Positions 1-52,642 of a stretch of 52,642 bases of DNA are shown here, one piece after another; position 1 is the first letter of the stretch; every line of letters starts with the position of its first letter. The stretch is from Spirochaetota bacterium. Lineage in GTDB: Bacteria; Spirochaetota; UBA4802; UBA5550. The translations under genes and the position numbers were made by a program. Location of the stretch: the NCBI GenBank assembly GCA_016928865.1, contig JAFGJX010000065.1, forward strand, positions 1 through 52,642, read 5' to 3'. The notes under the pieces are model-generated. The model saw only the letters and a list, made by a program, of their open reading frames with translations. It had not been told where the DNA came from and did not search any database.

Positions 1-135
1 ACAGGTTGTCTAAAAATATATTATATTTAAACCGAAATAATGTGTCACATGTGCGGAATGCTTTCGTTCTCCGGGGATGAGAAACGAGAATAATGCGCAA
101 CTGATTAAAAAATATCAAGAAGACCATAATTTATC

Positions 136-921
136 GTGCCCACTAACAAAATTATAAAACGATGTGGTATCACCGGTCTTGTTCTTGCCGTGCTTTTTAT
201 TAATAATAATGAGTCGATATCCCAGGAAGACAGGAAGATAGAGCTTAATGCCCAGGGGATCCTGGCGCGGGTAGACAAAATGTTCGAGTATCCCCCGGGA
301 AATCTGAAGGGTGTAATGAAGCATATCAGGCCTGACGGGTCGGCCGCAACAATCTCCATCAATGGCCGCATCTCCCAGGAGGATTACCTGTTTACCTTCA
401 GCAGCAGGGAACGCGGAGACCAGCTCAAGGTGCTGTACAATCTCGGCGGCGAGGATATCTGGGTGTATAACATCCATTCGCTCAAGCTTTTCCACAAGCT
501 GAGCATCGACAAGTATGATGAAATCCTTTCAACGAACTTTACCTTCCTTGATATGTCCAACGCCGACTTCCAGAGCAACTACACGGCCTCTATCAGCGGC
601 GACGCCTTTGTAAAGGGCAACGATGTCTGGAAGCTGATACTGAAGCCGATCGCCAAGGGGGGCATGTACGGCATGCTCACGCTGTACGTGACCAAGGACC
701 GCTTTATTCCCGTCAGGATCGACTATCATGACCGGGACAAGGCAATCTTCAAGTTCATGACCGTCGTCAGGATCAAGGAAAACAACGGCCGGATTATTCC
801 GCTCCGGTATGACATGATGAACATCCGGCAGGGGACGGTCACCATCATCAGCTTCACTGAAATGGACGACGGCGCCACCTTCGACAGTGAGATTTTCCGG
901 TCGGAGAAGCTCGGCAGCTGA
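136..921 (+). CDS. LolA-like outer-membrane lipoprotein-sorting protein (TP0789 type)
   Basis: A 261-aa protein of the LolA-fold group that spirochaetes and proteobacteria annotate as outer-membrane lipoprotein-sorting protein. Members are periplasmic carriers thought to bind lipids or lipoproteins. The start is GTG. Residues 1-29 have a basic beginning (KIIKR) and a hydrophobic core, as in a signal peptide, although the end of that segment is polar. The body is rich in beta strands, with the family-like stretches GEDIWVYNIHSLK, GNDVWKLILKP and the late FTEMDDG. The next gene, rsmE, starts 23 bases downstream on the same strand. The family call rests on fold-like pattern recognition, and no ligand can be inferred. 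Confidence 0.72.
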   Translation: MPTNKIIKRCGITGLVLAVLFINNNESISQEDRKIELNAQGILARVDKMFEYPPGNLKGVMKHIRPDGSAATISINGRISQEDYLFTFSSRERGDQLKVLYNLGGEDIWVYNIHSLKLFHKLSIDKYDEILSTNFTFLDMSNADFQSNYTASISGDAFVKGNDVWKLILKPIAKGGMYGMLTLYVTKDRFIPVRIDYHDRDKAIFKFMTVVRIKENNGRIIPLRYDMMNIRQGTVTIISFTEMDDGATFDSEIFRSEKLGS

Positions 922-944
922 CATTTTCTTGCAGGATCGCGGGC

Positions 945-1688
945 ATGCCTCAATTTTTTATTACATCGGCGGACATCGAACGGAACAGGTGCAGGATCGG
1001 GGGCGACGACTATCGCCACCTGGTGACGGTGCGGCGCGCGAAACCGGGCGACGCGATCCGGCTCCGCGATGACAGGGGGGCCTCTCTTACGGCGCGCATC
1101 TTCCGCATCACCGACGAGTTCATCGAAGCGGAGATTACGGGCGAGCGGCTGGCGCCGCAGCTGCCGGTTGAGATCTCCCTCTGCATGTGCCTGCTGAAGG
1201 GGGGAAATTTCGATACCGTCATTGAGAAGGCGGTCGAGGTCGGCGTCGCGCGCATCATACCGGTCGTGTCGGAGAGGACGATCCCCCATCCCGCGGATGG
1301 GCCGGGGCGTGTTGACCGGTGGAACAGAAAGGCGGAAGAGGCGGCAAAGCAGTCCATGCGCGAATCGGTCCCGCTTGTCGGGCGTATCATCGCCTTCCGC
1401 GACCTGATCGCGTCTCGCAGCGATCCCGGCCTGCTCATCGCGCACCCCGGCGCGTCAGTGTCGATGAAGCAATATCTGCACAACCGCCGTCCCTGCGCCG
1501 TCAGTCTCCTTGTCGGTCCCGAGGGCGGCTTCAGTAACGGCGAGATCGAGGCGGCGGAAGCGGCGGGATGGACGTCGGTCAACTTCGGGGCATCGCATCT
1601 GCGGGCCGGGACCGCGGCCGCGGTGCTCTGCGGCATTATTATGTACGAATGGGGAGACGATTTCCCCGGTACGGGGACGGACGCCTGA
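945..1688 (+). CDS. rsmE: 16S rRNA (uracil1498-N3)-methyltransferase RsmE
   Basis: RsmE methylates N3 of U1498 in 16S rRNA using S-adenosylmethionine. The protein has 247 aa, the normal length: an N-terminal PUA-like RNA-binding domain (about 1-75) and a C-terminal SPOUT knot. Visible hallmarks are the early MPQFFI, the RRAKPGD loop, LKGGNFDTVIEKAVEVGV, the SAM-binding LVGPEGGFS and the C-terminal LRAGTAAAVL, where most homologues have LRAETA. The stop codon overlaps the start of the thiE-like gene (TGATG). The gene therefore heads a translationally coupled run that continues to the radical SAM gene. Confidence 0.95.
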   Translation: MPQFFITSADIERNRCRIGGDDYRHLVTVRRAKPGDAIRLRDDRGASLTARIFRITDEFIEAEITGERLAPQLPVEISLCMCLLKGGNFDTVIEKAVEVGVARIIPVVSERTIPHPADGPGRVDRWNRKAEEAAKQSMRESVPLVGRIIAFRDLIASRSDPGLLIAHPGASVSMKQYLHNRRPCAVSLLVGPEGGFSNGEIEAAEAAGWTSVNFGASHLRAGTAAAVLCGIIMYEWGDDFPGTGTDA

Positions 1689-2764
1689 TGGAACGGCAGA
1701 TATATACGGCGGTGGACGCCAACATAAACCGCACCCTGGAGGGGCTCAGGGTCTGCGAGGATATCATGCGTTTCTGCCTCCACCGGACGGACCTGTCCGT
1801 CCGCTTCAAGGAGGCGCGGCACCGCGTCGCGGAAGCGGCGCGCGTGTTCCCGCAGCAGCGGATACTGCACGGCCGCGACGTTGAGGCCGACGAGCAGAAG
1901 TTCATCGACATGGAGGGGGAGCTGACGCGAAATTCTCTTGCCGGCATGTTTTCCTCGAACCTGCACCGGGCAACGGAGGCGGTCCGCTCCCTCGAGGAAT
2001 TCGGCAAGCTCGCGGGCGCAGGCGGGAATGCGTTTCAGGAGATACGTTTCGACCTGTACGCCCTTGAGCGCGAGTGCCTTTCCGCGCTGCTGCGCAGGAA
2101 TGCGGCGGTGCGCATGCAGGGCGCCCTGTACGCGCTGCTCGATTCCGCGTACGTGCCCGCAGGCGGGTTCGCCGGCGCGGCCGCGAACATGATACGGGGC
2201 GGCGCGTCAGTCATCCAGCTCAGGATGAAGGCCTCTCATACCAAGGAGATTCTCAAGGTGGCGCGGGAGATAGCGGAGCTGTGCCGGCAGGAGCACGTCC
2301 TGTTCATCATTGCCGGCCATGTCGATATCGCGATACTCGCGGGAGCGGACGGGGTTCACCTCGAGATGAATGACATCTGCGTCCGCGACGCGCGCGCGCT
2401 TGTCCCCCCGGACCTGCTGGTCGGGCAGACGATCTATTCGCCTGATGAGATCACGCGCGCGGAAGAGGACGGGGCCGACTATGTTGCCGTGGGTCCCGTG
2501 TACGGCACGGTGTGGCATACCGAAGCCGGCTCCATGGAGCTCAGGGGCTCGGGCGTTTCTATAGTAGCGCGGGCGCGCGGCATGACGTCCCTGCCCGTTG
2601 TCGCGACCGGCGGGATCGTGCCGGAGAACGCGGCCGCGGTCATGGCGGCAGGCGCGGCCGCGGTCATGGCCGGGTCGTTTCTCTTCAGGGACGGGAGCGT
2701 GGAAGAGAACTGCAGGGCCCTGGCCGCGGCAATCAAATCCGCGTCCCGGCATGAGCAGCCATGA
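1688..2764 (+). CDS. thiE: ThiD2-ThiE fusion, thiamine-phosphate synthase-like with altered active site
   Basis: A 358-aa two-domain protein. Residues 1-125 match the ThiD2 family (proposed HMP-phosphate kinase), with NRTLEGLRVCEDIMRF, RH and a late RATEAVRSLEEFGK. Residues about 140-355 form a TMP-synthase/TenI TIM barrel, with VIQLRMKA, GADGVHLE, DYVAVGPVYGT and PVVATGGI. Two usual TMP-synthase positions differ: the IND motif reads IIAGH, and the lysine after the GPVF-T loop is replaced (GTVWHTEAG). Catalysis by this domain is therefore uncertain, and a TenI-like or regulatory role is possible. The start was chosen at the ATG overlapping the rsmE stop, because a longer reading frame begins inside rsmE and adds no family sequence. 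The stop overlaps the next ATG. Confidence 0.85.
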   Translation: MERQIYTAVDANINRTLEGLRVCEDIMRFCLHRTDLSVRFKEARHRVAEAARVFPQQRILHGRDVEADEQKFIDMEGELTRNSLAGMFSSNLHRATEAVRSLEEFGKLAGAGGNAFQEIRFDLYALERECLSALLRRNAAVRMQGALYALLDSAYVPAGGFAGAAANMIRGGASVIQLRMKASHTKEILKVAREIAELCRQEHVLFIIAGHVDIAILAGADGVHLEMNDICVRDARALVPPDLLVGQTIYSPDEITRAEEDGADYVAVGPVYGTVWHTEAGSMELRGSGVSIVARARGMTSLPVVATGGIVPENAAAVMAAGAAAVMAGSFLFRDGSVEENCRALAAAIKSASRHEQP

Positions 2765-3000
2765 AGGAGCGCCGGCCCTGCGTGGACATCGAAACGCTGC
2801 GGGAGCGATGGCGGAAGGCCCGTTCCGAAAAGCTCCTGCGAAAAGCGGAGCTCCTGGCCGCGGGGGCCGATCTCGCGGCGGTACGGCGGGACAGGGCGTT
2901 TCGCTCGGCCAGGAAGGAACAGCGGCGGTATGCCGGCATGATACGGCACCGGGAACGAACAATGAACAGGAAGCGCGCGCGTGAAACGAATGAAGCATGA
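2761..3000 (+). CDS. small basic hypothetical protein
   Basis: A 79-aa ORF that begins with the ATGA overlap at the thiE-like stop and ends 20 bases inside the radical SAM gene. Its placement in a coupled operon is the main reason to believe it. The protein is rich in Arg, Lys, Glu and Ala (LRERWRKARSEKLLRKAELL) and is probably helical or coiled-coil. It has no signal peptide or Cys motif. I do not recognise a family. It could be a partner of the radical SAM protein or a chance open frame in G+C-rich DNA. Confidence 0.5.
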   Translation: MKERRPCVDIETLRERWRKARSEKLLRKAELLAAGADLAAVRRDRAFRSARKEQRRYAGMIRHRERTMNRKRARETNEA

Positions 3001-4288
3001 ACCGTGCCTGGCCTATGCAGACGGCGAGGGCAGGGTATGGGATTTTCCCGATATTGAGCCGGCATTCAGGACCGGGAGGCGCTTTGTCAGGGTTGATCCC
3101 GAGGAGCTGATGCCTCTTCCTTACGGCAGCTATCTTTTTTCCCTGCCCGGCCGGTATCCGGTTTTTTACAACCGCCGGAACGGCGATTTTAACCATATCG
3201 AGGTTTCATACCGGGGGGACGAGATATGCGCGGCGTCGGCCTTTCTCTCCTCCGCATATCTCAGGACGTACCTTCCCGCATACATCACGAAAGAAGACGC
3301 TCCGGTGCTTCCCCTGTGGGCCTACGCCGGGCTTGTCGTCATCGATGGCGAATTCTTCGTGCCCGGGGTCCGCGTTGACGAGGATCCCCGCTCTGACCCG
3401 GCCATCCATGAGAATGATGACGAGCTGCGTCCGGCCATAGCAGCGGAAAAAAAGCGGCTCCCGGAAAACCGTCTCGTGCGGCAGCTGTCGCGGTGCGCGA
3501 CCGGCTACCGCTGCCTGTGCGCGCGCAACTTCTTCCTCGGCAGGTACGAGGCCCCGGTCCCCACGACCATTGCGTGCAACGCGCGGTGCGTCGGATGCCT
3601 TTCCCAACAGGAGGACGGGGCCCCCTTCCCGGCGTCGCAGCCGCGCCTGGATTTCAGCCCCGCGCCGGAGGAAATCGCCCAGGTCATTCTCCGGCACTTT
3701 TCGCGCGTTGAGCGCGCGGTGGCCAGCTTCGGCCAGGGCTGCGAGGGCGAGCCGCTGCTGCGCGCGGCCGATCTTGCCGCCGCGGTCCGCATGGTGCGGG
3801 AATCCACGGAGGGCGGGACCATCAACATAAACACGAACGGCTCGCGCCCCGAGGGGGTGGCGGCCCTCATCGATGCCGGGATCGACTCCATACGGATAAG
3901 CCTGAATTCCCCGACGCCGGAATACTATGCCCGGTATCACCGCCCCGTGAATTATTCCTTTGATGATGTGCTGCGGTCGCTCGACGCCGCGCTGAATGCC
4001 GGCATCTTCGTCTCAATAAACCTCTTTTTTTTACCGGGATTTACCGACTCTGAAGCCGAGGTTGAAGCTCTCCGCGGATTTCTCGGGCGCTTTCCGGTGA
4101 ACATGATACAGACCAGGAACCTGAACCTTGATCCCGACTACTACTTCGATATGATCGGGTTCCGCGACTCTGAGTCGTGCGGCGTCCTGGACCTCCTGCG
4201 CCTGCTCCGTGAAATCCGCCCGGACATGCGGCTCGGCTACTACAACCCGCCGAAGGAGACATTTCGGGCGGTCCAAGAAATATCTTGA
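2981..4288 (+). CDS. radical SAM protein of unrecognised subfamily
   Basis: A 435-aa radical SAM enzyme. The cluster-binding CxxxCxxC is C199, C203 and C206 (CNARCVGC). It is followed by the SAM-binding GQGCEGEP (about 251-258), a variant of the usual GGEP, and by NINTNGS and SIRISLNS strands of the barrel. The first 170 residues form a separate domain that I do not recognise. Extra cysteines at 172, 178 and 180 just before the main motif could bind a second cluster or zinc. The gene overlaps the small ORF upstream, so it is probably co-transcribed from rsmE. The substrate is unknown. Its stop codon lies inside the promoter of the next gene. Confidence 0.85.
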   Translation: MKRMKHEPCLAYADGEGRVWDFPDIEPAFRTGRRFVRVDPEELMPLPYGSYLFSLPGRYPVFYNRRNGDFNHIEVSYRGDEICAASAFLSSAYLRTYLPAYITKEDAPVLPLWAYAGLVVIDGEFFVPGVRVDEDPRSDPAIHENDDELRPAIAAEKKRLPENRLVRQLSRCATGYRCLCARNFFLGRYEAPVPTTIACNARCVGCLSQQEDGAPFPASQPRLDFSPAPEEIAQVILRHFSRVERAVASFGQGCEGEPLLRAADLAAAVRMVRESTEGGTININTNGSRPEGVAALIDAGIDSIRISLNSPTPEYYARYHRPVNYSFDDVLRSLDAALNAGIFVSINLFFLPGFTDSEAEVEALRGFLGRFPVNMIQTRNLNLDPDYYFDMIGFRDSESCGVLDLLRLLREIRPDMRLGYYNPPKETFRAVQEIS

Positions 4289-4312
4289 CGAAAAAATATT
4301 TCATGGTATTTG
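4285..4312 (+). promoter_or_regulatory. sigma70-type promoter for the tandem RAM/ACT gene
   Basis: TTGACG at 4285-4290 and TATTTG at 4307-4312, 16 bases apart, just upstream of an ORF with a good GGAG ribosome site. The -35 box overlaps the stop codon of the radical SAM gene. Confidence 0.45.
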
Positions 4313-4344
4313 ATGTTCTTTACAAACCATCACTGGAGTGAGAA

Positions 4345-4959
4345 ATGCCTGAAACGATTATCCACGCGCTCGTCCTTATACAGAACTGGGGAGAAGACGG
4401 TGATATCATCTCCGTTCTGAGGAAAAACAAGCATGTCATATCGCTCTTCCATATCATGGGCAGGCACAGCTATCTTATCGACGCGAATTTTGACGATAAA
4501 GCGCAGCTGGCCGGCTGGATCAACAGGATGAAATCGATCAAGCATGCCTCGGGGGCGCCGGTCATCATCGCCATCCAGACGCAGCGTATAATCGATGTGT
4601 ACAAGAAGAAAGAGGATTTCACCCTGACTGATTACATGAACATGCGGGAACGGTTCCATTTTTTCGTGAAGATTGACAATCCTCATCATGACAGGGGGCT
4701 GCTCAAGCTCCTCTCGAAAAGTCCTATCGTGCATTCGATCCTTCACGTGCAGGGCGAGAACTCCTTCACCATAGAGGTGATAGTGGACGATTACGCCAAG
4801 TACCGCGACCTGCTCTCGGAAATGAAAAAGCTCGAGACCATTCACCATATAGAGACACAGGAAGTGATATCGGTCATCAAGTACCGGAACCAGGTCGTGG
4901 ATGAAAGCGGCCGCGCGGTGAAGCGCACCGACGACATCAGGGAGCTGTATACGCTGTAG
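4345..4959 (+). CDS. tandem AsnC/Lrp-type ligand-binding (RAM/ACT-like) protein without HTH
   Basis: A 204-aa cytosolic protein of two similar halves (about 1-90 and 105-190). Each has a beta-alpha-beta pattern: HALVLIQNWGEDGDI...LFHIMGRHSYLIDANF, then HFFVKIDNPHHDRGLLKLL...ILHVQGENSFTIEVI. In each half the phrase G-x-x-S-(Y/F) followed by an acidic strand resembles the effector-binding domain of Lrp/AsnC proteins. No DNA-binding helix-turn-helix is present, so this would be a ligand sensor or a partner of another regulator. The RBS is ACTGGAGTGAGAA before the ATG. The fold assignment is inference from pattern; the ligand is unknown. Confidence 0.65.
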   Translation: MPETIIHALVLIQNWGEDGDIISVLRKNKHVISLFHIMGRHSYLIDANFDDKAQLAGWINRMKSIKHASGAPVIIAIQTQRIIDVYKKKEDFTLTDYMNMRERFHFFVKIDNPHHDRGLLKLLSKSPIVHSILHVQGENSFTIEVIVDDYAKYRDLLSEMKKLETIHHIETQEVISVIKYRNQVVDESGRAVKRTDDIRELYTL

Positions 4960-5115
4960 CAGCCCCGGGTCTCCGCGCGGTTTTTCGGCGGCGGAAGCAT
5001 GCGACCCGGCGGGTCCTGGTTTTGCGCTCCCAATAATCTCGCACCATCTTGCTGTGAATAATGTTTATAAGGTTTGATGTCCCCTGACCGGTATACGGGG
5101 GATGAAGGAGAAGTG

Positions 5116-5529
5116 ATGTCAAAAGTACATACCGTGGAAAATCCCATAGAATACGCCCGCGACATTGTCGGCAGGGACCCCTTTGCCACGTTTCTCGGCA
5201 TCGAGGTGGAGGAAGTCCGGGAAGGGTACGCGCGGTGCGCGATAACCGTACGGCCGGAGTTCATGAACGCGGTGGAGCGGGCCCATGGCGGGTTTATCTA
5301 TGCCCTTTCCGACCAGGCCTTCGCCGTGGCCTGCAACAGCACCGGCGTGATGGCCATTGCGGTGAATTTCAGCATCAATTACCTGGCATCGGCGGTGGAC
5401 GGGGAGAAGATATTCTCTGAAGCGACGCCGATCAACGTGGGACGGAAGCTGTCCACGTGGAGCATACAGGTGCGGGGGAGCGGGGACAAGCTTATTGCGA
5501 CGGGTGTCGGGACCGCATATCACAAGTAG
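5116..5529 (+). CDS. PaaI-family hotdog acyl-CoA thioesterase
   Basis: A 137-aa hotdog thioesterase of the PaaI type, which hydrolyses aryl- or acyl-CoA. It shows the family signature around the catalytic helix, NAVERAHGGFIYALSDQAFAVACN, and then a second strand, VNFSINYLA. The start chosen is the ATG after AAGGAGAAG; a longer frame exists from 5074 but has no ribosome site. Length is normal. It could serve the acyl-CoA metabolism encoded at the right end of the window, but nothing here links them directly. Confidence 0.85.
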   Translation: MSKVHTVENPIEYARDIVGRDPFATFLGIEVEEVREGYARCAITVRPEFMNAVERAHGGFIYALSDQAFAVACNSTGVMAIAVNFSINYLASAVDGEKIFSEATPINVGRKLSTWSIQVRGSGDKLIATGVGTAYHK

Positions 5530-5550
5530 GGCCCCGCGTCTAAATAAAGG

Positions 5551-5579
5551 TTGACAACACCGTTCCGGGTCGGATTCTT
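5551..5579 (+). promoter_or_regulatory. possible promoter of the lipoprotein-dap operon
   Basis: A perfect TTGACA at 5551-5556 with a weak -10 (ATTCTT) 17 bases later, just before the lipoprotein ATG at 5586. The good -35 and the position support it; the poor -10 lowers confidence. Confidence 0.35.
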
Positions 5580-5585
5580 ATAGAT

Positions 5586-6002
5586 ATGAAGATGTTATCA
5601 CACAGGGGGACCATTGTATTGAGGACACTACTGGCCGCCGTGGCCGCGCTGATATTAACGCTGACCGCCTGCGACGAGTTCATAAGCAGGAACGATGCCG
5701 ATCATCTCCGTGAATTGGAGAAGAACACCTATGTGCTGCGGAAGGACGTCGACATAGAGGGCAAAAAGCTGAACAGGGGCGAACGGGTGAAGATCGTCAT
5801 TACCGGGGTCAGGGAGTGGATCAAGGTCCACGTGTACCCGGCGCGGGCCGACGCCCTGAAGGCCGAACGCTACCTGGTTCTCTATCTTTTCCCGGATGAT
5901 TTTCCGGATGGGCGCTTCAGCATGAAATATTTTGAAGAACAGCTTGATGCAGTCGCCGCCGCGGTTGGCGGGGAGGGGCCGGCGAAGCGGGCTGGAAAAT
6001 AG
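5586..6002 (+). CDS. small lipoprotein
   Basis: A 138-aa protein with a type II signal peptide: a basic start, a hydrophobic stretch LLAAVAALILTLTAC and the lipobox LTAC, giving a lipidated Cys at residue 29. The mature part is charged and contains IEGKKLNRGERVKIVITG, which looks like a small SH3-like barrel strand pair. Spirochaetal lipoproteins of similar build are known, but I do not recognise a specific family. It precedes dapA by 22 bases and shares its strand, so the two may be co-transcribed. Confidence 0.75.
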   Translation: MKMLSHRGTIVLRTLLAAVAALILTLTACDEFISRNDADHLRELEKNTYVLRKDVDIEGKKLNRGERVKIVITGVREWIKVHVYPARADALKAERYLVLYLFPDDFPDGRFSMKYFEEQLDAVAAAVGGEGPAKRAGK

Positions 6003-6024
6003 CATACAGTATATGGATGGGACA

Positions 6025-6906
6025 ATGTTTGAGGGAGTTTATACGGCATTAATCACCCCGTTCAGGAACGGGAACATCGATTACGAGGCCCTGGAAAAAC
6101 TGGTGGCGTTTCAGATCGAGGGCGGAGTGGACGGGATCGTCCCCATGGGGACGACCGGCGAGTCCCCCACGGTTTCGTTCGAGGAGCACAAGGAGTTTAT
6201 AAAGCGCGTCGTATCGCTGGTGCGCGGCAGGGTGCGGGTGGTCGCCGGGACCGGCGCGAATTCGACGAAAGAGGCGATCTGGCTTTCGCGCGAAGCGGAA
6301 GAGGCGGGCGTTGACGGCGTGCTGCAGGTCAATCCCTATTACAACAAGCCGACGCAGCGGGGCCTGATCGCCCATTTCGAGAGCGTTGCGAAGTCGATCG
6401 GGATTCCGGTGGTCCTCTACAACATCCCGGGCCGCACCGGGGTAAATTTTCTCCCCGCTTCGGTGAAGGAGCTGTTGAGCCGCGTTGACAACGTCGTGGC
6501 CATGAAGGAGGCCTCCGGCGACATCATTCAGATGATGGAGCTCTATGAGCTCTGCGGCGACCGGCTTACCCTTCTTTCAGGCGACGACAATATCCTGCTC
6601 CCCTTCCTTTCAATCGGCGGAAGGGGGGTCATAAGCGTGCTCTCCAACCTGCTTCCGGCCGACGTGAAGAGGGTGGTGACATCCTATAATGAAGGAAAAA
6701 TCGACGAGGCGCGGAAGCTGTTTTACCGGCTCATTCCCCTCTGCCGCGCCATGTTCCTGGAGACGAATCCCATCCCGGTGAAGGCGGCGATGGCAATGGC
6801 CGGCCACTGCACCGATGACATGCGCCTTCCGCTCATGCCGCTTTCCGACGACAATCGGGTGAAGCTCAGGAAGGCGCTCCTGGATTACGGGGTGGCGCTG
6901 ACATGA
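6025..6906 (+). CDS. dapA: 4-hydroxy-tetrahydrodipicolinate synthase
   Basis: DapA condenses pyruvate with aspartate semialdehyde in lysine and diaminopimelate synthesis. The 293-aa protein is of normal length. It shows the substrate loop GTTGES, YYNKPTQ, LYNIPGRT with the catalytic tyrosine region, and the Schiff-base lysine in VVAMKEASGD. The start was set at the ATG giving MFEGVYTALITPF, which matches the family N-terminus. An ATG 12 bases upstream is possible, and a longer frame reaches into the lipoprotein gene and is unlikely. The stop overlaps dapB (ATGA). Confidence 0.96.
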   Translation: MFEGVYTALITPFRNGNIDYEALEKLVAFQIEGGVDGIVPMGTTGESPTVSFEEHKEFIKRVVSLVRGRVRVVAGTGANSTKEAIWLSREAEEAGVDGVLQVNPYYNKPTQRGLIAHFESVAKSIGIPVVLYNIPGRTGVNFLPASVKELLSRVDNVVAMKEASGDIIQMMELYELCGDRLTLLSGDDNILLPFLSIGGRGVISVLSNLLPADVKRVVTSYNEGKIDEARKLFYRLIPLCRAMFLETNPIPVKAAMAMAGHCTDDMRLPLMPLSDDNRVKLRKALLDYGVALT

Positions 6907-7697
6907 AGATAGGCATCTGCGGAATATGCGGGAGGATGGGCGTTTCCGTCCTCGAGATACTGCTCGCGCGGGGCCATTCCCTCGGCGCCGCGTTCGACCA
7001 TGACGGAGCCCCTTCGTTCGGCTGCGACGCCGGCGTGCTGATACACGCTGAATCGATGCATGTTCCGGTCGCCGCCATCAATGCGGGCGGAATCGCCAAC
7101 ACGGATGGCGTGATCGACTTTTCCACGCCCGCGGCCACCGCGCGGCTCATTGAAATCGCGCTGGTAAAGAAGACGCCCCTGGTCATAGGCACCACCGGTT
7201 TCTCCGAGGACGGCAGGCGGGAGATCGAGCGCGCCTCGAAAACGATACCGGTCCTGTTTTCGCCGAACATGTCTTTCGGCGTCAACCTGCTGTTCAAGCT
7301 CACCGAGATCGCGTCGCGGGTGCTCACGAACGAATACGACGTCGAGATACTGGAGATGCACCACCGCCTGAAAAAGGACGCTCCCTCCGGGACCGCGAAC
7401 CGGCTTCTGGAGATTGTAAAGAGCTCGATGCGCGATATGAAGGAGGCGAAGGAGGTCTCCGGCCGGGAGGGGATAGTCGGCGAGCGCACCAGGAACGAGA
7501 TAGGCGTGTTCGCGATGCGGGGCGGCGGCGTTGTCGGCGAGCACACGGTCTTTTTCACGGCCGCGGACGAGCGGATAGAGCTGACCCACCGGGCATTGAG
7601 CAGGGACGTTCTGGCCAAGGGAGCGGTCGCGGCCATGGAGTTCCTCGCCGGGAAGCCGGCGGGCCTCTACTCTATGTATGACGTGCTGGGGTTGTAA
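6903..7697 (+). CDS. dapB: 4-hydroxy-tetrahydrodipicolinate reductase
   Basis: DapB reduces the DapA product with NAD(P)H. In this 264-aa protein the nucleotide site GICGICGRMG lies at the start, with the catalytic EMHHRLKKDAPSGTA near residue 160 and DFSTPAA and GTTGF in between. It is coupled to dapA by a 4-base overlap, and its stop overlaps the start of the next gene by one base, so the three genes form one unit. Confidence 0.96.
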   Translation: MKIGICGICGRMGVSVLEILLARGHSLGAAFDHDGAPSFGCDAGVLIHAESMHVPVAAINAGGIANTDGVIDFSTPAATARLIEIALVKKTPLVIGTTGFSEDGRREIERASKTIPVLFSPNMSFGVNLLFKLTEIASRVLTNEYDVEILEMHHRLKKDAPSGTANRLLEIVKSSMRDMKEAKEVSGREGIVGERTRNEIGVFAMRGGGVVGEHTVFFTAADERIELTHRALSRDVLAKGAVAAMEFLAGKPAGLYSMYDVLGL

Positions 7698-8641
7698 TGT
7701 CAGACAGGAATGCGAATCCGGCCGACGATAAAAAGGCCTTTGAAGAAAATCCGTATAACCCTGAAAACAGGCGGCCGGAGGACATCGTGCGCCTGTTTTA
7801 CTCACACAATGTTCCCATCATACCCGTGGTTTCCAAGCGGGGCATCCTTCTGGGCATACTCAAAAAAGACGATGTCATATCAGAGCTTTCCGACATCGAG
7901 CGCGCTGACAGGCTGAAGATCGATGAATTCGTTTTGCGGCTGGCCAAAAAGCTCACCCTGGACGAGCTGCTCCCCTACGGCGGGATACAGGAGTTTACGG
8001 TCATCAACCTGTTCGGGGAGGTCCAGGGACGGTGGCCGCGTATCCAGCTTTTCATCGCTTCGGAATCCCCGGAGCGTGCCGCTGAGGCGGCGGAGCGTGA
8101 AACGGACCGCCAGAAGGAAGAGCAGGTCCTGGAGTGGATGATCTATCTCATCCTGGAGCACATCCCTCGTCCCCTGTACGCGGTCAATATCCAGGGGAAG
8201 ACTATTTTCTACAACAGCCACTTCGAGGAGATCTACCGGCGGCATTTCAGGAAGGACGTCGATGTCGGTCTTGTGGAGAAGGCCCTCGCTGACGCGGAAA
8301 AAAACGAGCTGATGTCGGGTAAAAAAAATGACGAGTTGATGTTCTACAACAGCGAGCTCAGGATGCATTACGAAAAGATCCCGCTTATGAGCAAACGGAA
8401 AAAGGTCGGTTTCCTGCTGTTCTGCTCGAAGGAAGAGGACGGAGGAGGCTCCCTGATTCCCGGCGTTGACATCAAGTCGAAATCGCTCGAGGACATCATG
8501 GGAGCGATGGAGCGCCTGGTGCTGGTTGACCTGCTGAAGGATAAAAAAGACCTTGCGGCCGCGGCAAAAACGCTTAAAATCAGCCAGAAATCCCTCACCC
8601 ATAAGATAAAAAAGCACGGCATCAAGTGGAAAAACCGTTAA
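7697..8641 (+). CDS. CBS-PAS-Fis-type regulator
   Basis: A 314-aa soluble regulator. Residues about 25-75 look like a CBS motif (PIIPVVSKRGILLGILKKDDV). Residues about 150-250 look like a PAS sensor (IPRPLYAVNIQGKTIFYNSHFEEIY). The C-terminal 45 residues look like a Fis-type helix-turn-helix (DLAAAAKTLKISQKSLTHKIKKHGI). There is no sigma54 AAA+ domain between sensor and HTH. Its one-base overlap with dapB suggests co-expression with lysine synthesis genes, but the target genes and ligand are unknown. Confidence 0.78.
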   Translation: MSDRNANPADDKKAFEENPYNPENRRPEDIVRLFYSHNVPIIPVVSKRGILLGILKKDDVISELSDIERADRLKIDEFVLRLAKKLTLDELLPYGGIQEFTVINLFGEVQGRWPRIQLFIASESPERAAEAAERETDRQKEEQVLEWMIYLILEHIPRPLYAVNIQGKTIFYNSHFEEIYRRHFRKDVDVGLVEKALADAEKNELMSGKKNDELMFYNSELRMHYEKIPLMSKRKKVGFLLFCSKEEDGGGSLIPGVDIKSKSLEDIMGAMERLVLVDLLKDKKDLAAAAKTLKISQKSLTHKIKKHGIKWKNR

Positions 8642-8664
8642 CGTGATGCCGGTATTTGTTTTAT
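8617..8664 (+). terminator. weak terminator overlapping the stop of the CBS-PAS-Fis gene
   Basis: CGGCATCA at 8617-8624 pairs with TGATGCCG at 8644-8651, followed by GTATTTGTTTTAT. The stem is 8 bp with a long loop and contains the stop codon. Plausible end of the dap unit, low certainty. Confidence 0.35.
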
Positions 8665-9069
8665 AAATTTAAAAAAATTACTTGAAAGGACATACTTTAT
8701 TTAGTATATTCAGTTACGGAAATAATTATTTTTTTCTTGACGTAAAGCGACCGTCCCTTACATTGTCAGAGTCTGAACAGATTTAGCACCTCCAAAGCAT
8801 CGTTAGGTATTATTTCCCGGAATACATGGCAAGGGCGTTTTAGGAGCATTGCGTACAAATCCTGCATAATAAACAATATAACAAGTGCTGATTGATATCT
8901 CTTGTTTCAGCCGCACTCTTTAATATGTAAATGAGAAAAATATACTAACGACACTAATTAACGTAACAGGTACTTTCACTTCCACGCCCGGCTTCGGGGT
9001 AACATCGAAACGCACGTGTGTGTTTATTAAGGCAATTCTGAAAAATTTAAACAATAACAGGGAACAGGT
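8642..9069 (+). promoter_or_regulatory. long gene-free leader region upstream of rho
   Basis: About 430 bases with no convincing ORF. The left part is A+T-rich. A promoter-like pair TTGACG (8737-8742) and TACATT (8759-8764), 16 bases apart, would give a 5' leader of about 300 bases before rho. rho genes are autoregulated through their leaders in E. coli, so a long leader fits, but I see no conserved riboswitch. Confidence 0.4.
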
Positions 9070-10455
9070 ATGGCACGAACCACTGAATCTGCAAAATCCA
9101 GCAAGTCTGAGAACCAGACCGCCGGCGGGACCGAAATAACCGAGAATAACGGAGTCCAGGAAGCTCCCGCACCGTCAGGGAACGGGAAAACGACGCCCGA
9201 AACATGGCTCGACCTGGGCGAGCTCAAGACGAAGAAGATTAACGACCTGGTAGGCATTGCCAAGGAGATGGGCATTGACCGGATCTACGGCATGAAAAAG
9301 CAGGACCTTATCCTCGAGATACTGAAATCGCAGACTGAATCCAAAGGGCTCATCTTCTCGAGCGGCGTCCTTGAAATACTGGCCGATGGGTACGGGTTTC
9401 TCCGCTCCCCGAATTACAACTACCTGCCCGGTCCGGACGATATTTATGTGTCCCCCTCGCAGATACGCCTGTTCGGCCTGAAAACCGGCGACACCATCGC
9501 CGGTCAGATCCGCCCTCCAAAGGACAACGAGAGGTTCTACGCGCTTCTCAGGATCGAGGCGGTCAATTTCGAGAACCCGGACCAGCTGCAGAAGCGGGTC
9601 CTGTTTGACAACCTGACCCCCCTCTACCCGGAGGAGCGGATCAACCTGGAGACGCTTTCCGAAAATGTTGACATGCGCATCGTGAACATCATAACACCGA
9701 TCGGCAAGGGACAGCGGGCCCTGATCGTGGCTCCGCCGCGGACCGGTAAAACCATTCTTTTGCAGAAAATTGCGAATTCCATAACCACGAACCATCCCGA
9801 GATTTACCTCATCGTGCTCCTCATAGACGAGCGGCCGGAGGAGGTGACCGACATGCAGCGCACGGTCAGGGGCGAGGTCATATCCTCGACCTTTGACGAG
9901 CCGGCGAGCCGGCACGTACAGGTCACCGAGATGGTGCTGGAGAAGGCGAAGCGCCTGGTCGAACACAAGATGGACGTGGTGATCCTGCTCGATTCGATTA
10001 CCAGGCTGGCGCGCGCCTACAACCAGGTGGTCCCGACCAGCGGCAAGATACTCTCCGGCGGGGTCGATTCGAACGCCCTGCACCGCCCCAAGCGCTTTTT
10101 CGGCGCGGCGCGGAACATAGAGGAGGGCGGGAGCCTCACGATCCTGGCCACGGCCCTCATCGACACCGGGAGCCGGATGGACGAGGTCATTTTCGAGGAA
10201 TTCAAGGGTACCGGCAACAGCGAGCTGCACCTTGACCGGAAGCTCGTCGACCGGCGGATATTCCCGGCCATCGATATGAGCCGCTCGGGCACCCGCAAGG
10301 AGGAATTATTGCTTGACACGGAAGAGCTCAATAAACTATGGGTCTTGAGGAAGGCCCTCTCATCCATGAGCGGCACCGAGGCGATGGAGCTCCTTGTCGA
10401 GAAGATGAAGGCGACCAAGAACAACAAAGCGTTTTTCAAAGCGATGAACTCGTAA
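9070..10455 (+). CDS. rho: transcription termination factor Rho
   Basis: Rho is the hexameric RNA-DNA helicase for factor-dependent termination. In this 461-aa protein residues 1-45 form a low-complexity Ser/Thr/Glu-rich extension absent from E. coli Rho. Then come the Rho_N helix domain ([18 protein letters not shown]), the cold-shock RNA-binding fold ([14 protein letters not shown]), the P-loop [20 protein letters not shown], and the Q/R-loop part with [12 protein letters not shown] and [31 protein letters not shown] ribosome site precedes the ATG. rpmE follows after 14 bases. Confidence 0.98.
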
Positions 10456-10469
10456 GCGGAGGACTATTC

Positions 10470-10670
10470 ATGAAGCCGAACATACATCCTGAGTACAAAG
10501 AGACCGTCATCAAATGCGCCTGCGGCAATGAGATAAAGACCAAGTCGACAGCGAAGGACCTCCACGTGGAGATCTGCTCAAACTGCCACCCCTTCTACAC
10601 CAAGAAGCAGAAGATAGTGGATACCGCCGGCCGCGTTGAGAAATTCAAGAAGAAATACAATATCAAGTAA
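10470..10670 (+). CDS. rpmE: 50S ribosomal protein L31, zinc-binding type
   Basis: A 66-aa L31 of the four-cysteine (zinc) class, with C16 and C18 (CAC) and C36 and C39 (CSNC). [16 protein letters not shown] and [21 protein letters not shown] are textbook for the family. The true start is the ATG after GCGGAGGAC; an open frame running upstream into rho is a shadow. The rho-rpmE pairing is common in bacteria. A strong terminator follows. Confidence 0.97.
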
Positions 10671-10694
10671 GCCCGCTCACCGATCAGGAATTTC

Positions 10695-10731
10695 AAAAAA
10701 GAGACCGGTCAGTGGGACCGGTCTCTTTTTT
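10695..10731 (+). terminator. strong intrinsic terminator after rpmE
   Basis: GAGACCGGTC (10701-10710), loop AGTGG, GACCGGTCTC (10716-10725), flanked by six A on the left and six T on the right. This is a perfect 10-bp stem, 16 with the A/T pairs, and may work in both directions. Confidence 0.93.
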
Positions 10732-10834
10732 GCAGCAGAACAGGCGGTCTTTCTGGCCCCGGAATGAATAATTGTAAAGCCGCTCCAGTCATACTGCCGA
10801 TATATTAATAACATAACGCCGGGAGGGAAATACT

Positions 10835-11017
10835 ATGGCATCGAAAAGACTTGGCGAGATCCTCATGGAGCATGGTATTATCACTCACCAGCAGCTTGAA
10901 GAGGCTCTTGCGCAGCAGACATCGAAGGGAGGCCTTCTCGGCATAATCCTTGTGGAGATGGGGCACCTGAAGCCGAAGGCGCTATCCGATTTCCTCGAGG
11001 CCCAGAGAGGGCTGTAG
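10835..11017 (+). CDS. standalone MshEN-like (GspE N-terminal-type) small protein
   Basis: A 60-aa protein matching the N-terminal motif of type II secretion/type IV pilus ATPases: RLGEILMEHGIITHQQLEEALAQQ, a Gly-Gly-Leu-Leu-Gly turn and a second helix LKPKALSDFLEAQ. In MshE this fold binds cyclic di-GMP. Here it stands alone without an ATPase. The GGGAGGGAAATACT ribosome site is good. It is probably an independent unit between the rpmE terminator and the convergent lgt-like gene. Function unknown; nucleotide binding is only a possibility. Confidence 0.75.
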   Translation: MASKRLGEILMEHGIITHQQLEEALAQQTSKGGLLGIILVEMGHLKPKALSDFLEAQRGL

Positions 11018-11086
11018 ACACGCGCGGCGGCCCGATCCGAGTCAAAGGCGCCGCCTCCTTACTCCTGCAATGAACCGAAGTTGATC

Positions 11087-11842
11087 CTACACGGCGCTGT
11101 GCGCCTTCTTCTCAACGAGCACCCAGCCGATTATTCCGGTTATAATGAAGAATATGCCCGTAATCTGTGAATGCGTGAGGCCGAACGCGACTTTCGGGTT
11201 CAGCCTGATGAATTCAACCAGGAATCGCGCGGAACCGTTCAGTATCATGTAGATGAAAAAGAGCTTTCCGGCCGGCATCTCCCGCTTGCGTAGCTTCATC
11301 AGCAGCACGAAGAACATGAAGGAGACGAACGATTCAAAGAGCGGCGTGGGAAACACCTCCGCGGTCGAGGGCACGATCCCGTTCGGATACGGGGTGCCCA
11401 GGAACGATGACGTGGCGATGCCGTAGCAACCGTCGCCGGAAACGTGGCACCCCAGCCGTCCCACGCCGTAGGCAAGCGCGACCGCGGGCACGGTGAGATC
11501 GAATATCCCGAGGATGCTCTCTTTGTTTTTCCGTATCAGTATCATGCTGAGTAAAAACGCCAGGATGAAGCCGCCGTATACAGAAAGTCCCGCTCCGGAG
11601 AAGATCATGCCGCGCGGGTCGCGGAGGAATTCGTCGAAATTTTCGAATATGTGGAATATCTTGGCGCCGACGATCGCGCTGGGAATGATAAGGAGGAGGA
11701 GCTTGTACGCGAGCTCCGGGTCCTTGTCCCTGATAATGAGCTCCCGCTCGGTGAGGAGAAAGGCGAGGTAAAACGCCAGTCCCAGCATGAGGCCGTAACT
11801 GCCGATGTTGATGAATTTATAGCTGAATAATATCGGATACAT
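11087..11842 (-). CDS. lgt: divergent prolipoprotein diacylglyceryl transferase (Lgt-like)
   Basis: A 251-aa polytopic membrane protein with about seven hydrophobic segments. Lgt transfers diacylglycerol to lipoprotein cysteines. Matching parts are SGAGLSVYGGFI (usual HGG position), GRLGCHVSGDGCYG (usual GRxGNFxNGE) and RFLVEFIR near the end, which keeps the Arg and Glu of the C-terminal motif. Three residues important in E. coli Lgt are changed: the His of HGG is Tyr, the Asn after GRxG is Cys, and Glu of NGE is Asp. This may be a paralogue rather than the housekeeping enzyme. The ATG has a clear AGGGGAGA ribosome site. Confidence 0.8.
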   Translation of the reverse strand: MYPILFSYKFINIGSYGLMLGLAFYLAFLLTERELIIRDKDPELAYKLLLLIIPSAIVGAKIFHIFENFDEFLRDPRGMIFSGAGLSVYGGFILAFLLSMILIRKNKESILGIFDLTVPAVALAYGVGRLGCHVSGDGCYGIATSSFLGTPYPNGIVPSTAEVFPTPLFESFVSFMFFVLLMKLRKREMPAGKLFFIYMILNGSARFLVEFIRLNPKVAFGLTHSQITGIFFIITGIIGWVLVEKKAHSAV

Positions 11843-11877
11843 CTGGTCTCCCCTGCATTGCGTTTTTATATCCCGCT

Positions 11878-11907
11878 ATGTAACATGAAATGGAACATAT
11901 TTGTCAA
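11878..11907 (-). promoter_or_regulatory. promoter of the lgt-like gene
   Basis: On the minus strand TTGACA (11902-11907) and TTACAT (11878-11883), spacer 18, 36 bases before the start codon. Confidence 0.5.
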
Positions 11908-11950
11908 CTTATTTTAAGGGCCTGTCCCGATACTGAAAATGAATTTTTAT

Positions 11951-11979
11951 TTGAAATGTGTCGATACTTGTAGTATCGT
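11951..11979 (+). promoter_or_regulatory. promoter overlapped by a palindrome
   Basis: TTGAAA (11951-11956), 17-base spacer, TATCGT (11974-11979). The palindrome CGATAC-TTGTA-GTATCG (11962-11978) covers half the spacer and most of the -10 box. This looks like an operator for a repressor, but it could also form a hairpin in the 5' end of a transcript. Confidence 0.45.
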
Positions 11980-11999
11980 AGAATACAAGCGAGGAAGCG

Positions 12000-12362
12000 A
12001 TGGACAGCAGGGAGCGGGTTGAGCTCATTCGCAAGGGCAATGAATATTTCAACAACGGCGACATGACCAGGGCCGAGGCCATTTTCGTGAAGACCGGGTA
12101 CCGGGACGGCCTCACCAGGCTCGCCGATTATCTTTTCTATGAAAAGAGGCAGCCCCTGTTCGCGCTGAAATATTACCGCATGGTGAACCGCCAGGACAAG
12201 GTCGCTGAAATCTTCGAGCGCATGGTGTTCGCGTTCGGGAGGCTCCTGGGCAAGGAGCCTCCGCCGCAGAAGGTGGAGCTGCCGCCCCTCAAGGTTTCTC
12301 CCAAGCTGAAGATACTGGCCGAGGAGATACTCCGTAATAATGAGGCCGCGGGGGAGAAATAA
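12000..12362 (+). CDS. hypothetical helical (TPR-like) small protein
   Basis: A 120-aa soluble protein beginning RVELIRKGNEYFNNGDMTRAEAIFVKTGY, which reads like one tetratricopeptide unit. A second helical pair YEKRQPLFALKYYRMVNRQDKVAEIFERM follows, then a Pro-rich linker (PPPQKVELPPLKVSP) and a final helix. I do not recognise a named family. The RBS is GAGGAAGCG. It has its own promoter with an overlapping palindrome and lies divergent from the lgt-like gene. Confidence 0.7.
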   Translation: MDSRERVELIRKGNEYFNNGDMTRAEAIFVKTGYRDGLTRLADYLFYEKRQPLFALKYYRMVNRQDKVAEIFERMVFAFGRLLGKEPPPQKVELPPLKVSPKLKILAEEILRNNEAAGEK

Positions 12363-12908
12363 TACGCCCTCCGGGTGGATTTGACCCGGAGCGGGTCATG
12401 CAATATGTGCGAGAGGGAAGGACGCTCCGTCCTTCCCTCTCGCGCTCTCCCATCCCGGTCGCTCATTCGGCGCGACGCCCGATTTGTTTGTCCGCCTTCG
12501 GCGGACGTTTAAATGGCATCGTTCTGTTGTAAAGTATCCACTCAAAATCGCATCAGGGACTTTGTCCCTTCCGCTCGGCGTCCCGTTCCGGGACAGCTTT
12601 GCACCGCAGGCGTCCATGCCAGCGCGCGGCTTTCAGTTGTAACGCAGGGTCCGGGCTTTACGGTTTATTGCACGGCGGAAAAAAGCTTCGCGGCCTGCGG
12701 AACCCGGACAAAGTCGTTGTAGACTCAGACAGTCCTCGGCCGCTCGGCCCTTTTTTCCGCCGCAAGATCAACCTGCTCGGTCGCACTCGATAAATAGCTC
12801 CATACCCTCAGGCTTATTGATTTTAATATAAATTATCCTTGATTAAACCGCCCCTGTCGCGAAACAATTGATCTCTTTCCATTACTAATCCCTGTAGAGG
12901 AGCGCTTC
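12363..12908. other. gene-free hairpin cluster between 12000-gene and M16 pair
   Basis: About 545 bases without a credible gene. They hold a series of perfect short inverted repeats: CTCCGGGT/ACCCGGAG (12369-12391), a 16-bp stem with 3-base loop (12409-12443), GTCCGCC/GGCGGAC (12490-12506), GGGAC/GTCCC (12556-12568) and GTCCCG/CGGGAC (12580-12594). The last four all have 3-base loops. The first two may end the upstream transcript without a T tract. The rest resembles a decayed or interspersed repeat. Small open frames on both strands look like chance. Confidence 0.6.
12409..12443. repeat. 16-bp perfect inverted repeat (hairpin)
   Basis: GCGAGAGGGAAGGACG at 12409-12424 and its exact complement at 12428-12443 with loop CTC. 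No T tract follows, so it is a transcript-stabilising or Rho-assisted end hairpin rather than a canonical terminator. Confidence 0.8.
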
Positions 12909-14423
12909 ATGAAAAAATCCCTGCTGGCGATCGTGCTCATGCCGCTCATGGTCCTGGCCGCGGCGCCTGACCGCGTCCCGATCAAGGATGCGGGCGAATT
13001 TTTGACGAAGAACGTGGTCACGAAGAAGCTGAAAAACGGCATCACCGTGATCATGCTGAATCACGGGTACGCGCCCGTGCTGGCATTCGAAATATCATTC
13101 CGCGTCGGCTCGGTGGACGAGACGTACCGCACCATGGGCGCGGCCCACCTGCTCGAGCACATGCTCTTCAAGGGCACGGACACGATCGGCACGAAGGACT
13201 GGAAGAAGGAGCGCGCCATCCAGGCCAGGATAGAGGCCGTGGGGGAGACGATCGACCGGCTGGAGCTCGAGTCGCCGGGGAACGCGCGCCTGCCCGCTCT
13301 CCGCGACGAGCTGAAGCGCTTGCAGAGAGAGCAGGGCGCACTGGTGGAAAATTCTCCCTATGACGCCGTCTATACGGAGAACGGCGGCGTCGGGTTCAAC
13401 GCCTCGACCTCGCGGGACAAGACAGGGTACTACATCCAGCTCCCGGCGTCAAAGCTCGAGCTGTGGGCGAAGATGGAATCGGAGCGGCTGATGAATCTGG
13501 TGCTGCGCGAGTTTTACCTGGAGCGGAACAACGTGCTCCAGGAGAGGCTCATGAACTACGATTCCATCGGCACCGGGCTTCTGTTCGAGACCTTCATGGC
13601 AACGGCCTTCATCGCCCATCCCTACCGGCACCCGATCATCGGGTGGCGGTCCGGCATACCCTATCTTTCCATCGGCGACATCCGGCGCTTCTTCCGGGAG
13701 CATTACGTCCCGTCCCGCATGACCATCACCGTGGTCGGCATGCAGGACACTGACCGGACGCTGGAGGTCATCGCCCGATATTTTGAGCGGATAGAGCCCC
13801 GCCCGTCGCCGCCGCCGGTGACCGTGGCGGAGCCGGCCCAGAACGGCGAGCGGCGCTTTACCCTGGACTTCGCGGCCAGCCCCTATCTCATCATGGGCTG
13901 GCACAAGCCGACCTATCCCTCGCGCGACGATTACGCCTGCGACGTGATATCCGAGATACTCGCCGGAGGCAAGTCGTCGCGCCTTTACCGCGCGCTGGTG
14001 GTTGAGAAAAAGATCGCGACCTCGGTAAGCGCGTGGAGCAGCGCGCCCGGCTCGCGCTACGACAACCTCTTTGCCATATTCGCCGCGCCCCGGCCGCCGC
14101 ACACGACGGAGGAGCTGGAGCGGGCCATCTATGAAGAGATGGACAGGTTCTTCACGGATGTCAGCGGGGACGAGATACGCAAGGTGATCAACGGCATCGA
14201 GTCGGGGATGGTCTTCGACCTGGAATCGAACACGGGGATCGCGCGGCTGTTGAGCTACTACCAGACGGTCTTCGGCGACTGGCGGTACGCGGCCGAGTAC
14301 CTGTCGAGGATTAAAAAAGTCACGGTGGGGGATATCAGGGAGATGAAGGACAGATATTTCACGCGGAAAAACAGGACCGTCGGCATTTTGAAAGACAGCC
14401 GTCCGGCGGGAGGCGCCAGATGA
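12909..14423 (+). CDS. M16-family zinc metalloprotease, catalytic subunit
   Basis: A 504-aa secreted or periplasmic peptidase. The signal peptide covers residues 1-19 (MKKSLLAIVLMPLMVLAAA). The zinc motif HxxEH is present as AAHLLEHMLFKG, and the downstream metal-binding Glu is in EFYLERNNVLQERLM. The segment between them carries an extra Lys/Glu-rich helical insertion (about residues 98-150) that is longer than in typical M16 proteins. The C-terminal half has SEILAGGKSSRLYRALVVEKK, a usual M16 motif. The next gene overlaps by four bases and encodes the non-catalytic partner. The pair would act as a heterodimer on peptides in the periplasm; substrate unknown. Confidence 0.92.
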   Translation: MKKSLLAIVLMPLMVLAAAPDRVPIKDAGEFLTKNVVTKKLKNGITVIMLNHGYAPVLAFEISFRVGSVDETYRTMGAAHLLEHMLFKGTDTIGTKDWKKERAIQARIEAVGETIDRLELESPGNARLPALRDELKRLQREQGALVENSPYDAVYTENGGVGFNASTSRDKTGYYIQLPASKLELWAKMESERLMNLVLREFYLERNNVLQERLMNYDSIGTGLLFETFMATAFIAHPYRHPIIGWRSGIPYLSIGDIRRFFREHYVPSRMTITVVGMQDTDRTLEVIARYFERIEPRPSPPPVTVAEPAQNGERRFTLDFAASPYLIMGWHKPTYPSRDDYACDVISEILAGGKSSRLYRALVVEKKIATSVSAWSSAPGSRYDNLFAIFAAPRPPHTTEELERAIYEEMDRFFTDVSGDEIRKVINGIESGMVFDLESNTGIARLLSYYQTVFGDWRYAAEYLSRIKKVTVGDIREMKDRYFTRKNRTVGILKDSRPAGGAR

Positions 14424-15811
14424 AACGGACACTGCTCATCGTGTGCTGCGCGCTGTTCGCCCTGCTCTGGAATGGCGGCTCCGATTCGGCCGCGCAACCG
14501 GCCGACGGCCCGCTCAATCTGCCGCCGGTGCGGACCGCGTCGCTTGACAACGGGCTCAGGATATTTTACATACGGGACGAGCTTCCCCAGGTGACGGTCG
14601 TGGTTTCCTACGGGTTCGGCACGCTGTATGAAAAACGTGACACCGCCGGGATCGCGGAGCTTATCGCAAAGACCATATCACTGGGCGGTTCGCGCGCCTA
14701 TCCGGGGAGCGCGCTCCATGAAACGATCGATTCAATGGGGGGCCGCCTGAGCATCGAGTCCTCCTACGAGAAGACGGTCATCTCCATAAAGGTCCTGGAG
14801 CGCTTCAAGGAAAAAGCCTTCGCCATTGCCGCCGACCTGGCGCTGCGTCCCAACCTGGGCCCCCCGTATCTCGACAACGCGAAATCCCTCGTCGCTGATT
14901 CCATCAGGAGGAAGTACGACGATCCCGCCCAGATCGCCTTTGACCGGGCGAAGGCGATCATCTTCGACGGGGAGGGATACGGTTCAATGCCCGACGCAGA
15001 GCAGGTGGAAGCATATACGCCGGCGCAGGTGCTCGAGACCTGGAAGGGGTATGCCGCCGCGGGCGGCGCCATGATCGGCATCGCGTCGTCCCTCGGGTTT
15101 GACGAGGCGCTTCGGCTCTGCCGCAAGCATTTTTCAGCCATGCCCGCGGGTGGCGGCGCGCCGTACGCGGCGGACCGGGGAAAGGTCCTTGAACGGGTGC
15201 GGGCGCGCAGCAACACTATATTCTTCTATCCAAAGGATATCCCGCAATCCACGATCGTGCTGGGGACAGTCGCGCCCGCCATCGGGTACCGGGGCGCTCC
15301 CGCCCTGGAGATCATGAACGATGTGCTGGGCGGCGGTTCCTTCACCGCCCGCCTCATGACCGAGATCCGCGTAAAAAGGGGACTTGCCTACGCGGTGCAG
15401 TCGATACTGCGGCTGCGGCGCGAGACCGGGGTCTTCCTCGCCTTCGCCCTGGTGGAGAACAGCACCGCGGGGGAGGTGCTCGGCCTGCTGAAGGGAAATA
15501 TCCAGAAGATGGCGCGCGAGAAGATTTCCGGCGGGGAGATCGCATGGGCCCGGAACGCGATCAGCAACAGCTTCATCTTCCAGTTCGAAACGCCGATGAA
15601 CATACTCTCGAATTACATGTTTATCGCGTACAACAATCTCCCGGAAGATTATTTTTCCGGCTACCTCGCCCGTATCGGCGGCGTGAGCGAGGCGGAGGTC
15701 CTCGCCGAGGCGCGCGCCCTCTTCGACGCGGGCCTCGTGACGGTCGTGGTGGGGAATGCATCCGTGCTCGGGGACTTGAAAAGGGCCGGGGATGTTGTTA
15801 TACTGAAATAA
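14420..15811 (+). CDS. M16-family non-catalytic partner subunit
   Basis: A 463-aa protein with a signal peptide (about 1-26) and the M16 fold: LDNGLRIFYIRDELPQVTVVVSYGFGTLYE at the start and LGGGSFTARLMTEIRVKRGLAYAV in the second half. At the zinc position it reads AGIAELIAKTI, so the HxxEH ligands are absent. It keeps the Arg and Tyr of the substrate-binding partner half. Known two-gene M16 pairs work as one active plus one inactive subunit, and the ATGA overlap with the upstream gene fits that model. Confidence 0.9.
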   Translation: MKRTLLIVCCALFALLWNGGSDSAAQPADGPLNLPPVRTASLDNGLRIFYIRDELPQVTVVVSYGFGTLYEKRDTAGIAELIAKTISLGGSRAYPGSALHETIDSMGGRLSIESSYEKTVISIKVLERFKEKAFAIAADLALRPNLGPPYLDNAKSLVADSIRRKYDDPAQIAFDRAKAIIFDGEGYGSMPDAEQVEAYTPAQVLETWKGYAAAGGAMIGIASSLGFDEALRLCRKHFSAMPAGGGAPYAADRGKVLERVRARSNTIFFYPKDIPQSTIVLGTVAPAIGYRGAPALEIMNDVLGGGSFTARLMTEIRVKRGLAYAVQSILRLRRETGVFLAFALVENSTAGEVLGLLKGNIQKMAREKISGGEIAWARNAISNSFIFQFETPMNILSNYMFIAYNNLPEDYFSGYLARIGGVSEAEVLAEARALFDAGLVTVVVGNASVLGDLKRAGDVVILK

Positions 15812-16248
15812 TGGAACGGGGAATCGTGGTGGAAATCGACGGCGGCCGCGTGCTGGTCGAGGCAGGGCAGAATCCCTCCTGCGGAGAGTGCGCCGCCGCC
15901 CGCTCCTGCCTCATCGCCGCGTCCGGGGGCAAACGGCAAATATGGATGGATAACACACGGGGCGCGGTGATCGGCGACGAGGTGGCGTTTTTTATTGACG
16001 GGAGGGCCGTGATCGCCGGTTCGGTCGTCCTCTACGCGCTCCCCGCGGCGCTGCTCGTTGCCGGCGCCGCCGCCGGTTTTTCCCTGTCAGGGCGATTCGG
16101 CGCCGACCCGGAGCTTGCGGCAATCGCCGGGGGTGTTGCCGGCCTGATTATGTCATGTATCATCATCGCAATCGTTTCATCGGCGATAAAAAAAAGGGAG
16201 CTTTATGTCCCGCGGCTCGTGGAGGTGACGACAAGAAGGACTAATTAA
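15811..16248 (+). CDS. RseC/MucC-family membrane protein
   Basis: A 145-aa inner-membrane protein of the RseC type. The N-terminal soluble part begins GIVVEIDGGRVLVEAG and carries C24, C27 and C33 (CGECAAARSC), the usual Cys cluster. Two membrane helices follow (about 68-90 and 100-125), then a basic tail. RseC modulates the sigmaE envelope stress response in E. coli, while related proteins serve Rnf/redox functions. No anti-sigma genes are nearby. It overlaps the stop of the M16 partner by one base, so it is expressed with the protease pair. Confidence 0.85.
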   Translation: MERGIVVEIDGGRVLVEAGQNPSCGECAAARSCLIAASGGKRQIWMDNTRGAVIGDEVAFFIDGRAVIAGSVVLYALPAALLVAGAAAGFSLSGRFGADPELAAIAGGVAGLIMSCIIIAIVSSAIKKRELYVPRLVEVTTRRTN

Positions 16249-16352
16249 TTCAATCCGAAGAGGGTATTTTCCGACATTAATGACATGTGTCCAGCGCGGG
16301 ACCGGAGGTCCGGCGGCCTGAGATATTGCAAATACGTTCAAGGATGAACATC

Positions 16353-16481
16353 ATGGCAAAAAAAGTTATTGATTTAATGACCTACCGGATTGAAAAGACG
16401 TTAAAAGAGAACGGCTTTGAAGTAAAGAAGGACGAGAACAAAAACATCAAGATTTTGATCAAGTTGACCAATAACGAATAA
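16353..16481 (+). CDS. 42-aa conserved-looking small protein
   Basis: A 42-aa Lys-rich protein: MAKKVIDLMTYRIEKTLKENGF and then EVKKDENKNIKILIKLTNN. It ends in a beta-like strand after a helix, so it could be a small folded domain. The chosen ATG is 8 bases after AAGGA; an ATG nine bases upstream lies within that site. It is A+T-richer than its neighbours. I do not recognise a family. Confidence 0.6.
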   Translation: MAKKVIDLMTYRIEKTLKENGFEVKKDENKNIKILIKLTNNE

Positions 16482-16616
16482 AAATATCCCGATTACCAAT
16501 CCCGCCCCTTTGCGCCGGACGGCGGTTCCGTACCGGCGGCGGGAGTATGCGGTGAGCTGTGCCGCGCACCGCCAAACATATGACATAACGTATTTTTTTG
16601 ATGAGAGGTGTTCACG

Positions 16617-17123
16617 ATGGCAAAAGAAAACGATATTGAATCCAAACGTCAGGCGGTCCGGGAAGAGCTGGACAGGCTGAACTATGAATTCAAGATTGAG
16701 ATACCCAAGAGAATAGCCGAGGCGCGGGCATACGGCGACCTGAAGGAGAACGCCGAGTATCACGCGGCGCGCGAGCGGCAGGGCTTCGTCAAGGCGCGCA
16801 TATCCCAGCTCAGTGCGCAGCTCGGCGAGCTGATGCAGCTGAACGTCGGTAATATAGCCGAGGACCGGATAGGGTTCGGCGCCACGGTCGTGCTGGTGGA
16901 CCTGGACACCGATGACCGCATGGAGCTTATTTTCGTCTCCCCCAACGAAGTTGATCCGTCTGCCGGCAGGATCTCGCTCTCATCGCCTATCGGCAACGCG
17001 CTGCAGAACAAGAAGGTGGGGGAGGTCGCTGAGGCGATCATTCCCGCCGGGAAACGGCGCTACTACATTGAAAAAATCACAACCATCCACGGCTTTACGC
17101 TGGAAGAAAAATACGCGGGATAA
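16617..17123 (+). CDS. greA: transcription elongation factor GreA
   Basis: GreA rescues backtracked RNA polymerase by stimulating transcript cleavage. In this 168-aa protein the N-terminal coiled coil keeps the acidic-tip motif EARAYGDLKENAEYHAARERQGF. The C-terminal FKBP-like domain has ISLSSPIGNALQNKKVGEVAEAIIPAG. The start is the ATG after GAGAGGTGTTCACG; a GTG nine bases upstream gives an odd MFT extension. It converges on the tRNA-Ala gene. Confidence 0.96.
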   Translation: MAKENDIESKRQAVREELDRLNYEFKIEIPKRIAEARAYGDLKENAEYHAARERQGFVKARISQLSAQLGELMQLNVGNIAEDRIGFGATVVLVDLDTDDRMELIFVSPNEVDPSAGRISLSSPIGNALQNKKVGEVAEAIIPAGKRRYYIEKITTIHGFTLEEKYAG

Positions 17124-17147
17124 AGAGGGTATAACGGGTTTCCTGAT

Positions 17148-17220
<73 letters not shown>

Positions 17221-17233
17221 GGATTGAATTTTC

Positions 17234-17262
17234 GAGATATTGGAACGGGCGTTTTTTGTCAA
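17234..17262 (-). promoter_or_regulatory. promoter of tRNA-Ala
   Basis: Minus strand TTGACA (17257-17262) and TATCTC (17234-17239), spacer 17, ending 14 bases before the tRNA 5' end. Confidence 0.65.
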
Positions 17263-17445
17263 TATAATTTTATCCGGCTTTTCAATTTAAATCCCGGGCT
17301 TGATGGAATGCATCGTTTCGCCGGTGACCCGCCGCGCCGCCGGCAGATGAAAGATACATTTCGCGGTGCAAATGCCCGCCGGAATCGCCGGGAACGGCGG
17401 GGTATATAAAATGAATTTTTATGCGTTCCCGACGGCATTACGATC

Positions 17446-17474
17446 TTGACACGGGAGGCATGAAGTGCTATCCT
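17446..17474 (+). promoter_or_regulatory. promoter of the TPR/Mrr-like cluster
   Basis: TTGACA (17446-17451), 17-base spacer, TATCCT (17469-17474), 35 bases before the ATG at 17509. Confidence 0.7.
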
Positions 17475-17508
17475 GTGTCATGCTAATTCAACAGGATTTT
17501 AAGAAACG

Positions 17509-18861
17509 ATGCTATTAACGTACGTAATCGTCTTTCTGTTTATCATCATTCTCGCAATGATCGTCTGGTATGTTCTCCAGGCCTTCGTGCTTCCCCGCAG
17601 GATCGATGAAATAGCGCAGATGATCGAGGCCGGCCAGACGAAGCAGGCGATTAAAAAGCTTCTCGACCTCCTCGAAAAAGACGATCGCAACAGCTATGCC
17701 CACTATCTTCTGGCGGAGGCGTACGCGAAGGAGGACAACCAGAAGATGGCCACGGTGGAATACCGCCAGGTGCTGAAGTACGGCAAGTACAGCGACAAGG
17801 TCGACGAGGTCGACGTGCGCACGAAGCTCGCGAAGCTCTATCTCGATCAGGGGCTCCTGGATGACGCCAAGAGCGAGTACCTGATCCTGACAAAAATAGA
17901 GCCGGACAATTTCCTGCATTTCTTCGAGCTGGGCACCATCTATTTCCGCTCCAACGCGATGGACCGCGCCACCATCTTTTTTAAAAAGAGCTCGTCGCTG
18001 AATCCCCGGCATGAGCAGTCCCACTATTACCTGGGGCAGATCTACTACCAGAACAATCTCTATTCCGACGCGAAGAATTCGTTTCTCGAGGCCATTAAAA
18101 TAGAGCCGGCCAATTACCGCGCCCATTATTTCCTCGGGCTGGTCCTGCGCCAGATGCAGGACTTTGAGTGGGCGATCAAGGAGTTCGACATCGCGCAGAA
18201 GAGCGAGGATCTGAAGGTGAAATGCTTTCTCGCCAAGGGCTCGTGCCACATGCAGAAGGGATTGATCCCCAAGGCGATTATGGAATTCGAGCGCGGCCTG
18301 AAATTCGCGCGGAAGGGGAGCGACACCGAGCTCGGGCTGCGGTGGTACCTTGCCGAGTGCTATGAGAAGACGCGGGACCTTCATTCTGCCATACATCAGT
18401 GGGAAAAGATCGCCGAGATGAAGCCCAATTTCCGGGATGTCCAGGCCAAGCTCAAGAACTACTCCGAGTTCCGCCAGGACGACCGGATCAAGGATTTCCT
18501 GATATCCGGGCTCGCGCAGTTCGAGCATACCTGCCGGAAGATCGTCGAGGCGATGAACTTCAATATCACCGACATCAATATCATCAGCGATACCGAGATC
18601 GAGATGGTCGCCACCGAAAGCGAGGGCAAGTGGCGGAATACCCGCCAGACGAACCGTCTCATCAGGATCATACGGACGACCGACACCATACAGGAGCGCT
18701 TTCTGAGGACGCTCCATGAAAACATGAGGAACAAGAACGCCACCAGGATTATCATAATAACCACCGGTGACTATGCGCAGTCCGCGGTCGAATTTGCGAA
18801 TACACGCCCCATCGAGCTGTACGGCAAGAACGAGCTGATCAATATTCTGAGAAAATTCTAG
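17509..18861 (+). CDS. membrane-anchored TPR protein with Mrr-like C-terminal domain (paralogue 1)
   Basis: A 450-aa protein. Residues 1-28 form a single membrane helix (TYVIVFLFIIILAMIVWYVL). Residues about 30-330 are a row of TPR repeats (e.g. HYLLAEAYAKEDNQKMA, HYYLGQIYYQNNLYSDAKNSFLEAIKIEP). Residues about 335-450 resemble the Mrr/restriction-endonuclease fold: FEHTCRKIVEAMNF, then IIIITTGDYAQSAVEFA and a final IELYGKNELINILRK. The catalytic positions are altered: the Asp of the core strand is Glu (E365), and the QxK position reads RII. It is probably a binding or scaffold domain in the cytoplasm. A second protein of the same design lies 5.4 kb downstream. Confidence 0.8.
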   Translation: MLLTYVIVFLFIIILAMIVWYVLQAFVLPRRIDEIAQMIEAGQTKQAIKKLLDLLEKDDRNSYAHYLLAEAYAKEDNQKMATVEYRQVLKYGKYSDKVDEVDVRTKLAKLYLDQGLLDDAKSEYLILTKIEPDNFLHFFELGTIYFRSNAMDRATIFFKKSSSLNPRHEQSHYYLGQIYYQNNLYSDAKNSFLEAIKIEPANYRAHYFLGLVLRQMQDFEWAIKEFDIAQKSEDLKVKCFLAKGSCHMQKGLIPKAIMEFERGLKFARKGSDTELGLRWYLAECYEKTRDLHSAIHQWEKIAEMKPNFRDVQAKLKNYSEFRQDDRIKDFLISGLAQFEHTCRKIVEAMNFNITDINIISDTEIEMVATESEGKWRNTRQTNRLIRIIRTTDTIQERFLRTLHENMRNKNATRIIIITTGDYAQSAVEFANTRPIELYGKNELINILRKF

Positions 18862-18875
18862 CGGCCCGTGACTTA

Positions 18876-20705
18876 ATGAACTCAACCGGTAACATCCTCG
18901 CCAGAATCCCGCTCTTCCGGCACTGTCTCGAGGAAGAGATCGCCCGGCTCCAGAAAATAGGAAAGACGGCCAGCGTTAAAAAGGGCCACCGGTTTGACAT
19001 GAAGAAAGTCAACTCCTTTCATGTCGTCATTAACGGTATCTTCGAGATCGAGGCAATGGGAAAGACCGATATCGTCTATCTTGCCCCCGGCTCGTATTTC
19101 GGCGCCCTGCCGTTCACGGAAAACCGGCAGATCGGGAAGGTCAGCGCGCTAGTCGATTCGACCCTCATGACGTTCGCGGCCGAGGACCTGTACCGTTTTT
19201 TTCTCATGTCCTACAAGTGCCTCCGGGGATACCTGAAAATAATCGGCCGCACCGGCCTGGAGATATCGGGCGTGGGCAAGAAGTATTTCGGCGGCGCAAC
19301 GAGGATCATAACCGTATACAGCCCGTATCCGCAGTCGGGGAAATCTTTTCTTGCCGCCCTGATGGGCACCGCCCTGGCCAGAAAAGGGAAGACGGCGGTG
19401 CTTGACGTGTCCTTTTCCGGCAGCAGTGTTTTCAACTTTTTCGAGAAGAAGGTGCCCGCCCCGTTGGCTCACAGGACGGAAGAAACACCTGCGTTCGAGC
19501 AGCTCATCAACGAGCGCATGGAGCATGTCGGCGCGGACCTTGACCTGCTCAATATCGCCTTCGGCTCCAAGGTCAGGGTGAATGCCGATATCATATCGCC
19601 CATTCTGTTCATGCTCTCAAAAGAGTACCGCTATATCGTGATCGACTGCGGGAACGTGGATGAAGCGTTGCGTGACCGGCTGTTCGGGGTTACCGACGGG
19701 ATTTTCACCCTGCTGAAAAGCACGAAGGACACGCGCCTCGCATATGACCTGTTCGACGACCGCGTGAAGGAGGGACAGCGCGTCTACTACGTCGTCAATG
19801 AACGATATGCGGGCGAGGTGAGGAATTTCCCGGGCGGTCTCGTGCTGCCGAAGTTCGACGCGGCTGCCGAGGAAGGGGAATTCGCGCGGCTGGGGCGCTG
19901 CGCTGAAGCCGGGGGCCTGGCCCCCCTGCTTGCGCTTGCGACGAAAAAAAGAAGAGCCCTGGTTTTTGAAACCAATCTGCTCAATTCGCTGTTTTACGGC
20001 GGTTTCCTCGGCGCGCTGCATAAGAGCGGCGCGGCCTTTGATATCCAGTATGCGTCATCCTACGGCTATATAGTCATGGCCCTCTCCGCGGTGAGTGACA
20101 GCTGGACAGGATTCAGGAAGTCGGTGTCCCAGTTTTTTTCGGAAGACAGGCTGAACAAGCTGCTGGACGTTACCTTTCCCGATACGCATGTGTTTAAAAA
20201 CCACGCGGCACTGAAGCTGGCGGCGGAATTGTGCGGCGACAGCAGGATCGAAATGTTCCGGCAAACGCCCATGGCCATGCTGGCGAGCGGCGGGCTCGGC
20301 TCGCGCAGGCTTTTCAGCACCGGCAATCTGGCTGACATTGCTGCCGCGTCTTTTACAATCTATCCGATATTCGAAGAGGTCAGTATCACCGGCAGTGCCT
20401 ATAATTCGGGGTATCCGGATTTCAGGGCGCGGGTTGAGGACCTGTTCCGCATAGATGTTGACGAGACGGCGTATGTCTCGGTCAGCAACAGCGCCGCGAT
20501 GGGGTACGGAGACGGGAAGCTCATGAGCTTTTTCTCTCGCTATCTCTCATGCATGGAAGAGAAGGCCGCTGGTGAAACAATGAGCGATCTGTCCGATTTC
20601 AATATGGTGATAGATGTCTCAGAAGGCGAGATGAAGATAGACCGGATTCTCGATTCATCCCGTGAAATTTCCGACAGGCTTTTGAAAAAAATCACGCTGT
20701 CCTGA
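18876..20705 (+). CDS. NTE-like protein: cNMP-binding fold, ParA-like P-loop, degenerate patatin
   Basis: A 609-aa protein in three parts. Residues 1-125 look like a cyclic-nucleotide-binding barrel (ILARIPLFRHCLEEEI, then DIVYLAPGSYFGALPF). Residues 143-345 look like a ParA/MinD P-loop NTPase, with a P-loop SPYPQSGKSF (149-158) and the strand YRYIVIDCGN (253-260). Residues 361-540 follow the patatin order, but the Gly-rich loop is lost, GxSxG is ASSYG (393-397) and the DGG Asp is replaced (TGS, 505-507). This is the domain order of NTE/patatin phospholipases, so the protein seems to keep sensing and NTPase parts but not esterase chemistry. It starts 14 bases after the TPR gene. Confidence 0.72.
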   Translation: MNSTGNILARIPLFRHCLEEEIARLQKIGKTASVKKGHRFDMKKVNSFHVVINGIFEIEAMGKTDIVYLAPGSYFGALPFTENRQIGKVSALVDSTLMTFAAEDLYRFFLMSYKCLRGYLKIIGRTGLEISGVGKKYFGGATRIITVYSPYPQSGKSFLAALMGTALARKGKTAVLDVSFSGSSVFNFFEKKVPAPLAHRTEETPAFEQLINERMEHVGADLDLLNIAFGSKVRVNADIISPILFMLSKEYRYIVIDCGNVDEALRDRLFGVTDGIFTLLKSTKDTRLAYDLFDDRVKEGQRVYYVVNERYAGEVRNFPGGLVLPKFDAAAEEGEFARLGRCAEAGGLAPLLALATKKRRALVFETNLLNSLFYGGFLGALHKSGAAFDIQYASSYGYIVMALSAVSDSWTGFRKSVSQFFSEDRLNKLLDVTFPDTHVFKNHAALKLAAELCGDSRIEMFRQTPMAMLASGGLGSRRLFSTGNLADIAAASFTIYPIFEEVSITGSAYNSGYPDFRARVEDLFRIDVDETAYVSVSNSAAMGYGDGKLMSFFSRYLSCMEEKAAGETMSDLSDFNMVIDVSEGEMKIDRILDSSREISDRLLKKITLS

Positions 20706-20881
20706 TATTTTATACGCTCGCCATAAATTATTATTGATTAATTATCCAATTTCATGCTAGTTATCCAGACCGCCAGGGATTTGTATCATCCGTCTGGAAT
20801 GGGCGGTCAGCTCCTGCAGCTACGGGAACGCGTCCGGTATACAATAACGTGCGGAAGACACTGGCTCGAGAGGTGGCGTGA

Positions 20882-21466
20882 ATGAGGTCGAGAAACACGA
20901 ACATTTTGCAGGGATTTGTCCTGCTGACCGGCATCGTGTATATCGTCATTGGGCTTTCCTTCTTTGCATCGCCCTATCGCGTATTCAAGATATTTTCAGC
21001 CGGGTCAAGCGCACGGGCGCCGATAGTGGTTGATTATGAAGGGAGCGGGATCGCGGGCAAGGCGTATGACGGCGTCGATATGTCCGAAGATGACTGGCTC
21101 AAGCAGATCGTCAATGATGAGATTATATCTCCGCTCTATTATATTTTTCGTATTTTTGCGGTTTTCCTTCTGGTCGGCGGACTGGCCATGATCATGCCCC
21201 TGTTCGATCCATTGCGTTATCGGGGGCTGATATACTATAACGGACTTATTTTCCCCGCCGTGGCAGCGCTCGCGGTATTCAAATTCATGTATTCCCAGCG
21301 GGCGATAAACATGGAGATTGCAGCAGCTGCCGGCAGGGACGGGGCGATATGGCAGGAAGGCCATATGGTAATGACGGCTCTCGGGATCATTTTTATCATC
21401 CTGTGCCTGCTGAACGCCGCAGGCCTTGTCATAACTACAAAACAGGCGCATGAAGGAAAAGAATAG
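20882..21466 (+). CDS. four-helix membrane protein, hypothetical
   Basis: A 194-aa protein with membrane helices at about 9-29, 87-107, 118-138 and 161-182. A polar loop of about 50 residues follows the first helix (VVDYEGSGIAGKAYDGVDMSEDDWLKQI) and is probably outside the membrane. I do not recognise a family. The start is the ATG shortly after GAGAGGTGGC. It sits on the same strand as the NTE-like gene, 176 bases downstream, and may have its own promoter. Confidence 0.7.
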   Translation: MRSRNTNILQGFVLLTGIVYIVIGLSFFASPYRVFKIFSAGSSARAPIVVDYEGSGIAGKAYDGVDMSEDDWLKQIVNDEIISPLYYIFRIFAVFLLVGGLAMIMPLFDPLRYRGLIYYNGLIFPAVAALAVFKFMYSQRAINMEIAAAAGRDGAIWQEGHMVMTALGIIFIILCLLNAAGLVITTKQAHEGKE

Positions 21467-21616
21467 GCGGCGATAACTACAGGCATGAAGGGCTTTTTTA
21501 AAGAATAGACGGTTTAAAATATAGTTTTTTACATGACTCTGTGCCATGGAATGAAAAAAAGACCATTTATACCGGATATATTTTATCAATTAATCACTCT
21601 ATTCTAGAATTTTTTA

Positions 21617-21645
21617 TTGATTAATAAAAGGTGTATATATAAAAT
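21617..21645 (+). promoter_or_regulatory. promoter of the STAS gene
   Basis: TTGATT (21617-21622), 17-base spacer, TAAAAT (21640-21645) in an A+T-rich gap, 34 bases before the ATG. Confidence 0.6.
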
Positions 21646-21678
21646 TGCACGACTCAAAAAAATGATCTGGAGATAGAT

Positions 21679-22017
21679 ATGAACCTCAATCTTAAAAGGG
21701 TTGGTAATGTCGTAGTTGTTTACCTTGCCGGCAGACTCGATGTTCACCTGTCAGCTGAAATCGAGAAGGAGATCAATAAAATCATCCAGAATGAAACTGA
21801 CACGCATCTGCTTATGAATTTGAGTGATGTTGAATATATGAGCAGCTCGGGGTTGAGGATTTTTGTCTCTACCATGAGGATTTTGAAGGAGCAGAAGCGC
21901 CAGTTGAAACTGTGCAACATGAACAATGCCGTGAAGAAGATTTTCGAAGTTGTTGAATTGATGGACATGTTCGATATATACGACAGCGAGGAAGAAGCCC
22001 TGAAGTCCTTCAAATGA
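21679..22017 (+). CDS. STAS-domain anti-sigma factor antagonist
   Basis: A 112-aa single STAS domain of the SpoIIAA/RsbV type. It has LAGRLDVHLSAEIEKEI, and the phosphorylation loop VEYMSSSGLRIF puts candidate phosphoserines at residues 55-57. In partner switching, a kinase phosphorylates this Ser and a PP2C/SpoIIE phosphatase reverses it. No RsbW-type kinase lies in the window, but a SpoIIE phosphatase does (41741-43804, minus strand). The RBS GGAGATAGAT is good. Confidence 0.92.
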   Translation: MNLNLKRVGNVVVVYLAGRLDVHLSAEIEKEINKIIQNETDTHLLMNLSDVEYMSSSGLRIFVSTMRILKEQKRQLKLCNMNNAVKKIFEVVELMDMFDIYDSEEEALKSFK

Positions 22018-22043
22018 CACAATGAAAGTATCAGTGGCCGCAA

Positions 22044-24233
22044 TTGAGAATTTCTCATATCAAAAAAATCCGCAAAACGAACGTATTCGGTTTCACGGGC
22101 GCCAGCTCGCTCGCCATTGACATTGAAAAGTATGACGCCGGCCGGGAAGAATACTCGGCGGGCCTCCATAACTATGCCCTGTTTCAAAAATTCTCAGGAT
22201 TCCGATGGCCGGCCTGGATCAATGCAATGAACGATCCCTCCCGTGCGGTTTCCTTTACCCCTTTTTTACTCGTCAACAACTCCATGCGAGACTGTCTCTA
22301 TGCGACGAATTTTCTCTCGGAGCACGGCCTGTATGTCGATCCGGCCGGGATGCTGTCGCCATCGTACGGCCACTGGTCCCTGGAGACATGGATCCTGTGC
22401 GGCGGCAATCTCTACCGGTCCGCCGATGACTGGTTGCATGTCAGGCAGGAACGGGACATCAAAAACTCGTTCGTGTACACGGGCTGGGAAAACAACTTGT
22501 TCAAATTGAAGCACACGCTGTATGGCGCCCGCAGCGCCATCGATGAGATTGTTGTTGAAACCGAATGCTTCCTCAAGGAACGGAAGCGTGCGTCGGTCAT
22601 GTTTGTTGTGAGGCCGTATGACCTGCGCCTCCTGGGAGGCTGTGACCTGATCGAATATCAGAGGGACGGAGCGCTGGTCTCAATCAATAGCAGGGCCTCC
22701 CTCTGCTTCAGCGCCAGACCGGATTACGTGTCCGCCGGCGATGGAAAGAACTGCCGTGACATTGATTGTTCCGAAGAGGGCGGCGGAGGAGGGAGCAGCC
22801 AGTCGCCCTTTGGCATGGCCACGCTGGGCCTCGGGTACGCACTGAAGAAGGGAGAGAACCGCTTTTCATTTCGCGTGGCCCTTGAACCGCGGGGCGGTAT
22901 GACCGGAGGCAAGTATAATTATTCCGGCGTCAGGGATGATTATATCGCGTTTTCAGGGATGCGTATCCGCAACGGCTCAAACCTTTCCCTGCCTGACCGG
23001 CAGATGCAAAACTGGTTCTACGGATCAAAGATATCCCTGCTCAATTTTTCGCTGGGCGGGCTCCGGCGTCAGGACATGTCGCTTGATTTTCGGAAGGCTT
23101 TTTATGTGATCTTCGGGTGCAACCGGATGGGTTACTTTCCGGAATCGCTCGCGTATATTGATTATCTCATAAAGCATTCACCCGCCGATCAAAAAAAGGT
23201 CGGTTTTAACGCGGTCATGGATACCTGCGCATTGATCGGTTCCATCGCCGATTATTTTATCCATGTCCGGGACACGGCATTCCTCCAGGACAGGTTCGAT
23301 TTCATAAAGAAAAAGGCATACGAGATATACGAGTATTCCCGCGCCATGAAGAAGGCGGGCGAGCGCTCCGGCAATTCGCTCGCGTACTATTCGATTGCCG
23401 TAGAGCACCCGGCCGACAACATTGTCATCGCCCATTCTCTCGGTCAGTGCTCGTACATGGCCCGCTGCCTCGGCATATTCGGTGAAGAGTTGAAATTCAG
23501 GAAGGAGTCCGAACGGGTCGCCGGTATGATCGCGGAGGCCGCTTTTAACCGGGAGGGGGGAACGCCCGAGAACGAATTCGACTTCTATAGCCTCAACGCG
23601 GGTTTCCCGCACCGAATTGAGGCGATTTCAGAAAGCTCTCTCCGCGGCCTTTTCGAACGCATGAGCTCGCGATTTGGAGGGGTGCCTCTTTTCATCCAGT
23701 CCCTCGGGTATGACAGCATGGCGACGCTTGTCGCGGTCAACAACCTGATCATGATGAAAGACCCGCGTGCATACGATATCCTCGCCTCCCTGTTCAAGAT
23801 GCGGGGCAGGACCTATCTCCTGCCCGAATTCATGAATCCATCAACGGGCCGATCGAACTGGGGCGACGGCGCGTCCCAGCCCGTCAGCGCCATGGTGTTC
23901 GCAACGATCCGCAATCTGCTGTTCATCGATCATGCCGAGCGCCTGGATCTTTTTCCCCTTCCGCGCGCCGGGTGGTTCGAACCGGGGAACGAAATCAGGA
24001 TCGAGGACCTTCCTTCCCGTTTCGGGAGCATATCCCTACGGATGGTTTCCACGGTGAATGAAATTCAGGTTCATTTTGAAAAGCTCCCGAAATTCGTGCC
24101 TCCTGACATTCTTATAAATTTGCCGTACAGGACAAAAATCAAGCTCGAGGACGATTTTATCCTCAAGCGGGAGGATGAAACGTCGTTTATCATTAATGGG
24201 TGGCCGTCAATAATCCGATTTATACGGAGATAG
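22044..24233 (+). CDS. large (alpha/alpha)6 glycosidase-like protein
   Basis: A 729-aa protein without signal peptide or membrane helices. The first half is beta-rich (FVVRPYDLRLLGG, NRFSFRVALEPRGG). The second half, from about residue 340, is helical with regularly spaced aromatic motifs (FRKAFYVIFGCNRMGYFPESLAYIDYLI, GFPHRIEAISES, LPEFMNPSTGRSNWGDG), as in six-hairpin glycosidases. No exact GH family is recognised and no catalytic pair can be named with certainty. The only in-frame start near the conserved N-terminus is TTG with a weak ribosome site, 26 bases after the STAS gene, suggesting coupling. Confidence 0.6.
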   Translation: MRISHIKKIRKTNVFGFTGASSLAIDIEKYDAGREEYSAGLHNYALFQKFSGFRWPAWINAMNDPSRAVSFTPFLLVNNSMRDCLYATNFLSEHGLYVDPAGMLSPSYGHWSLETWILCGGNLYRSADDWLHVRQERDIKNSFVYTGWENNLFKLKHTLYGARSAIDEIVVETECFLKERKRASVMFVVRPYDLRLLGGCDLIEYQRDGALVSINSRASLCFSARPDYVSAGDGKNCRDIDCSEEGGGGGSSQSPFGMATLGLGYALKKGENRFSFRVALEPRGGMTGGKYNYSGVRDDYIAFSGMRIRNGSNLSLPDRQMQNWFYGSKISLLNFSLGGLRRQDMSLDFRKAFYVIFGCNRMGYFPESLAYIDYLIKHSPADQKKVGFNAVMDTCALIGSIADYFIHVRDTAFLQDRFDFIKKKAYEIYEYSRAMKKAGERSGNSLAYYSIAVEHPADNIVIAHSLGQCSYMARCLGIFGEELKFRKESERVAGMIAEAAFNREGGTPENEFDFYSLNAGFPHRIEAISESSLRGLFERMSSRFGGVPLFIQSLGYDSMATLVAVNNLIMMKDPRAYDILASLFKMRGRTYLLPEFMNPSTGRSNWGDGASQPVSAMVFATIRNLLFIDHAERLDLFPLPRAGWFEPGNEIRIEDLPSRFGSISLRMVSTVNEIQVHFEKLPKFVPPDILINLPYRTKIKLEDDFILKREDETSFIINGWPSIIRFIRR

Positions 24234-24283
24234 GGTCTCCTGAATACTCTGTCGCTGCGGCGCATTGAGCGGAAGGAAATGCA

Positions 24284-25861
24284 ATGGTGGTAACGGTATT
24301 GATCTCCCTGGTCGTGCTGATAGGCGGGGCCATGGCGTATTTTTACCTTCTGGCGCCCCGCCTGAATCCCCTCAATCGCGCGGACAGGTTCCTCTCGCAG
24401 AGCATGGTCAATGAGGCGATCCTTGAATACAAGAAAATCCTTGACGATAATCCTGACGACTACGTGGCCCACTGGAGGCTCGCCACTATACTGTTCGACC
24501 GGAGAGAAATCGACGAGGGTGTCCACCACCTCGAGGAGATCCTGCGGGTGAATTCCTACAACTACGAAGTGGAAAAGGCCGCGGTGGAGCGGAAGCTCGC
24601 CGAGGCATATCTGCTTCGCGATGATCTCCAGAAGGCGTTCCAGAATTATTTTGACGTTCTCAGGGAGTACCCGGGCGACGAGGAGGCCCTGTATCAGGTT
24701 GCGTTCATCCTGCTGGGCCAGGAATATTTCGATCTGGCGCAGCGGTATTTCGAGCGTCTTCTTCGGGTCGTGGACAAGAATTTTGAAATACTGTTCGGGG
24801 CCGGGATCGCGAGCTATCAGAACCAGAAAACCAACGAGCCAGTCGAGTATTTCAAGGATGCGCTGGCGATAGAGCCGCGTTCCGATATCGGGAATCTCGC
24901 GATGGCGTTCGCGCTCCAGCGCAAGTGCGATTACAAGACCGCCCTGGGCCATGCGCGCGTTATACTCGACGGCAGCGGTGACGACAATGCCCTCTTTATC
25001 GCCAGGCGGCTGTACGGAATACTGTGCGTTCAGGCGAAGCGCCCCGCCGAAGGGGTGAAGGCGCTGCAGCCGCTCCTGGAACAGGCACGGAGCGGCGACA
25101 TGAACGAGGAGCTTGCCGTAGTGCTCTATGACCTGGGCTTCGCGGCGCTGAGCGCCGAGATGGCGGAGCTCGCCTACGATGCCTGGAATGAGCTGTACCA
25201 GCTCAACCGCAATTTCAGGAACGTGCAGTTTCTGGTCCCGCAGCTCAGGAGAGAGATCGACACCCTGAACAAGCCGGGCGCGCCCGAAGCGGAGGAGTCG
25301 GTCATGAATTATACCGATGACTGGCTGCGCGACACCTTCCCTGCAGGTTTCCTCTGGGACATCTGCGGCCTCAAGGCTGAACGAACCATTGACCTGTCCG
25401 GCATACTGTCGTCTGCCCGGGCGGATGTTTCGCGGGAGGATTCATCACAGAAAAGAACGACCGGCATTTCGGGTGACGCCGATGAACGGGTCGAGGCGCT
25501 GGGACGCCTTGACATGGAGAACTTCAGGATCATCGCCAACAGGGTGGTGGGCAAGCTCGGCTATCGCGTTGATGAAATACTGCCGACGTACCGGGAGGGA
25601 GACGGGGTTGATTTTCTGGCCTTCAACACGGCAACGAAGGAAAAAGTACTTGTCTGGGTGCGGCGATGGAGCAACATTCGGATCAGCGAGATCCCTCTCC
25701 GTAACCTCGCCCAGGCGGTGAATGACATAAAGGCGAAGCAGGGCGTTTTTATCACCACCAGCGAGCTGACCGAGGCGGGCATGGCCGCGGTCCAGCGTCT
25801 CCAGAAGATCAGGGTCGTGTTCCCGCAGGAGCTGGGCGGCCTTCTCGCCGGTCTGATCTGA
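24284..25861 (+). CDS. membrane-anchored TPR protein with Mrr-like C-terminal domain (paralogue 2)
   Basis: A 525-aa protein with one N-terminal membrane helix (about 3-24), then TPR repeats (about 35-330), a linker, and an Mrr-like domain from about residue 408: DMENFRIIANRVVGKLGY, GDGVDFLAF (Asp443 at the first catalytic position), VLVWVRRW, GVFITTSELTEAG. In active Mrr nucleases the strand VLVWVRRW reads VQxKRW; here Trp458 and Arg460 replace Gln and Lys. This copy is closer to Mrr than the first paralogue but still lacks a full PD-(D/E)xK site. No methyltransferase is nearby, so a restriction role is unlikely. Confidence 0.82.
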   Translation: MVVTVLISLVVLIGGAMAYFYLLAPRLNPLNRADRFLSQSMVNEAILEYKKILDDNPDDYVAHWRLATILFDRREIDEGVHHLEEILRVNSYNYEVEKAAVERKLAEAYLLRDDLQKAFQNYFDVLREYPGDEEALYQVAFILLGQEYFDLAQRYFERLLRVVDKNFEILFGAGIASYQNQKTNEPVEYFKDALAIEPRSDIGNLAMAFALQRKCDYKTALGHARVILDGSGDDNALFIARRLYGILCVQAKRPAEGVKALQPLLEQARSGDMNEELAVVLYDLGFAALSAEMAELAYDAWNELYQLNRNFRNVQFLVPQLRREIDTLNKPGAPEAEESVMNYTDDWLRDTFPAGFLWDICGLKAERTIDLSGILSSARADVSREDSSQKRTTGISGDADERVEALGRLDMENFRIIANRVVGKLGYRVDEILPTYREGDGVDFLAFNTATKEKVLVWVRRWSNIRISEIPLRNLAQAVNDIKAKQGVFITTSELTEAGMAAVQRLQKIRVVFPQELGGLLAGLI

Positions 25862-25908
25862 TGCATACGTACAAGTAGACCGTCCGACCGCGCCGGAGAA
25901 TAAATAGC

Positions 25909-26865
25909 ATGCCTGATATACCCGTAAACGAGAAAACTCCCCGCCTCATGCGCATACCGCTGGACGTCATAGACTTTGATGACCGCCGTTTCAAAATCAG
26001 CCGTGACCGGGTAGACGATGACCTGCGCTCTTCCATCAGGAGCTTCGGTCTGCTTGATCCGCCCGTGGGTATTCGCGAAGGGGACCGCTTCCGGGTCCTA
26101 TTCGGATTTAACCGGCTTGACGTGCTCCGGGAAACGGGCGAGGAAGCGGTCGATATGCTGGTGGCGCCGGCGGTCGATGCGGGGCTTTTCTGCGAGCGGG
26201 CTCTCATTAAATGCTTTCGCAATGAATGCGGGCCGATCGGCAGGACCAGGGCGCTCGCCATACTCAAAGACCTCGGTGTGGAAAAGGGCCGGCTCATGCG
26301 GATTGCGCGCATCGGCATGCATGTCCCGGAGGAGCTTGCGACCGATGACGGGCTGTCGGCGGCCGTGCTGGGCCTTCCCGGGCCCGTGAAGAGCTACCTG
26401 GACCAGCGCGATATCCAGTTCCGGACGATACGGGACCTTGTCCGCCTGCCGCGCGCCGCCCTTGACGCGATTTCCTCTTGGCTCGCGTTCGCCCCCTTGC
26501 GGGTAAACATCTTCAGGTTCATCATTGACATGCTGTCCGATATACAGACGCGGGACGGAAACGTCGACTTCGTGGATCTGATCCGGCCCGGTGATTCAGA
26601 CGACAGGAAGCAGTGGGAGGAGCGGCTCTTCGAAGCCGTCCGCATTAAGCGGTATCCCGAATATGTATCAATGAAGAAAAGGGCGGATGAGATTGCCGGT
26701 TACTTCGCTGCACGCGGGATACAGGTCGATTACCCCTCCTTTTTTGAGGGGGACGGGCTTGATCTGAAGGTCCGTCTCAATAAGCGCGAGGACCCTGAAT
26801 CCGTGCGAAAGAAAATCGGCGCCCCGGACCTGTCGAAATTGAAGGAATTGCTGGATCTACTCTGA
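25909..26865 (+). CDS. ParB-fold (ParB/sulfiredoxin-like) protein
   Basis: A 318-aa soluble protein. Residues about 12-85 match the ParB N-terminal pattern: MRIPLDVIDFDDRRFKIS, DDLRSSIRSFGLLDPPVGI and RFRVLFGFNRLDVLRE. The last is the spot where ParB has GERR, so the CTPase motif is altered. The middle and C-terminal parts are helical, and one helix pair may be HTH-like (RTRALAILKDLGVEKGRLMRIARIG). It lies 47 bases after TPR paralogue 2. No parA is adjacent and no parS was seen, so this is not the housekeeping segregation ParB. Confidence 0.75.
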   Translation: MPDIPVNEKTPRLMRIPLDVIDFDDRRFKISRDRVDDDLRSSIRSFGLLDPPVGIREGDRFRVLFGFNRLDVLRETGEEAVDMLVAPAVDAGLFCERALIKCFRNECGPIGRTRALAILKDLGVEKGRLMRIARIGMHVPEELATDDGLSAAVLGLPGPVKSYLDQRDIQFRTIRDLVRLPRAALDAISSWLAFAPLRVNIFRFIIDMLSDIQTRDGNVDFVDLIRPGDSDDRKQWEERLFEAVRIKRYPEYVSMKKRADEIAGYFAARGIQVDYPSFFEGDGLDLKVRLNKREDPESVRKKIGAPDLSKLKELLDLL

Positions 26866-26909
26866 CACGCGCGGTTTCGCAATCGCGCCGGCCGCTGCCC
26901 CGCGCGGCA

Positions 26910-28361
26910 TCAGCTGTCCATCTTCTTCTGGATATCGTCAAACTTGTTTTTCAGAAGGGACCCGAGCGTGGTCGACTTTGACGAAGCGTCCTTCTTGATG
27001 AAATTTTCATAGTCGCTGCGTTCTTCCATCCGAAGCGCCTCTGTCTCGCTCATGATGAGCTTGCGGTTATCCTGCTCGATGCGGAGCACTGAAACCTGAA
27101 GGGTGTCTCCCTCGGCATATTTTTTCTGGATTTCCGCCTCGGATTTTGTCCTGAGCTCTCCCCGGGGAATAAAGCCCAGCATGCCGTTGGCGAGCCGGAC
27201 GTTTAATCCAGCCGGTTTTACGTCCTCCACCGTGACGGTCTGTATCTGGCCGGCCAGCCCCGTTCCGGGGTCCTTCCATGGATCCGGTTCGTTCGGTACC
27301 AGTTCAAGGGATAACTTTTTTTCCGCAGGATTGAGGCTGACGATACGGACATTCACCCGGCTCCCCTGCGAGACCGCTTCTTCCGGCCTGGTTATCTTTT
27401 TCAGGAAGCTCATGCGCGAGACATGGAGGAATCCGTCGAGACCTGGTTCGATCTCCACGAATGCGCCGTTTTTAATGATATTGATGACCTGTCCGGCAAC
27501 GGTCTGGCCCGGCTCATAGTCGCTGATATGCTCCCAGGGGTCGGGTGTGAGGTCCTTGATGCTCAGGGTCAGCCGTTTGCTCTCCCAGTCGATGGATTTG
27601 ACCGCGGCTTCAACCCCGGCCCCGATGCTGAAGTCGCCGGTGTCGGACACCCTACTCCGCGAGATCTCGGATCTGGGGACAAGCGCTTCCATGCCGCCGA
27701 TATCGACGAATATGCCGAAATCCCGTATGCCTGAAACGGTGCCGGTGATCCGGTCGCCCGGTTTCAGGGTGGCTTTCAGCTGCTCCTCGGTCTGTCGCCT
27801 CTGCTCTTCCTGCAGGGCGCTCCGTGACACGATGATATTCCTGCCCCTCTCCTTGTACTCGATTATTTTAAACAGGAAGGACCTGTTTATCAGTGCTTTC
27901 GGGTCCGCGGGCGGCCGCAGGTCAATCTGCGATATGGGGCAGAAGCACCGCGTCCCTCCAATGGATATCGAGTATCCCCCCTTGACGGTGCTCTGGACCG
28001 TCCCGTATACCGGTATTGATTCCCGGTATGCCATCTGTAAAAGACCCGGATTCATGCTTCCCCGGCCTATGCTTGTGGTCAGGTGTATTTCTCCTCCGGT
28101 GCGGGACACAACGTAGCCCGTGACCGCATCACCCGCTTTGACCGTCAGGGAGCCGTCGTCATCCCTGAATTCTGCGGCGCCGATGACCGCCTCGCTCTTG
28201 CCGGAAATATCGACGAATACATATTCGTCCGTTGTATGCACCACTCGTCCCTCTACCTTTGTGCCGACCGCGAAATCATCGCGCCGGTTCAGGGATTCTT
28301 CGAGCATCTCTTCAAAGTTTTCAGTGCTGGTTTCTTCAGAATAATCATGTTCCGTGGTCAT
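26910..28361 (-). CDS. S1-domain RNA-binding protein (ribosomal protein S1-like)
   Basis: A 483-aa protein with an acidic N-terminus (EETSTENFEEMLEESL) and about five S1 folds (about 30-95, 115-190, 198-270, 285-355, 370-440). The third (GDRITGTVSGIRDFGIFVDIGGMEALVPRSEIS) and fourth (GQTVAGQVINIIKNGAFVEIEPGLDGFLHVS) are canonical. S1 proteins bind mRNA on the 30S subunit. It is shorter than the six-domain E. coli S1, and an S1 paralogue is possible, so no gene symbol is given. It converges with the ParB-fold gene. Confidence 0.9.
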   Translation of the reverse strand: MTTEHDYSEETSTENFEEMLEESLNRRDDFAVGTKVEGRVVHTTDEYVFVDISGKSEAVIGAAEFRDDDGSLTVKAGDAVTGYVVSRTGGEIHLTTSIGRGSMNPGLLQMAYRESIPVYGTVQSTVKGGYSISIGGTRCFCPISQIDLRPPADPKALINRSFLFKIIEYKERGRNIIVSRSALQEEQRRQTEEQLKATLKPGDRITGTVSGIRDFGIFVDIGGMEALVPRSEISRSRVSDTGDFSIGAGVEAAVKSIDWESKRLTLSIKDLTPDPWEHISDYEPGQTVAGQVINIIKNGAFVEIEPGLDGFLHVSRMSFLKKITRPEEAVSQGSRVNVRIVSLNPAEKKLSLELVPNEPDPWKDPGTGLAGQIQTVTVEDVKPAGLNVRLANGMLGFIPRGELRTKSEAEIQKKYAEGDTLQVSVLRIEQDNRKLIMSETEALRMEERSDYENFIKKDASSKSTTLGSLLKNKFDDIQKKMDS

Positions 28362-28741
28362 GGTAATCCGCCGTGTCTATGAAATTGCCGGTAGTTTCGG
28401 TGTTCCAGAGGGGCCTGCCGGAGATCATAGCGGGGGCCGCCTGCAGAATCAGTGACAGCCTATAATCTGCGGTCTAATACTGTAAAGAAAATAATTTCAT
28501 CGATTTGGCATATTTTATATCGGCGGTATGAGGCGCACTTGGTCCCGCTTCCGCCGGATTCAGGGGAGGCCTGGACGCGGCTGTTGTCCGGATAAGGAAA
28601 AATACCCGGTCGCGACGCACGGGTCCGGGAGGAATAATGTAGTGTGCAGAAAAAGCAGGATTACCAGGATATAAAATTATTGACATAATTTTTTGAAAGA
28701 CGATAATGCACCATTATTCAAATACTATTATGGAGAGTGCT
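28362..28741. other. gene-free divergent region between S1 and HEAT genes
   Basis: About 380 bases holding promoters in both directions. On the minus strand TTTACA (28481-28486) and TATAGG (28459-28464) could serve the S1 gene. On the plus strand TTGACA (28680-28685) and GATAAT (28702-28707) serve the HEAT gene. Nothing else is recognised. Confidence 0.5.
28680..28707 (+). promoter_or_regulatory. promoter of the HEAT-repeat gene
   Basis: TTGACA (28680-28685), 16-base spacer, GATAAT (28702-28707), 34 bases before the start codon. Confidence 0.6.
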
Positions 28742-29200
28742 ATGAAACGAATACTTTGCATAGCTCTGGTTATTGTAGCAACTGGATTTATGGCGCGGGC
28801 GCAGGAAGCAAAAACGGAAAAAACAGCAAAGGAATATATAGCGGATTTATCCTCGAGCACTGACGAAAAGACATTGATCGAGGCGGCGCAATGGCTGGGA
28901 ATGAAAAAGGATAAAGACGCGGTACCCGGCCTCATAAATCTTTTGAAAGATAATCGCGAAGCGGTCAGGATGGAATCGGCTGTTTCCCTGGGCCTCATCG
29001 GAGAAGAGAGCGCAGCGGATGCGCTCAATGAAGCCCTCCTGAACGACCCCAACGCCGAGGTTCGCTATGCCGCGCTCCTGGCCACCATGAGGATCGGATC
29101 AAAAAAATCAGCCGAGGTTTACCTGCAGGCGAAAGAAAAAGATACCGATCCCTTTATTCTTGACCTCCTGGCCAAAATGGAGGCCAAGGCAAAAAAATAG
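28742..29200 (+). CDS. periplasmic HEAT-repeat protein
   Basis: A 152-aa protein with a signal peptide (MKRILCIALVIVATGFMARA, cleavage after about residue 20) and helical repeats of HEAT/PBS-lyase type: VPGLINLLKDNREAVRMESAVSLGLIGEESAADALNEALLNDPNAEVRYAALLATMRIG. The start is the ATG after TGGAGAGTGCT; an in-frame ATG upstream would spoil the signal peptide. It is expected to be a small binding scaffold in the periplasm; partner unknown. A good terminator follows. Confidence 0.82.
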   Translation: MKRILCIALVIVATGFMARAQEAKTEKTAKEYIADLSSSTDEKTLIEAAQWLGMKKDKDAVPGLINLLKDNREAVRMESAVSLGLIGEESAADALNEALLNDPNAEVRYAALLATMRIGSKKSAEVYLQAKEKDTDPFILDLLAKMEAKAKK

Positions 29201-29293
29201 GCCGCCTGGATTCACGGCGCTGGCCTCGCCAGGCGTGTTCCGGCGGGACACAAGCGGGGCGGTTCCATTTGACCGATGCGGCACATCCTCCGG

Positions 29294-29336
29294 AAGCATG
29301 TTGCACAACAGCAATGGCAACATGCTTTTTGTTTTT
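29294..29336 (+). terminator. intrinsic terminator after the HEAT gene
   Basis: GCATGTTGC (29296-29304) pairs with GCAACATGC (29317-29325), extended by AA/TT, and is followed by TTTTTGTTTTT. Loop of 12 bases. Confidence 0.85.
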
Positions 29337-29367
29337 AATGAATGCGAATTAATCCTGTGCGGGGTGC

Positions 29368-30177
29368 ATGGTGAGAGATAATGTGGTGAAGTATCTTGTT
29401 TTTGATGTCGAGTCGGTTCCTGACCCTAAGCTCATCGCCATGGTCAGGTACAAGGGCGAGGACATTGACGGGCGTGAAGCTGTCAGCAGGTACCAGAAGG
29501 AGATTCTGGACGCATCCGGCGGCACATCTGACTTTGTTCCGGTCACCTTCCAGTATCCGGTCTCAATCTGCATAGCCAAGGTGCGCGCCGACTTCACGCT
29601 GGTCGACCTTGTGTGCCTGGATGATCCCGATTTCAGGCCGGATGAAATGTCGCGTCTTTTCTGGCTCGGGGTGGAAGAGGTGTATGACTCTGCATCGCTC
29701 GTTACCTTCAACGGCAGGGGGTTCGATATCCCTCTTATGGAGCTGATGGCATACCGGTACGGGTATTCGGCGAAGCGCCACTTCAAGGACAAATACGCCG
29801 CCAGGAGCAGGTATGGCACCAAGCATATCGATATACAGGACTGGCTGTCGAATTACAACGCGATACGCATGAACGGAGGGCTGAACCTGCTGGCCAAGCT
29901 GATCGGCAAGCCGGGGAAGATGCAGACGCGGGGCGACGAGGTATACTCGATGTTTCTCGAGGGGCGCATCCGCGAGATCAACGACTATTGCATCCACGAC
30001 GTCATTGACACCTATTTCGTTTTCCTGAGAACCCGCGTGCTGACGGGCGAGCTCGCCATTGTGCGCGAGCAGGAGATCGTCAGATCGACGAAGAATTTTC
30101 TCGAGGAGAATCAGGAGCGCATCCCCGCGCTCAGGGAGTATCTGGCGAACTGGGGCGACTGGGACCCCTGGCCCTGA
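29368..30177 (+). CDS. predicted 3'-5' exonuclease, PolB-related (DEDDy type)
   Basis: A 269-aa protein of the stand-alone exonuclease group related to family-B polymerase proofreading domains. Motif I is YLVFDVESVPDP (D13, E15), motif II is LVTFNGRGFDIPLMEL, and motif III is DYCIHDVIDTYFVF with the DEDDy Asp and Tyr. Such proteins degrade single-stranded DNA or RNA 3' ends in vitro; the cellular role is poorly known. It starts just after the HEAT-gene terminator and converges with ilvD. Confidence 0.88.
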   Translation: MVRDNVVKYLVFDVESVPDPKLIAMVRYKGEDIDGREAVSRYQKEILDASGGTSDFVPVTFQYPVSICIAKVRADFTLVDLVCLDDPDFRPDEMSRLFWLGVEEVYDSASLVTFNGRGFDIPLMELMAYRYGYSAKRHFKDKYAARSRYGTKHIDIQDWLSNYNAIRMNGGLNLLAKLIGKPGKMQTRGDEVYSMFLEGRIREINDYCIHDVIDTYFVFLRTRVLTGELAIVREQEIVRSTKNFLEENQERIPALREYLANWGDWDPWP

Positions 30178-30193
30178 TTGACGCAGCCGCCGT

Positions 30194-32032
30194 CTATTCT
30201 TCGGGAATGATGCGTATCGCCCCTCGATCGGCCGACGATACGTGCGCCGCATAGGCTCTCAGCGCTTCCGATATCTTTCTTTCCCTTCCCGCCGGCCGGA
30301 AGGCGTTCGATCCCCGTTTTGTCTCCTCGGCGCGGCGCTTTTCCAGCTCCTTGTCCGAGCACCGTACGTTTATCTTCCTGCCGGGGATGTCAATATCGAT
30401 GATGTCGCCGTTTTTGATCAGGGCGATGTTTCCTCCCGCCGCCGCTTCGGGCGATACGTGGCCGATGGAAAGGCCGGCGGTGCCGCCGGAAAAGCGGCCG
30501 TCAGTGATCAGGGCGCATTCCTTGCCCAGCCCGATCGATTTCAGATATGAGGTGGGATAAAGCATCTCCTGCATGCCGGGTCCGCCCTTCGGGCCTTCAT
30601 AGCGTATTACCACGACATCGCCGCCCTTAACCTCACCGCCCAGAATCCCTTCTGCCGAGGCATCCTGTGAGTAATAGACCTTCGCGGGCCCGCTGAAGGT
30701 AAGGATTCCCGGATCCACGCCGGCTGTCTTGACGATGCACCCGTTCTGGGCGATGTTGCCGTACATTACCGCGAGGCCGCCGTCCCGGCTGTAGCAGTGT
30801 TCGACATCGCGTATGCACCCGGAAGCGCGGTCCCTGTCGAGATCTTCGTACGTGGCGCTCTGCGATCCGAGCACCAGGTTCCGTTTCCCGTGCGCGGGGG
30901 CGCTCCGGTACAGCTCGAGTGCCTGCGGCGCAACCGTTTTCCGCATGATGTCATATGAATTGATGATGTCAGCAAGGCTCCCGGCATCCACCCGCTTTAC
31001 CGTCGGATCGATGAGGCCGGCGCGTTCCAGCTCACCCATTATGGAGAATATGCCGCCGGCCCGATTAACGTCTTCCACATGGTAGTGGGAGCTGGGCGCA
31101 ACCTTGCAGAGGTTCGGAACTTTCCGCGACAATTCATCTATGTCCTTCATGGTGAAGTCGACGCCGGCGGCGTCGGCGAGCGCCAGGAGGTGCAGCACGG
31201 TGTTTGTAGAGCCGCCCATGGCGATGTCGAGAGCCATGGCGTTCATGAAGGCCTGGCGCGTGGCGATCGAGCGGGGAAGGACCGAGTCGTCATCCCCGGA
31301 GTAATACCTGTCGGCGATCTCAACAATGCGTTCTGCAGCGCGTTCGAACATCTTCAGCCTGTTATTGTGGGTCGCGACCACGGTGCCGTTTCCGGGCAGG
31401 GCCAGTCCAAGTGCTTCGGTGAGGCAGTTCATCGAGTTTGCCGTGAACATGCCCGAACAGGAGCCGCATGTGGGGCAGGCGAGCTGCTCAAGCTCGGCTA
31501 TGTCATCGTCTGGCACTTTCGGATCGGCCGCCATGACCATGGCATCAATGAGGTCTACTTTTTTCCCCTTGAATACGCCCGCCTCCATGGGACCGCCAGA
31601 TACGAATATGGCAGGAATATTCAGGCGCATGGTTGCCATAAGCATGCCTGGTATGATTTTGTCACAGTTGCAGATGCAGACGAGTGCGTCAGCTGTGTGG
31701 GCGTTGCACATGTACTCAACGCTGTCGGCTATCAGGTCGCGCGATGGCAATGAATAGAGCATGCCTCCATGGCCCATGGCGATTCCGTCGTCAATAGCGA
31801 TGGTATTGAATTCCGCGGCAAAACACCCGTTCCTTTCGATAATCGTCTTTATGTGCTGACCAATTTCATGGAGGTGCACATGTCCGGGCACAAACTGGGT
31901 GAAGGAGTTGGCAATGGCGATTACCGGCTTGCCGATCTGGTCTTCCTTCATGCCGTTGGCTCGCCAGAGTGCCCTGGCTCCTGCCATTTTTCTCCCTCGC
32001 GTGCTAACCGAGCTTCGTAATGGTTGGGACAT
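30194..32032 (-). CDS. ilvD: dihydroxy-acid dehydratase
   Basis: IlvD dehydrates dihydroxy-acids in valine, leucine and isoleucine synthesis. The 612-aa protein has the expected length and the Fe-S cysteines in [10 protein letters not shown] and [18 protein letters not shown], as in the oxygen-sensitive [4Fe-4S] class. [15 protein letters not shown] and [20 protein letters not shown] are also diagnostic. It is transcribed away from the repeat island, and a copy of the island repeat lies 70 bases upstream of its start. No other ilv gene is nearby. Confidence 0.97.
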
Positions 32033-32102
32033 GGTTTTACTCCTTGAAGGTGGATGTTTTTAAGGTGTGGGGGGGTGGGTTGTCATGTCAATTACTTAAT
32101 TT

Positions 32103-32117
32103 TTTTACTCTGACCCC
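32103..32117 (+). repeat. REP-like repeat copy 1 (TTTTACTCTGACCCC)
   Basis: Full 15-base copy of the island repeat, 67 bases upstream of the transposase start and in direct orientation to the copy at 33978. Such GGGGTCAGAGTAAAA-type sequences are commonly seen beside RAYT genes. Confidence 0.75.
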
Positions 32118-32183
32118 ACATTTTTTTTGCTGTTGTATTGATATTATTCGTATATATAATACCTAACCAATGGAGGAAACTAT

Positions 32184-32780
32184 ATGGCGAGAAAACAAAG
32201 AATTTGTATGCCGGAAACGACGTGTCACACTACATCGCGTTGTATTGAGAAAAAGCCATTGATGAAACCGGATAAAATGAAAGATCTGATGCTTCATGTA
32301 ATAAAATTATCTTTGCTGAAATATAATTTTGAAATGATTGAATATGCAATAATGGATAATCACTTCCATTTTTATATTAGAACATTAAAGAATGGTGAAA
32401 GTATATCAAGAATAATGCAATTCATAAAATCTCAATTTGCTCGGCGGTATAATAGACTCATGAATAGGACCGGGCCATTTTGGAATGAACGTTTTAGCGA
32501 TACGATTGTTGAATTAACGGAAAATCCCGAACAAACCTTCTGGTATATATTTATGTATATTGCCTACAATCCAGTAAGAAGCAAGTATGTAAAAGATCCA
32601 AGAGACTATCTCTATTGTAGTTTTAGATCATATTTTAATGACAGGTATATTTCTCCAGTGCCAATTACAATTCATAATTATTTTTTAAAACTTGGAAATA
32701 CTTTTAGGGAAAGAATGGAAAAATTTTTGGGATTTGAAGAATTATACAGAAAGAGAATATTTGCGGAGGGTATTTTTTGA
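32184..32780 (+). CDS. REP-associated tyrosine transposase (RAYT, Y1_Tnp)
   Basis: A 198-aa Y1 HUH-type nuclease. The HUH motif is in YAIMDNHFHFYIRTL, followed by the typical S-ISRIMQFIKSQFARRYNRLMNRTGPFWNERF, whose QFARRYN Tyr is the likely nucleophile. The final FIAYNPVR-like stretch reads FMYIAYNPVRSKYV. RAYTs cut and join single-stranded DNA at REP hairpins. The gene is very A+T-rich (23% G+C in one 60-base line counted), unlike ilvD, which indicates horizontal origin. The RBS is TGGAGGAAAC. It appears complete. Confidence 0.93.
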   Translation: MARKQRICMPETTCHTTSRCIEKKPLMKPDKMKDLMLHVIKLSLLKYNFEMIEYAIMDNHFHFYIRTLKNGESISRIMQFIKSQFARRYNRLMNRTGPFWNERFSDTIVELTENPEQTFWYIFMYIAYNPVRSKYVKDPRDYLYCSFRSYFNDRYISPVPITIHNYFLKLGNTFRERMEKFLGFEELYRKRIFAEGIF

Positions 32781-32915
32781 TTAATAATTGGTTGTCAGTT
32801 GTAATAATTTAATAATATTGAAAATTAATCCTTTTCGATCCTTTTTATTTATTATAGAGGTATGTTTACTATCTTTTTTTTGAACTATTAACAGTTTTAT
32901 TTTTTTATAAATATA

Positions 32916-32929
32916 TTTTACTCTGGCAC
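32916..32929 (+). repeat. partial REP-like repeat copy 2
   Basis: TTTTACTCTGGCAC, sharing the first ten bases with copy 1. Confidence 0.5.
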
Positions 32930-33024
32930 TATTTTTTATTTTAATATAAAATAATGATTTTTTGTGAGGATTGTATTGAGGATTGGATATGGAAAAGACC
33001 TCGCCATGATGTATAAATGTTTTA

Positions 33025-33047
33025 TTTACTCTGACACTGACACTCGG
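33025..33047 (+). repeat. partial REP-like repeat copy 3
   Basis: TTTACTCTGACAC followed at once by a second TGACAC, ending in TCGG. Confidence 0.5.
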
Positions 33048-33156
33048 TCTAGATTAGCTCACAATCTTGATGCGTAATTTATATTATTAAAATAAAAAAT
33101 TTTATCAAACTTAATAAGAGTTGAATCCGGGTTGAGTATATACTACTTTGGTAGTG

Positions 33157-33579
33157 ATGAAAGTGAAAAGATATTATACAATAATTGCATTGATAATTCC
33201 GTTATTTTGCATAACTTTATATGCAAAAGAAAATGATGGTGGTTTAATTAAAATTTCTCTCCTCCATGAAATATCATCCTCAATTAATGAATACAAATTT
33301 AAAACTATTACTATGAGATTAAAACTTAAAAATATTGATAAAATATTTGAAAAAATTACATTTTATGATGTAAAAAATCATGATATTGAGTTTGATATAT
33401 CTTCCCGCCACTTGAAAAAGAAAATTGCATCAAATATTCACAATCTTCATGAAGGATTAGAATATTATGTGACATTTTCTGTTGATAATGTCGGGAATCT
33501 TGGTCAAATTATTGCCACATTAAAGGAATTCAAGCCTATCTTTTTGCAATCAATTCCGGAAAGTGGAATGAAGGATTAA
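33157..33579 (+). CDS. small secreted protein of unknown function
   Basis: A 140-aa protein. The signal peptide MKVKRYYTIIALIIPLFCITLYA is followed by a Lys/Ile-rich mature part with alternating beta-like strands (FKTITMRLKLKNIDKIFEKITFYDV). There is a Cys at residue 18 but no proper lipobox, so it is probably periplasmic rather than lipidated. It is strongly A+T-rich like the RAYT and belongs to the island. The start chosen is the ATG three codons inside a TTG-initiated frame. I do not recognise a family. Confidence 0.6.
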   Translation: MKVKRYYTIIALIIPLFCITLYAKENDGGLIKISLLHEISSSINEYKFKTITMRLKLKNIDKIFEKITFYDVKNHDIEFDISSRHLKKKIASNIHNLHEGLEYYVTFSVDNVGNLGQIIATLKEFKPIFLQSIPESGMKD

Positions 33580-33581
33580 AA

Positions 33582-33623
33582 AAGAGAAAGCAGAATAGCT
33601 GGGCGGCTATCCTGCCTTCTCTT
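33582..33623. terminator. hairpin after the secreted-protein gene, T tract on the minus strand
   Basis: AAGAGAA-GCAG-ATAGC pairs with GCTAT-CTGC-TTCTCTT with two mismatched positions. On the minus strand it is followed by CTCTTTTTTAA, so it would stop transcription coming from the right; on the plus strand the T tract is missing. Confidence 0.5.
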
Positions 33624-34032
33624 AAAACGCAGTGCCAAGTTTTCAATATGGCAAAATCGGGAGGGAATTACCATATATTAACTTGTTGTTTTTTATATCG
33701 GCAAATATATAAAAAAACTTAAGCAATTTTTTTATTATTTTTTCATTAGTTTTTGTAGTCATTTATTAAGTAGTAAAATATTATACAATATTCTAATTTT
33801 ATTACATACCAATTTTTTGTAATGTTATATTTCCAAAATATTATTTATGCATTGAATAGAGATATCACCAAATGTTTGATCCTTCATTATTGATTTATAT
33901 TCTGATAAGGCGTTAATGATTGTTTATAATCAATTTATTATTTAAAAAGTTATGAGATAGATGTTTATGTTAATGTTATTTTACTCTGACCCCCTTACTG
34001 CTCCTTTTCACATGATGTTGGTTGTATAGAGT
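33624..34032. other. A+T-rich gene-free stretch upstream of rsgA
   Basis: About 400 bases, mostly A and T. It ends with a full repeat copy at 33978 and a short leader to rsgA. No ORF or clear promoter is identified. Confidence 0.6.
33978..33994 (+). repeat. REP-like repeat copy 4, left inverted repeat
   Basis: ATTTTACTCTGACCCCC, extending copy 1 by one base at each end; 39 bases before the rsgA start. Confidence 0.8.
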
Positions 34033-34956
34033 ATGATAGCTACTGTTATAAAAATCTACGGAAAATATTATACCATAGAAAACCAGGGGAAAAGGATTAA
34101 CTGTACTCTGCGAGGACGGTTGAGAAAAGATAAGCGCCTCGAGAAGTATTCCGAGCCTGTTGCAGTCGGTGACAGAGTACTATTCGAGTCAGATGGAGAG
34201 GATGGCGGTGTAATAGAAACGGTTCTAGATCGTAAAAATGTCTTTACCCGGAGATTCAAGGAGAGTGATCGCGACGATCTTATCGCAGCCAACCTGGACA
34301 GGATTGTGGTAATTCAGTGCTTTGGCAAGCCCAGACTCAATTTGCGTTTTGTTGACCGCCTCATTGTTCGTGGGGTCAGAGAAGAAATCCCGGTACTATT
34401 ATGCATTAACAAGCTGGATCTTGCCAGGCGGGATGAAATTGATGCGATAAAGGCCTATTATAGCGGATTTGACCTGGATATTATACAGATGAGTGCCATG
34501 TCCGGCGAGGGAATTGATGAACTGAAGACGGCATTGGCCGGTAGGCAGTCAATCTTAATTGGGAATTCTGGCGTTGGTAAGACGAGCATAATCAATCGGA
34601 TGTACGGAGGCCTTGATCTGAAAACATCCGAAGTTTCCTTAAGTACGGGCAAGGGTCGGCATACTACCACGAATGTCTCCATGTTTACTCTGGGTGATGG
34701 CACCAGGATCATAGATACCCCCGGTCTCCGTGAATTCGGCCTGATGGACATTGAGCCGGAGGAACTGGGTATCTATTTCATGGAGTTTGGCCGATATGCG
34801 GATGAGTGCAGCTTCAGTCCCTGTACGCATGACCATGAGCCTGGCTGTAATGTGAAAAAGCAGGTTGAAAAGGGGAATATCAGCGAGGAACGCTATGTGT
34901 CATATCTCAATATCCTTGTCACATTGCAGGAATATTATCAGAACAGGTATCGATGA
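34033..34956 (+). CDS. rsgA: ribosome small-subunit-dependent GTPase RsgA
   Basis: RsgA is a circularly permuted GTPase that assists late 30S assembly. The 307-aa protein has an OB-fold (about 1-65, with GDRVLFES) and a GTPase domain with permuted order: G4 CINKLDL, then G1 LIGNSGVGKTS, then G3 DTPGLREFG. The zinc site follows as CSFSPCTHDHEPGC. All motifs look intact. The stop overlaps the next ATG. Lower G+C than its right-hand neighbour and the flanking inverted repeats suggest it was moved or acquired. Confidence 0.95.
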   Translation: MIATVIKIYGKYYTIENQGKRINCTLRGRLRKDKRLEKYSEPVAVGDRVLFESDGEDGGVIETVLDRKNVFTRRFKESDRDDLIAANLDRIVVIQCFGKPRLNLRFVDRLIVRGVREEIPVLLCINKLDLARRDEIDAIKAYYSGFDLDIIQMSAMSGEGIDELKTALAGRQSILIGNSGVGKTSIINRMYGGLDLKTSEVSLSTGKGRHTTTNVSMFTLGDGTRIIDTPGLREFGLMDIEPEELGIYFMEFGRYADECSFSPCTHDHEPGCNVKKQVEKGNISEERYVSYLNILVTLQEYYQNRYR

Positions 34957-35714
34957 ATATGATTAAAGTCAAGGGGGTCAGAGTAAAATTCGGTGATAAA
35001 ACCGTCATAGACGGCATCGATCTCCATGTCCCGGAAGGGAAGACCCTCGTCATAATGGGAAAGAACGGGTCGGGAAAATCCACAATCCTGAAAGCTCTAT
35101 CGGGCCTTATCGACTACGAGGGAACTATTGAGATCAAGGGGACCGACATCAGGGAGCTGTATCGTGACAGATACAGTTCCGGCGCTCGAAGCGAGTCGCC
35201 ATTGAGGGTTGCGTATGTCTTCCAGAAGGGAGGGCTTTTCGACTCGATGAATGTGTACGATAATGTGGCCTTTGGCCTCAGACGTCTGGGGCTGGACGAG
35301 GCAAACGTTGAAAAGAGGGTGGCGGATTCCCTCGCGCGGGTCGGATTGAAAGGCAATGACCTGAAGTCGATATCGGAGCTGTCGGGCGGCATGCAGAAAC
35401 GCGTGGGACTTGCCAGGGCGGTCTGCATGGATCCGAATCTTATTTTTTTCGATGATCCCGCCGCCGGCCTTGATCCTATTCTTTCCGACTCAATCGCGGA
35501 CCTGATATGCGAGATCCGGCAGTCCCTGAATGCCACGTCTATAGTCGTAACCCACGACAGCATGGTGGCGCGCAAGGTCGCGGATTCCATCGCCCTCCTG
35601 TATAATGGTAAAATGGTTTATGAGGGCGATTCCGATGGCTTCTTCTCAAAGACAGATCCCTACGCGCGCCAGTTTATCGAGGGGGAGACCGAGGGGCCCA
35701 TTGATATAGTCTGA
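34953..35714 (+). CDS. Mla/Ttg2A-type ABC transporter ATPase
   Basis: A 253-aa ATPase with Walker A GKNGSGKS, signature LSGGMQKRVGLARAV, Walker B LIFFDDPAAGLDP and H-loop VVTHDSM. The sequence after the signature resembles MlaF-type lipid transporters. The residue after the Walker B Asp is Asp instead of the usual catalytic Glu. No MlaE permease or MlaD partner lies nearby. Codons 7-13 (KGVRVKF) lie within the right 17-bp repeat of the island, and the start codon overlaps the rsgA stop; an ATG two codons later is an alternative. Its original 5' end may have been replaced. Confidence 0.88.
   Translation: MNMIKVKGVRVKFGDKTVIDGIDLHVPEGKTLVIMGKNGSGKSTILKALSGLIDYEGTIEIKGTDIRELYRDRYSSGARSESPLRVAYVFQKGGLFDSMNVYDNVAFGLRRLGLDEANVEKRVADSLARVGLKGNDLKSISELSGGMQKRVGLARAVCMDPNLIFFDDPAAGLDPILSDSIADLICEIRQSLNATSIVVTHDSMVARKVADSIALLYNGKMVYEGDSDGFFSKTDPYARQFIEGETEGPIDIV
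34973..34989 (-). repeat. REP-like repeat copy 5, right inverted repeat inside the ATPase gene
   Basis: GGGGGTCAGAGTAAAAT, the exact reverse complement of copy 4. It is read in frame as part of KGVRVKF. Confidence 0.8.
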
Positions 35715-35740
35715 CCCGGAATGCCGTCCGCTTTTTTATC

Positions 35741-35769
35741 TTGACAGCTTTATTTCGAGCTCCTATTTT
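35741..35769 (+). promoter_or_regulatory. promoter of the sugar-nucleotide genes
   Basis: TTGACA (35741-35746), 17-base spacer, TATTTT (35764-35769), 43 bases before the epimerase start. Confidence 0.65.
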
Positions 35770-35811
35770 CACTGCAAATTGCCGTGATGGCGATGTGATG
35801 AGGACACTGCT

Positions 35812-36861
35812 TTGAAAATTCTTGTTACCGGAACTGCTGGTTTTATAGGATTCCATCTGGCCGGGGCTCTTGCCGCGCGCGGGGATGACGTCGTCGGCAT
35901 GGACAACCTGAACAGTTATTATGATGTCGATCTTAAATACGCGCGGCTGGCCGCATCCGGCATTCACAAGGACGGCCTCGGGAAGGGCTCTGTCGTAACG
36001 AGTAAGAAATACCCGAATTACCGATTCGCACTACTCGATCTGCTTGACAGCGAAGAACTTCACAGGATGTTCGAGCGGGAACGGTTTGATGCGGTATGTC
36101 ATCTGGCTGCTCAGGCGGGCGTGCGGTTTTCCATTGAGAATCCCGGAGTGTATATCGATGCTAATGTTACCGGTTTTCTGAATATTCTCGAAGCGTGCCG
36201 CCGCAGCGGCACGGGCCACCTGGTTTTCGCCAGCAGCTCGTCCGTGTACGGGCTTAATGAGAAGATGCCCTTCAGCACGTCCGACAATGCCGATCATCCG
36301 GTGAGCCTGTATGGAGCTACCAAGAAATGCGATGAGCTGATGGCTCATACCTACAGTCACCTCTTCGACATCCCCGCGACAGGCCTGCGCTTTTTTACCG
36401 TGTACGGCCCCTGGGGGCGTCCTGACATGGCCCCGATCCTGTTCGCCCGGTCAATCGCCGGCGGGAAGCCAATCAATGTGTTCAATAATGGCGACATGTC
36501 GCGGGATTTTACCTTTATCGACGACATCGTGGACGGCGTTATACGCGTTATCGACCGGCCGCCCCGTGGGAACCCTTCGTGGAACGGCGCCATCCCTGAT
36601 CCGGCCGGCTCGAAGGCCCCGTATAAAATCTATAATATCGGCCTCGGCGCGCCGGTGAGTCTCCTCGACTTTATTCATGCGCTTGAGGAACGGCTCGGCA
36701 AAAAAGCGGTGAAGAATTTCATGCCCATGCAGCCGGGCGACGTCCTGGCAACGTATGCCGATGTCTCAGACCTCGCGGAAGAGGTTGGATACACTCCTTC
36801 AACAACGCTTGAATCGGGACTGGATCGGTTCGTCAGCTGGTTCCGTGATTACTATGGCTGA
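35812..36861 (+). CDS. NAD-dependent epimerase, UDP-glucuronate 4-epimerase-like
   Basis: A 349-aa extended SDR enzyme. It has the NAD site GTAGFIGFHLAGAL, the catalytic Ser/Tyr/Lys in SSSSVYG and YGATKK, and a FTVYGPWGRPDMAP stretch typical of UDP-glucuronate epimerases (CapI/LpsL type), which interconvert UDP-GlcA and UDP-GalA. The start is TTG, with GATGAGGA upstream and the Rossmann motif placed correctly. It opens a block of polysaccharide genes. Substrate specificity is inferred from similarity only. Confidence 0.9.
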   Translation: MKILVTGTAGFIGFHLAGALAARGDDVVGMDNLNSYYDVDLKYARLAASGIHKDGLGKGSVVTSKKYPNYRFALLDLLDSEELHRMFERERFDAVCHLAAQAGVRFSIENPGVYIDANVTGFLNILEACRRSGTGHLVFASSSSVYGLNEKMPFSTSDNADHPVSLYGATKKCDELMAHTYSHLFDIPATGLRFFTVYGPWGRPDMAPILFARSIAGGKPINVFNNGDMSRDFTFIDDIVDGVIRVIDRPPRGNPSWNGAIPDPAGSKAPYKIYNIGLGAPVSLLDFIHALEERLGKKAVKNFMPMQPGDVLATYADVSDLAEEVGYTPSTTLESGLDRFVSWFRDYYG

Positions 36862-36933
36862 TGACGGGCCATTTTCGGGCCCGAATGCCCGATTTTTACA
36901 GGAGTACCGATGCGGGCCTGCCGATAGAGAAGT

Positions 36934-38082
36934 ATGAACATTCCTTTCCATAAACCGTACATCACCGAGGATGAAATCAACGCTGCTGCCGATATGATGC
37001 GCGCCGGATGGCTCACCGCCGGCGTCACCACCGCGTCATTTGAGCAGGATTTTAAAAGATACATCGGGTGCGCGAACGCGGTATCGGTCAATTCTGCAAC
37101 CGCGGGAATGCACCTCTGCCTCGCCGCCATGGGGCTCAGGGAGCATGACGAGGTGCTCATGCCCGCCATGACCTTCACCGCCACCGCCGAGGTGGTGCGC
37201 TATTTCAATGCATGGCCGGTGCTGGTTGATATAGAGCCTGATACCCATCTGATGGATGTAAACAAAATCGAGGATAAGATCACCGCGCGGACCCGTGCCA
37301 TCATGCCGGTGCATTTCGCCGGCCAGCCGTGCGACATGGACGAGATACTGGAGATCGCCCGCGGTCACGGCCTCGCGGTAATTGAGGATGCGGCTCACTG
37401 CCTCCCCTCATGGTATAAGGGCAGACCGGTCGGCTCCCTCGGGGGCGACGCCTGCTTCAGCTTCTACGCCACCAAGACCATCACCACCGGCGAGGGCGGC
37501 ATGGTATGCACCGACAGCGACGAGCGCGCCGGGCGTATGCGTACCCTCCGACTCCACGGCATCGACCGCGACGCATGGCAGCGCCACAACTCATCACGCT
37601 TCTGGCAGTATGACGTGGTTGAGGCCGGGTACAAGTACAATACCACGGACATAGCCTCCGCGATAGGGATCGAACAGCTGAAGAAGGCGGAGAAGATAGG
37701 GGAGATGCGAAAGAGGATCGCCGGGCGCTATACGGCCGCCTTTGACGGATGTGCCGGTCTGCTGCCGTATCGGGTTAAGCCCGACCGCGTTACCTCCTGG
37801 TACCTGTACCCGCTTGACCTTGATCTCGACGCGCTGTCTATCACCAGGGACAGCTTTATTGAAGAGATGCGCGGCCGCGGCGTGGGAATGAGCGTCCATT
37901 TTATTCCGCTCTATGAATTTACCTATTATAAAAAAATCGGCTACACCGGAGAGGGCCTGGATAATTGCCGGCGTGTTTTCGAGCGAACAATGTCCCTTCC
38001 CATTTTCCCGGCAATGTCGGATGATGAGGTTGACTATGTTATCGAACAGGTGCTTGACCTGGTGAAGAAAAACAGGCGTTGA
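36934..38082 (+). CDS. DegT/DnrJ/EryC1/StrS-family sugar aminotransferase
   Basis: A 382-aa PLP enzyme that transfers an amino group to a keto-sugar nucleotide. The PLP lysine is in SFYATKTITTGEGG, with DAAHCLPSWYKGRPVG and the N-terminal IPFHKPYITEDEI. It would use the keto-sugar made by the CapD/PglF-type dehydratase encoded next, giving a UDP-amino-sugar for glycan synthesis. Length is normal, and the gap to the epimerase gene is 72 bases. Confidence 0.92.
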   Translation: MNIPFHKPYITEDEINAAADMMRAGWLTAGVTTASFEQDFKRYIGCANAVSVNSATAGMHLCLAAMGLREHDEVLMPAMTFTATAEVVRYFNAWPVLVDIEPDTHLMDVNKIEDKITARTRAIMPVHFAGQPCDMDEILEIARGHGLAVIEDAAHCLPSWYKGRPVGSLGGDACFSFYATKTITTGEGGMVCTDSDERAGRMRTLRLHGIDRDAWQRHNSSRFWQYDVVEAGYKYNTTDIASAIGIEQLKKAEKIGEMRKRIAGRYTAAFDGCAGLLPYRVKPDRVTSWYLYPLDLDLDALSITRDSFIEEMRGRGVGMSVHFIPLYEFTYYKKIGYTGEGLDNCRRVFERTMSLPIFPAMSDDEVDYVIEQVLDLVKKNRR

Positions 38083-38130
38083 TATCCCCGCGTAACAGGG
38101 AAGCGAGTGAACAATGGAGATGATCATACT

Positions 38131-40047
38131 ATGAGCGTTTTATATACGGTACGGGGCAAACGCCTCCTGTTCCCGATCATCGATGCGGCGATTATCGGGG
38201 CGTCGTTCGCGCTCTCGTGTGCGGTGCTGGACTGCCCGTTCCCTGGAGCGGGTCTGTGCGAGTCGCTTGCGCGATACTGCCTTCCCCTCGTGATATGTCT
38301 CGTCGGGTCTTGCTATCTTTTCCAGATCTACCGGATCATGTGGTCGTATTCAAACATCCATGACGTGTATCGCCTTCTGCTCGCCTGCGTGTGCGGCTAT
38401 GCCCTTTTCCTGCTGTTTGTGGCTGTTGCGGAGCTGGCATGGAACGTCGCTTTTATTCTGATGATGTTCCTCATGTCGACGCTCCTCGCGGTGTTTTACC
38501 GCGTTCTGCTCAGGGACTATTATCTCCGTCATAAAAGGAACGGCGGAGCGGATGCTTCCCCGGGGGGGATAGACGCCGAGAAGAGGATCCTGGTGATTGG
38601 CGCGGGCGAGGCGGGGCATACCATGCTTTCCGAATATGTCAAGAAGGGGCTGGGGCGGCTCATTGACGGGTTTGCCGATGATGACCCGGCCAAGATTGGC
38701 AGGATCATGAACGGAAAGCTCGTCTTCTGCGATACCGGCGGCGCCAACCGCGTGATCCGTGAACGGGGCATAAACGAGGTGATCATTGCCATGCCGTCGG
38801 TCGGATCGGAAAAGATGAACCGCATTGCCTCTGAAATACGGCGCGAGCATCGCTCGATCCCCATCAAGGTGATGCCCCATCAGCTCGAGCTTGATGAGCG
38901 GAAGCCGCTTTCGATATCGCTCAGGGATATTTCCATAGCTGACCTGATCGGCCGCGAGGAGGTCAGAGTGGACGCGGGGGTGATCGAGAAAAAATATGCC
39001 GGGAAGACCATGCTTATAACCGGCGCGGGTGGGAGCATCGGTTCCGAGATATGCAGGCAGCTCCTGAATTATAACATCAGGAAGCTGGTCGCGGTGGGGC
39101 GCGGCGAATTCTCCATGTACAACCTGATCAGGACCCTGAACGACGATGCCGGATTTCTTGATAACCCGCCGGAAATCGCGTTCCGGATCGCCGATATTAA
39201 GGATTATCGCCTCATGGACGCCATCTTCTCCGAGCACCGGCCGGACATCGTCTTCCACGCCGCAGCGCACAAGCATGTTCCGCTCATGGAGTTCAACGAG
39301 GCGGAAGCGGTGCAGAATAATGTCCAGGGAACGAAGAACCTGCTGGAGCTGTCGCACCGGCACGGGGTCGGCGAGTTCGTCTTTATATCGACGGACAAGG
39401 CCGTGAACCCGACCAGCGTCATGGGCGCTACCAAGCGGATCGCTGAGATACTTGCCAATTACTACCGCGTCAAAAACGGACTTGCCACCACCGTTGTCCG
39501 GTTCGGCAACGTCATCGGCAGCAGGGGTTCGGTTATTCCCCTCTTCATGGAACAGATCGAGCAGGGCGGTCCTGTAACCGTGACCCATCCCGATGTCACG
39601 CGCTATTTCATGAGCATTCCCGAGGCGTCGCTTCTCGTGTTGAACGCGGCTGCCTATTCAGCCGGGGGGGAGCTCTTCGTGCTTGACATGGGGCGGCAGT
39701 ACCGGGTCGCGGAGATCGCGCAGCGGCTTATCGAATTTTACGGATATCGTTCCGATGACCAGATCAGGATCGAATACACGGGCCTCCGGCCGGGCGAGAA
39801 GATGCACGAGGACCTGTTCTACGGCGACGAGTCTCTAACCAGAACGCCCAACGAGAAGATATTTATCCTCGCCGCGGGCGATGACCCGGACCCCGGAATC
39901 GTCGAACCCTTCCTCAGGGACGACCTGCCCGGCATTGTCGGCCGCACATCGGACGAAATCAGGCAGATTATTAAAAAGATCGTGCCGGAATTCGAGCCGG
40001 GCCCGGGCCGCGGAGGTACCGTCTCCAACAAAAAGCTTGTCAGCTGA
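38131..40047 (+). CDS. CapD/PglF/WbpM-type UDP-sugar 4,6-dehydratase, membrane-bound
   Basis: A 638-aa inner-membrane enzyme. Four hydrophobic helices lie in the first 130 residues, then a Rossmann-like CoA-binding-type domain (ILVIGAGEAGHTML), then the SDR catalytic domain with TGAGGSIGSEICRQ, AAAHKHVPLME and STDKAVNPTSVMGATKR. The Met replacing Tyr in the MGATK motif is normal for this subgroup. These enzymes make UDP-4-keto-6-deoxy sugars for the neighbouring aminotransferase. The start is the ATG after GGAGATGATCATACT; a GTG at 38107 is nearly as good. Confidence 0.93.
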   Translation: MSVLYTVRGKRLLFPIIDAAIIGASFALSCAVLDCPFPGAGLCESLARYCLPLVICLVGSCYLFQIYRIMWSYSNIHDVYRLLLACVCGYALFLLFVAVAELAWNVAFILMMFLMSTLLAVFYRVLLRDYYLRHKRNGGADASPGGIDAEKRILVIGAGEAGHTMLSEYVKKGLGRLIDGFADDDPAKIGRIMNGKLVFCDTGGANRVIRERGINEVIIAMPSVGSEKMNRIASEIRREHRSIPIKVMPHQLELDERKPLSISLRDISIADLIGREEVRVDAGVIEKKYAGKTMLITGAGGSIGSEICRQLLNYNIRKLVAVGRGEFSMYNLIRTLNDDAGFLDNPPEIAFRIADIKDYRLMDAIFSEHRPDIVFHAAAHKHVPLMEFNEAEAVQNNVQGTKNLLELSHRHGVGEFVFISTDKAVNPTSVMGATKRIAEILANYYRVKNGLATTVVRFGNVIGSRGSVIPLFMEQIEQGGPVTVTHPDVTRYFMSIPEASLLVLNAAAYSAGGELFVLDMGRQYRVAEIAQRLIEFYGYRSDDQIRIEYTGLRPGEKMHEDLFYGDESLTRTPNEKIFILAAGDDPDPGIVEPFLRDDLPGIVGRTSDEIRQIIKKIVPEFEPGPGRGGTVSNKKLVS

Positions 40048-40088
40048 GGGACTTTCGCGCCTGCAGCCATCCGGCAAGCCTTAAGAGC

Positions 40089-40117
40089 TTGACAATAATC
40101 CCGCCATGCAATACAGC
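40089..40117 (+). promoter_or_regulatory. possible promoter of the glycosyltransferase gene
   Basis: TTGACA (40089-40094), 17-base spacer, TACAGC (40112-40117). The -10 box is weak. Confidence 0.35.
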
Positions 40118-40130
40118 TTATGATGCGCGG

Positions 40131-41117
40131 ATGCGTGATGCCATGAACGATATAAGCCTGTATGAAAGCTCCGAATTCACGAGGGAGGAAGTCCTCCGGA
40201 CCAAGGGCCGGAGAAAGATCGTTGTCGTCTTCTCGACATTTGGCGAACGCGAATCAACGCTGATCCATGACAAGATACGCCTGTTGCGCGACGGGCTGGG
40301 TGATTGCATCGATGGCATCCTGGTGTCGCATCGTCGCGCCGGCACCGCCGAGGAAGAGACCGAGCGCAGGGCGCGCGAGGCATGGGACGGCGCGGAGGTC
40401 CTGGTCTGCAATTCGTTCCAAGTTCCGGACATGGGAGACGAGAAAGGGAAGGGCGCCGACATGCGCCGCGCCCTCTATCACGTGAATACGGCCTGGCGGG
40501 GCGGGGACCCTGGCGGGATCGTCGTGGTCTTTCTCGATGCGGACGTGCTTCCCGAATATTTCGGCATGCATTTTGTACTCGGCCTGAGCGGTGCGGTGCT
40601 CCGGGGACATGATTTCGCCCGCGCGAGCTTCTGGCGCGCCATGGGAAGGATTAAAAAATTCGTTGCCCAGCCGCTCTACTCTGTCATCGAGCATCCCGAC
40701 CTAAAAAATCTTTCCGCTTTTCATTATCCGCTTTCAGGAGAAGCGGCTGGCACGCTTGAGTTCTTCAACAGCGTCCACTTCTGGCAGCGCTATGGCGTAG
40801 AGACGGGCATCAATATCGATACCTGCATGGGGGGGTGGCGCGTGGCGGACGTCAACCTGGGTCTCTATGACCACGCCCATCACGGCGACCTCGATGTCCA
40901 GAAGATGGCCTTTGGGATCATTCGAACCTACCTTCTTCAAATGCGGGATTACGGCATCATCACCCTGGCGGATAACGCCACATTGTCCGACACGTTCAGG
41001 GTATCGTTCATCGACGGCGACGGCGTGCGTCAGCTGATGGAATTTGATCTTGACGAGAAGAAGTACCGGCCGCTGAAGGAGATTCTTGGCTCCCCGGGGG
41101 GCTCGGGGAAAAAATAG
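40131..41117 (+). CDS. GT-A glycosyltransferase similar to glucosyl-3-phosphoglycerate synthase
   Basis: A 328-aa cytosolic glycosyltransferase. The metal-binding DxD is in VVFLDADVLPEYFGMHFVLGLSG, and the later YGVETGINIDTCMGG resembles the acceptor region of GT81/GpgS enzymes. GpgS makes glucosylglycerate precursors, and related proteins work on other glycans, so the product is uncertain. A TTGACA with a weak -10 lies just upstream, within a longer frame that starts TTG; I therefore place the start at the first ATG after it (40143 is an alternative). Confidence 0.78.
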   Translation: MRDAMNDISLYESSEFTREEVLRTKGRRKIVVVFSTFGERESTLIHDKIRLLRDGLGDCIDGILVSHRRAGTAEEETERRAREAWDGAEVLVCNSFQVPDMGDEKGKGADMRRALYHVNTAWRGGDPGGIVVVFLDADVLPEYFGMHFVLGLSGAVLRGHDFARASFWRAMGRIKKFVAQPLYSVIEHPDLKNLSAFHYPLSGEAAGTLEFFNSVHFWQRYGVETGINIDTCMGGWRVADVNLGLYDHAHHGDLDVQKMAFGIIRTYLLQMRDYGIITLADNATLSDTFRVSFIDGDGVRQLMEFDLDEKKYRPLKEILGSPGGSGKK

Positions 41118-41130
41118 AGAGAGGGATTCA

Positions 41131-41721
41131 ATGAGCACGCTTATGCAGATGGCCGGGGATAAGGCCCATGAAAGGACAATAACGATCGCCACGTACCCCG
41201 TCGGCTCCGAACGGGTGATTGTCGAGGGAAGCCTCGTGGACCGCCGGCTCAATGATTACTACCTGATGACCGGCGAGAAACGGCCGGCCGGCGTGATCCA
41301 CCACATGGTGGTCCGCCTCCTTGTGGAGACGATGGAGTTCGGCATAGAAGATGTCGAGGTCGATCTGGTGGCTGTGCCCCGCGTGGAGTGCGCTGAGGTC
41401 CTGGACACGCTTGAGTGCATCAAGGGCGAGAAAATTGTCCGGGGGTTTTCGGGAAGGATGAAAGTCCTGCTGGGAGGAGTCAAGAGCTGCACGCACCTGA
41501 TGACCCTCCTCATCGCCATGGGGCCCGCCGCGCTGCAGGGGATCTTTTCAAGCAGGGCGCGGAAGCCGGCGGACATGACCGCGATGATCGCCGACCCGTC
41601 CCGGGTCAGGTTCTTCCTCAAGACGCTTCTCAATACCTGCCGGGTGTGGCGTGAAGACGGCCCGGCCATGAAACGGCTCAGGGAGACGATTGATGCGTTC
41701 ATGGCGGAGGGTAAGAGATAA
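41131..41721 (+). CDS. DUF2889-family protein
   Basis: A 196-aa soluble protein matching DUF2889. The pattern is ITIATYPVGSERVIVEGSLVDRR, GVIHHMVVRLLV, the VPRVEC stretch, and FSGRMKVLLGGVKSCTHLMTLLIAMGPAALQG. Members are found in several bacterial phyla beside varied enzymes; function unknown. The conserved His pair and Cys-Thr-His suggest a metal or cofactor site, but this is conjecture. The ATG has a GAGAGGG ribosome site, 13 bases after the glycosyltransferase. Confidence 0.85.
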   Translation: MSTLMQMAGDKAHERTITIATYPVGSERVIVEGSLVDRRLNDYYLMTGEKRPAGVIHHMVVRLLVETMEFGIEDVEVDLVAVPRVECAEVLDTLECIKGEKIVRGFSGRMKVLLGGVKSCTHLMTLLIAMGPAALQGIFSSRARKPADMTAMIADPSRVRFFLKTLLNTCRVWREDGPAMKRLRETIDAFMAEGKR

Positions 41722-41740
41722 GCCGGGGCGGAAGAACATG

Positions 41741-43804
41741 CTATTTTTTCCTGACCAGTATCACCGTCAGATCGTCATGCATCTCTTTGGTCCCCAGGTA
41801 CTGAAAGAAATTGCCGATTACGGAGTTCAGCAATTCCTGCGCCGTTTCTCCATGCGCGTCATGGAGGGATTGCATGGTCCGCATTTCGCCGTATTCTTCC
41901 CCGCTCTTGCTGGTTGATTCTGTCAGTGAATCGGTGAAGAGCAGAAGCGTGTCGCCCGATTTTAATTTGAAGACTATCTCCTTGAAACCTACCGCCGTGT
42001 GCGACGTGCGGGTGTCTATGCCCAGAAACGGGCCGCCCACGCGCTCGCCGCTCTTATCGAGGACCTTGCCCGTCTTGTTGATCTCGTTTTTCCTGCAGAT
42101 GATGTCAGGGTGCGCGCAATTGATATACTCGATCTGGTCATCCTTAAAACGGAGAATGACGCCGGTCAGGTAGTTGTCGATCTCCTTGATTTCGGTTATC
42201 AACCGCTCGTTGATCTTGTCGACGACCTCGCCGAGGGGCCTGTCCTTCATATCGAGGAACGTGGCCGATATGATAGATTTGGCCATAAGGGTAAGCAGGC
42301 CCGGCGCTATGCCGTGGCCGGAGACATCGAATATACCCAGGCCGGCGAGGGTCTCATTGTCGATGAAAAAGTCGTAAAAATCGCCCGATACCCCCGACTT
42401 GGGGATGAAGACCATGGCGATGTCGTAGAGCGGGGAGAAGGGCGCGCTTTTCGGCAGGAGCGCCGTCTGCAGGTGGGCGGCCATGCTCATGTCCTTCCGG
42501 TAGATGGCCTGCGCGTCCTCGAGCTCCCGGTTCGTGAATGTCAGCCGCTCGTTGGTCGCTTCAAGCTCTTCCATCGCCGCTTCAACTTCGTCCTTCGCAT
42601 GGGAAAGCTCCCGGGTCCGGTCCTCAACCTTTTCCTCGAGATGCAGGTTGATCTCCGCCAGGTTGTTCTTCAGCGTGTTAACGCGGTCGGCGAGACCGAG
42701 GGAGAAAAGAGAGATCGAAAACAGCGTGCCTATCTGGAAGCCCCACAGCGTGATAAAGTGGTTGGGAAGCAGGCCGAACCTGTTTGCGACCGTGACGATG
42801 ACTCCGGCAAACAGGAAGGACCAGGCGATCGTGTAGAAGACCGCCTCCCGCATTTTCTTCCTGATCAGATTCGCGGCGATGACGGTGACCAGCAGTATCC
42901 CCGGCAAAAAAGCGGCCGCTCCCACCATGATCATGATGTGGTAGGGAAAAAACAGGGACAGGGCCCCGAGGAGGACAATCGTGCCGAGGTATATCCGGAA
43001 TATGTAAATGAAATATTTATGCAGGACCCGCGGATCGATGTATTTTATGGAAAACACGGTCAGGCATGCGTTTTGTAAAAACAGGGAGAAGGGGGTGAGG
43101 TCGTTCATCCAGATCGTGTTTTTCCACAGGTACTGGAAGCCATAGCCGTTGAGCTGGAGCGATCCGAAAATCAATGATATGATGAACGCGGAATATGCAA
43201 GGTAGGCCACGTCTTTCATCCAGATCGCCAGGAGAAGATTGTAGATCATAAGCAGCAGCAGCGCGCCGTAAAAGATCCCGAAGACGGTCTTCTGCGTGTT
43301 GATCTCCGCTATGACGTTTGTAAGCGAACGGATCGTCATCGGAATGTTCATCGTGCTCTGCGTCCGGAAGCGAAGGTAATAGGTGTGCGTCCCGGGATCG
43401 CTGGCAATGCGTATAAGAAAATTATGGTGATTGATGTCGCGCTTGTCAAAAGGGAGTCTGTTCCCGAAGTGTTTGGCCTCGTATCTGTTCCCGCCATTGG
43501 CGGTGTAGATGTCTATGCTGTTCAGGAGTGGGTAGCCGATTTCAAGGAACCATTCTTTCGTGTTCCCTTCCGGGATTGTGACGGTAAACCGGGCCCATAT
43601 AACATCATTGATGAATCCGTAAGCGTCTCTGTCGGTTTGAGCGAATTTCCGCGATGCAAGCGCCTGCTCCAGTGTCACCGTCCCGGCAGGGTCCCGCAGT
43701 ATTTCAAAGGGAACGGTATAGGAATCCTCCTGCCCGAGGGTGAGCGCGGACGCCTGGAGCGGCATGGTGAGAATTGCTAGCAGTAAAACGACGTAATATC
43801 GCAT
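41741..43804 (-). CDS. 7TMR-DISM sensor with SpoIIE/PP2C phosphatase
   Basis: A 687-aa membrane sensor. A signal peptide (about 1-20) leads to a periplasmic 7TMR-DISMED2-type beta domain (about 30-170, including NGGNRYEAKHFGNRLPFDKRD). About seven helices follow (175-390), then a coiled coil (395-455) and a C-terminal SpoIIE phosphatase (about 465-687) with GVSGDFYDFF, IFDVSGHGIAPGLLTL and LLLFTDSLTES carrying the metal Asp residues. It would dephosphorylate a STAS antagonist, such as the one at 21679. It lies on the opposite strand to the sugar genes. Confidence 0.93.
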   Translation of the reverse strand: MRYYVVLLLAILTMPLQASALTLGQEDSYTVPFEILRDPAGTVTLEQALASRKFAQTDRDAYGFINDVIWARFTVTIPEGNTKEWFLEIGYPLLNSIDIYTANGGNRYEAKHFGNRLPFDKRDINHHNFLIRIASDPGTHTYYLRFRTQSTMNIPMTIRSLTNVIAEINTQKTVFGIFYGALLLLMIYNLLLAIWMKDVAYLAYSAFIISLIFGSLQLNGYGFQYLWKNTIWMNDLTPFSLFLQNACLTVFSIKYIDPRVLHKYFIYIFRIYLGTIVLLGALSLFFPYHIMIMVGAAAFLPGILLVTVIAANLIRKKMREAVFYTIAWSFLFAGVIVTVANRFGLLPNHFITLWGFQIGTLFSISLFSLGLADRVNTLKNNLAEINLHLEEKVEDRTRELSHAKDEVEAAMEELEATNERLTFTNRELEDAQAIYRKDMSMAAHLQTALLPKSAPFSPLYDIAMVFIPKSGVSGDFYDFFIDNETLAGLGIFDVSGHGIAPGLLTLMAKSIISATFLDMKDRPLGEVVDKINERLITEIKEIDNYLTGVILRFKDDQIEYINCAHPDIICRKNEINKTGKVLDKSGERVGGPFLGIDTRTSHTAVGFKEIVFKLKSGDTLLLFTDSLTESTSKSGEEYGEMRTMQSLHDAHGETAQELLNSVIGNFFQYLGTKEMHDDLTVILVRKK

Positions 43805-43820
43805 GGTGCGGATTATGATA

Positions 43821-43842
43821 GCCGCCCCGCGAACGGGGCGGC
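43821..43842. terminator. GC-rich hairpin with UUCG loop between ech and SpoIIE genes
   Basis: GCCGCCCCG (43821-43829), 4-base loop, CGGGGCGGC (43834-43842). Read on the minus strand the loop is TTCG closed by C-G, a very stable RNA tetraloop. No T tract follows. Confidence 0.55.
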
Positions 43843-43855
43843 TTCCTCCAAAAAA

Positions 43856-44626
43856 TTATTCTCCTTTGAAAACCGGCTCTTTCTTCTGGAAGAACGCGGT
43901 CATGCCTTCCTGCATGTCCTTGGTGGTGAAGAGCCTTCCCAGCTCTTCCCGCTCGATCTTCAGGTGCAGGTCCGGAGAGATGCTGGGGCTGATGTTGACG
44001 AGCTTTGTGATCGCGGCAATGGAGAGCGGCGGGCGCTTCGCGATTTTATTCGCGAATTCGATCGCGTCATCCAGCACTTTGCCGTCTTCACTGAGCCTGT
44101 CAACGAGCCCGATTGCGAGCGCATCTTCAGCCTCGCTCTGTATGCCAAACCACATTATCTCCAGGGCCTTTGATTTTCCCACGATGCGCGGCAGGCGCAG
44201 GCTTCCGCCGTAACCGGGCATGATCCCCAGGTTTGTCTCGGTGAGGCCGATGCGGGCCCCCTTTTTCATGAACCGGTAGTGGCATGCCATGGCCAGCTCG
44301 CAGCCGCCGCCCAGCGCGTGCCCGTTAATAGCGGCGATGACCGGCTTCGGGAAGTACTCGACCTTGTTCCATACGTCCTGGCCCCGTTTCAGGAAGTCAA
44401 CGGCGCTGAAGTCGCCAAACCCGGACGACAGGTCCGCGCCCGCGCTGAAGGCCTTTTCCCCGGTTCCGGTGATGATCACCGCCAGGATGCTCTTGTCGAC
44501 CTCAATGGCGTCCAGGTGCTTCCGCATCGTCTCGAACACCTCGGCGCTCAGCTGGTTCATCTTCGGTTTGTCTATGCTTAAAATTGCGACCCTGTCTCTC
44601 TGTTCCATCTTGACTGCATCCGACAT
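43856..44626 (-). CDS. enoyl-CoA hydratase/isomerase family protein
   Basis: A 256-aa crotonase. It has the oxyanion-hole segments AFSAGADLSSGF and NGHALGGGCELAMACHY, and the two catalytic glutamates are in CELA and TETNLGIMPGYGG. It hydrates enoyl-CoA in beta-oxidation. The ribosome site AAAGGAGGATTATT is excellent. It lies downstream of the hydroxyacyl-CoA dehydrogenase gene on the same strand, separated by a strong hairpin. Confidence 0.93.
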   Translation of the reverse strand: MSDAVKMEQRDRVAILSIDKPKMNQLSAEVFETMRKHLDAIEVDKSILAVIITGTGEKAFSAGADLSSGFGDFSAVDFLKRGQDVWNKVEYFPKPVIAAINGHALGGGCELAMACHYRFMKKGARIGLTETNLGIMPGYGGSLRLPRIVGKSKALEIMWFGIQSEAEDALAIGLVDRLSEDGKVLDDAIEFANKIAKRPPLSIAAITKLVNISPSISPDLHLKIEREELGRLFTTKDMQEGMTAFFQKKEPVFKGE

Positions 44627-44660
44627 AATAATCCTCCTTTAAATAAATTACAAGTAAAAT

Positions 44661-44691
44661 ACCGCACCCCGGGTTTGCTCCGGGGTGCGGT
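44661..44691. other. 12-bp intergenic hairpin between hbd-like and ech genes
   Basis: ACCGCACCCCGG (44661-44672) and its exact complement (44680-44691), loop of 7. Both genes are transcribed leftward across it. It is a likely mRNA-stabilising or partial termination structure. Confidence 0.75.
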
Positions 44692-44699
44692 CGGTGGTG

Positions 44700-45863
44700 C
44701 TATCTTCCAATGGTTTTGAATGACCCGTCGATGATTTCCGGCTCCGGCTTGAGGATGTCGAGCTTGAACCGTGAAGCCAGCATGTTCAGCGCATCGGCCA
44801 GCTGCTGCGGCTGCATCCCTGCCGCCAGGGCGAAGGGGCCGGCGAACGCGTTCATGCCGTATTTGACGCCGTCATCGATGTCCTGTATCGAATTCGCAAG
44901 GCCTTCCTTCCATACCTTGACCGCTTCGTTGATCTGGACGGCCAGCAGGTGTATCGGGGTGAGGTCTTCAGAGGTCTTTGACGTGTCGATTACCGCTTTC
45001 CCGTCCTTCCACTCATAAATGCCTTTTCCCGACTTCATGCCGAGTTCTTTCTTGGCCACCTTGTCGGACAGGTACTTGCCCGGCTTGTACTGCGGCGAGA
45101 GGGTCTTGGCGTAGTAGTCCAGGGTGTGGCAGAACACATCGAGTCCGACGAAGTCTGCTGTCTCGAACGGGGCCATCTTCGCGCCCATCTTTTTCATCAT
45201 CGCGTCCAGCTCCTGGGGAGGAACTTTGCCTTCGTCAAGAATGGCGGAGAGGAGCGCCTGGTTCGGCGCGCTGATCCGGTTGACGATGAAGCCCGGGCGG
45301 TCCTTGAGCACCTTGACCGGGATCTTCTCGATTTTTTTCGATATCTCGCTCATCAGGTCGGCGGTCGCGTCCGAGGTCTTGTCGCCGTAGATGACTTCGA
45401 CAAGCTTCATCCGGTTTACCGGGTTGAAGAAGTGCAGTCCCACAAAGCGCTCGGGGTTTTTCACCACGCTTCCTATTTCAGAGATGCTCATGGTCGAGGT
45501 ATTCGTGGCCAGGATCGAATCTGCCGGGCACGCGTCGGAAACTTCTTTGAATACCGATTTCTTGAGGTCCATGATTTCGGGAACCGCTTCGACGACAAGC
45601 TGCGCGTCCTTGACCGCTTCCTTGGTGTCCAGGGTGGTGGAGAGGAGGGAGAGGGCCTTGTCTTTGGCGTCGGCCGCCAGCTTTCCCTTGCCTACCAGGA
45701 ATTCAAGGCTTTCCTTGATTTTCGCCACGCCGTTATCGAGGAATTCCTGCTTGATATCCCGCATTATGACGGAATACCCGGCCTGGATGCAGACCTGGGC
45801 GATACCGTGACCCATTGCACCAGATCCGAGAACCGCGATTTTTTTTACGTCATTGATGTTCAT
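44700..45863 (-). CDS. 3-hydroxyacyl-CoA dehydrogenase
   Basis: A 387-aa NAD-dependent dehydrogenase. The NAD site is VLGSGAMGHGIAQ, followed by ILATNTSTMSISEI, the catalytic His in GLHFFNPVNRMKLVEVI, and KDRPGFIVNRI. Unlike the short ~280-aa form, it carries a second C-terminal HCDH repeat (VQINEAVKVWKEGLANSIQDIDDGVKYGM). It oxidises 3-hydroxyacyl-CoA after the crotonase step. A 280-base gap containing a large hairpin separates it from the acyl-CoA dehydrogenase genes to the right. Confidence 0.94.
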   Translation of the reverse strand: MNINDVKKIAVLGSGAMGHGIAQVCIQAGYSVIMRDIKQEFLDNGVAKIKESLEFLVGKGKLAADAKDKALSLLSTTLDTKEAVKDAQLVVEAVPEIMDLKKSVFKEVSDACPADSILATNTSTMSISEIGSVVKNPERFVGLHFFNPVNRMKLVEVIYGDKTSDATADLMSEISKKIEKIPVKVLKDRPGFIVNRISAPNQALLSAILDEGKVPPQELDAMMKKMGAKMAPFETADFVGLDVFCHTLDYYAKTLSPQYKPGKYLSDKVAKKELGMKSGKGIYEWKDGKAVIDTSKTSEDLTPIHLLAVQINEAVKVWKEGLANSIQDIDDGVKYGMNAFAGPFALAAGMQPQQLADALNMLASRFKLDILKPEPEIIDGSFKTIGR

Positions 45864-45924
45864 GATGTACTCCTTGATAATAAAATTATTTAATACGTAG
45901 TGCCGACCCGGCGGTTTTTTTCAG

Positions 45925-45960
45925 ATGCCGCTCTTCCCGCAATTACGGGGAGTGCGGCAT
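45925..45960. other. 15-bp intergenic hairpin right of the hbd-like gene
   Basis: ATGCCGCTCTTCCCG pairs with CGGGGAGTGCGGCAT with one mismatch and one G-T pair, loop CAATTA. No T tract on the minus strand, so it is not a canonical terminator. The surrounding gap 45864-46142 shows no gene. Confidence 0.65.
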
Positions 45961-46142
45961 GCTTATAAACACGAAGAGGCCATCCCGCAACCTACCCGCC
46001 CGGGCCCCGCGCCCTTTCCCGCATTTGTGTCTGCGTTCAAGGGTAATCCGGGCGTTATCTGCGCCCCTGGGGGCCGGGTATGTTGCGAGACAGCTCCTCT
46101 GTCTACTGATAACCACTGCCGAAACCGACCATGCACGCCATG

Positions 46143-47351
46143 CTATTTGAGCTGTTTGCTCGAAAGCTCCAGGACGTTCCGCGCAACGATGAGATGCTGT
46201 ACCTGTCCGGTCCCTTCGAAGATGTCGCAGATTTTCACGTCGCGCATCCATTTCTCAGTGAGATTTTCGCACGAGATGCCCAGGGGACCGAGAAGTTCGC
46301 AGCATTTCTGGCAGATCAGGGTCCCGTAGCGGCCTGATTTTGCCTTTGCCATCGATGCTTCGGTATTGTTGAATTCCCCGTTGTCCATCATCCACGCCGC
46401 ACGCCAGGTCAGGAGGCGCATCGCTTCGTTGTTGGCTTCCATAAGGTAGAATTCTTTTTCCAGACTGCTACAATTGTTCGGGTTCGCATTATAATCAAGC
46501 GTTATTCCGCTCTCCTCGATTTTTTCCTTGGTGAATTCAATCGCGGCCCGTGAAACCCCGAGCGCCATGGAGGCGACCAGGGGCCTGGTGTTGTCAAAGG
46601 TCTTCATGACGCCCTTGAAGCCTTCGGTCGTCTGCTTGACTTCGGCGCTTCCAAGGATGTTCTCCTTGGGGATGCGGCAGTCCTGTAAAACGTAGGTCCC
46701 GGTGTCGCTGGCGCGAATGCCGAGCTTGTGCTCGAGCTTGTCCAGGCTGAAGCCGGGGGTGCCCTTTTCAACGATGAAGGACTTGATGCCGGATTTTCCC
46801 GCCTTCTTGTCCACCGTCGCCCATATCACGGCGATGTCGCAGCGGTCCGCGCAGGTGACGAAGATCTTTTCGCCGTTCAGCACCCACTCGTTACCGTCAA
46901 GCTTCGCGGTCGCGGTAATCGACCCCGAGTCGGAACCGGACCCCGGTTCGGTGATGGCCATCGAGGCCCATTTGCTGCCAAAGCGCTCGAATTGCTCGTC
47001 CGTCGCGACCGCCACGATCGCGGCGTTGCCGAGACCGGCGTTGGGCAGGGAAAGTACCAGCCCCAGGTCTCCCCAGCACATCTCCTCGATTGAGATGACC
47101 ATGGCGAGGTTGGAACCGAGCTTCTTGCCGCCGCCGGACGGCGCGTCAGCTTTCTTTTCCTCGCCCTCTTTTTTCTTCTTGGACCTGTTCATGATCTTGA
47201 TCGAGCGGAACATGTCGAGCTCTTTCGGCGCTTCATGCTCCTGCTCGTCATACTTGCGGGCGATCGGCCGCAGTATTCCCTTTGCCATGCCGTTCATGCT
47301 GCCTTTCACCTGGTTCATCTTATTGGTTGGTTCTAGATTTATCATTGCCAT
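46143..47351 (-). CDS. acyl-CoA dehydrogenase (second of pair)
   Basis: A 402-aa FAD enzyme. FAD and substrate motifs are MAITEPGSGSDSGSI and NGEKIFVTCADRCD, and the catalytic Glu is in ICDIFEGTGQVQHL near the end. The N-terminal helical domain carries an unusual Lys/Glu-rich insert (about 50-75, SKKKKEGEEKKADAPSGGGKK). It lies 23 bases downstream of another acyl-CoA dehydrogenase gene; the two probably form a complex or act on different acyl chains. Electrons would go to an ETF not encoded here. Confidence 0.93.
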   Translation of the reverse strand: MAMINLEPTNKMNQVKGSMNGMAKGILRPIARKYDEQEHEAPKELDMFRSIKIMNRSKKKKEGEEKKADAPSGGGKKLGSNLAMVISIEEMCWGDLGLVLSLPNAGLGNAAIVAVATDEQFERFGSKWASMAITEPGSGSDSGSITATAKLDGNEWVLNGEKIFVTCADRCDIAVIWATVDKKAGKSGIKSFIVEKGTPGFSLDKLEHKLGIRASDTGTYVLQDCRIPKENILGSAEVKQTTEGFKGVMKTFDNTRPLVASMALGVSRAAIEFTKEKIEESGITLDYNANPNNCSSLEKEFYLMEANNEAMRLLTWRAAWMMDNGEFNNTEASMAKAKSGRYGTLICQKCCELLGPLGISCENLTEKWMRDVKICDIFEGTGQVQHLIVARNVLELSSKQLK

Positions 47352-47374
47352 TCCTCCGTTTCTGTCCCTTGTAA

Positions 47375-48481
47375 TTATACCGTGGCCATGCCTTCGAGTA
47401 CGGCAATGCCCCTTCCGTTCCGGTAATAGCGCTCCACCGGATGGTCCCGGATGAATCCGTGACCGCCGAGTATCTGGACACCGTAATCGGTGATTTTCAT
47501 GGTCATTTCGCCCGCATAGAGCTTGCTCAGGTACGATTCGCGCTTCGCGTCCCTTCCGGCTTCAAGCGCCGAGGCTGCCTTCCAGGTCATGAGCCGCATC
47601 GCGTCCACCTCATATGCCATTTCGGCGATCATGAAAGCAATCGCCTGACGAAACGCGATAGGCTCCCCGAACTGCTGGCGTTCTTTTGAATAGTCCCGCG
47701 CGTATTCGAAGGAGGCGCGGGAAATTCCCGTCCCGATTGCGGATATGGCGGTCCTTGATTTCTGTAAAAACCGCGCGTAGTCGCAGCCCTGTTCGCCGCC
47801 GAGCCGATCGGAAGCCGGCACCTCGCAGTTTTCCAGGGTCACTCCATATGTTTCGAGCGCGTACATGCCGATGTTTTTCTCCCGCTCGCCGATCTTCAGG
47901 CCCGGGTTGTCCTTCGCCACGATGAACAGGTTCATCGCGCCGTCAAGGTTCGCGGCCACGAGCATGTGGCCGGCGTCTTTTGCCATGGGCACGAAGCATT
48001 TTTTACCATTGAGGACATAGGCGTTCCCTTTTTTCTCCGCCTTTGTCTCCAGTGAGATCGCGTCGAACTTGAACCGCGGCTCGTTGATGGCAACGGTGCA
48101 CGGCTTGTAGGTCGCATCGCAGTATAACGGGATATATTTTTTCTTTTGTTCATCCGTGCCCATTTCGAGAATGGGAAACATGAACGTCGACGGCAGGGTA
48201 GCGGCGATAGCCAGTGACATATCGCAGAACGCAAGCTCCTCGAGTATAATGGTGTTCATTAAGGGGGAATATTCCATCCCGTATCCCCCGAATTCTTCGG
48301 GTATCGCCGATATCGTTGCACCCAGGTCCCATACCTTCTGGATGAATTCCGTCGGGATTGCCCTCTTTTCATCCATGTCATGTGTGCTGTCTGAAACGAC
48401 GCTCTTTGCCAGACGGCCCACCGTTTCTTTCATCGTCCGCTGCTCTTCGGACATACCGAAACTGAAATCTCTGTCTTCCAT
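47375..48481 (-). CDS. acyl-CoA dehydrogenase (first of pair)
   Basis: A 368-aa acyl-CoA dehydrogenase, somewhat short. It has a typical N-terminus (MSEEQRTMKETVGRLAK, GGYGMEYSPLMNTIILEELA), the FAD part AINEPRFKFDAISLE (a variant of the usual EPxxGSD), SRASFEYARDYSKERQQFGEPI and GGHGFIRDHPVERYYRNGRG. The final LEGMATV is the expected base position, with a shortened C-terminus. It is the first gene of the leftward operon, with a promoter and palindromic operator just upstream. Confidence 0.92.
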   Translation of the reverse strand: MEDRDFSFGMSEEQRTMKETVGRLAKSVVSDSTHDMDEKRAIPTEFIQKVWDLGATISAIPEEFGGYGMEYSPLMNTIILEELAFCDMSLAIAATLPSTFMFPILEMGTDEQKKKYIPLYCDATYKPCTVAINEPRFKFDAISLETKAEKKGNAYVLNGKKCFVPMAKDAGHMLVAANLDGAMNLFIVAKDNPGLKIGEREKNIGMYALETYGVTLENCEVPASDRLGGEQGCDYARFLQKSRTAISAIGTGISRASFEYARDYSKERQQFGEPIAFRQAIAFMIAEMAYEVDAMRLMTWKAASALEAGRDAKRESYLSKLYAGEMTMKITDYGVQILGGHGFIRDHPVERYYRNGRGIAVLEGMATV

Positions 48482-48513
48482 GGCGTTCTCCTCGCATGTG
48501 GATCGTAAAATTA

Positions 48514-48542
48514 AAAATAGACTGACGTGTCAGTTTTTCCAA
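48514..48542 (-). promoter_or_regulatory. promoter of the acyl-CoA dehydrogenase operon
   Basis: Minus strand TTGGAA (48537-48542) and TATTTT (48514-48519), spacer 17. The palindromic operator occupies the spacer, which is ideal for repression. Confidence 0.6.
48521..48534. promoter_or_regulatory. TetR operator copy 1 (ACTGACGTGTCAGT)
   Basis: Fourteen-base palindrome between tetR and the acyl-CoA dehydrogenase operon. On the minus strand its wider context AAACTGACACGTCAGTCTA matches copies 2 and 3. Confidence 0.8.
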
Positions 48543-48562
48543 TGGGCTCCGCCGGCCGTCAA

Positions 48563-49171
48563 CTACTTTTTTATAAAAATCGCCGGTGCGAAAATGGCGA
48601 TGATCTCCCGTGTCATTTTTTCTATATCATTTCCGTCTTTTCTGTTTCTCCTGTTGCCGAAAAAGGCGAGGGCCGTTCGGAGAAGGGCCCCGGTGATCAG
48701 GTGCGACGTCATGTCGATGTTCAGGTCGCGGCGGACATGATGGTTTCTGATTCCGAGCTTCAGGTCGTTCACGATCAGGTTGTGTATCTTTTTTTCGAAG
48801 CGCTTGATGGATGTCTCCAGCTCGCCGCTCAGCCCGATGCCCATCCTGAGTACGATGTTGCAGAGATCGGGGTCGCTTGCCAGGAGCTGGAGAGTGTTTT
48901 TCACCCTGAAGGACATGTAGTCGACCGGGTTTATTTTCGACATGTCGATTTTGTGCATTTCTATGGAAATGTTCGCTTCCCAGTCTTGATAGAAGTTCTT
49001 GATAAGCGTGATAAATATATCGTCCTTGTTTTTAAAGTATTGATACACGGTGCCGCGGGCTATCTTGGCTTCGTTGACAATGTCGGAAATCTGCGTATCA
49101 TAATACCCTTTTCTGGAAAAGAGGCGCTTCGCATGTTCCAGTATCAATTTTTTACGCTCATCAGCTTTCAT
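48563..49171 (-). CDS. TetR-family regulator of the fatty-acid genes
   Basis: A 202-aa TetR repressor. The N-terminal HTH is ILEHAKRLFSRKGYYDTQISDIVNEAKIARGTVYQYFKNKDDIF, which is diagnostic. The C-terminal ligand domain is all helical and not assignable, but the context (beta-oxidation genes both sides) points to an acyl-CoA effector. Three copies of one palindrome flank the gene and sit on the promoters it would control, one of them upstream of tetR itself, suggesting autoregulation. Confidence 0.93.
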   Translation of the reverse strand: MKADERKKLILEHAKRLFSRKGYYDTQISDIVNEAKIARGTVYQYFKNKDDIFITLIKNFYQDWEANISIEMHKIDMSKINPVDYMSFRVKNTLQLLASDPDLCNIVLRMGIGLSGELETSIKRFEKKIHNLIVNDLKLGIRNHHVRRDLNIDMTSHLITGALLRTALAFFGNRRNRKDGNDIEKMTREIIAIFAPAIFIKK

Positions 49172-49337
49172 TAGCGTTGTTTCCTTCTCCGGAATGTATT
49201 CTGTATACGCCGCGGTTGCCGTGAAAAAATATCAACGGAAGGCGCTTTTTGACTATATCAGGCTCGCCGCGATTAATTCGTAATTTACCAGAAATCAGGG
49301 CAAAAATACTGTTGACATAATTTAATGGGCGTCTGAA

Positions 49338-49351
49338 ACTGACATGTCAGT
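49338..49351. promoter_or_regulatory. TetR operator copy 2 (ACTGACATGTCAGT)
   Basis: Perfect palindrome, shared with copy 3 over AAACTGACATGTCAGTCTAAAT except beyond the ends. It lies between tetR and the SCP-2 gene. Confidence 0.85.
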
Positions 49352-49421
49352 CTAAATAAAATGTCACGGACTGATTTTGTCAATGGAATTTTGCTTTTTT
49401 TTGGCCGCATGAAAAAAAATA

Positions 49422-49450
49422 TTTTCATTGACGTGTTTTGTCCGTATAAT
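49422..49450 (+). promoter_or_regulatory. promoter of the SCP-2 gene
   Basis: A perfect -10 TATAAT (49445-49450) with a weak -35 TTTTCA (49422-49427), spacer 17. Operator copy 3 begins 4 bases after the -10 box. Confidence 0.6.
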
Positions 49451-49453
49451 AAA

Positions 49454-49467
49454 ACTGACATGTCAGT
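49454..49467. promoter_or_regulatory. TetR operator copy 3 (ACTGACATGTCAGT)
   Basis: Perfect palindrome covering the expected transcription start of the SCP-2 gene. Confidence 0.85.
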
Positions 49468-49508
49468 CTAAATTATAGCATCACACACGTAAGAAAGGAG
49501 GACTCTCT

Positions 49509-50081
49509 ATGGCCGCATTACCAACTGTACCTGCTGATACCAGCGTGGATAAACTTCTGTCGGAACTCATGCCGAAAATCGCCAAGGATCAGCTTACCGG
49601 CAACCCCGCCGCCGGGGACCTGGCTGGAACCGAAATCACGATGGTCGTTGAAGTTTCCGGCGATCAGCACGGCTTCACCCTGAAAGACGGGAAAGACGTT
49701 GTTTACAAAAAAGGAGACATTGCCAACCCGAAGCTCAGGCTCAAGCTCGACAGGGGCGAGCTCGAGAAGATGATCAAAGCCCAGAACCTTGATATGATCA
49801 TCGGGATTACCAACGACCTGAACAAGGCGAAGGTAAACGCTCTGAATTCGCTCAAGGGCAGCTTCATCGCCGAGATTACCGACGACGACGGCGGCGTGGT
49901 GAAGGTTCAGGCGATTCTGAACGGCGCGATCGAGCCTGCTTCTGTTTTCAAGATGAGCGCGAAGGACACCAGCGCACTGATGCGGAAAGACACCAATCCG
50001 GTCAACCTGTTCATGTCCGGCGCCATGAAGATAGAAGGCGACATGGCATTTGCGATGGGCACCCAGCCGCTTTTCAGCTAA
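49509..50081 (+). CDS. SCP-2 sterol/lipid-transfer-like protein
   Basis: A 190-aa soluble protein of the SCP-2 fold, which binds fatty acyl-CoA or other lipids. The C-terminal LFMSGAMKIEGDMAFAMGTQPLF is characteristic, and an earlier FTLKDGKDVVYKKGDIANPKLRLKLDRGELEKMI is the usual central strand set. It is longer than the ~110-aa core and has an extra central region. The ribosome site AAGAAAGGAGGAC is very strong. It is directly under a TetR operator. Confidence 0.88.
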   Translation: MAALPTVPADTSVDKLLSELMPKIAKDQLTGNPAAGDLAGTEITMVVEVSGDQHGFTLKDGKDVVYKKGDIANPKLRLKLDRGELEKMIKAQNLDMIIGITNDLNKAKVNALNSLKGSFIAEITDDDGGVVKVQAILNGAIEPASVFKMSAKDTSALMRKDTNPVNLFMSGAMKIEGDMAFAMGTQPLFS

Positions 50082-50171
50082 GTTGAACCGGCGTGCAGCA
50101 TGCACGCAGCTATGTGCGGATATATCTTGTATCTTGCAACAACTATAAAAACTGTTTAAGTCGTATGGTTG

Positions 50172-50232
50172 CCGGGGGATCAGGAGCGCGCGGTCGAAAT
50201 GCTTTTTCAGGCGCGCGTTACTGATCTCCCGG
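50172..50232. other. about 20-bp hairpin between SCP-2 and acyl-CoA synthetase genes
   Basis: CCGGGGGATCAG plus AGCGCGCG pairs with CGCGCGTT plus CTGATCTCCCGG with one mismatch and few G-T pairs, loop about 19. Located in the 192-base gap; no T tract follows. Confidence 0.75.
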
Positions 50233-50273
50233 TAGATTTTTTACTTTTTGAAATATTATATGGGGGTTAGAAC

Positions 50274-52202
50274 ATGGCACGCGAAATCCTTCCCTGGCAC
50301 AAGGAATATAAAGTAACCGGCATCCCGACCACTTTGAAGCCATATCCGGATAAACCGGTATATGAGATTCTCTATGATACAGCAAAAAAATTCAAAAAGA
50401 ACGGACTCATCCAGTATAATTATAAAATGACATATCCCGTCCTGAAAGACAAGGTCGATCGGCTTGCCACGGCGTTTTATAATCTTGGCCTGCGCAAGGG
50501 AGACCGCGTTGCCGCCATTCTGCCCACGTCTATCCAGTTTATTTTGACAGATTATGCCATTTCCCGTGCGGGACTGGTGCATATTCCGAGCAGCTCGCTC
50601 GACTCGGTTACCTCCCTCGAACACAAGTTCAACGAGGGGAAACCGCGCGCGCTGGTGACCCTGGCCGAACATGCCGATGTCGCGGCTCAGGTCATGAAGA
50701 AATGCAAAATCGAGTTCCTGATCCTCTGCGATCTGAATGATTTCCCCGGCGGAACATCCGCGGAAGTGAAAAAGGGAAAAAATATACCGAAAGACGCGCT
50801 CTGGATGACGGAGCTTATCGATACAACGTCTCCAAATCCGCCAGAGCTTAAATTCGACGTCGAAAAGGACATCGAGACCCTCATGTTTACCGGCGGAACG
50901 ACCGGCCTGGCGAAGGGATGCATGCTGACTCACCGGAACATCTACGCAAACAGCATGCAGGGCCTGTACGCGTTCGGTCTGCAGGGAAAATTGCTCAAGG
51001 GGGCCGTTACGGTCCTTCTCGGTCTGCCGTTTTTCCACACCTACGGCCACTCGGTCATGCATAATATCACCTATCTCGGCTTCAGTCAGATCCTGATACC
51101 CGACCCGCGGGACACCGACGGGATGATAAAGATGATAAAGGAACACTGCCCGCTCATGCAGTTCGGCGTTCCGACCCAGTTCATGAAGCTGTCCGAGGAA
51201 CTGGACGGTTACGCGATGCTCGGGGTGTCCGGGTCCGCGGCACTGCCGACCAATGTCCAGGACAAGTTCGAAAGCAAGGCAGGCGGCGGCATCATGGAGG
51301 GGTACGGCCTTTCGGAGATGTCACCGACCACGCACCTGAACACATCGTTTCTCATCCGGCTGTTCGGCGGTCGTACTGCCATGAGAATAACCACAATGCT
51401 TATGAGCTTTCCCGGAATCGTTCCGCTGCTGAATTTTTTACTCCGGCTGGCCGGTACGAGGAATATGGGATTCGTTATAACCAAGGCGTTCGCGATACTG
51501 GCAAAATTGACCAGCAAGAAGCCGGCCGTTGAATCGAAAAAAGCGGACAAGAAGGTCGAGAAGAGGGGGACCATCGGGGTCCCGTATCCTGATGTCGAGG
51601 TGAAGTTCCTGTCTGTTGAGACACAGGAGGAGGTGCCCGTTTCAGAGATGCTGAAGGGCGAGCGGGGCGAGATGCTTCTTCGCGGTCCAAACCGGATGCT
51701 GGGCTACTGGCCCGAACCGGGAAGCGGCATTGACGAAGATGGCTACATCCACACCAGCGATGTGGTCCGGATCGATGAAAACGGCTTTTTCTATATCGTT
51801 GACCGCACCAAGGACATGATCATCGTATCGGGCTACAAGGTCTATTCCCGCGAAGTGGATGATATCCTCTATCATCACCCGAAGGTGGAGATGGCGGCAA
51901 CCGTTGGTATTCCCGATCCCGAGCGCGAGGGCAGCGAGCGGGTCGCGGTGTATATCCAGCCAAGGGAAAAATTCAAGAACAGCATCACTTCGCAGGAGAT
52001 CATCGACTACCTGAAGCAGCGCGTGGCAAAATACGCTGTTCCGCGCGTCGTGCATATTATTGACTCGATGCCACTGACCGAGGTCCACAAGGTGAACAAG
52101 AAGCTTCTCAGGGAGATGGCTGCAAAGGAGGGGACCCCGAAGTCGACGCCGCCGAAAGGGAGCAAAAAGAAGGAAGGGAAAAAGCAGAAGGCCAGCGCCT
52201 AG
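50274..52202 (+). CDS. long-chain acyl-CoA synthetase (AMP-forming)
   Basis: A 642-aa adenylate-forming enzyme that activates fatty acids with ATP and CoA. The P-loop-like motif is LMFTGGTTGLAKGCMLTHRN, with EGYGLSEMSP, the A8 hinge region IVDRTKDMIIVSGYKVYSREVDD and the late Lys in the VHKVNKKLLR stretch. An insert of about 60 residues rich in Lys (SKKPAVESKKADKKVEKRG) sits before the hinge, and the tail is Lys-rich. The start is the ATG after GGGGGTTAGAAC. Probably in the SCP-2 transcription unit. Confidence 0.95.
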   Translation: MAREILPWHKEYKVTGIPTTLKPYPDKPVYEILYDTAKKFKKNGLIQYNYKMTYPVLKDKVDRLATAFYNLGLRKGDRVAAILPTSIQFILTDYAISRAGLVHIPSSSLDSVTSLEHKFNEGKPRALVTLAEHADVAAQVMKKCKIEFLILCDLNDFPGGTSAEVKKGKNIPKDALWMTELIDTTSPNPPELKFDVEKDIETLMFTGGTTGLAKGCMLTHRNIYANSMQGLYAFGLQGKLLKGAVTVLLGLPFFHTYGHSVMHNITYLGFSQILIPDPRDTDGMIKMIKEHCPLMQFGVPTQFMKLSEELDGYAMLGVSGSAALPTNVQDKFESKAGGGIMEGYGLSEMSPTTHLNTSFLIRLFGGRTAMRITTMLMSFPGIVPLLNFLLRLAGTRNMGFVITKAFAILAKLTSKKPAVESKKADKKVEKRGTIGVPYPDVEVKFLSVETQEEVPVSEMLKGERGEMLLRGPNRMLGYWPEPGSGIDEDGYIHTSDVVRIDENGFFYIVDRTKDMIIVSGYKVYSREVDDILYHHPKVEMAATVGIPDPEREGSERVAVYIQPREKFKNSITSQEIIDYLKQRVAKYAVPRVVHIIDSMPLTEVHKVNKKLLREMAAKEGTPKSTPPKGSKKKEGKKQKASA

Positions 52203-52275
52203 GACATGAAGGCATTGCGCCCGCCTGATGCTTCGAGCAAGCGCACATTTCGATTATTATGATCGATATAACAAT

Positions 52276-52310
52276 TATGCGTCCCCGCGCTGCAACGGCG
52301 GGGATGCATA
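52276..52310. other. hairpin between acyl-CoA synthetase and thiolase genes
   Basis: TATGC-TCCCCGC (52276-52288) pairs with GCGGGGA-GCATA (52298-52310) with one mismatched pair, loop of 9. Similar position and style to the other hairpins of this locus; no T tract. Confidence 0.65.
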
Positions 52311-52343
52311 GTATAAAACTCAATCTGTAACAGGAGAGCATCT

Positions 52344-52642
52344 ATGCAAATGGAAGAAGCGGTATTTATTGACGGCGTTCGTACTCCGAACGGAAGGGCC
52401 CACAAGGACAAGGGCTGGTTCAGGAAAATCAGGCCTGACGAAATGCTCAGCGTGGTCTACGAGGCCATTTTTAACAGGAACAAGAAGGTCAAACCCGAGG
52501 ATCTTGACGGCGTACTGGTTGGATGCGCGAACCTGTCCGGCATGCAGAACGATATCGGACGGCTGGCGTGGCTCGCGTCCGGCATGCCGGTGTCGGTTGG
52601 GACCAACTCGATAACGAACCAGTGCCCCTCCGGCATGATGGC
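52344..52642 (+). CDS. thiolase (acetyl-CoA acyltransferase), 5' part
   Basis: The first 99 codons of a thiolase; the frame runs off the window. It starts MQMEEAVFIDGVRTPNGRAH, with an AGGAGAGCATCT ribosome site. The catalytic Cys region SITNQCPSGMM is reached at the window end (Cys at about residue 95). It would cleave 3-ketoacyl-CoA, the last beta-oxidation step, completing the set encoded in this locus. Confidence 0.9.
   Translation, partial: MQMEEAVFIDGVRTPNGRAHKDKGWFRKIRPDEMLSVVYEAIFNRNKKVKPEDLDGVLVGCANLSGMQNDIGRLAWLASGMPVSVGTNSITNQCPSGMM

Follow-up and report, generated by a model that had tools for sequence, protein, structure and literature searches.

How did one arm of an inverted repeat around rsgA come to be read as codons of a conserved ATPase gene, and did it bring that gene its start? 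The question is raised by one locus of the 52,642-nucleotide stretch of Spirochaetota DNA analysed here (the window). The original prediction was that a perfect 17-bp inverted repeat, also present beside a RAYT transposase, encloses rsgA, and that a repeat end had been built into the ATPase gene, giving it its start codon and a translational coupling to rsgA. The reading that we put forward, tentatively and from sequence comparisons, is that the arms are two copies of a genus-wide, transposase-associated repeat, and that the coding one may be an overwritten look-alike lying one element-length from a true end.

The rsgA-ATPase junction and codons 7-13

The repeat ATTTTACTCTGACCCCC (33978-33994) and its complement (34973-34989) are present with 0 mismatches, and the perfect pairing is in fact longer, reaching 19 bp (Table 1). 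The right copy is in frame with the ATPase, where AAG GGG GTC AGA GTA AAA TTC gives the expected KGVRVKF, at residues 7-13 when numbering begins with the ATG at 34953. A chance match had been thought improbable, and searching with up to 3 mismatches agrees, since 3 matches to the 17-mer were found vs a mean of 0.02 in shuffled windows. The third match is the copy ahead of the transposase gene, with 2 mismatches in 17 and the 14-bp core exact. The coding copy and its extragenic partner are 991-994 bp apart. Both candidate starts of the ATPase, 34953 and 34959 (the latter as in relatives), lie inside the repeat-enclosed segment, and the first ATG overlaps the rsgA stop codon. The best NCBIfam match of the ATPase is NF008809, under its cut-off (173.9 of 441). 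A one-mismatch core within rsgA itself (34372-34382) is compatible with chance (5 sites, three of them true copies, with 0.5 expected). The AT-rich island also holds a 143-aa ORF with a TTG start (33148-33579), with the transposase on one side and rsgA on the other.

Table 1. Positions in the window of the repeat copies and neighbouring genes
Feature	Position	Strand	Remarks
AT-rich island with transposase and extragenic copies	32033..34032		GC 28.1% vs 54.6% for the window
Repeat copy just 5' of transposase gene	32102..32118	+	Core 32104-32117 exact; 65 bases ahead of ORF
RAYT-type (Y1/HUH) transposase, 198 aa	32184..32780	+	PF01797 38.8 bits (cut-off 23); NF047646 80.9 (cut-off 80)
Degenerate copy TTTTACTCTGGCAC, 3' of transposase	32916..32929	+	Same orientation as upstream copy
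Degenerate copy TTTACTCTGACAC, 3' of transposase	33025..33037	+	Same orientation as upstream copy
Extragenic repeat copy, left arm of 19-bp inverted repeat	33978..33996	+	36 bases 5' of rsgA start codon; one of 54-copy family
rsgA, ribosome-biogenesis GTPase, between arms	34033..34956	+	PF03193 164 bits; ancestral ATPase neighbour
MlaF-like ABC ATPase	34953..35714	+	PF00005 109 bits; native start likely ATG 34959
Coding repeat copy, right arm	34971..34989	-	Read on + strand as ATPase codons 7-13 (KGVRVKF)

That both starts lie within the segment, and that the first ATG overlaps the stop codon of rsgA, could speak for a repeat insertion as the source of the ATPase start and of the coupling. Relatives tell otherwise. 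We searched 38 of them and fetched the best ATPase match for 29. The nearest named record, Spirochaetes bin RBG_13_51_14, has 73% ATPase identity. In 29/29, rsgA lies 5' of the ATPase, adjoining it or within about 0.25 kb, and in 28/29 a start codon aligns with the second ATG of the window (ATG in 20, GTG in 7 and TTG in 1). Because of this, the junction and the ATPase start are, on these comparisons, ancestral. The reading frame of the ATPase is conserved among the relatives as well, so no insertion took place and rsgA was not carried in by the repeat. Insertion as the origin of the start, and rsgA as cargo between the arms, were therefore both rejected, and we give the insertion model practically no credence.

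The codons themselves have another history. A protein search returned 380 hits, of which the best 120 were examined, and among these the window shares KGVRVKF with a single protein, P0002, which is 94% identical. Two homologues with 83% identity (P0003 and P0004) have KGLRISF and KDLRISF. The five congeners have K/R-D/E-L-x-I/V-x-F, written in different codons, and the repeat core is absent from this site in all five. The residues do vary naturally, since in the 120 homologues position 8 is G in 16, position 9 is V in 7, position 11 is V in 40 and position 12 is K in 3. The coding copy is unlikely to be a chance match, and the DNA of codons 7-13 is not ancestral. As the frame and the flanking residues align without a gap, these codons were replaced in place. 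The idea of a repeat end built into the gene stands as far as its codons match the repeat and differ from those of relatives sharing the junction; it fails in that nothing was inserted. Of the two features by which relatives were to refute the prediction, they share the junction and differ in the codons.

The repeat family and its transposase

The genome of the window (G000, 3.81 Mb) was compared with five congeners (G001-G005), 25.4 Mb for the six together; all are draft bins, and gene calls were home-made. We call the 14-bp TTTACTCTGACCCC the core, GCTCTGACCCC the 11-mer core, and copies outside genes extragenic. The genome-wide search suggested by the original prediction gave 54 exact cores in G000, with 0 for the reversed control. 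The core is found in 6/6 genomes of the genus, with 3 to 54 copies each, in 0/33 other genomes of the family and order, and in 1/290 genomes sampled from the phylum beyond the genus, as a single match; the reversed control likewise gave one, in a different genome. That sole exact 14-mer outside the genus is at G109:C104:4700-4713. A companion hairpin, CGATARYTATCG, lies near 27/54 copies of G000 (e.g. L016 and L106) and is rare or absent in most congeners (7/20 in G005, 2/30 in G003 and 0/22 in G001). By eye, the 14-bp core is not palindromic and has no GTAG tag, as REP sequences would. The papers that quote the 11-mer appear unrelated by title, among the matches listed. A DNA-uptake or Chi-like motif was rejected, given 3 to 54 copies per genome and 121/133 exact copies lying outside any coding sequence that could be confirmed.

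The window's transposase scores just above the cut-off of the curated RAYT model (Table 1) and has, by eye, the HUH motif as HFH in DNHFHFYI; as predicted, the repeat lies beside it. The complement of the core begins with GGGGTCAG, which fits the GGGGWSAS motif of TIRYT terminal repeats, both in the complement of 32102-32118 and family-wide. Pfam gives only Y1_Tnp (residues 12-110 of 198) and no C-terminal HTH of TIRYT subclass 2.1. The inverted flanking repeats of a TIRtron were not found in the window, where the upstream and both degenerate downstream copies are on the + strand. Since the copies share one orientation and no HTH domain is found, the putative element is classed as TIRYT-like, short of the strict TIRtron definition. 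At other transposase loci the repeats are direct (L150 and L158) or inverted (L161), and in two of these loci, L158 and L150, copies are 868 and 880 bp apart. The core lies within about 1.5 kb at 13/30 fetched transposase loci. Beside transposases in two other families of the order (G020 and G023) the core takes the form GCTCTGACCCC, and a GGGGTCAGAGC family adjoins the transposases at L141, L152, L156 and L162, which likewise come from other families of the order.

Copies inside conserved genes and their distance to extragenic copies

The ATPase copy is the only one of the 54 exact copies of G000 within confident coding sequence. In the five congeners, 79 copies were found, 16 of them overlapping some open frame under loose criteria; 10 were counted as lying in conserved genes with no visible insertion, one is an insertion (L201) and five were judged weak or misplaced frames (L179, L180, L183, L192 and L209). 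The ten lie in a PQQ-propeller/OmpA protein (three genomes), a C45 peptidase-like protein (two) and five families with one copy each, namely DnaK, RarA, a transglutaminase, a BrkB-YCF48 protein and an alpha-2-macroglobulin (A2M). Adding the ATPase brings the count to 11 exact copies, spread over 8 conserved gene families in six genomes and over three of the four reading frames open to the motif. Alignments with relatives covered 4/8 families, namely ATPase, PQQ, RarA and C45 (7/11 copies), and none of these has an insertion. Relatives share the residues of PQQ and C45 at the repeat, and it is chiefly the codons that match it; in RarA the residues are changed too. The BrkB-YCF48 frame STILYSD has an exact core in G003 (L220) and a variant core in G004 (L244:66).

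Some other genes hold several cores. A 4Fe-4S protein of G005 (L201:867-2501, the same as gene L352:9357-10991) has an in-frame insertion cluster of four cores that adds residues. An M48 peptidase gene of G003 (L303:9868-10839) has two cores, 44 bp apart, among its final 42 codons, perhaps a tail made by insertion. One HrpB-type helicase gene of G003 (L315:8023-10524) has three antisense GCTCTGACCCC cores; in the fetched stretch, no extragenic copy lies within 2.2 kb of them.

Could such matches arise by chance? Extrapolating from 3- and 2-mismatch coding sites (51 and 13, respectively, in 1.44 Mb), 0.09 and 0.28 exact coding copies are expected in 25.4 Mb, and 13 control motifs predict 0.20, vs the 11 observed. 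Synonymous-variant counts agree in direction with the other controls, among the matches listed. Of the one-mismatch sites in G003, 59/64 fall into a small set of recurrent variants (TTTACTCTGACACC, TTTGCTCTGACCCC and similar), unlike a random spread from drift. For the 11-mer GCTCTGACCCC, 13 coding sites outside the region choice were found in 1.44 Mb, three of them in the pair of genes with inserted or tail-end clusters; 300 permutations averaged 1.04 and never exceeded 8. ACTCTGACCCC gave no coding site outside the chosen 14-mers in the same 1.44 Mb. Judged by these counts, the coding copies taken as a set are not due to chance, and pure chance for the whole set was rejected on the expectation, the recurring variants and the 1/290 outside the genus. 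For any single copy, the window's included, a small probability of chance remains.

Coding copies are also found near extragenic ones. We compared 21 genome-loci at rsgA-ATPase, RarA, PQQ and C45, fewer than 21 independent cases because sister species share history. With an extragenic copy nearby (the nearest 0.5-1.6 kb away) a coding copy was present in 10/10, and without one in 1/11, this being PQQ in G001. Contig ends truncate three of the 11 (L033, L246 and L248), and PQQ in G004 was counted through a copy 1.07 kb off with its last base changed. Without the exact copies that brought loci into the comparison, the figures are 4/4 with and 0/10 without. In G003 and G004, a variant core, GCTCTGACACC, falls on codon 196 of rsgA, and extragenic copies 5' of that gene lie 759-796 bp from it. 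The same locus has neither kind of copy in G001, G002 and G005, the contig of G002 starting inside rsgA.

Distances were then counted in 81 regions with 11-mer cores, which left 28 coding sites after omitting the two insertion-cluster genes (L352 gene 9357 and L303 gene 9868); RarA in L284, overlooked by the gene caller, was entered by hand. An extragenic core lies within 1.5 kb of 16/28 coding cores, vs 4.48 for region-matched random coding positions (0/5000 draws as high). The excess is at 600-1300 bp, with 13 coding cores vs 2.33 at random, a bin picked only after the histogram was known; below 600 bp there is none (2 vs 1.52). Counting one per gene family (omitting L348, L343, L330, L335 and two of three L315 sites) gave 13/22 vs 3.87, cores outside the region choice gave 7/12 vs 2.33 (p 0.0022), and two looser gene-calling settings, held-out regions included, gave 15/27 and 15/26 vs about 5. 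Twenty held-out G000 regions, for which the prediction was fixed beforehand, contained just 3 coding sites; 2 had an extragenic copy within 1.5 kb (p 0.27), and for 1 the distance fell inside the bin (p 0.47). Exact coding copies of G003 are within 1.5 kb of an extragenic copy in 4/5 cases, a zone making up 3.7% of that genome; in G001 the count is 0/2. Extragenic-extragenic pairs have a minor peak at 700-1000 bp and another at 1.5-1.9 kb.

Possible origins, known systems and meaning

In the explanation that we tentatively favour, a transposase bound to one true end would capture a near-match about one element-length off on the same single strand, and the cut-and-join reaction, or its repair, would write the end sequence across the near-match. 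Most such events would harm proteins and be lost, and those at compatible codons would persist. The substrate may be single-stranded lagging-strand DNA, by analogy with IS200/IS605 elements. Here rsgA would be enclosed by the arms since its length is close to that of one element. Against overwriting stand PQQ in G001, whose coding copy has no extragenic neighbour, and G001 as a whole, with 0/2 near an extragenic copy. The core is found at just 13/30 transposase loci, the 27 pairs within 1.5 kb are of mixed orientation (17 inverted and 10 direct), and sequence flanking the 14 bases matches the local copy best only in the window.

An unlikely explanation, though one deserving serious weight, is that template switching at replication, or short gene conversion, perfects a near-match with no transposase, as in quasi-palindrome correction. 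This process is known to homogenise the arms of inverted repeats, coding sequence in yeast included (PMC8604942). It would suit the window, whose pair is inverted and whose local copy gives the longest match among 53 exact copies (19 bp, the next being 18), as well as the majority of inverted pairs. However, it should favour short distances, where no excess is seen, and it leaves the direct pairs aside; outside the window the local copy is not the best match, and local copying through matching flanks was rejected as a general process. The order of events may also be reversed, with coding look-alikes arising by ordinary drift and new extragenic copies then placed about one element-length away. 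This accounts for the spacing and co-occurrence, for the coding copy without a neighbour in G001, and for PQQ and C45, where mostly codons follow the repeat, but it leaves the excess of exact coding 14-mers over drift unexplained, and we consider it unlikely too. That the ATPase codons match the repeat by coincidence is improbable. The natural variation of these residues allows it, and some congener coding matches sit at residues conserved beyond the genus, but 0.1-0.3 exact coding copies were expected and 11 found, the core is nearly absent from the rest of the phylum, and the partner gives a 19-bp match at about 1 kb.

Already known are the terminal repeats of TIRYT elements and REP insertions in genes (PMC3733652). 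The TIRYT/TIRtron elements described in 2013, with GGGGWSAS in their terminal repeats (PMC3733652, discussed in PMC6006769), resemble our family in this motif, in copies scattered singly and in groups, and in a RAYT-kind Y1/HUH transposase in the genome. They differ in that the window's transposase-flanking copies have one orientation and no inverted partner, that Pfam detects no HTH, and that here copies occupy codons in place. REP insertions in genes and Rickettsia palindromic elements are likewise mobile repeats translated within conserved genes (PMC3733652). Those add residues, whereas the proteins compared here keep their length, with the exception of the insertion cluster of G005 (L201). 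When imperfect inverted repeats are homogenised by template switching (PMC8604942 and PMC7202029), the sequence of one arm would likewise replace that of its partner where it stands, leaving clustered substitutions; our case differs in that the arms belong to a transposase-linked family, have about 1 kb between them and occur in direct as well as inverted orientation. The lagging-strand template is targeted by IS608 and ISDra2 of the IS200/IS605 family (PMC6006769). In the parts of the open-access literature covered, nothing was found that describes such repeats overwriting codons in place. Higgins et al., in 1988, are said to have linked REP evolution with gene conversion, to judge from their title, and the idea shared with ours is that short repeats spread through conversion.

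Taken further, and with more doubt, the transposase could be the agent, a domesticated HUH enzyme that edits host genes by pairing a genuine end with a look-alike. End sequence would then be copied onto the look-alike and spread through coding regions with no insertions, only protein-compatible events surviving, and DnaK, RarA, RsgA, the MlaF-like ATPase and others would carry, across the genus, the fossil traces of transposition that failed. Insertion is a known way in which mobile repeats alter proteins, whereas in-place overwriting would leave no visible insertion. If true, core genes would gain clustered, directional substitutions from a source easily overlooked, at a spacing that the element dictates, and studies of codon usage, selection or phylogeny could be led astray. 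The poorly understood RAYT-type transposases would, moreover, have a visible activity on host DNA.
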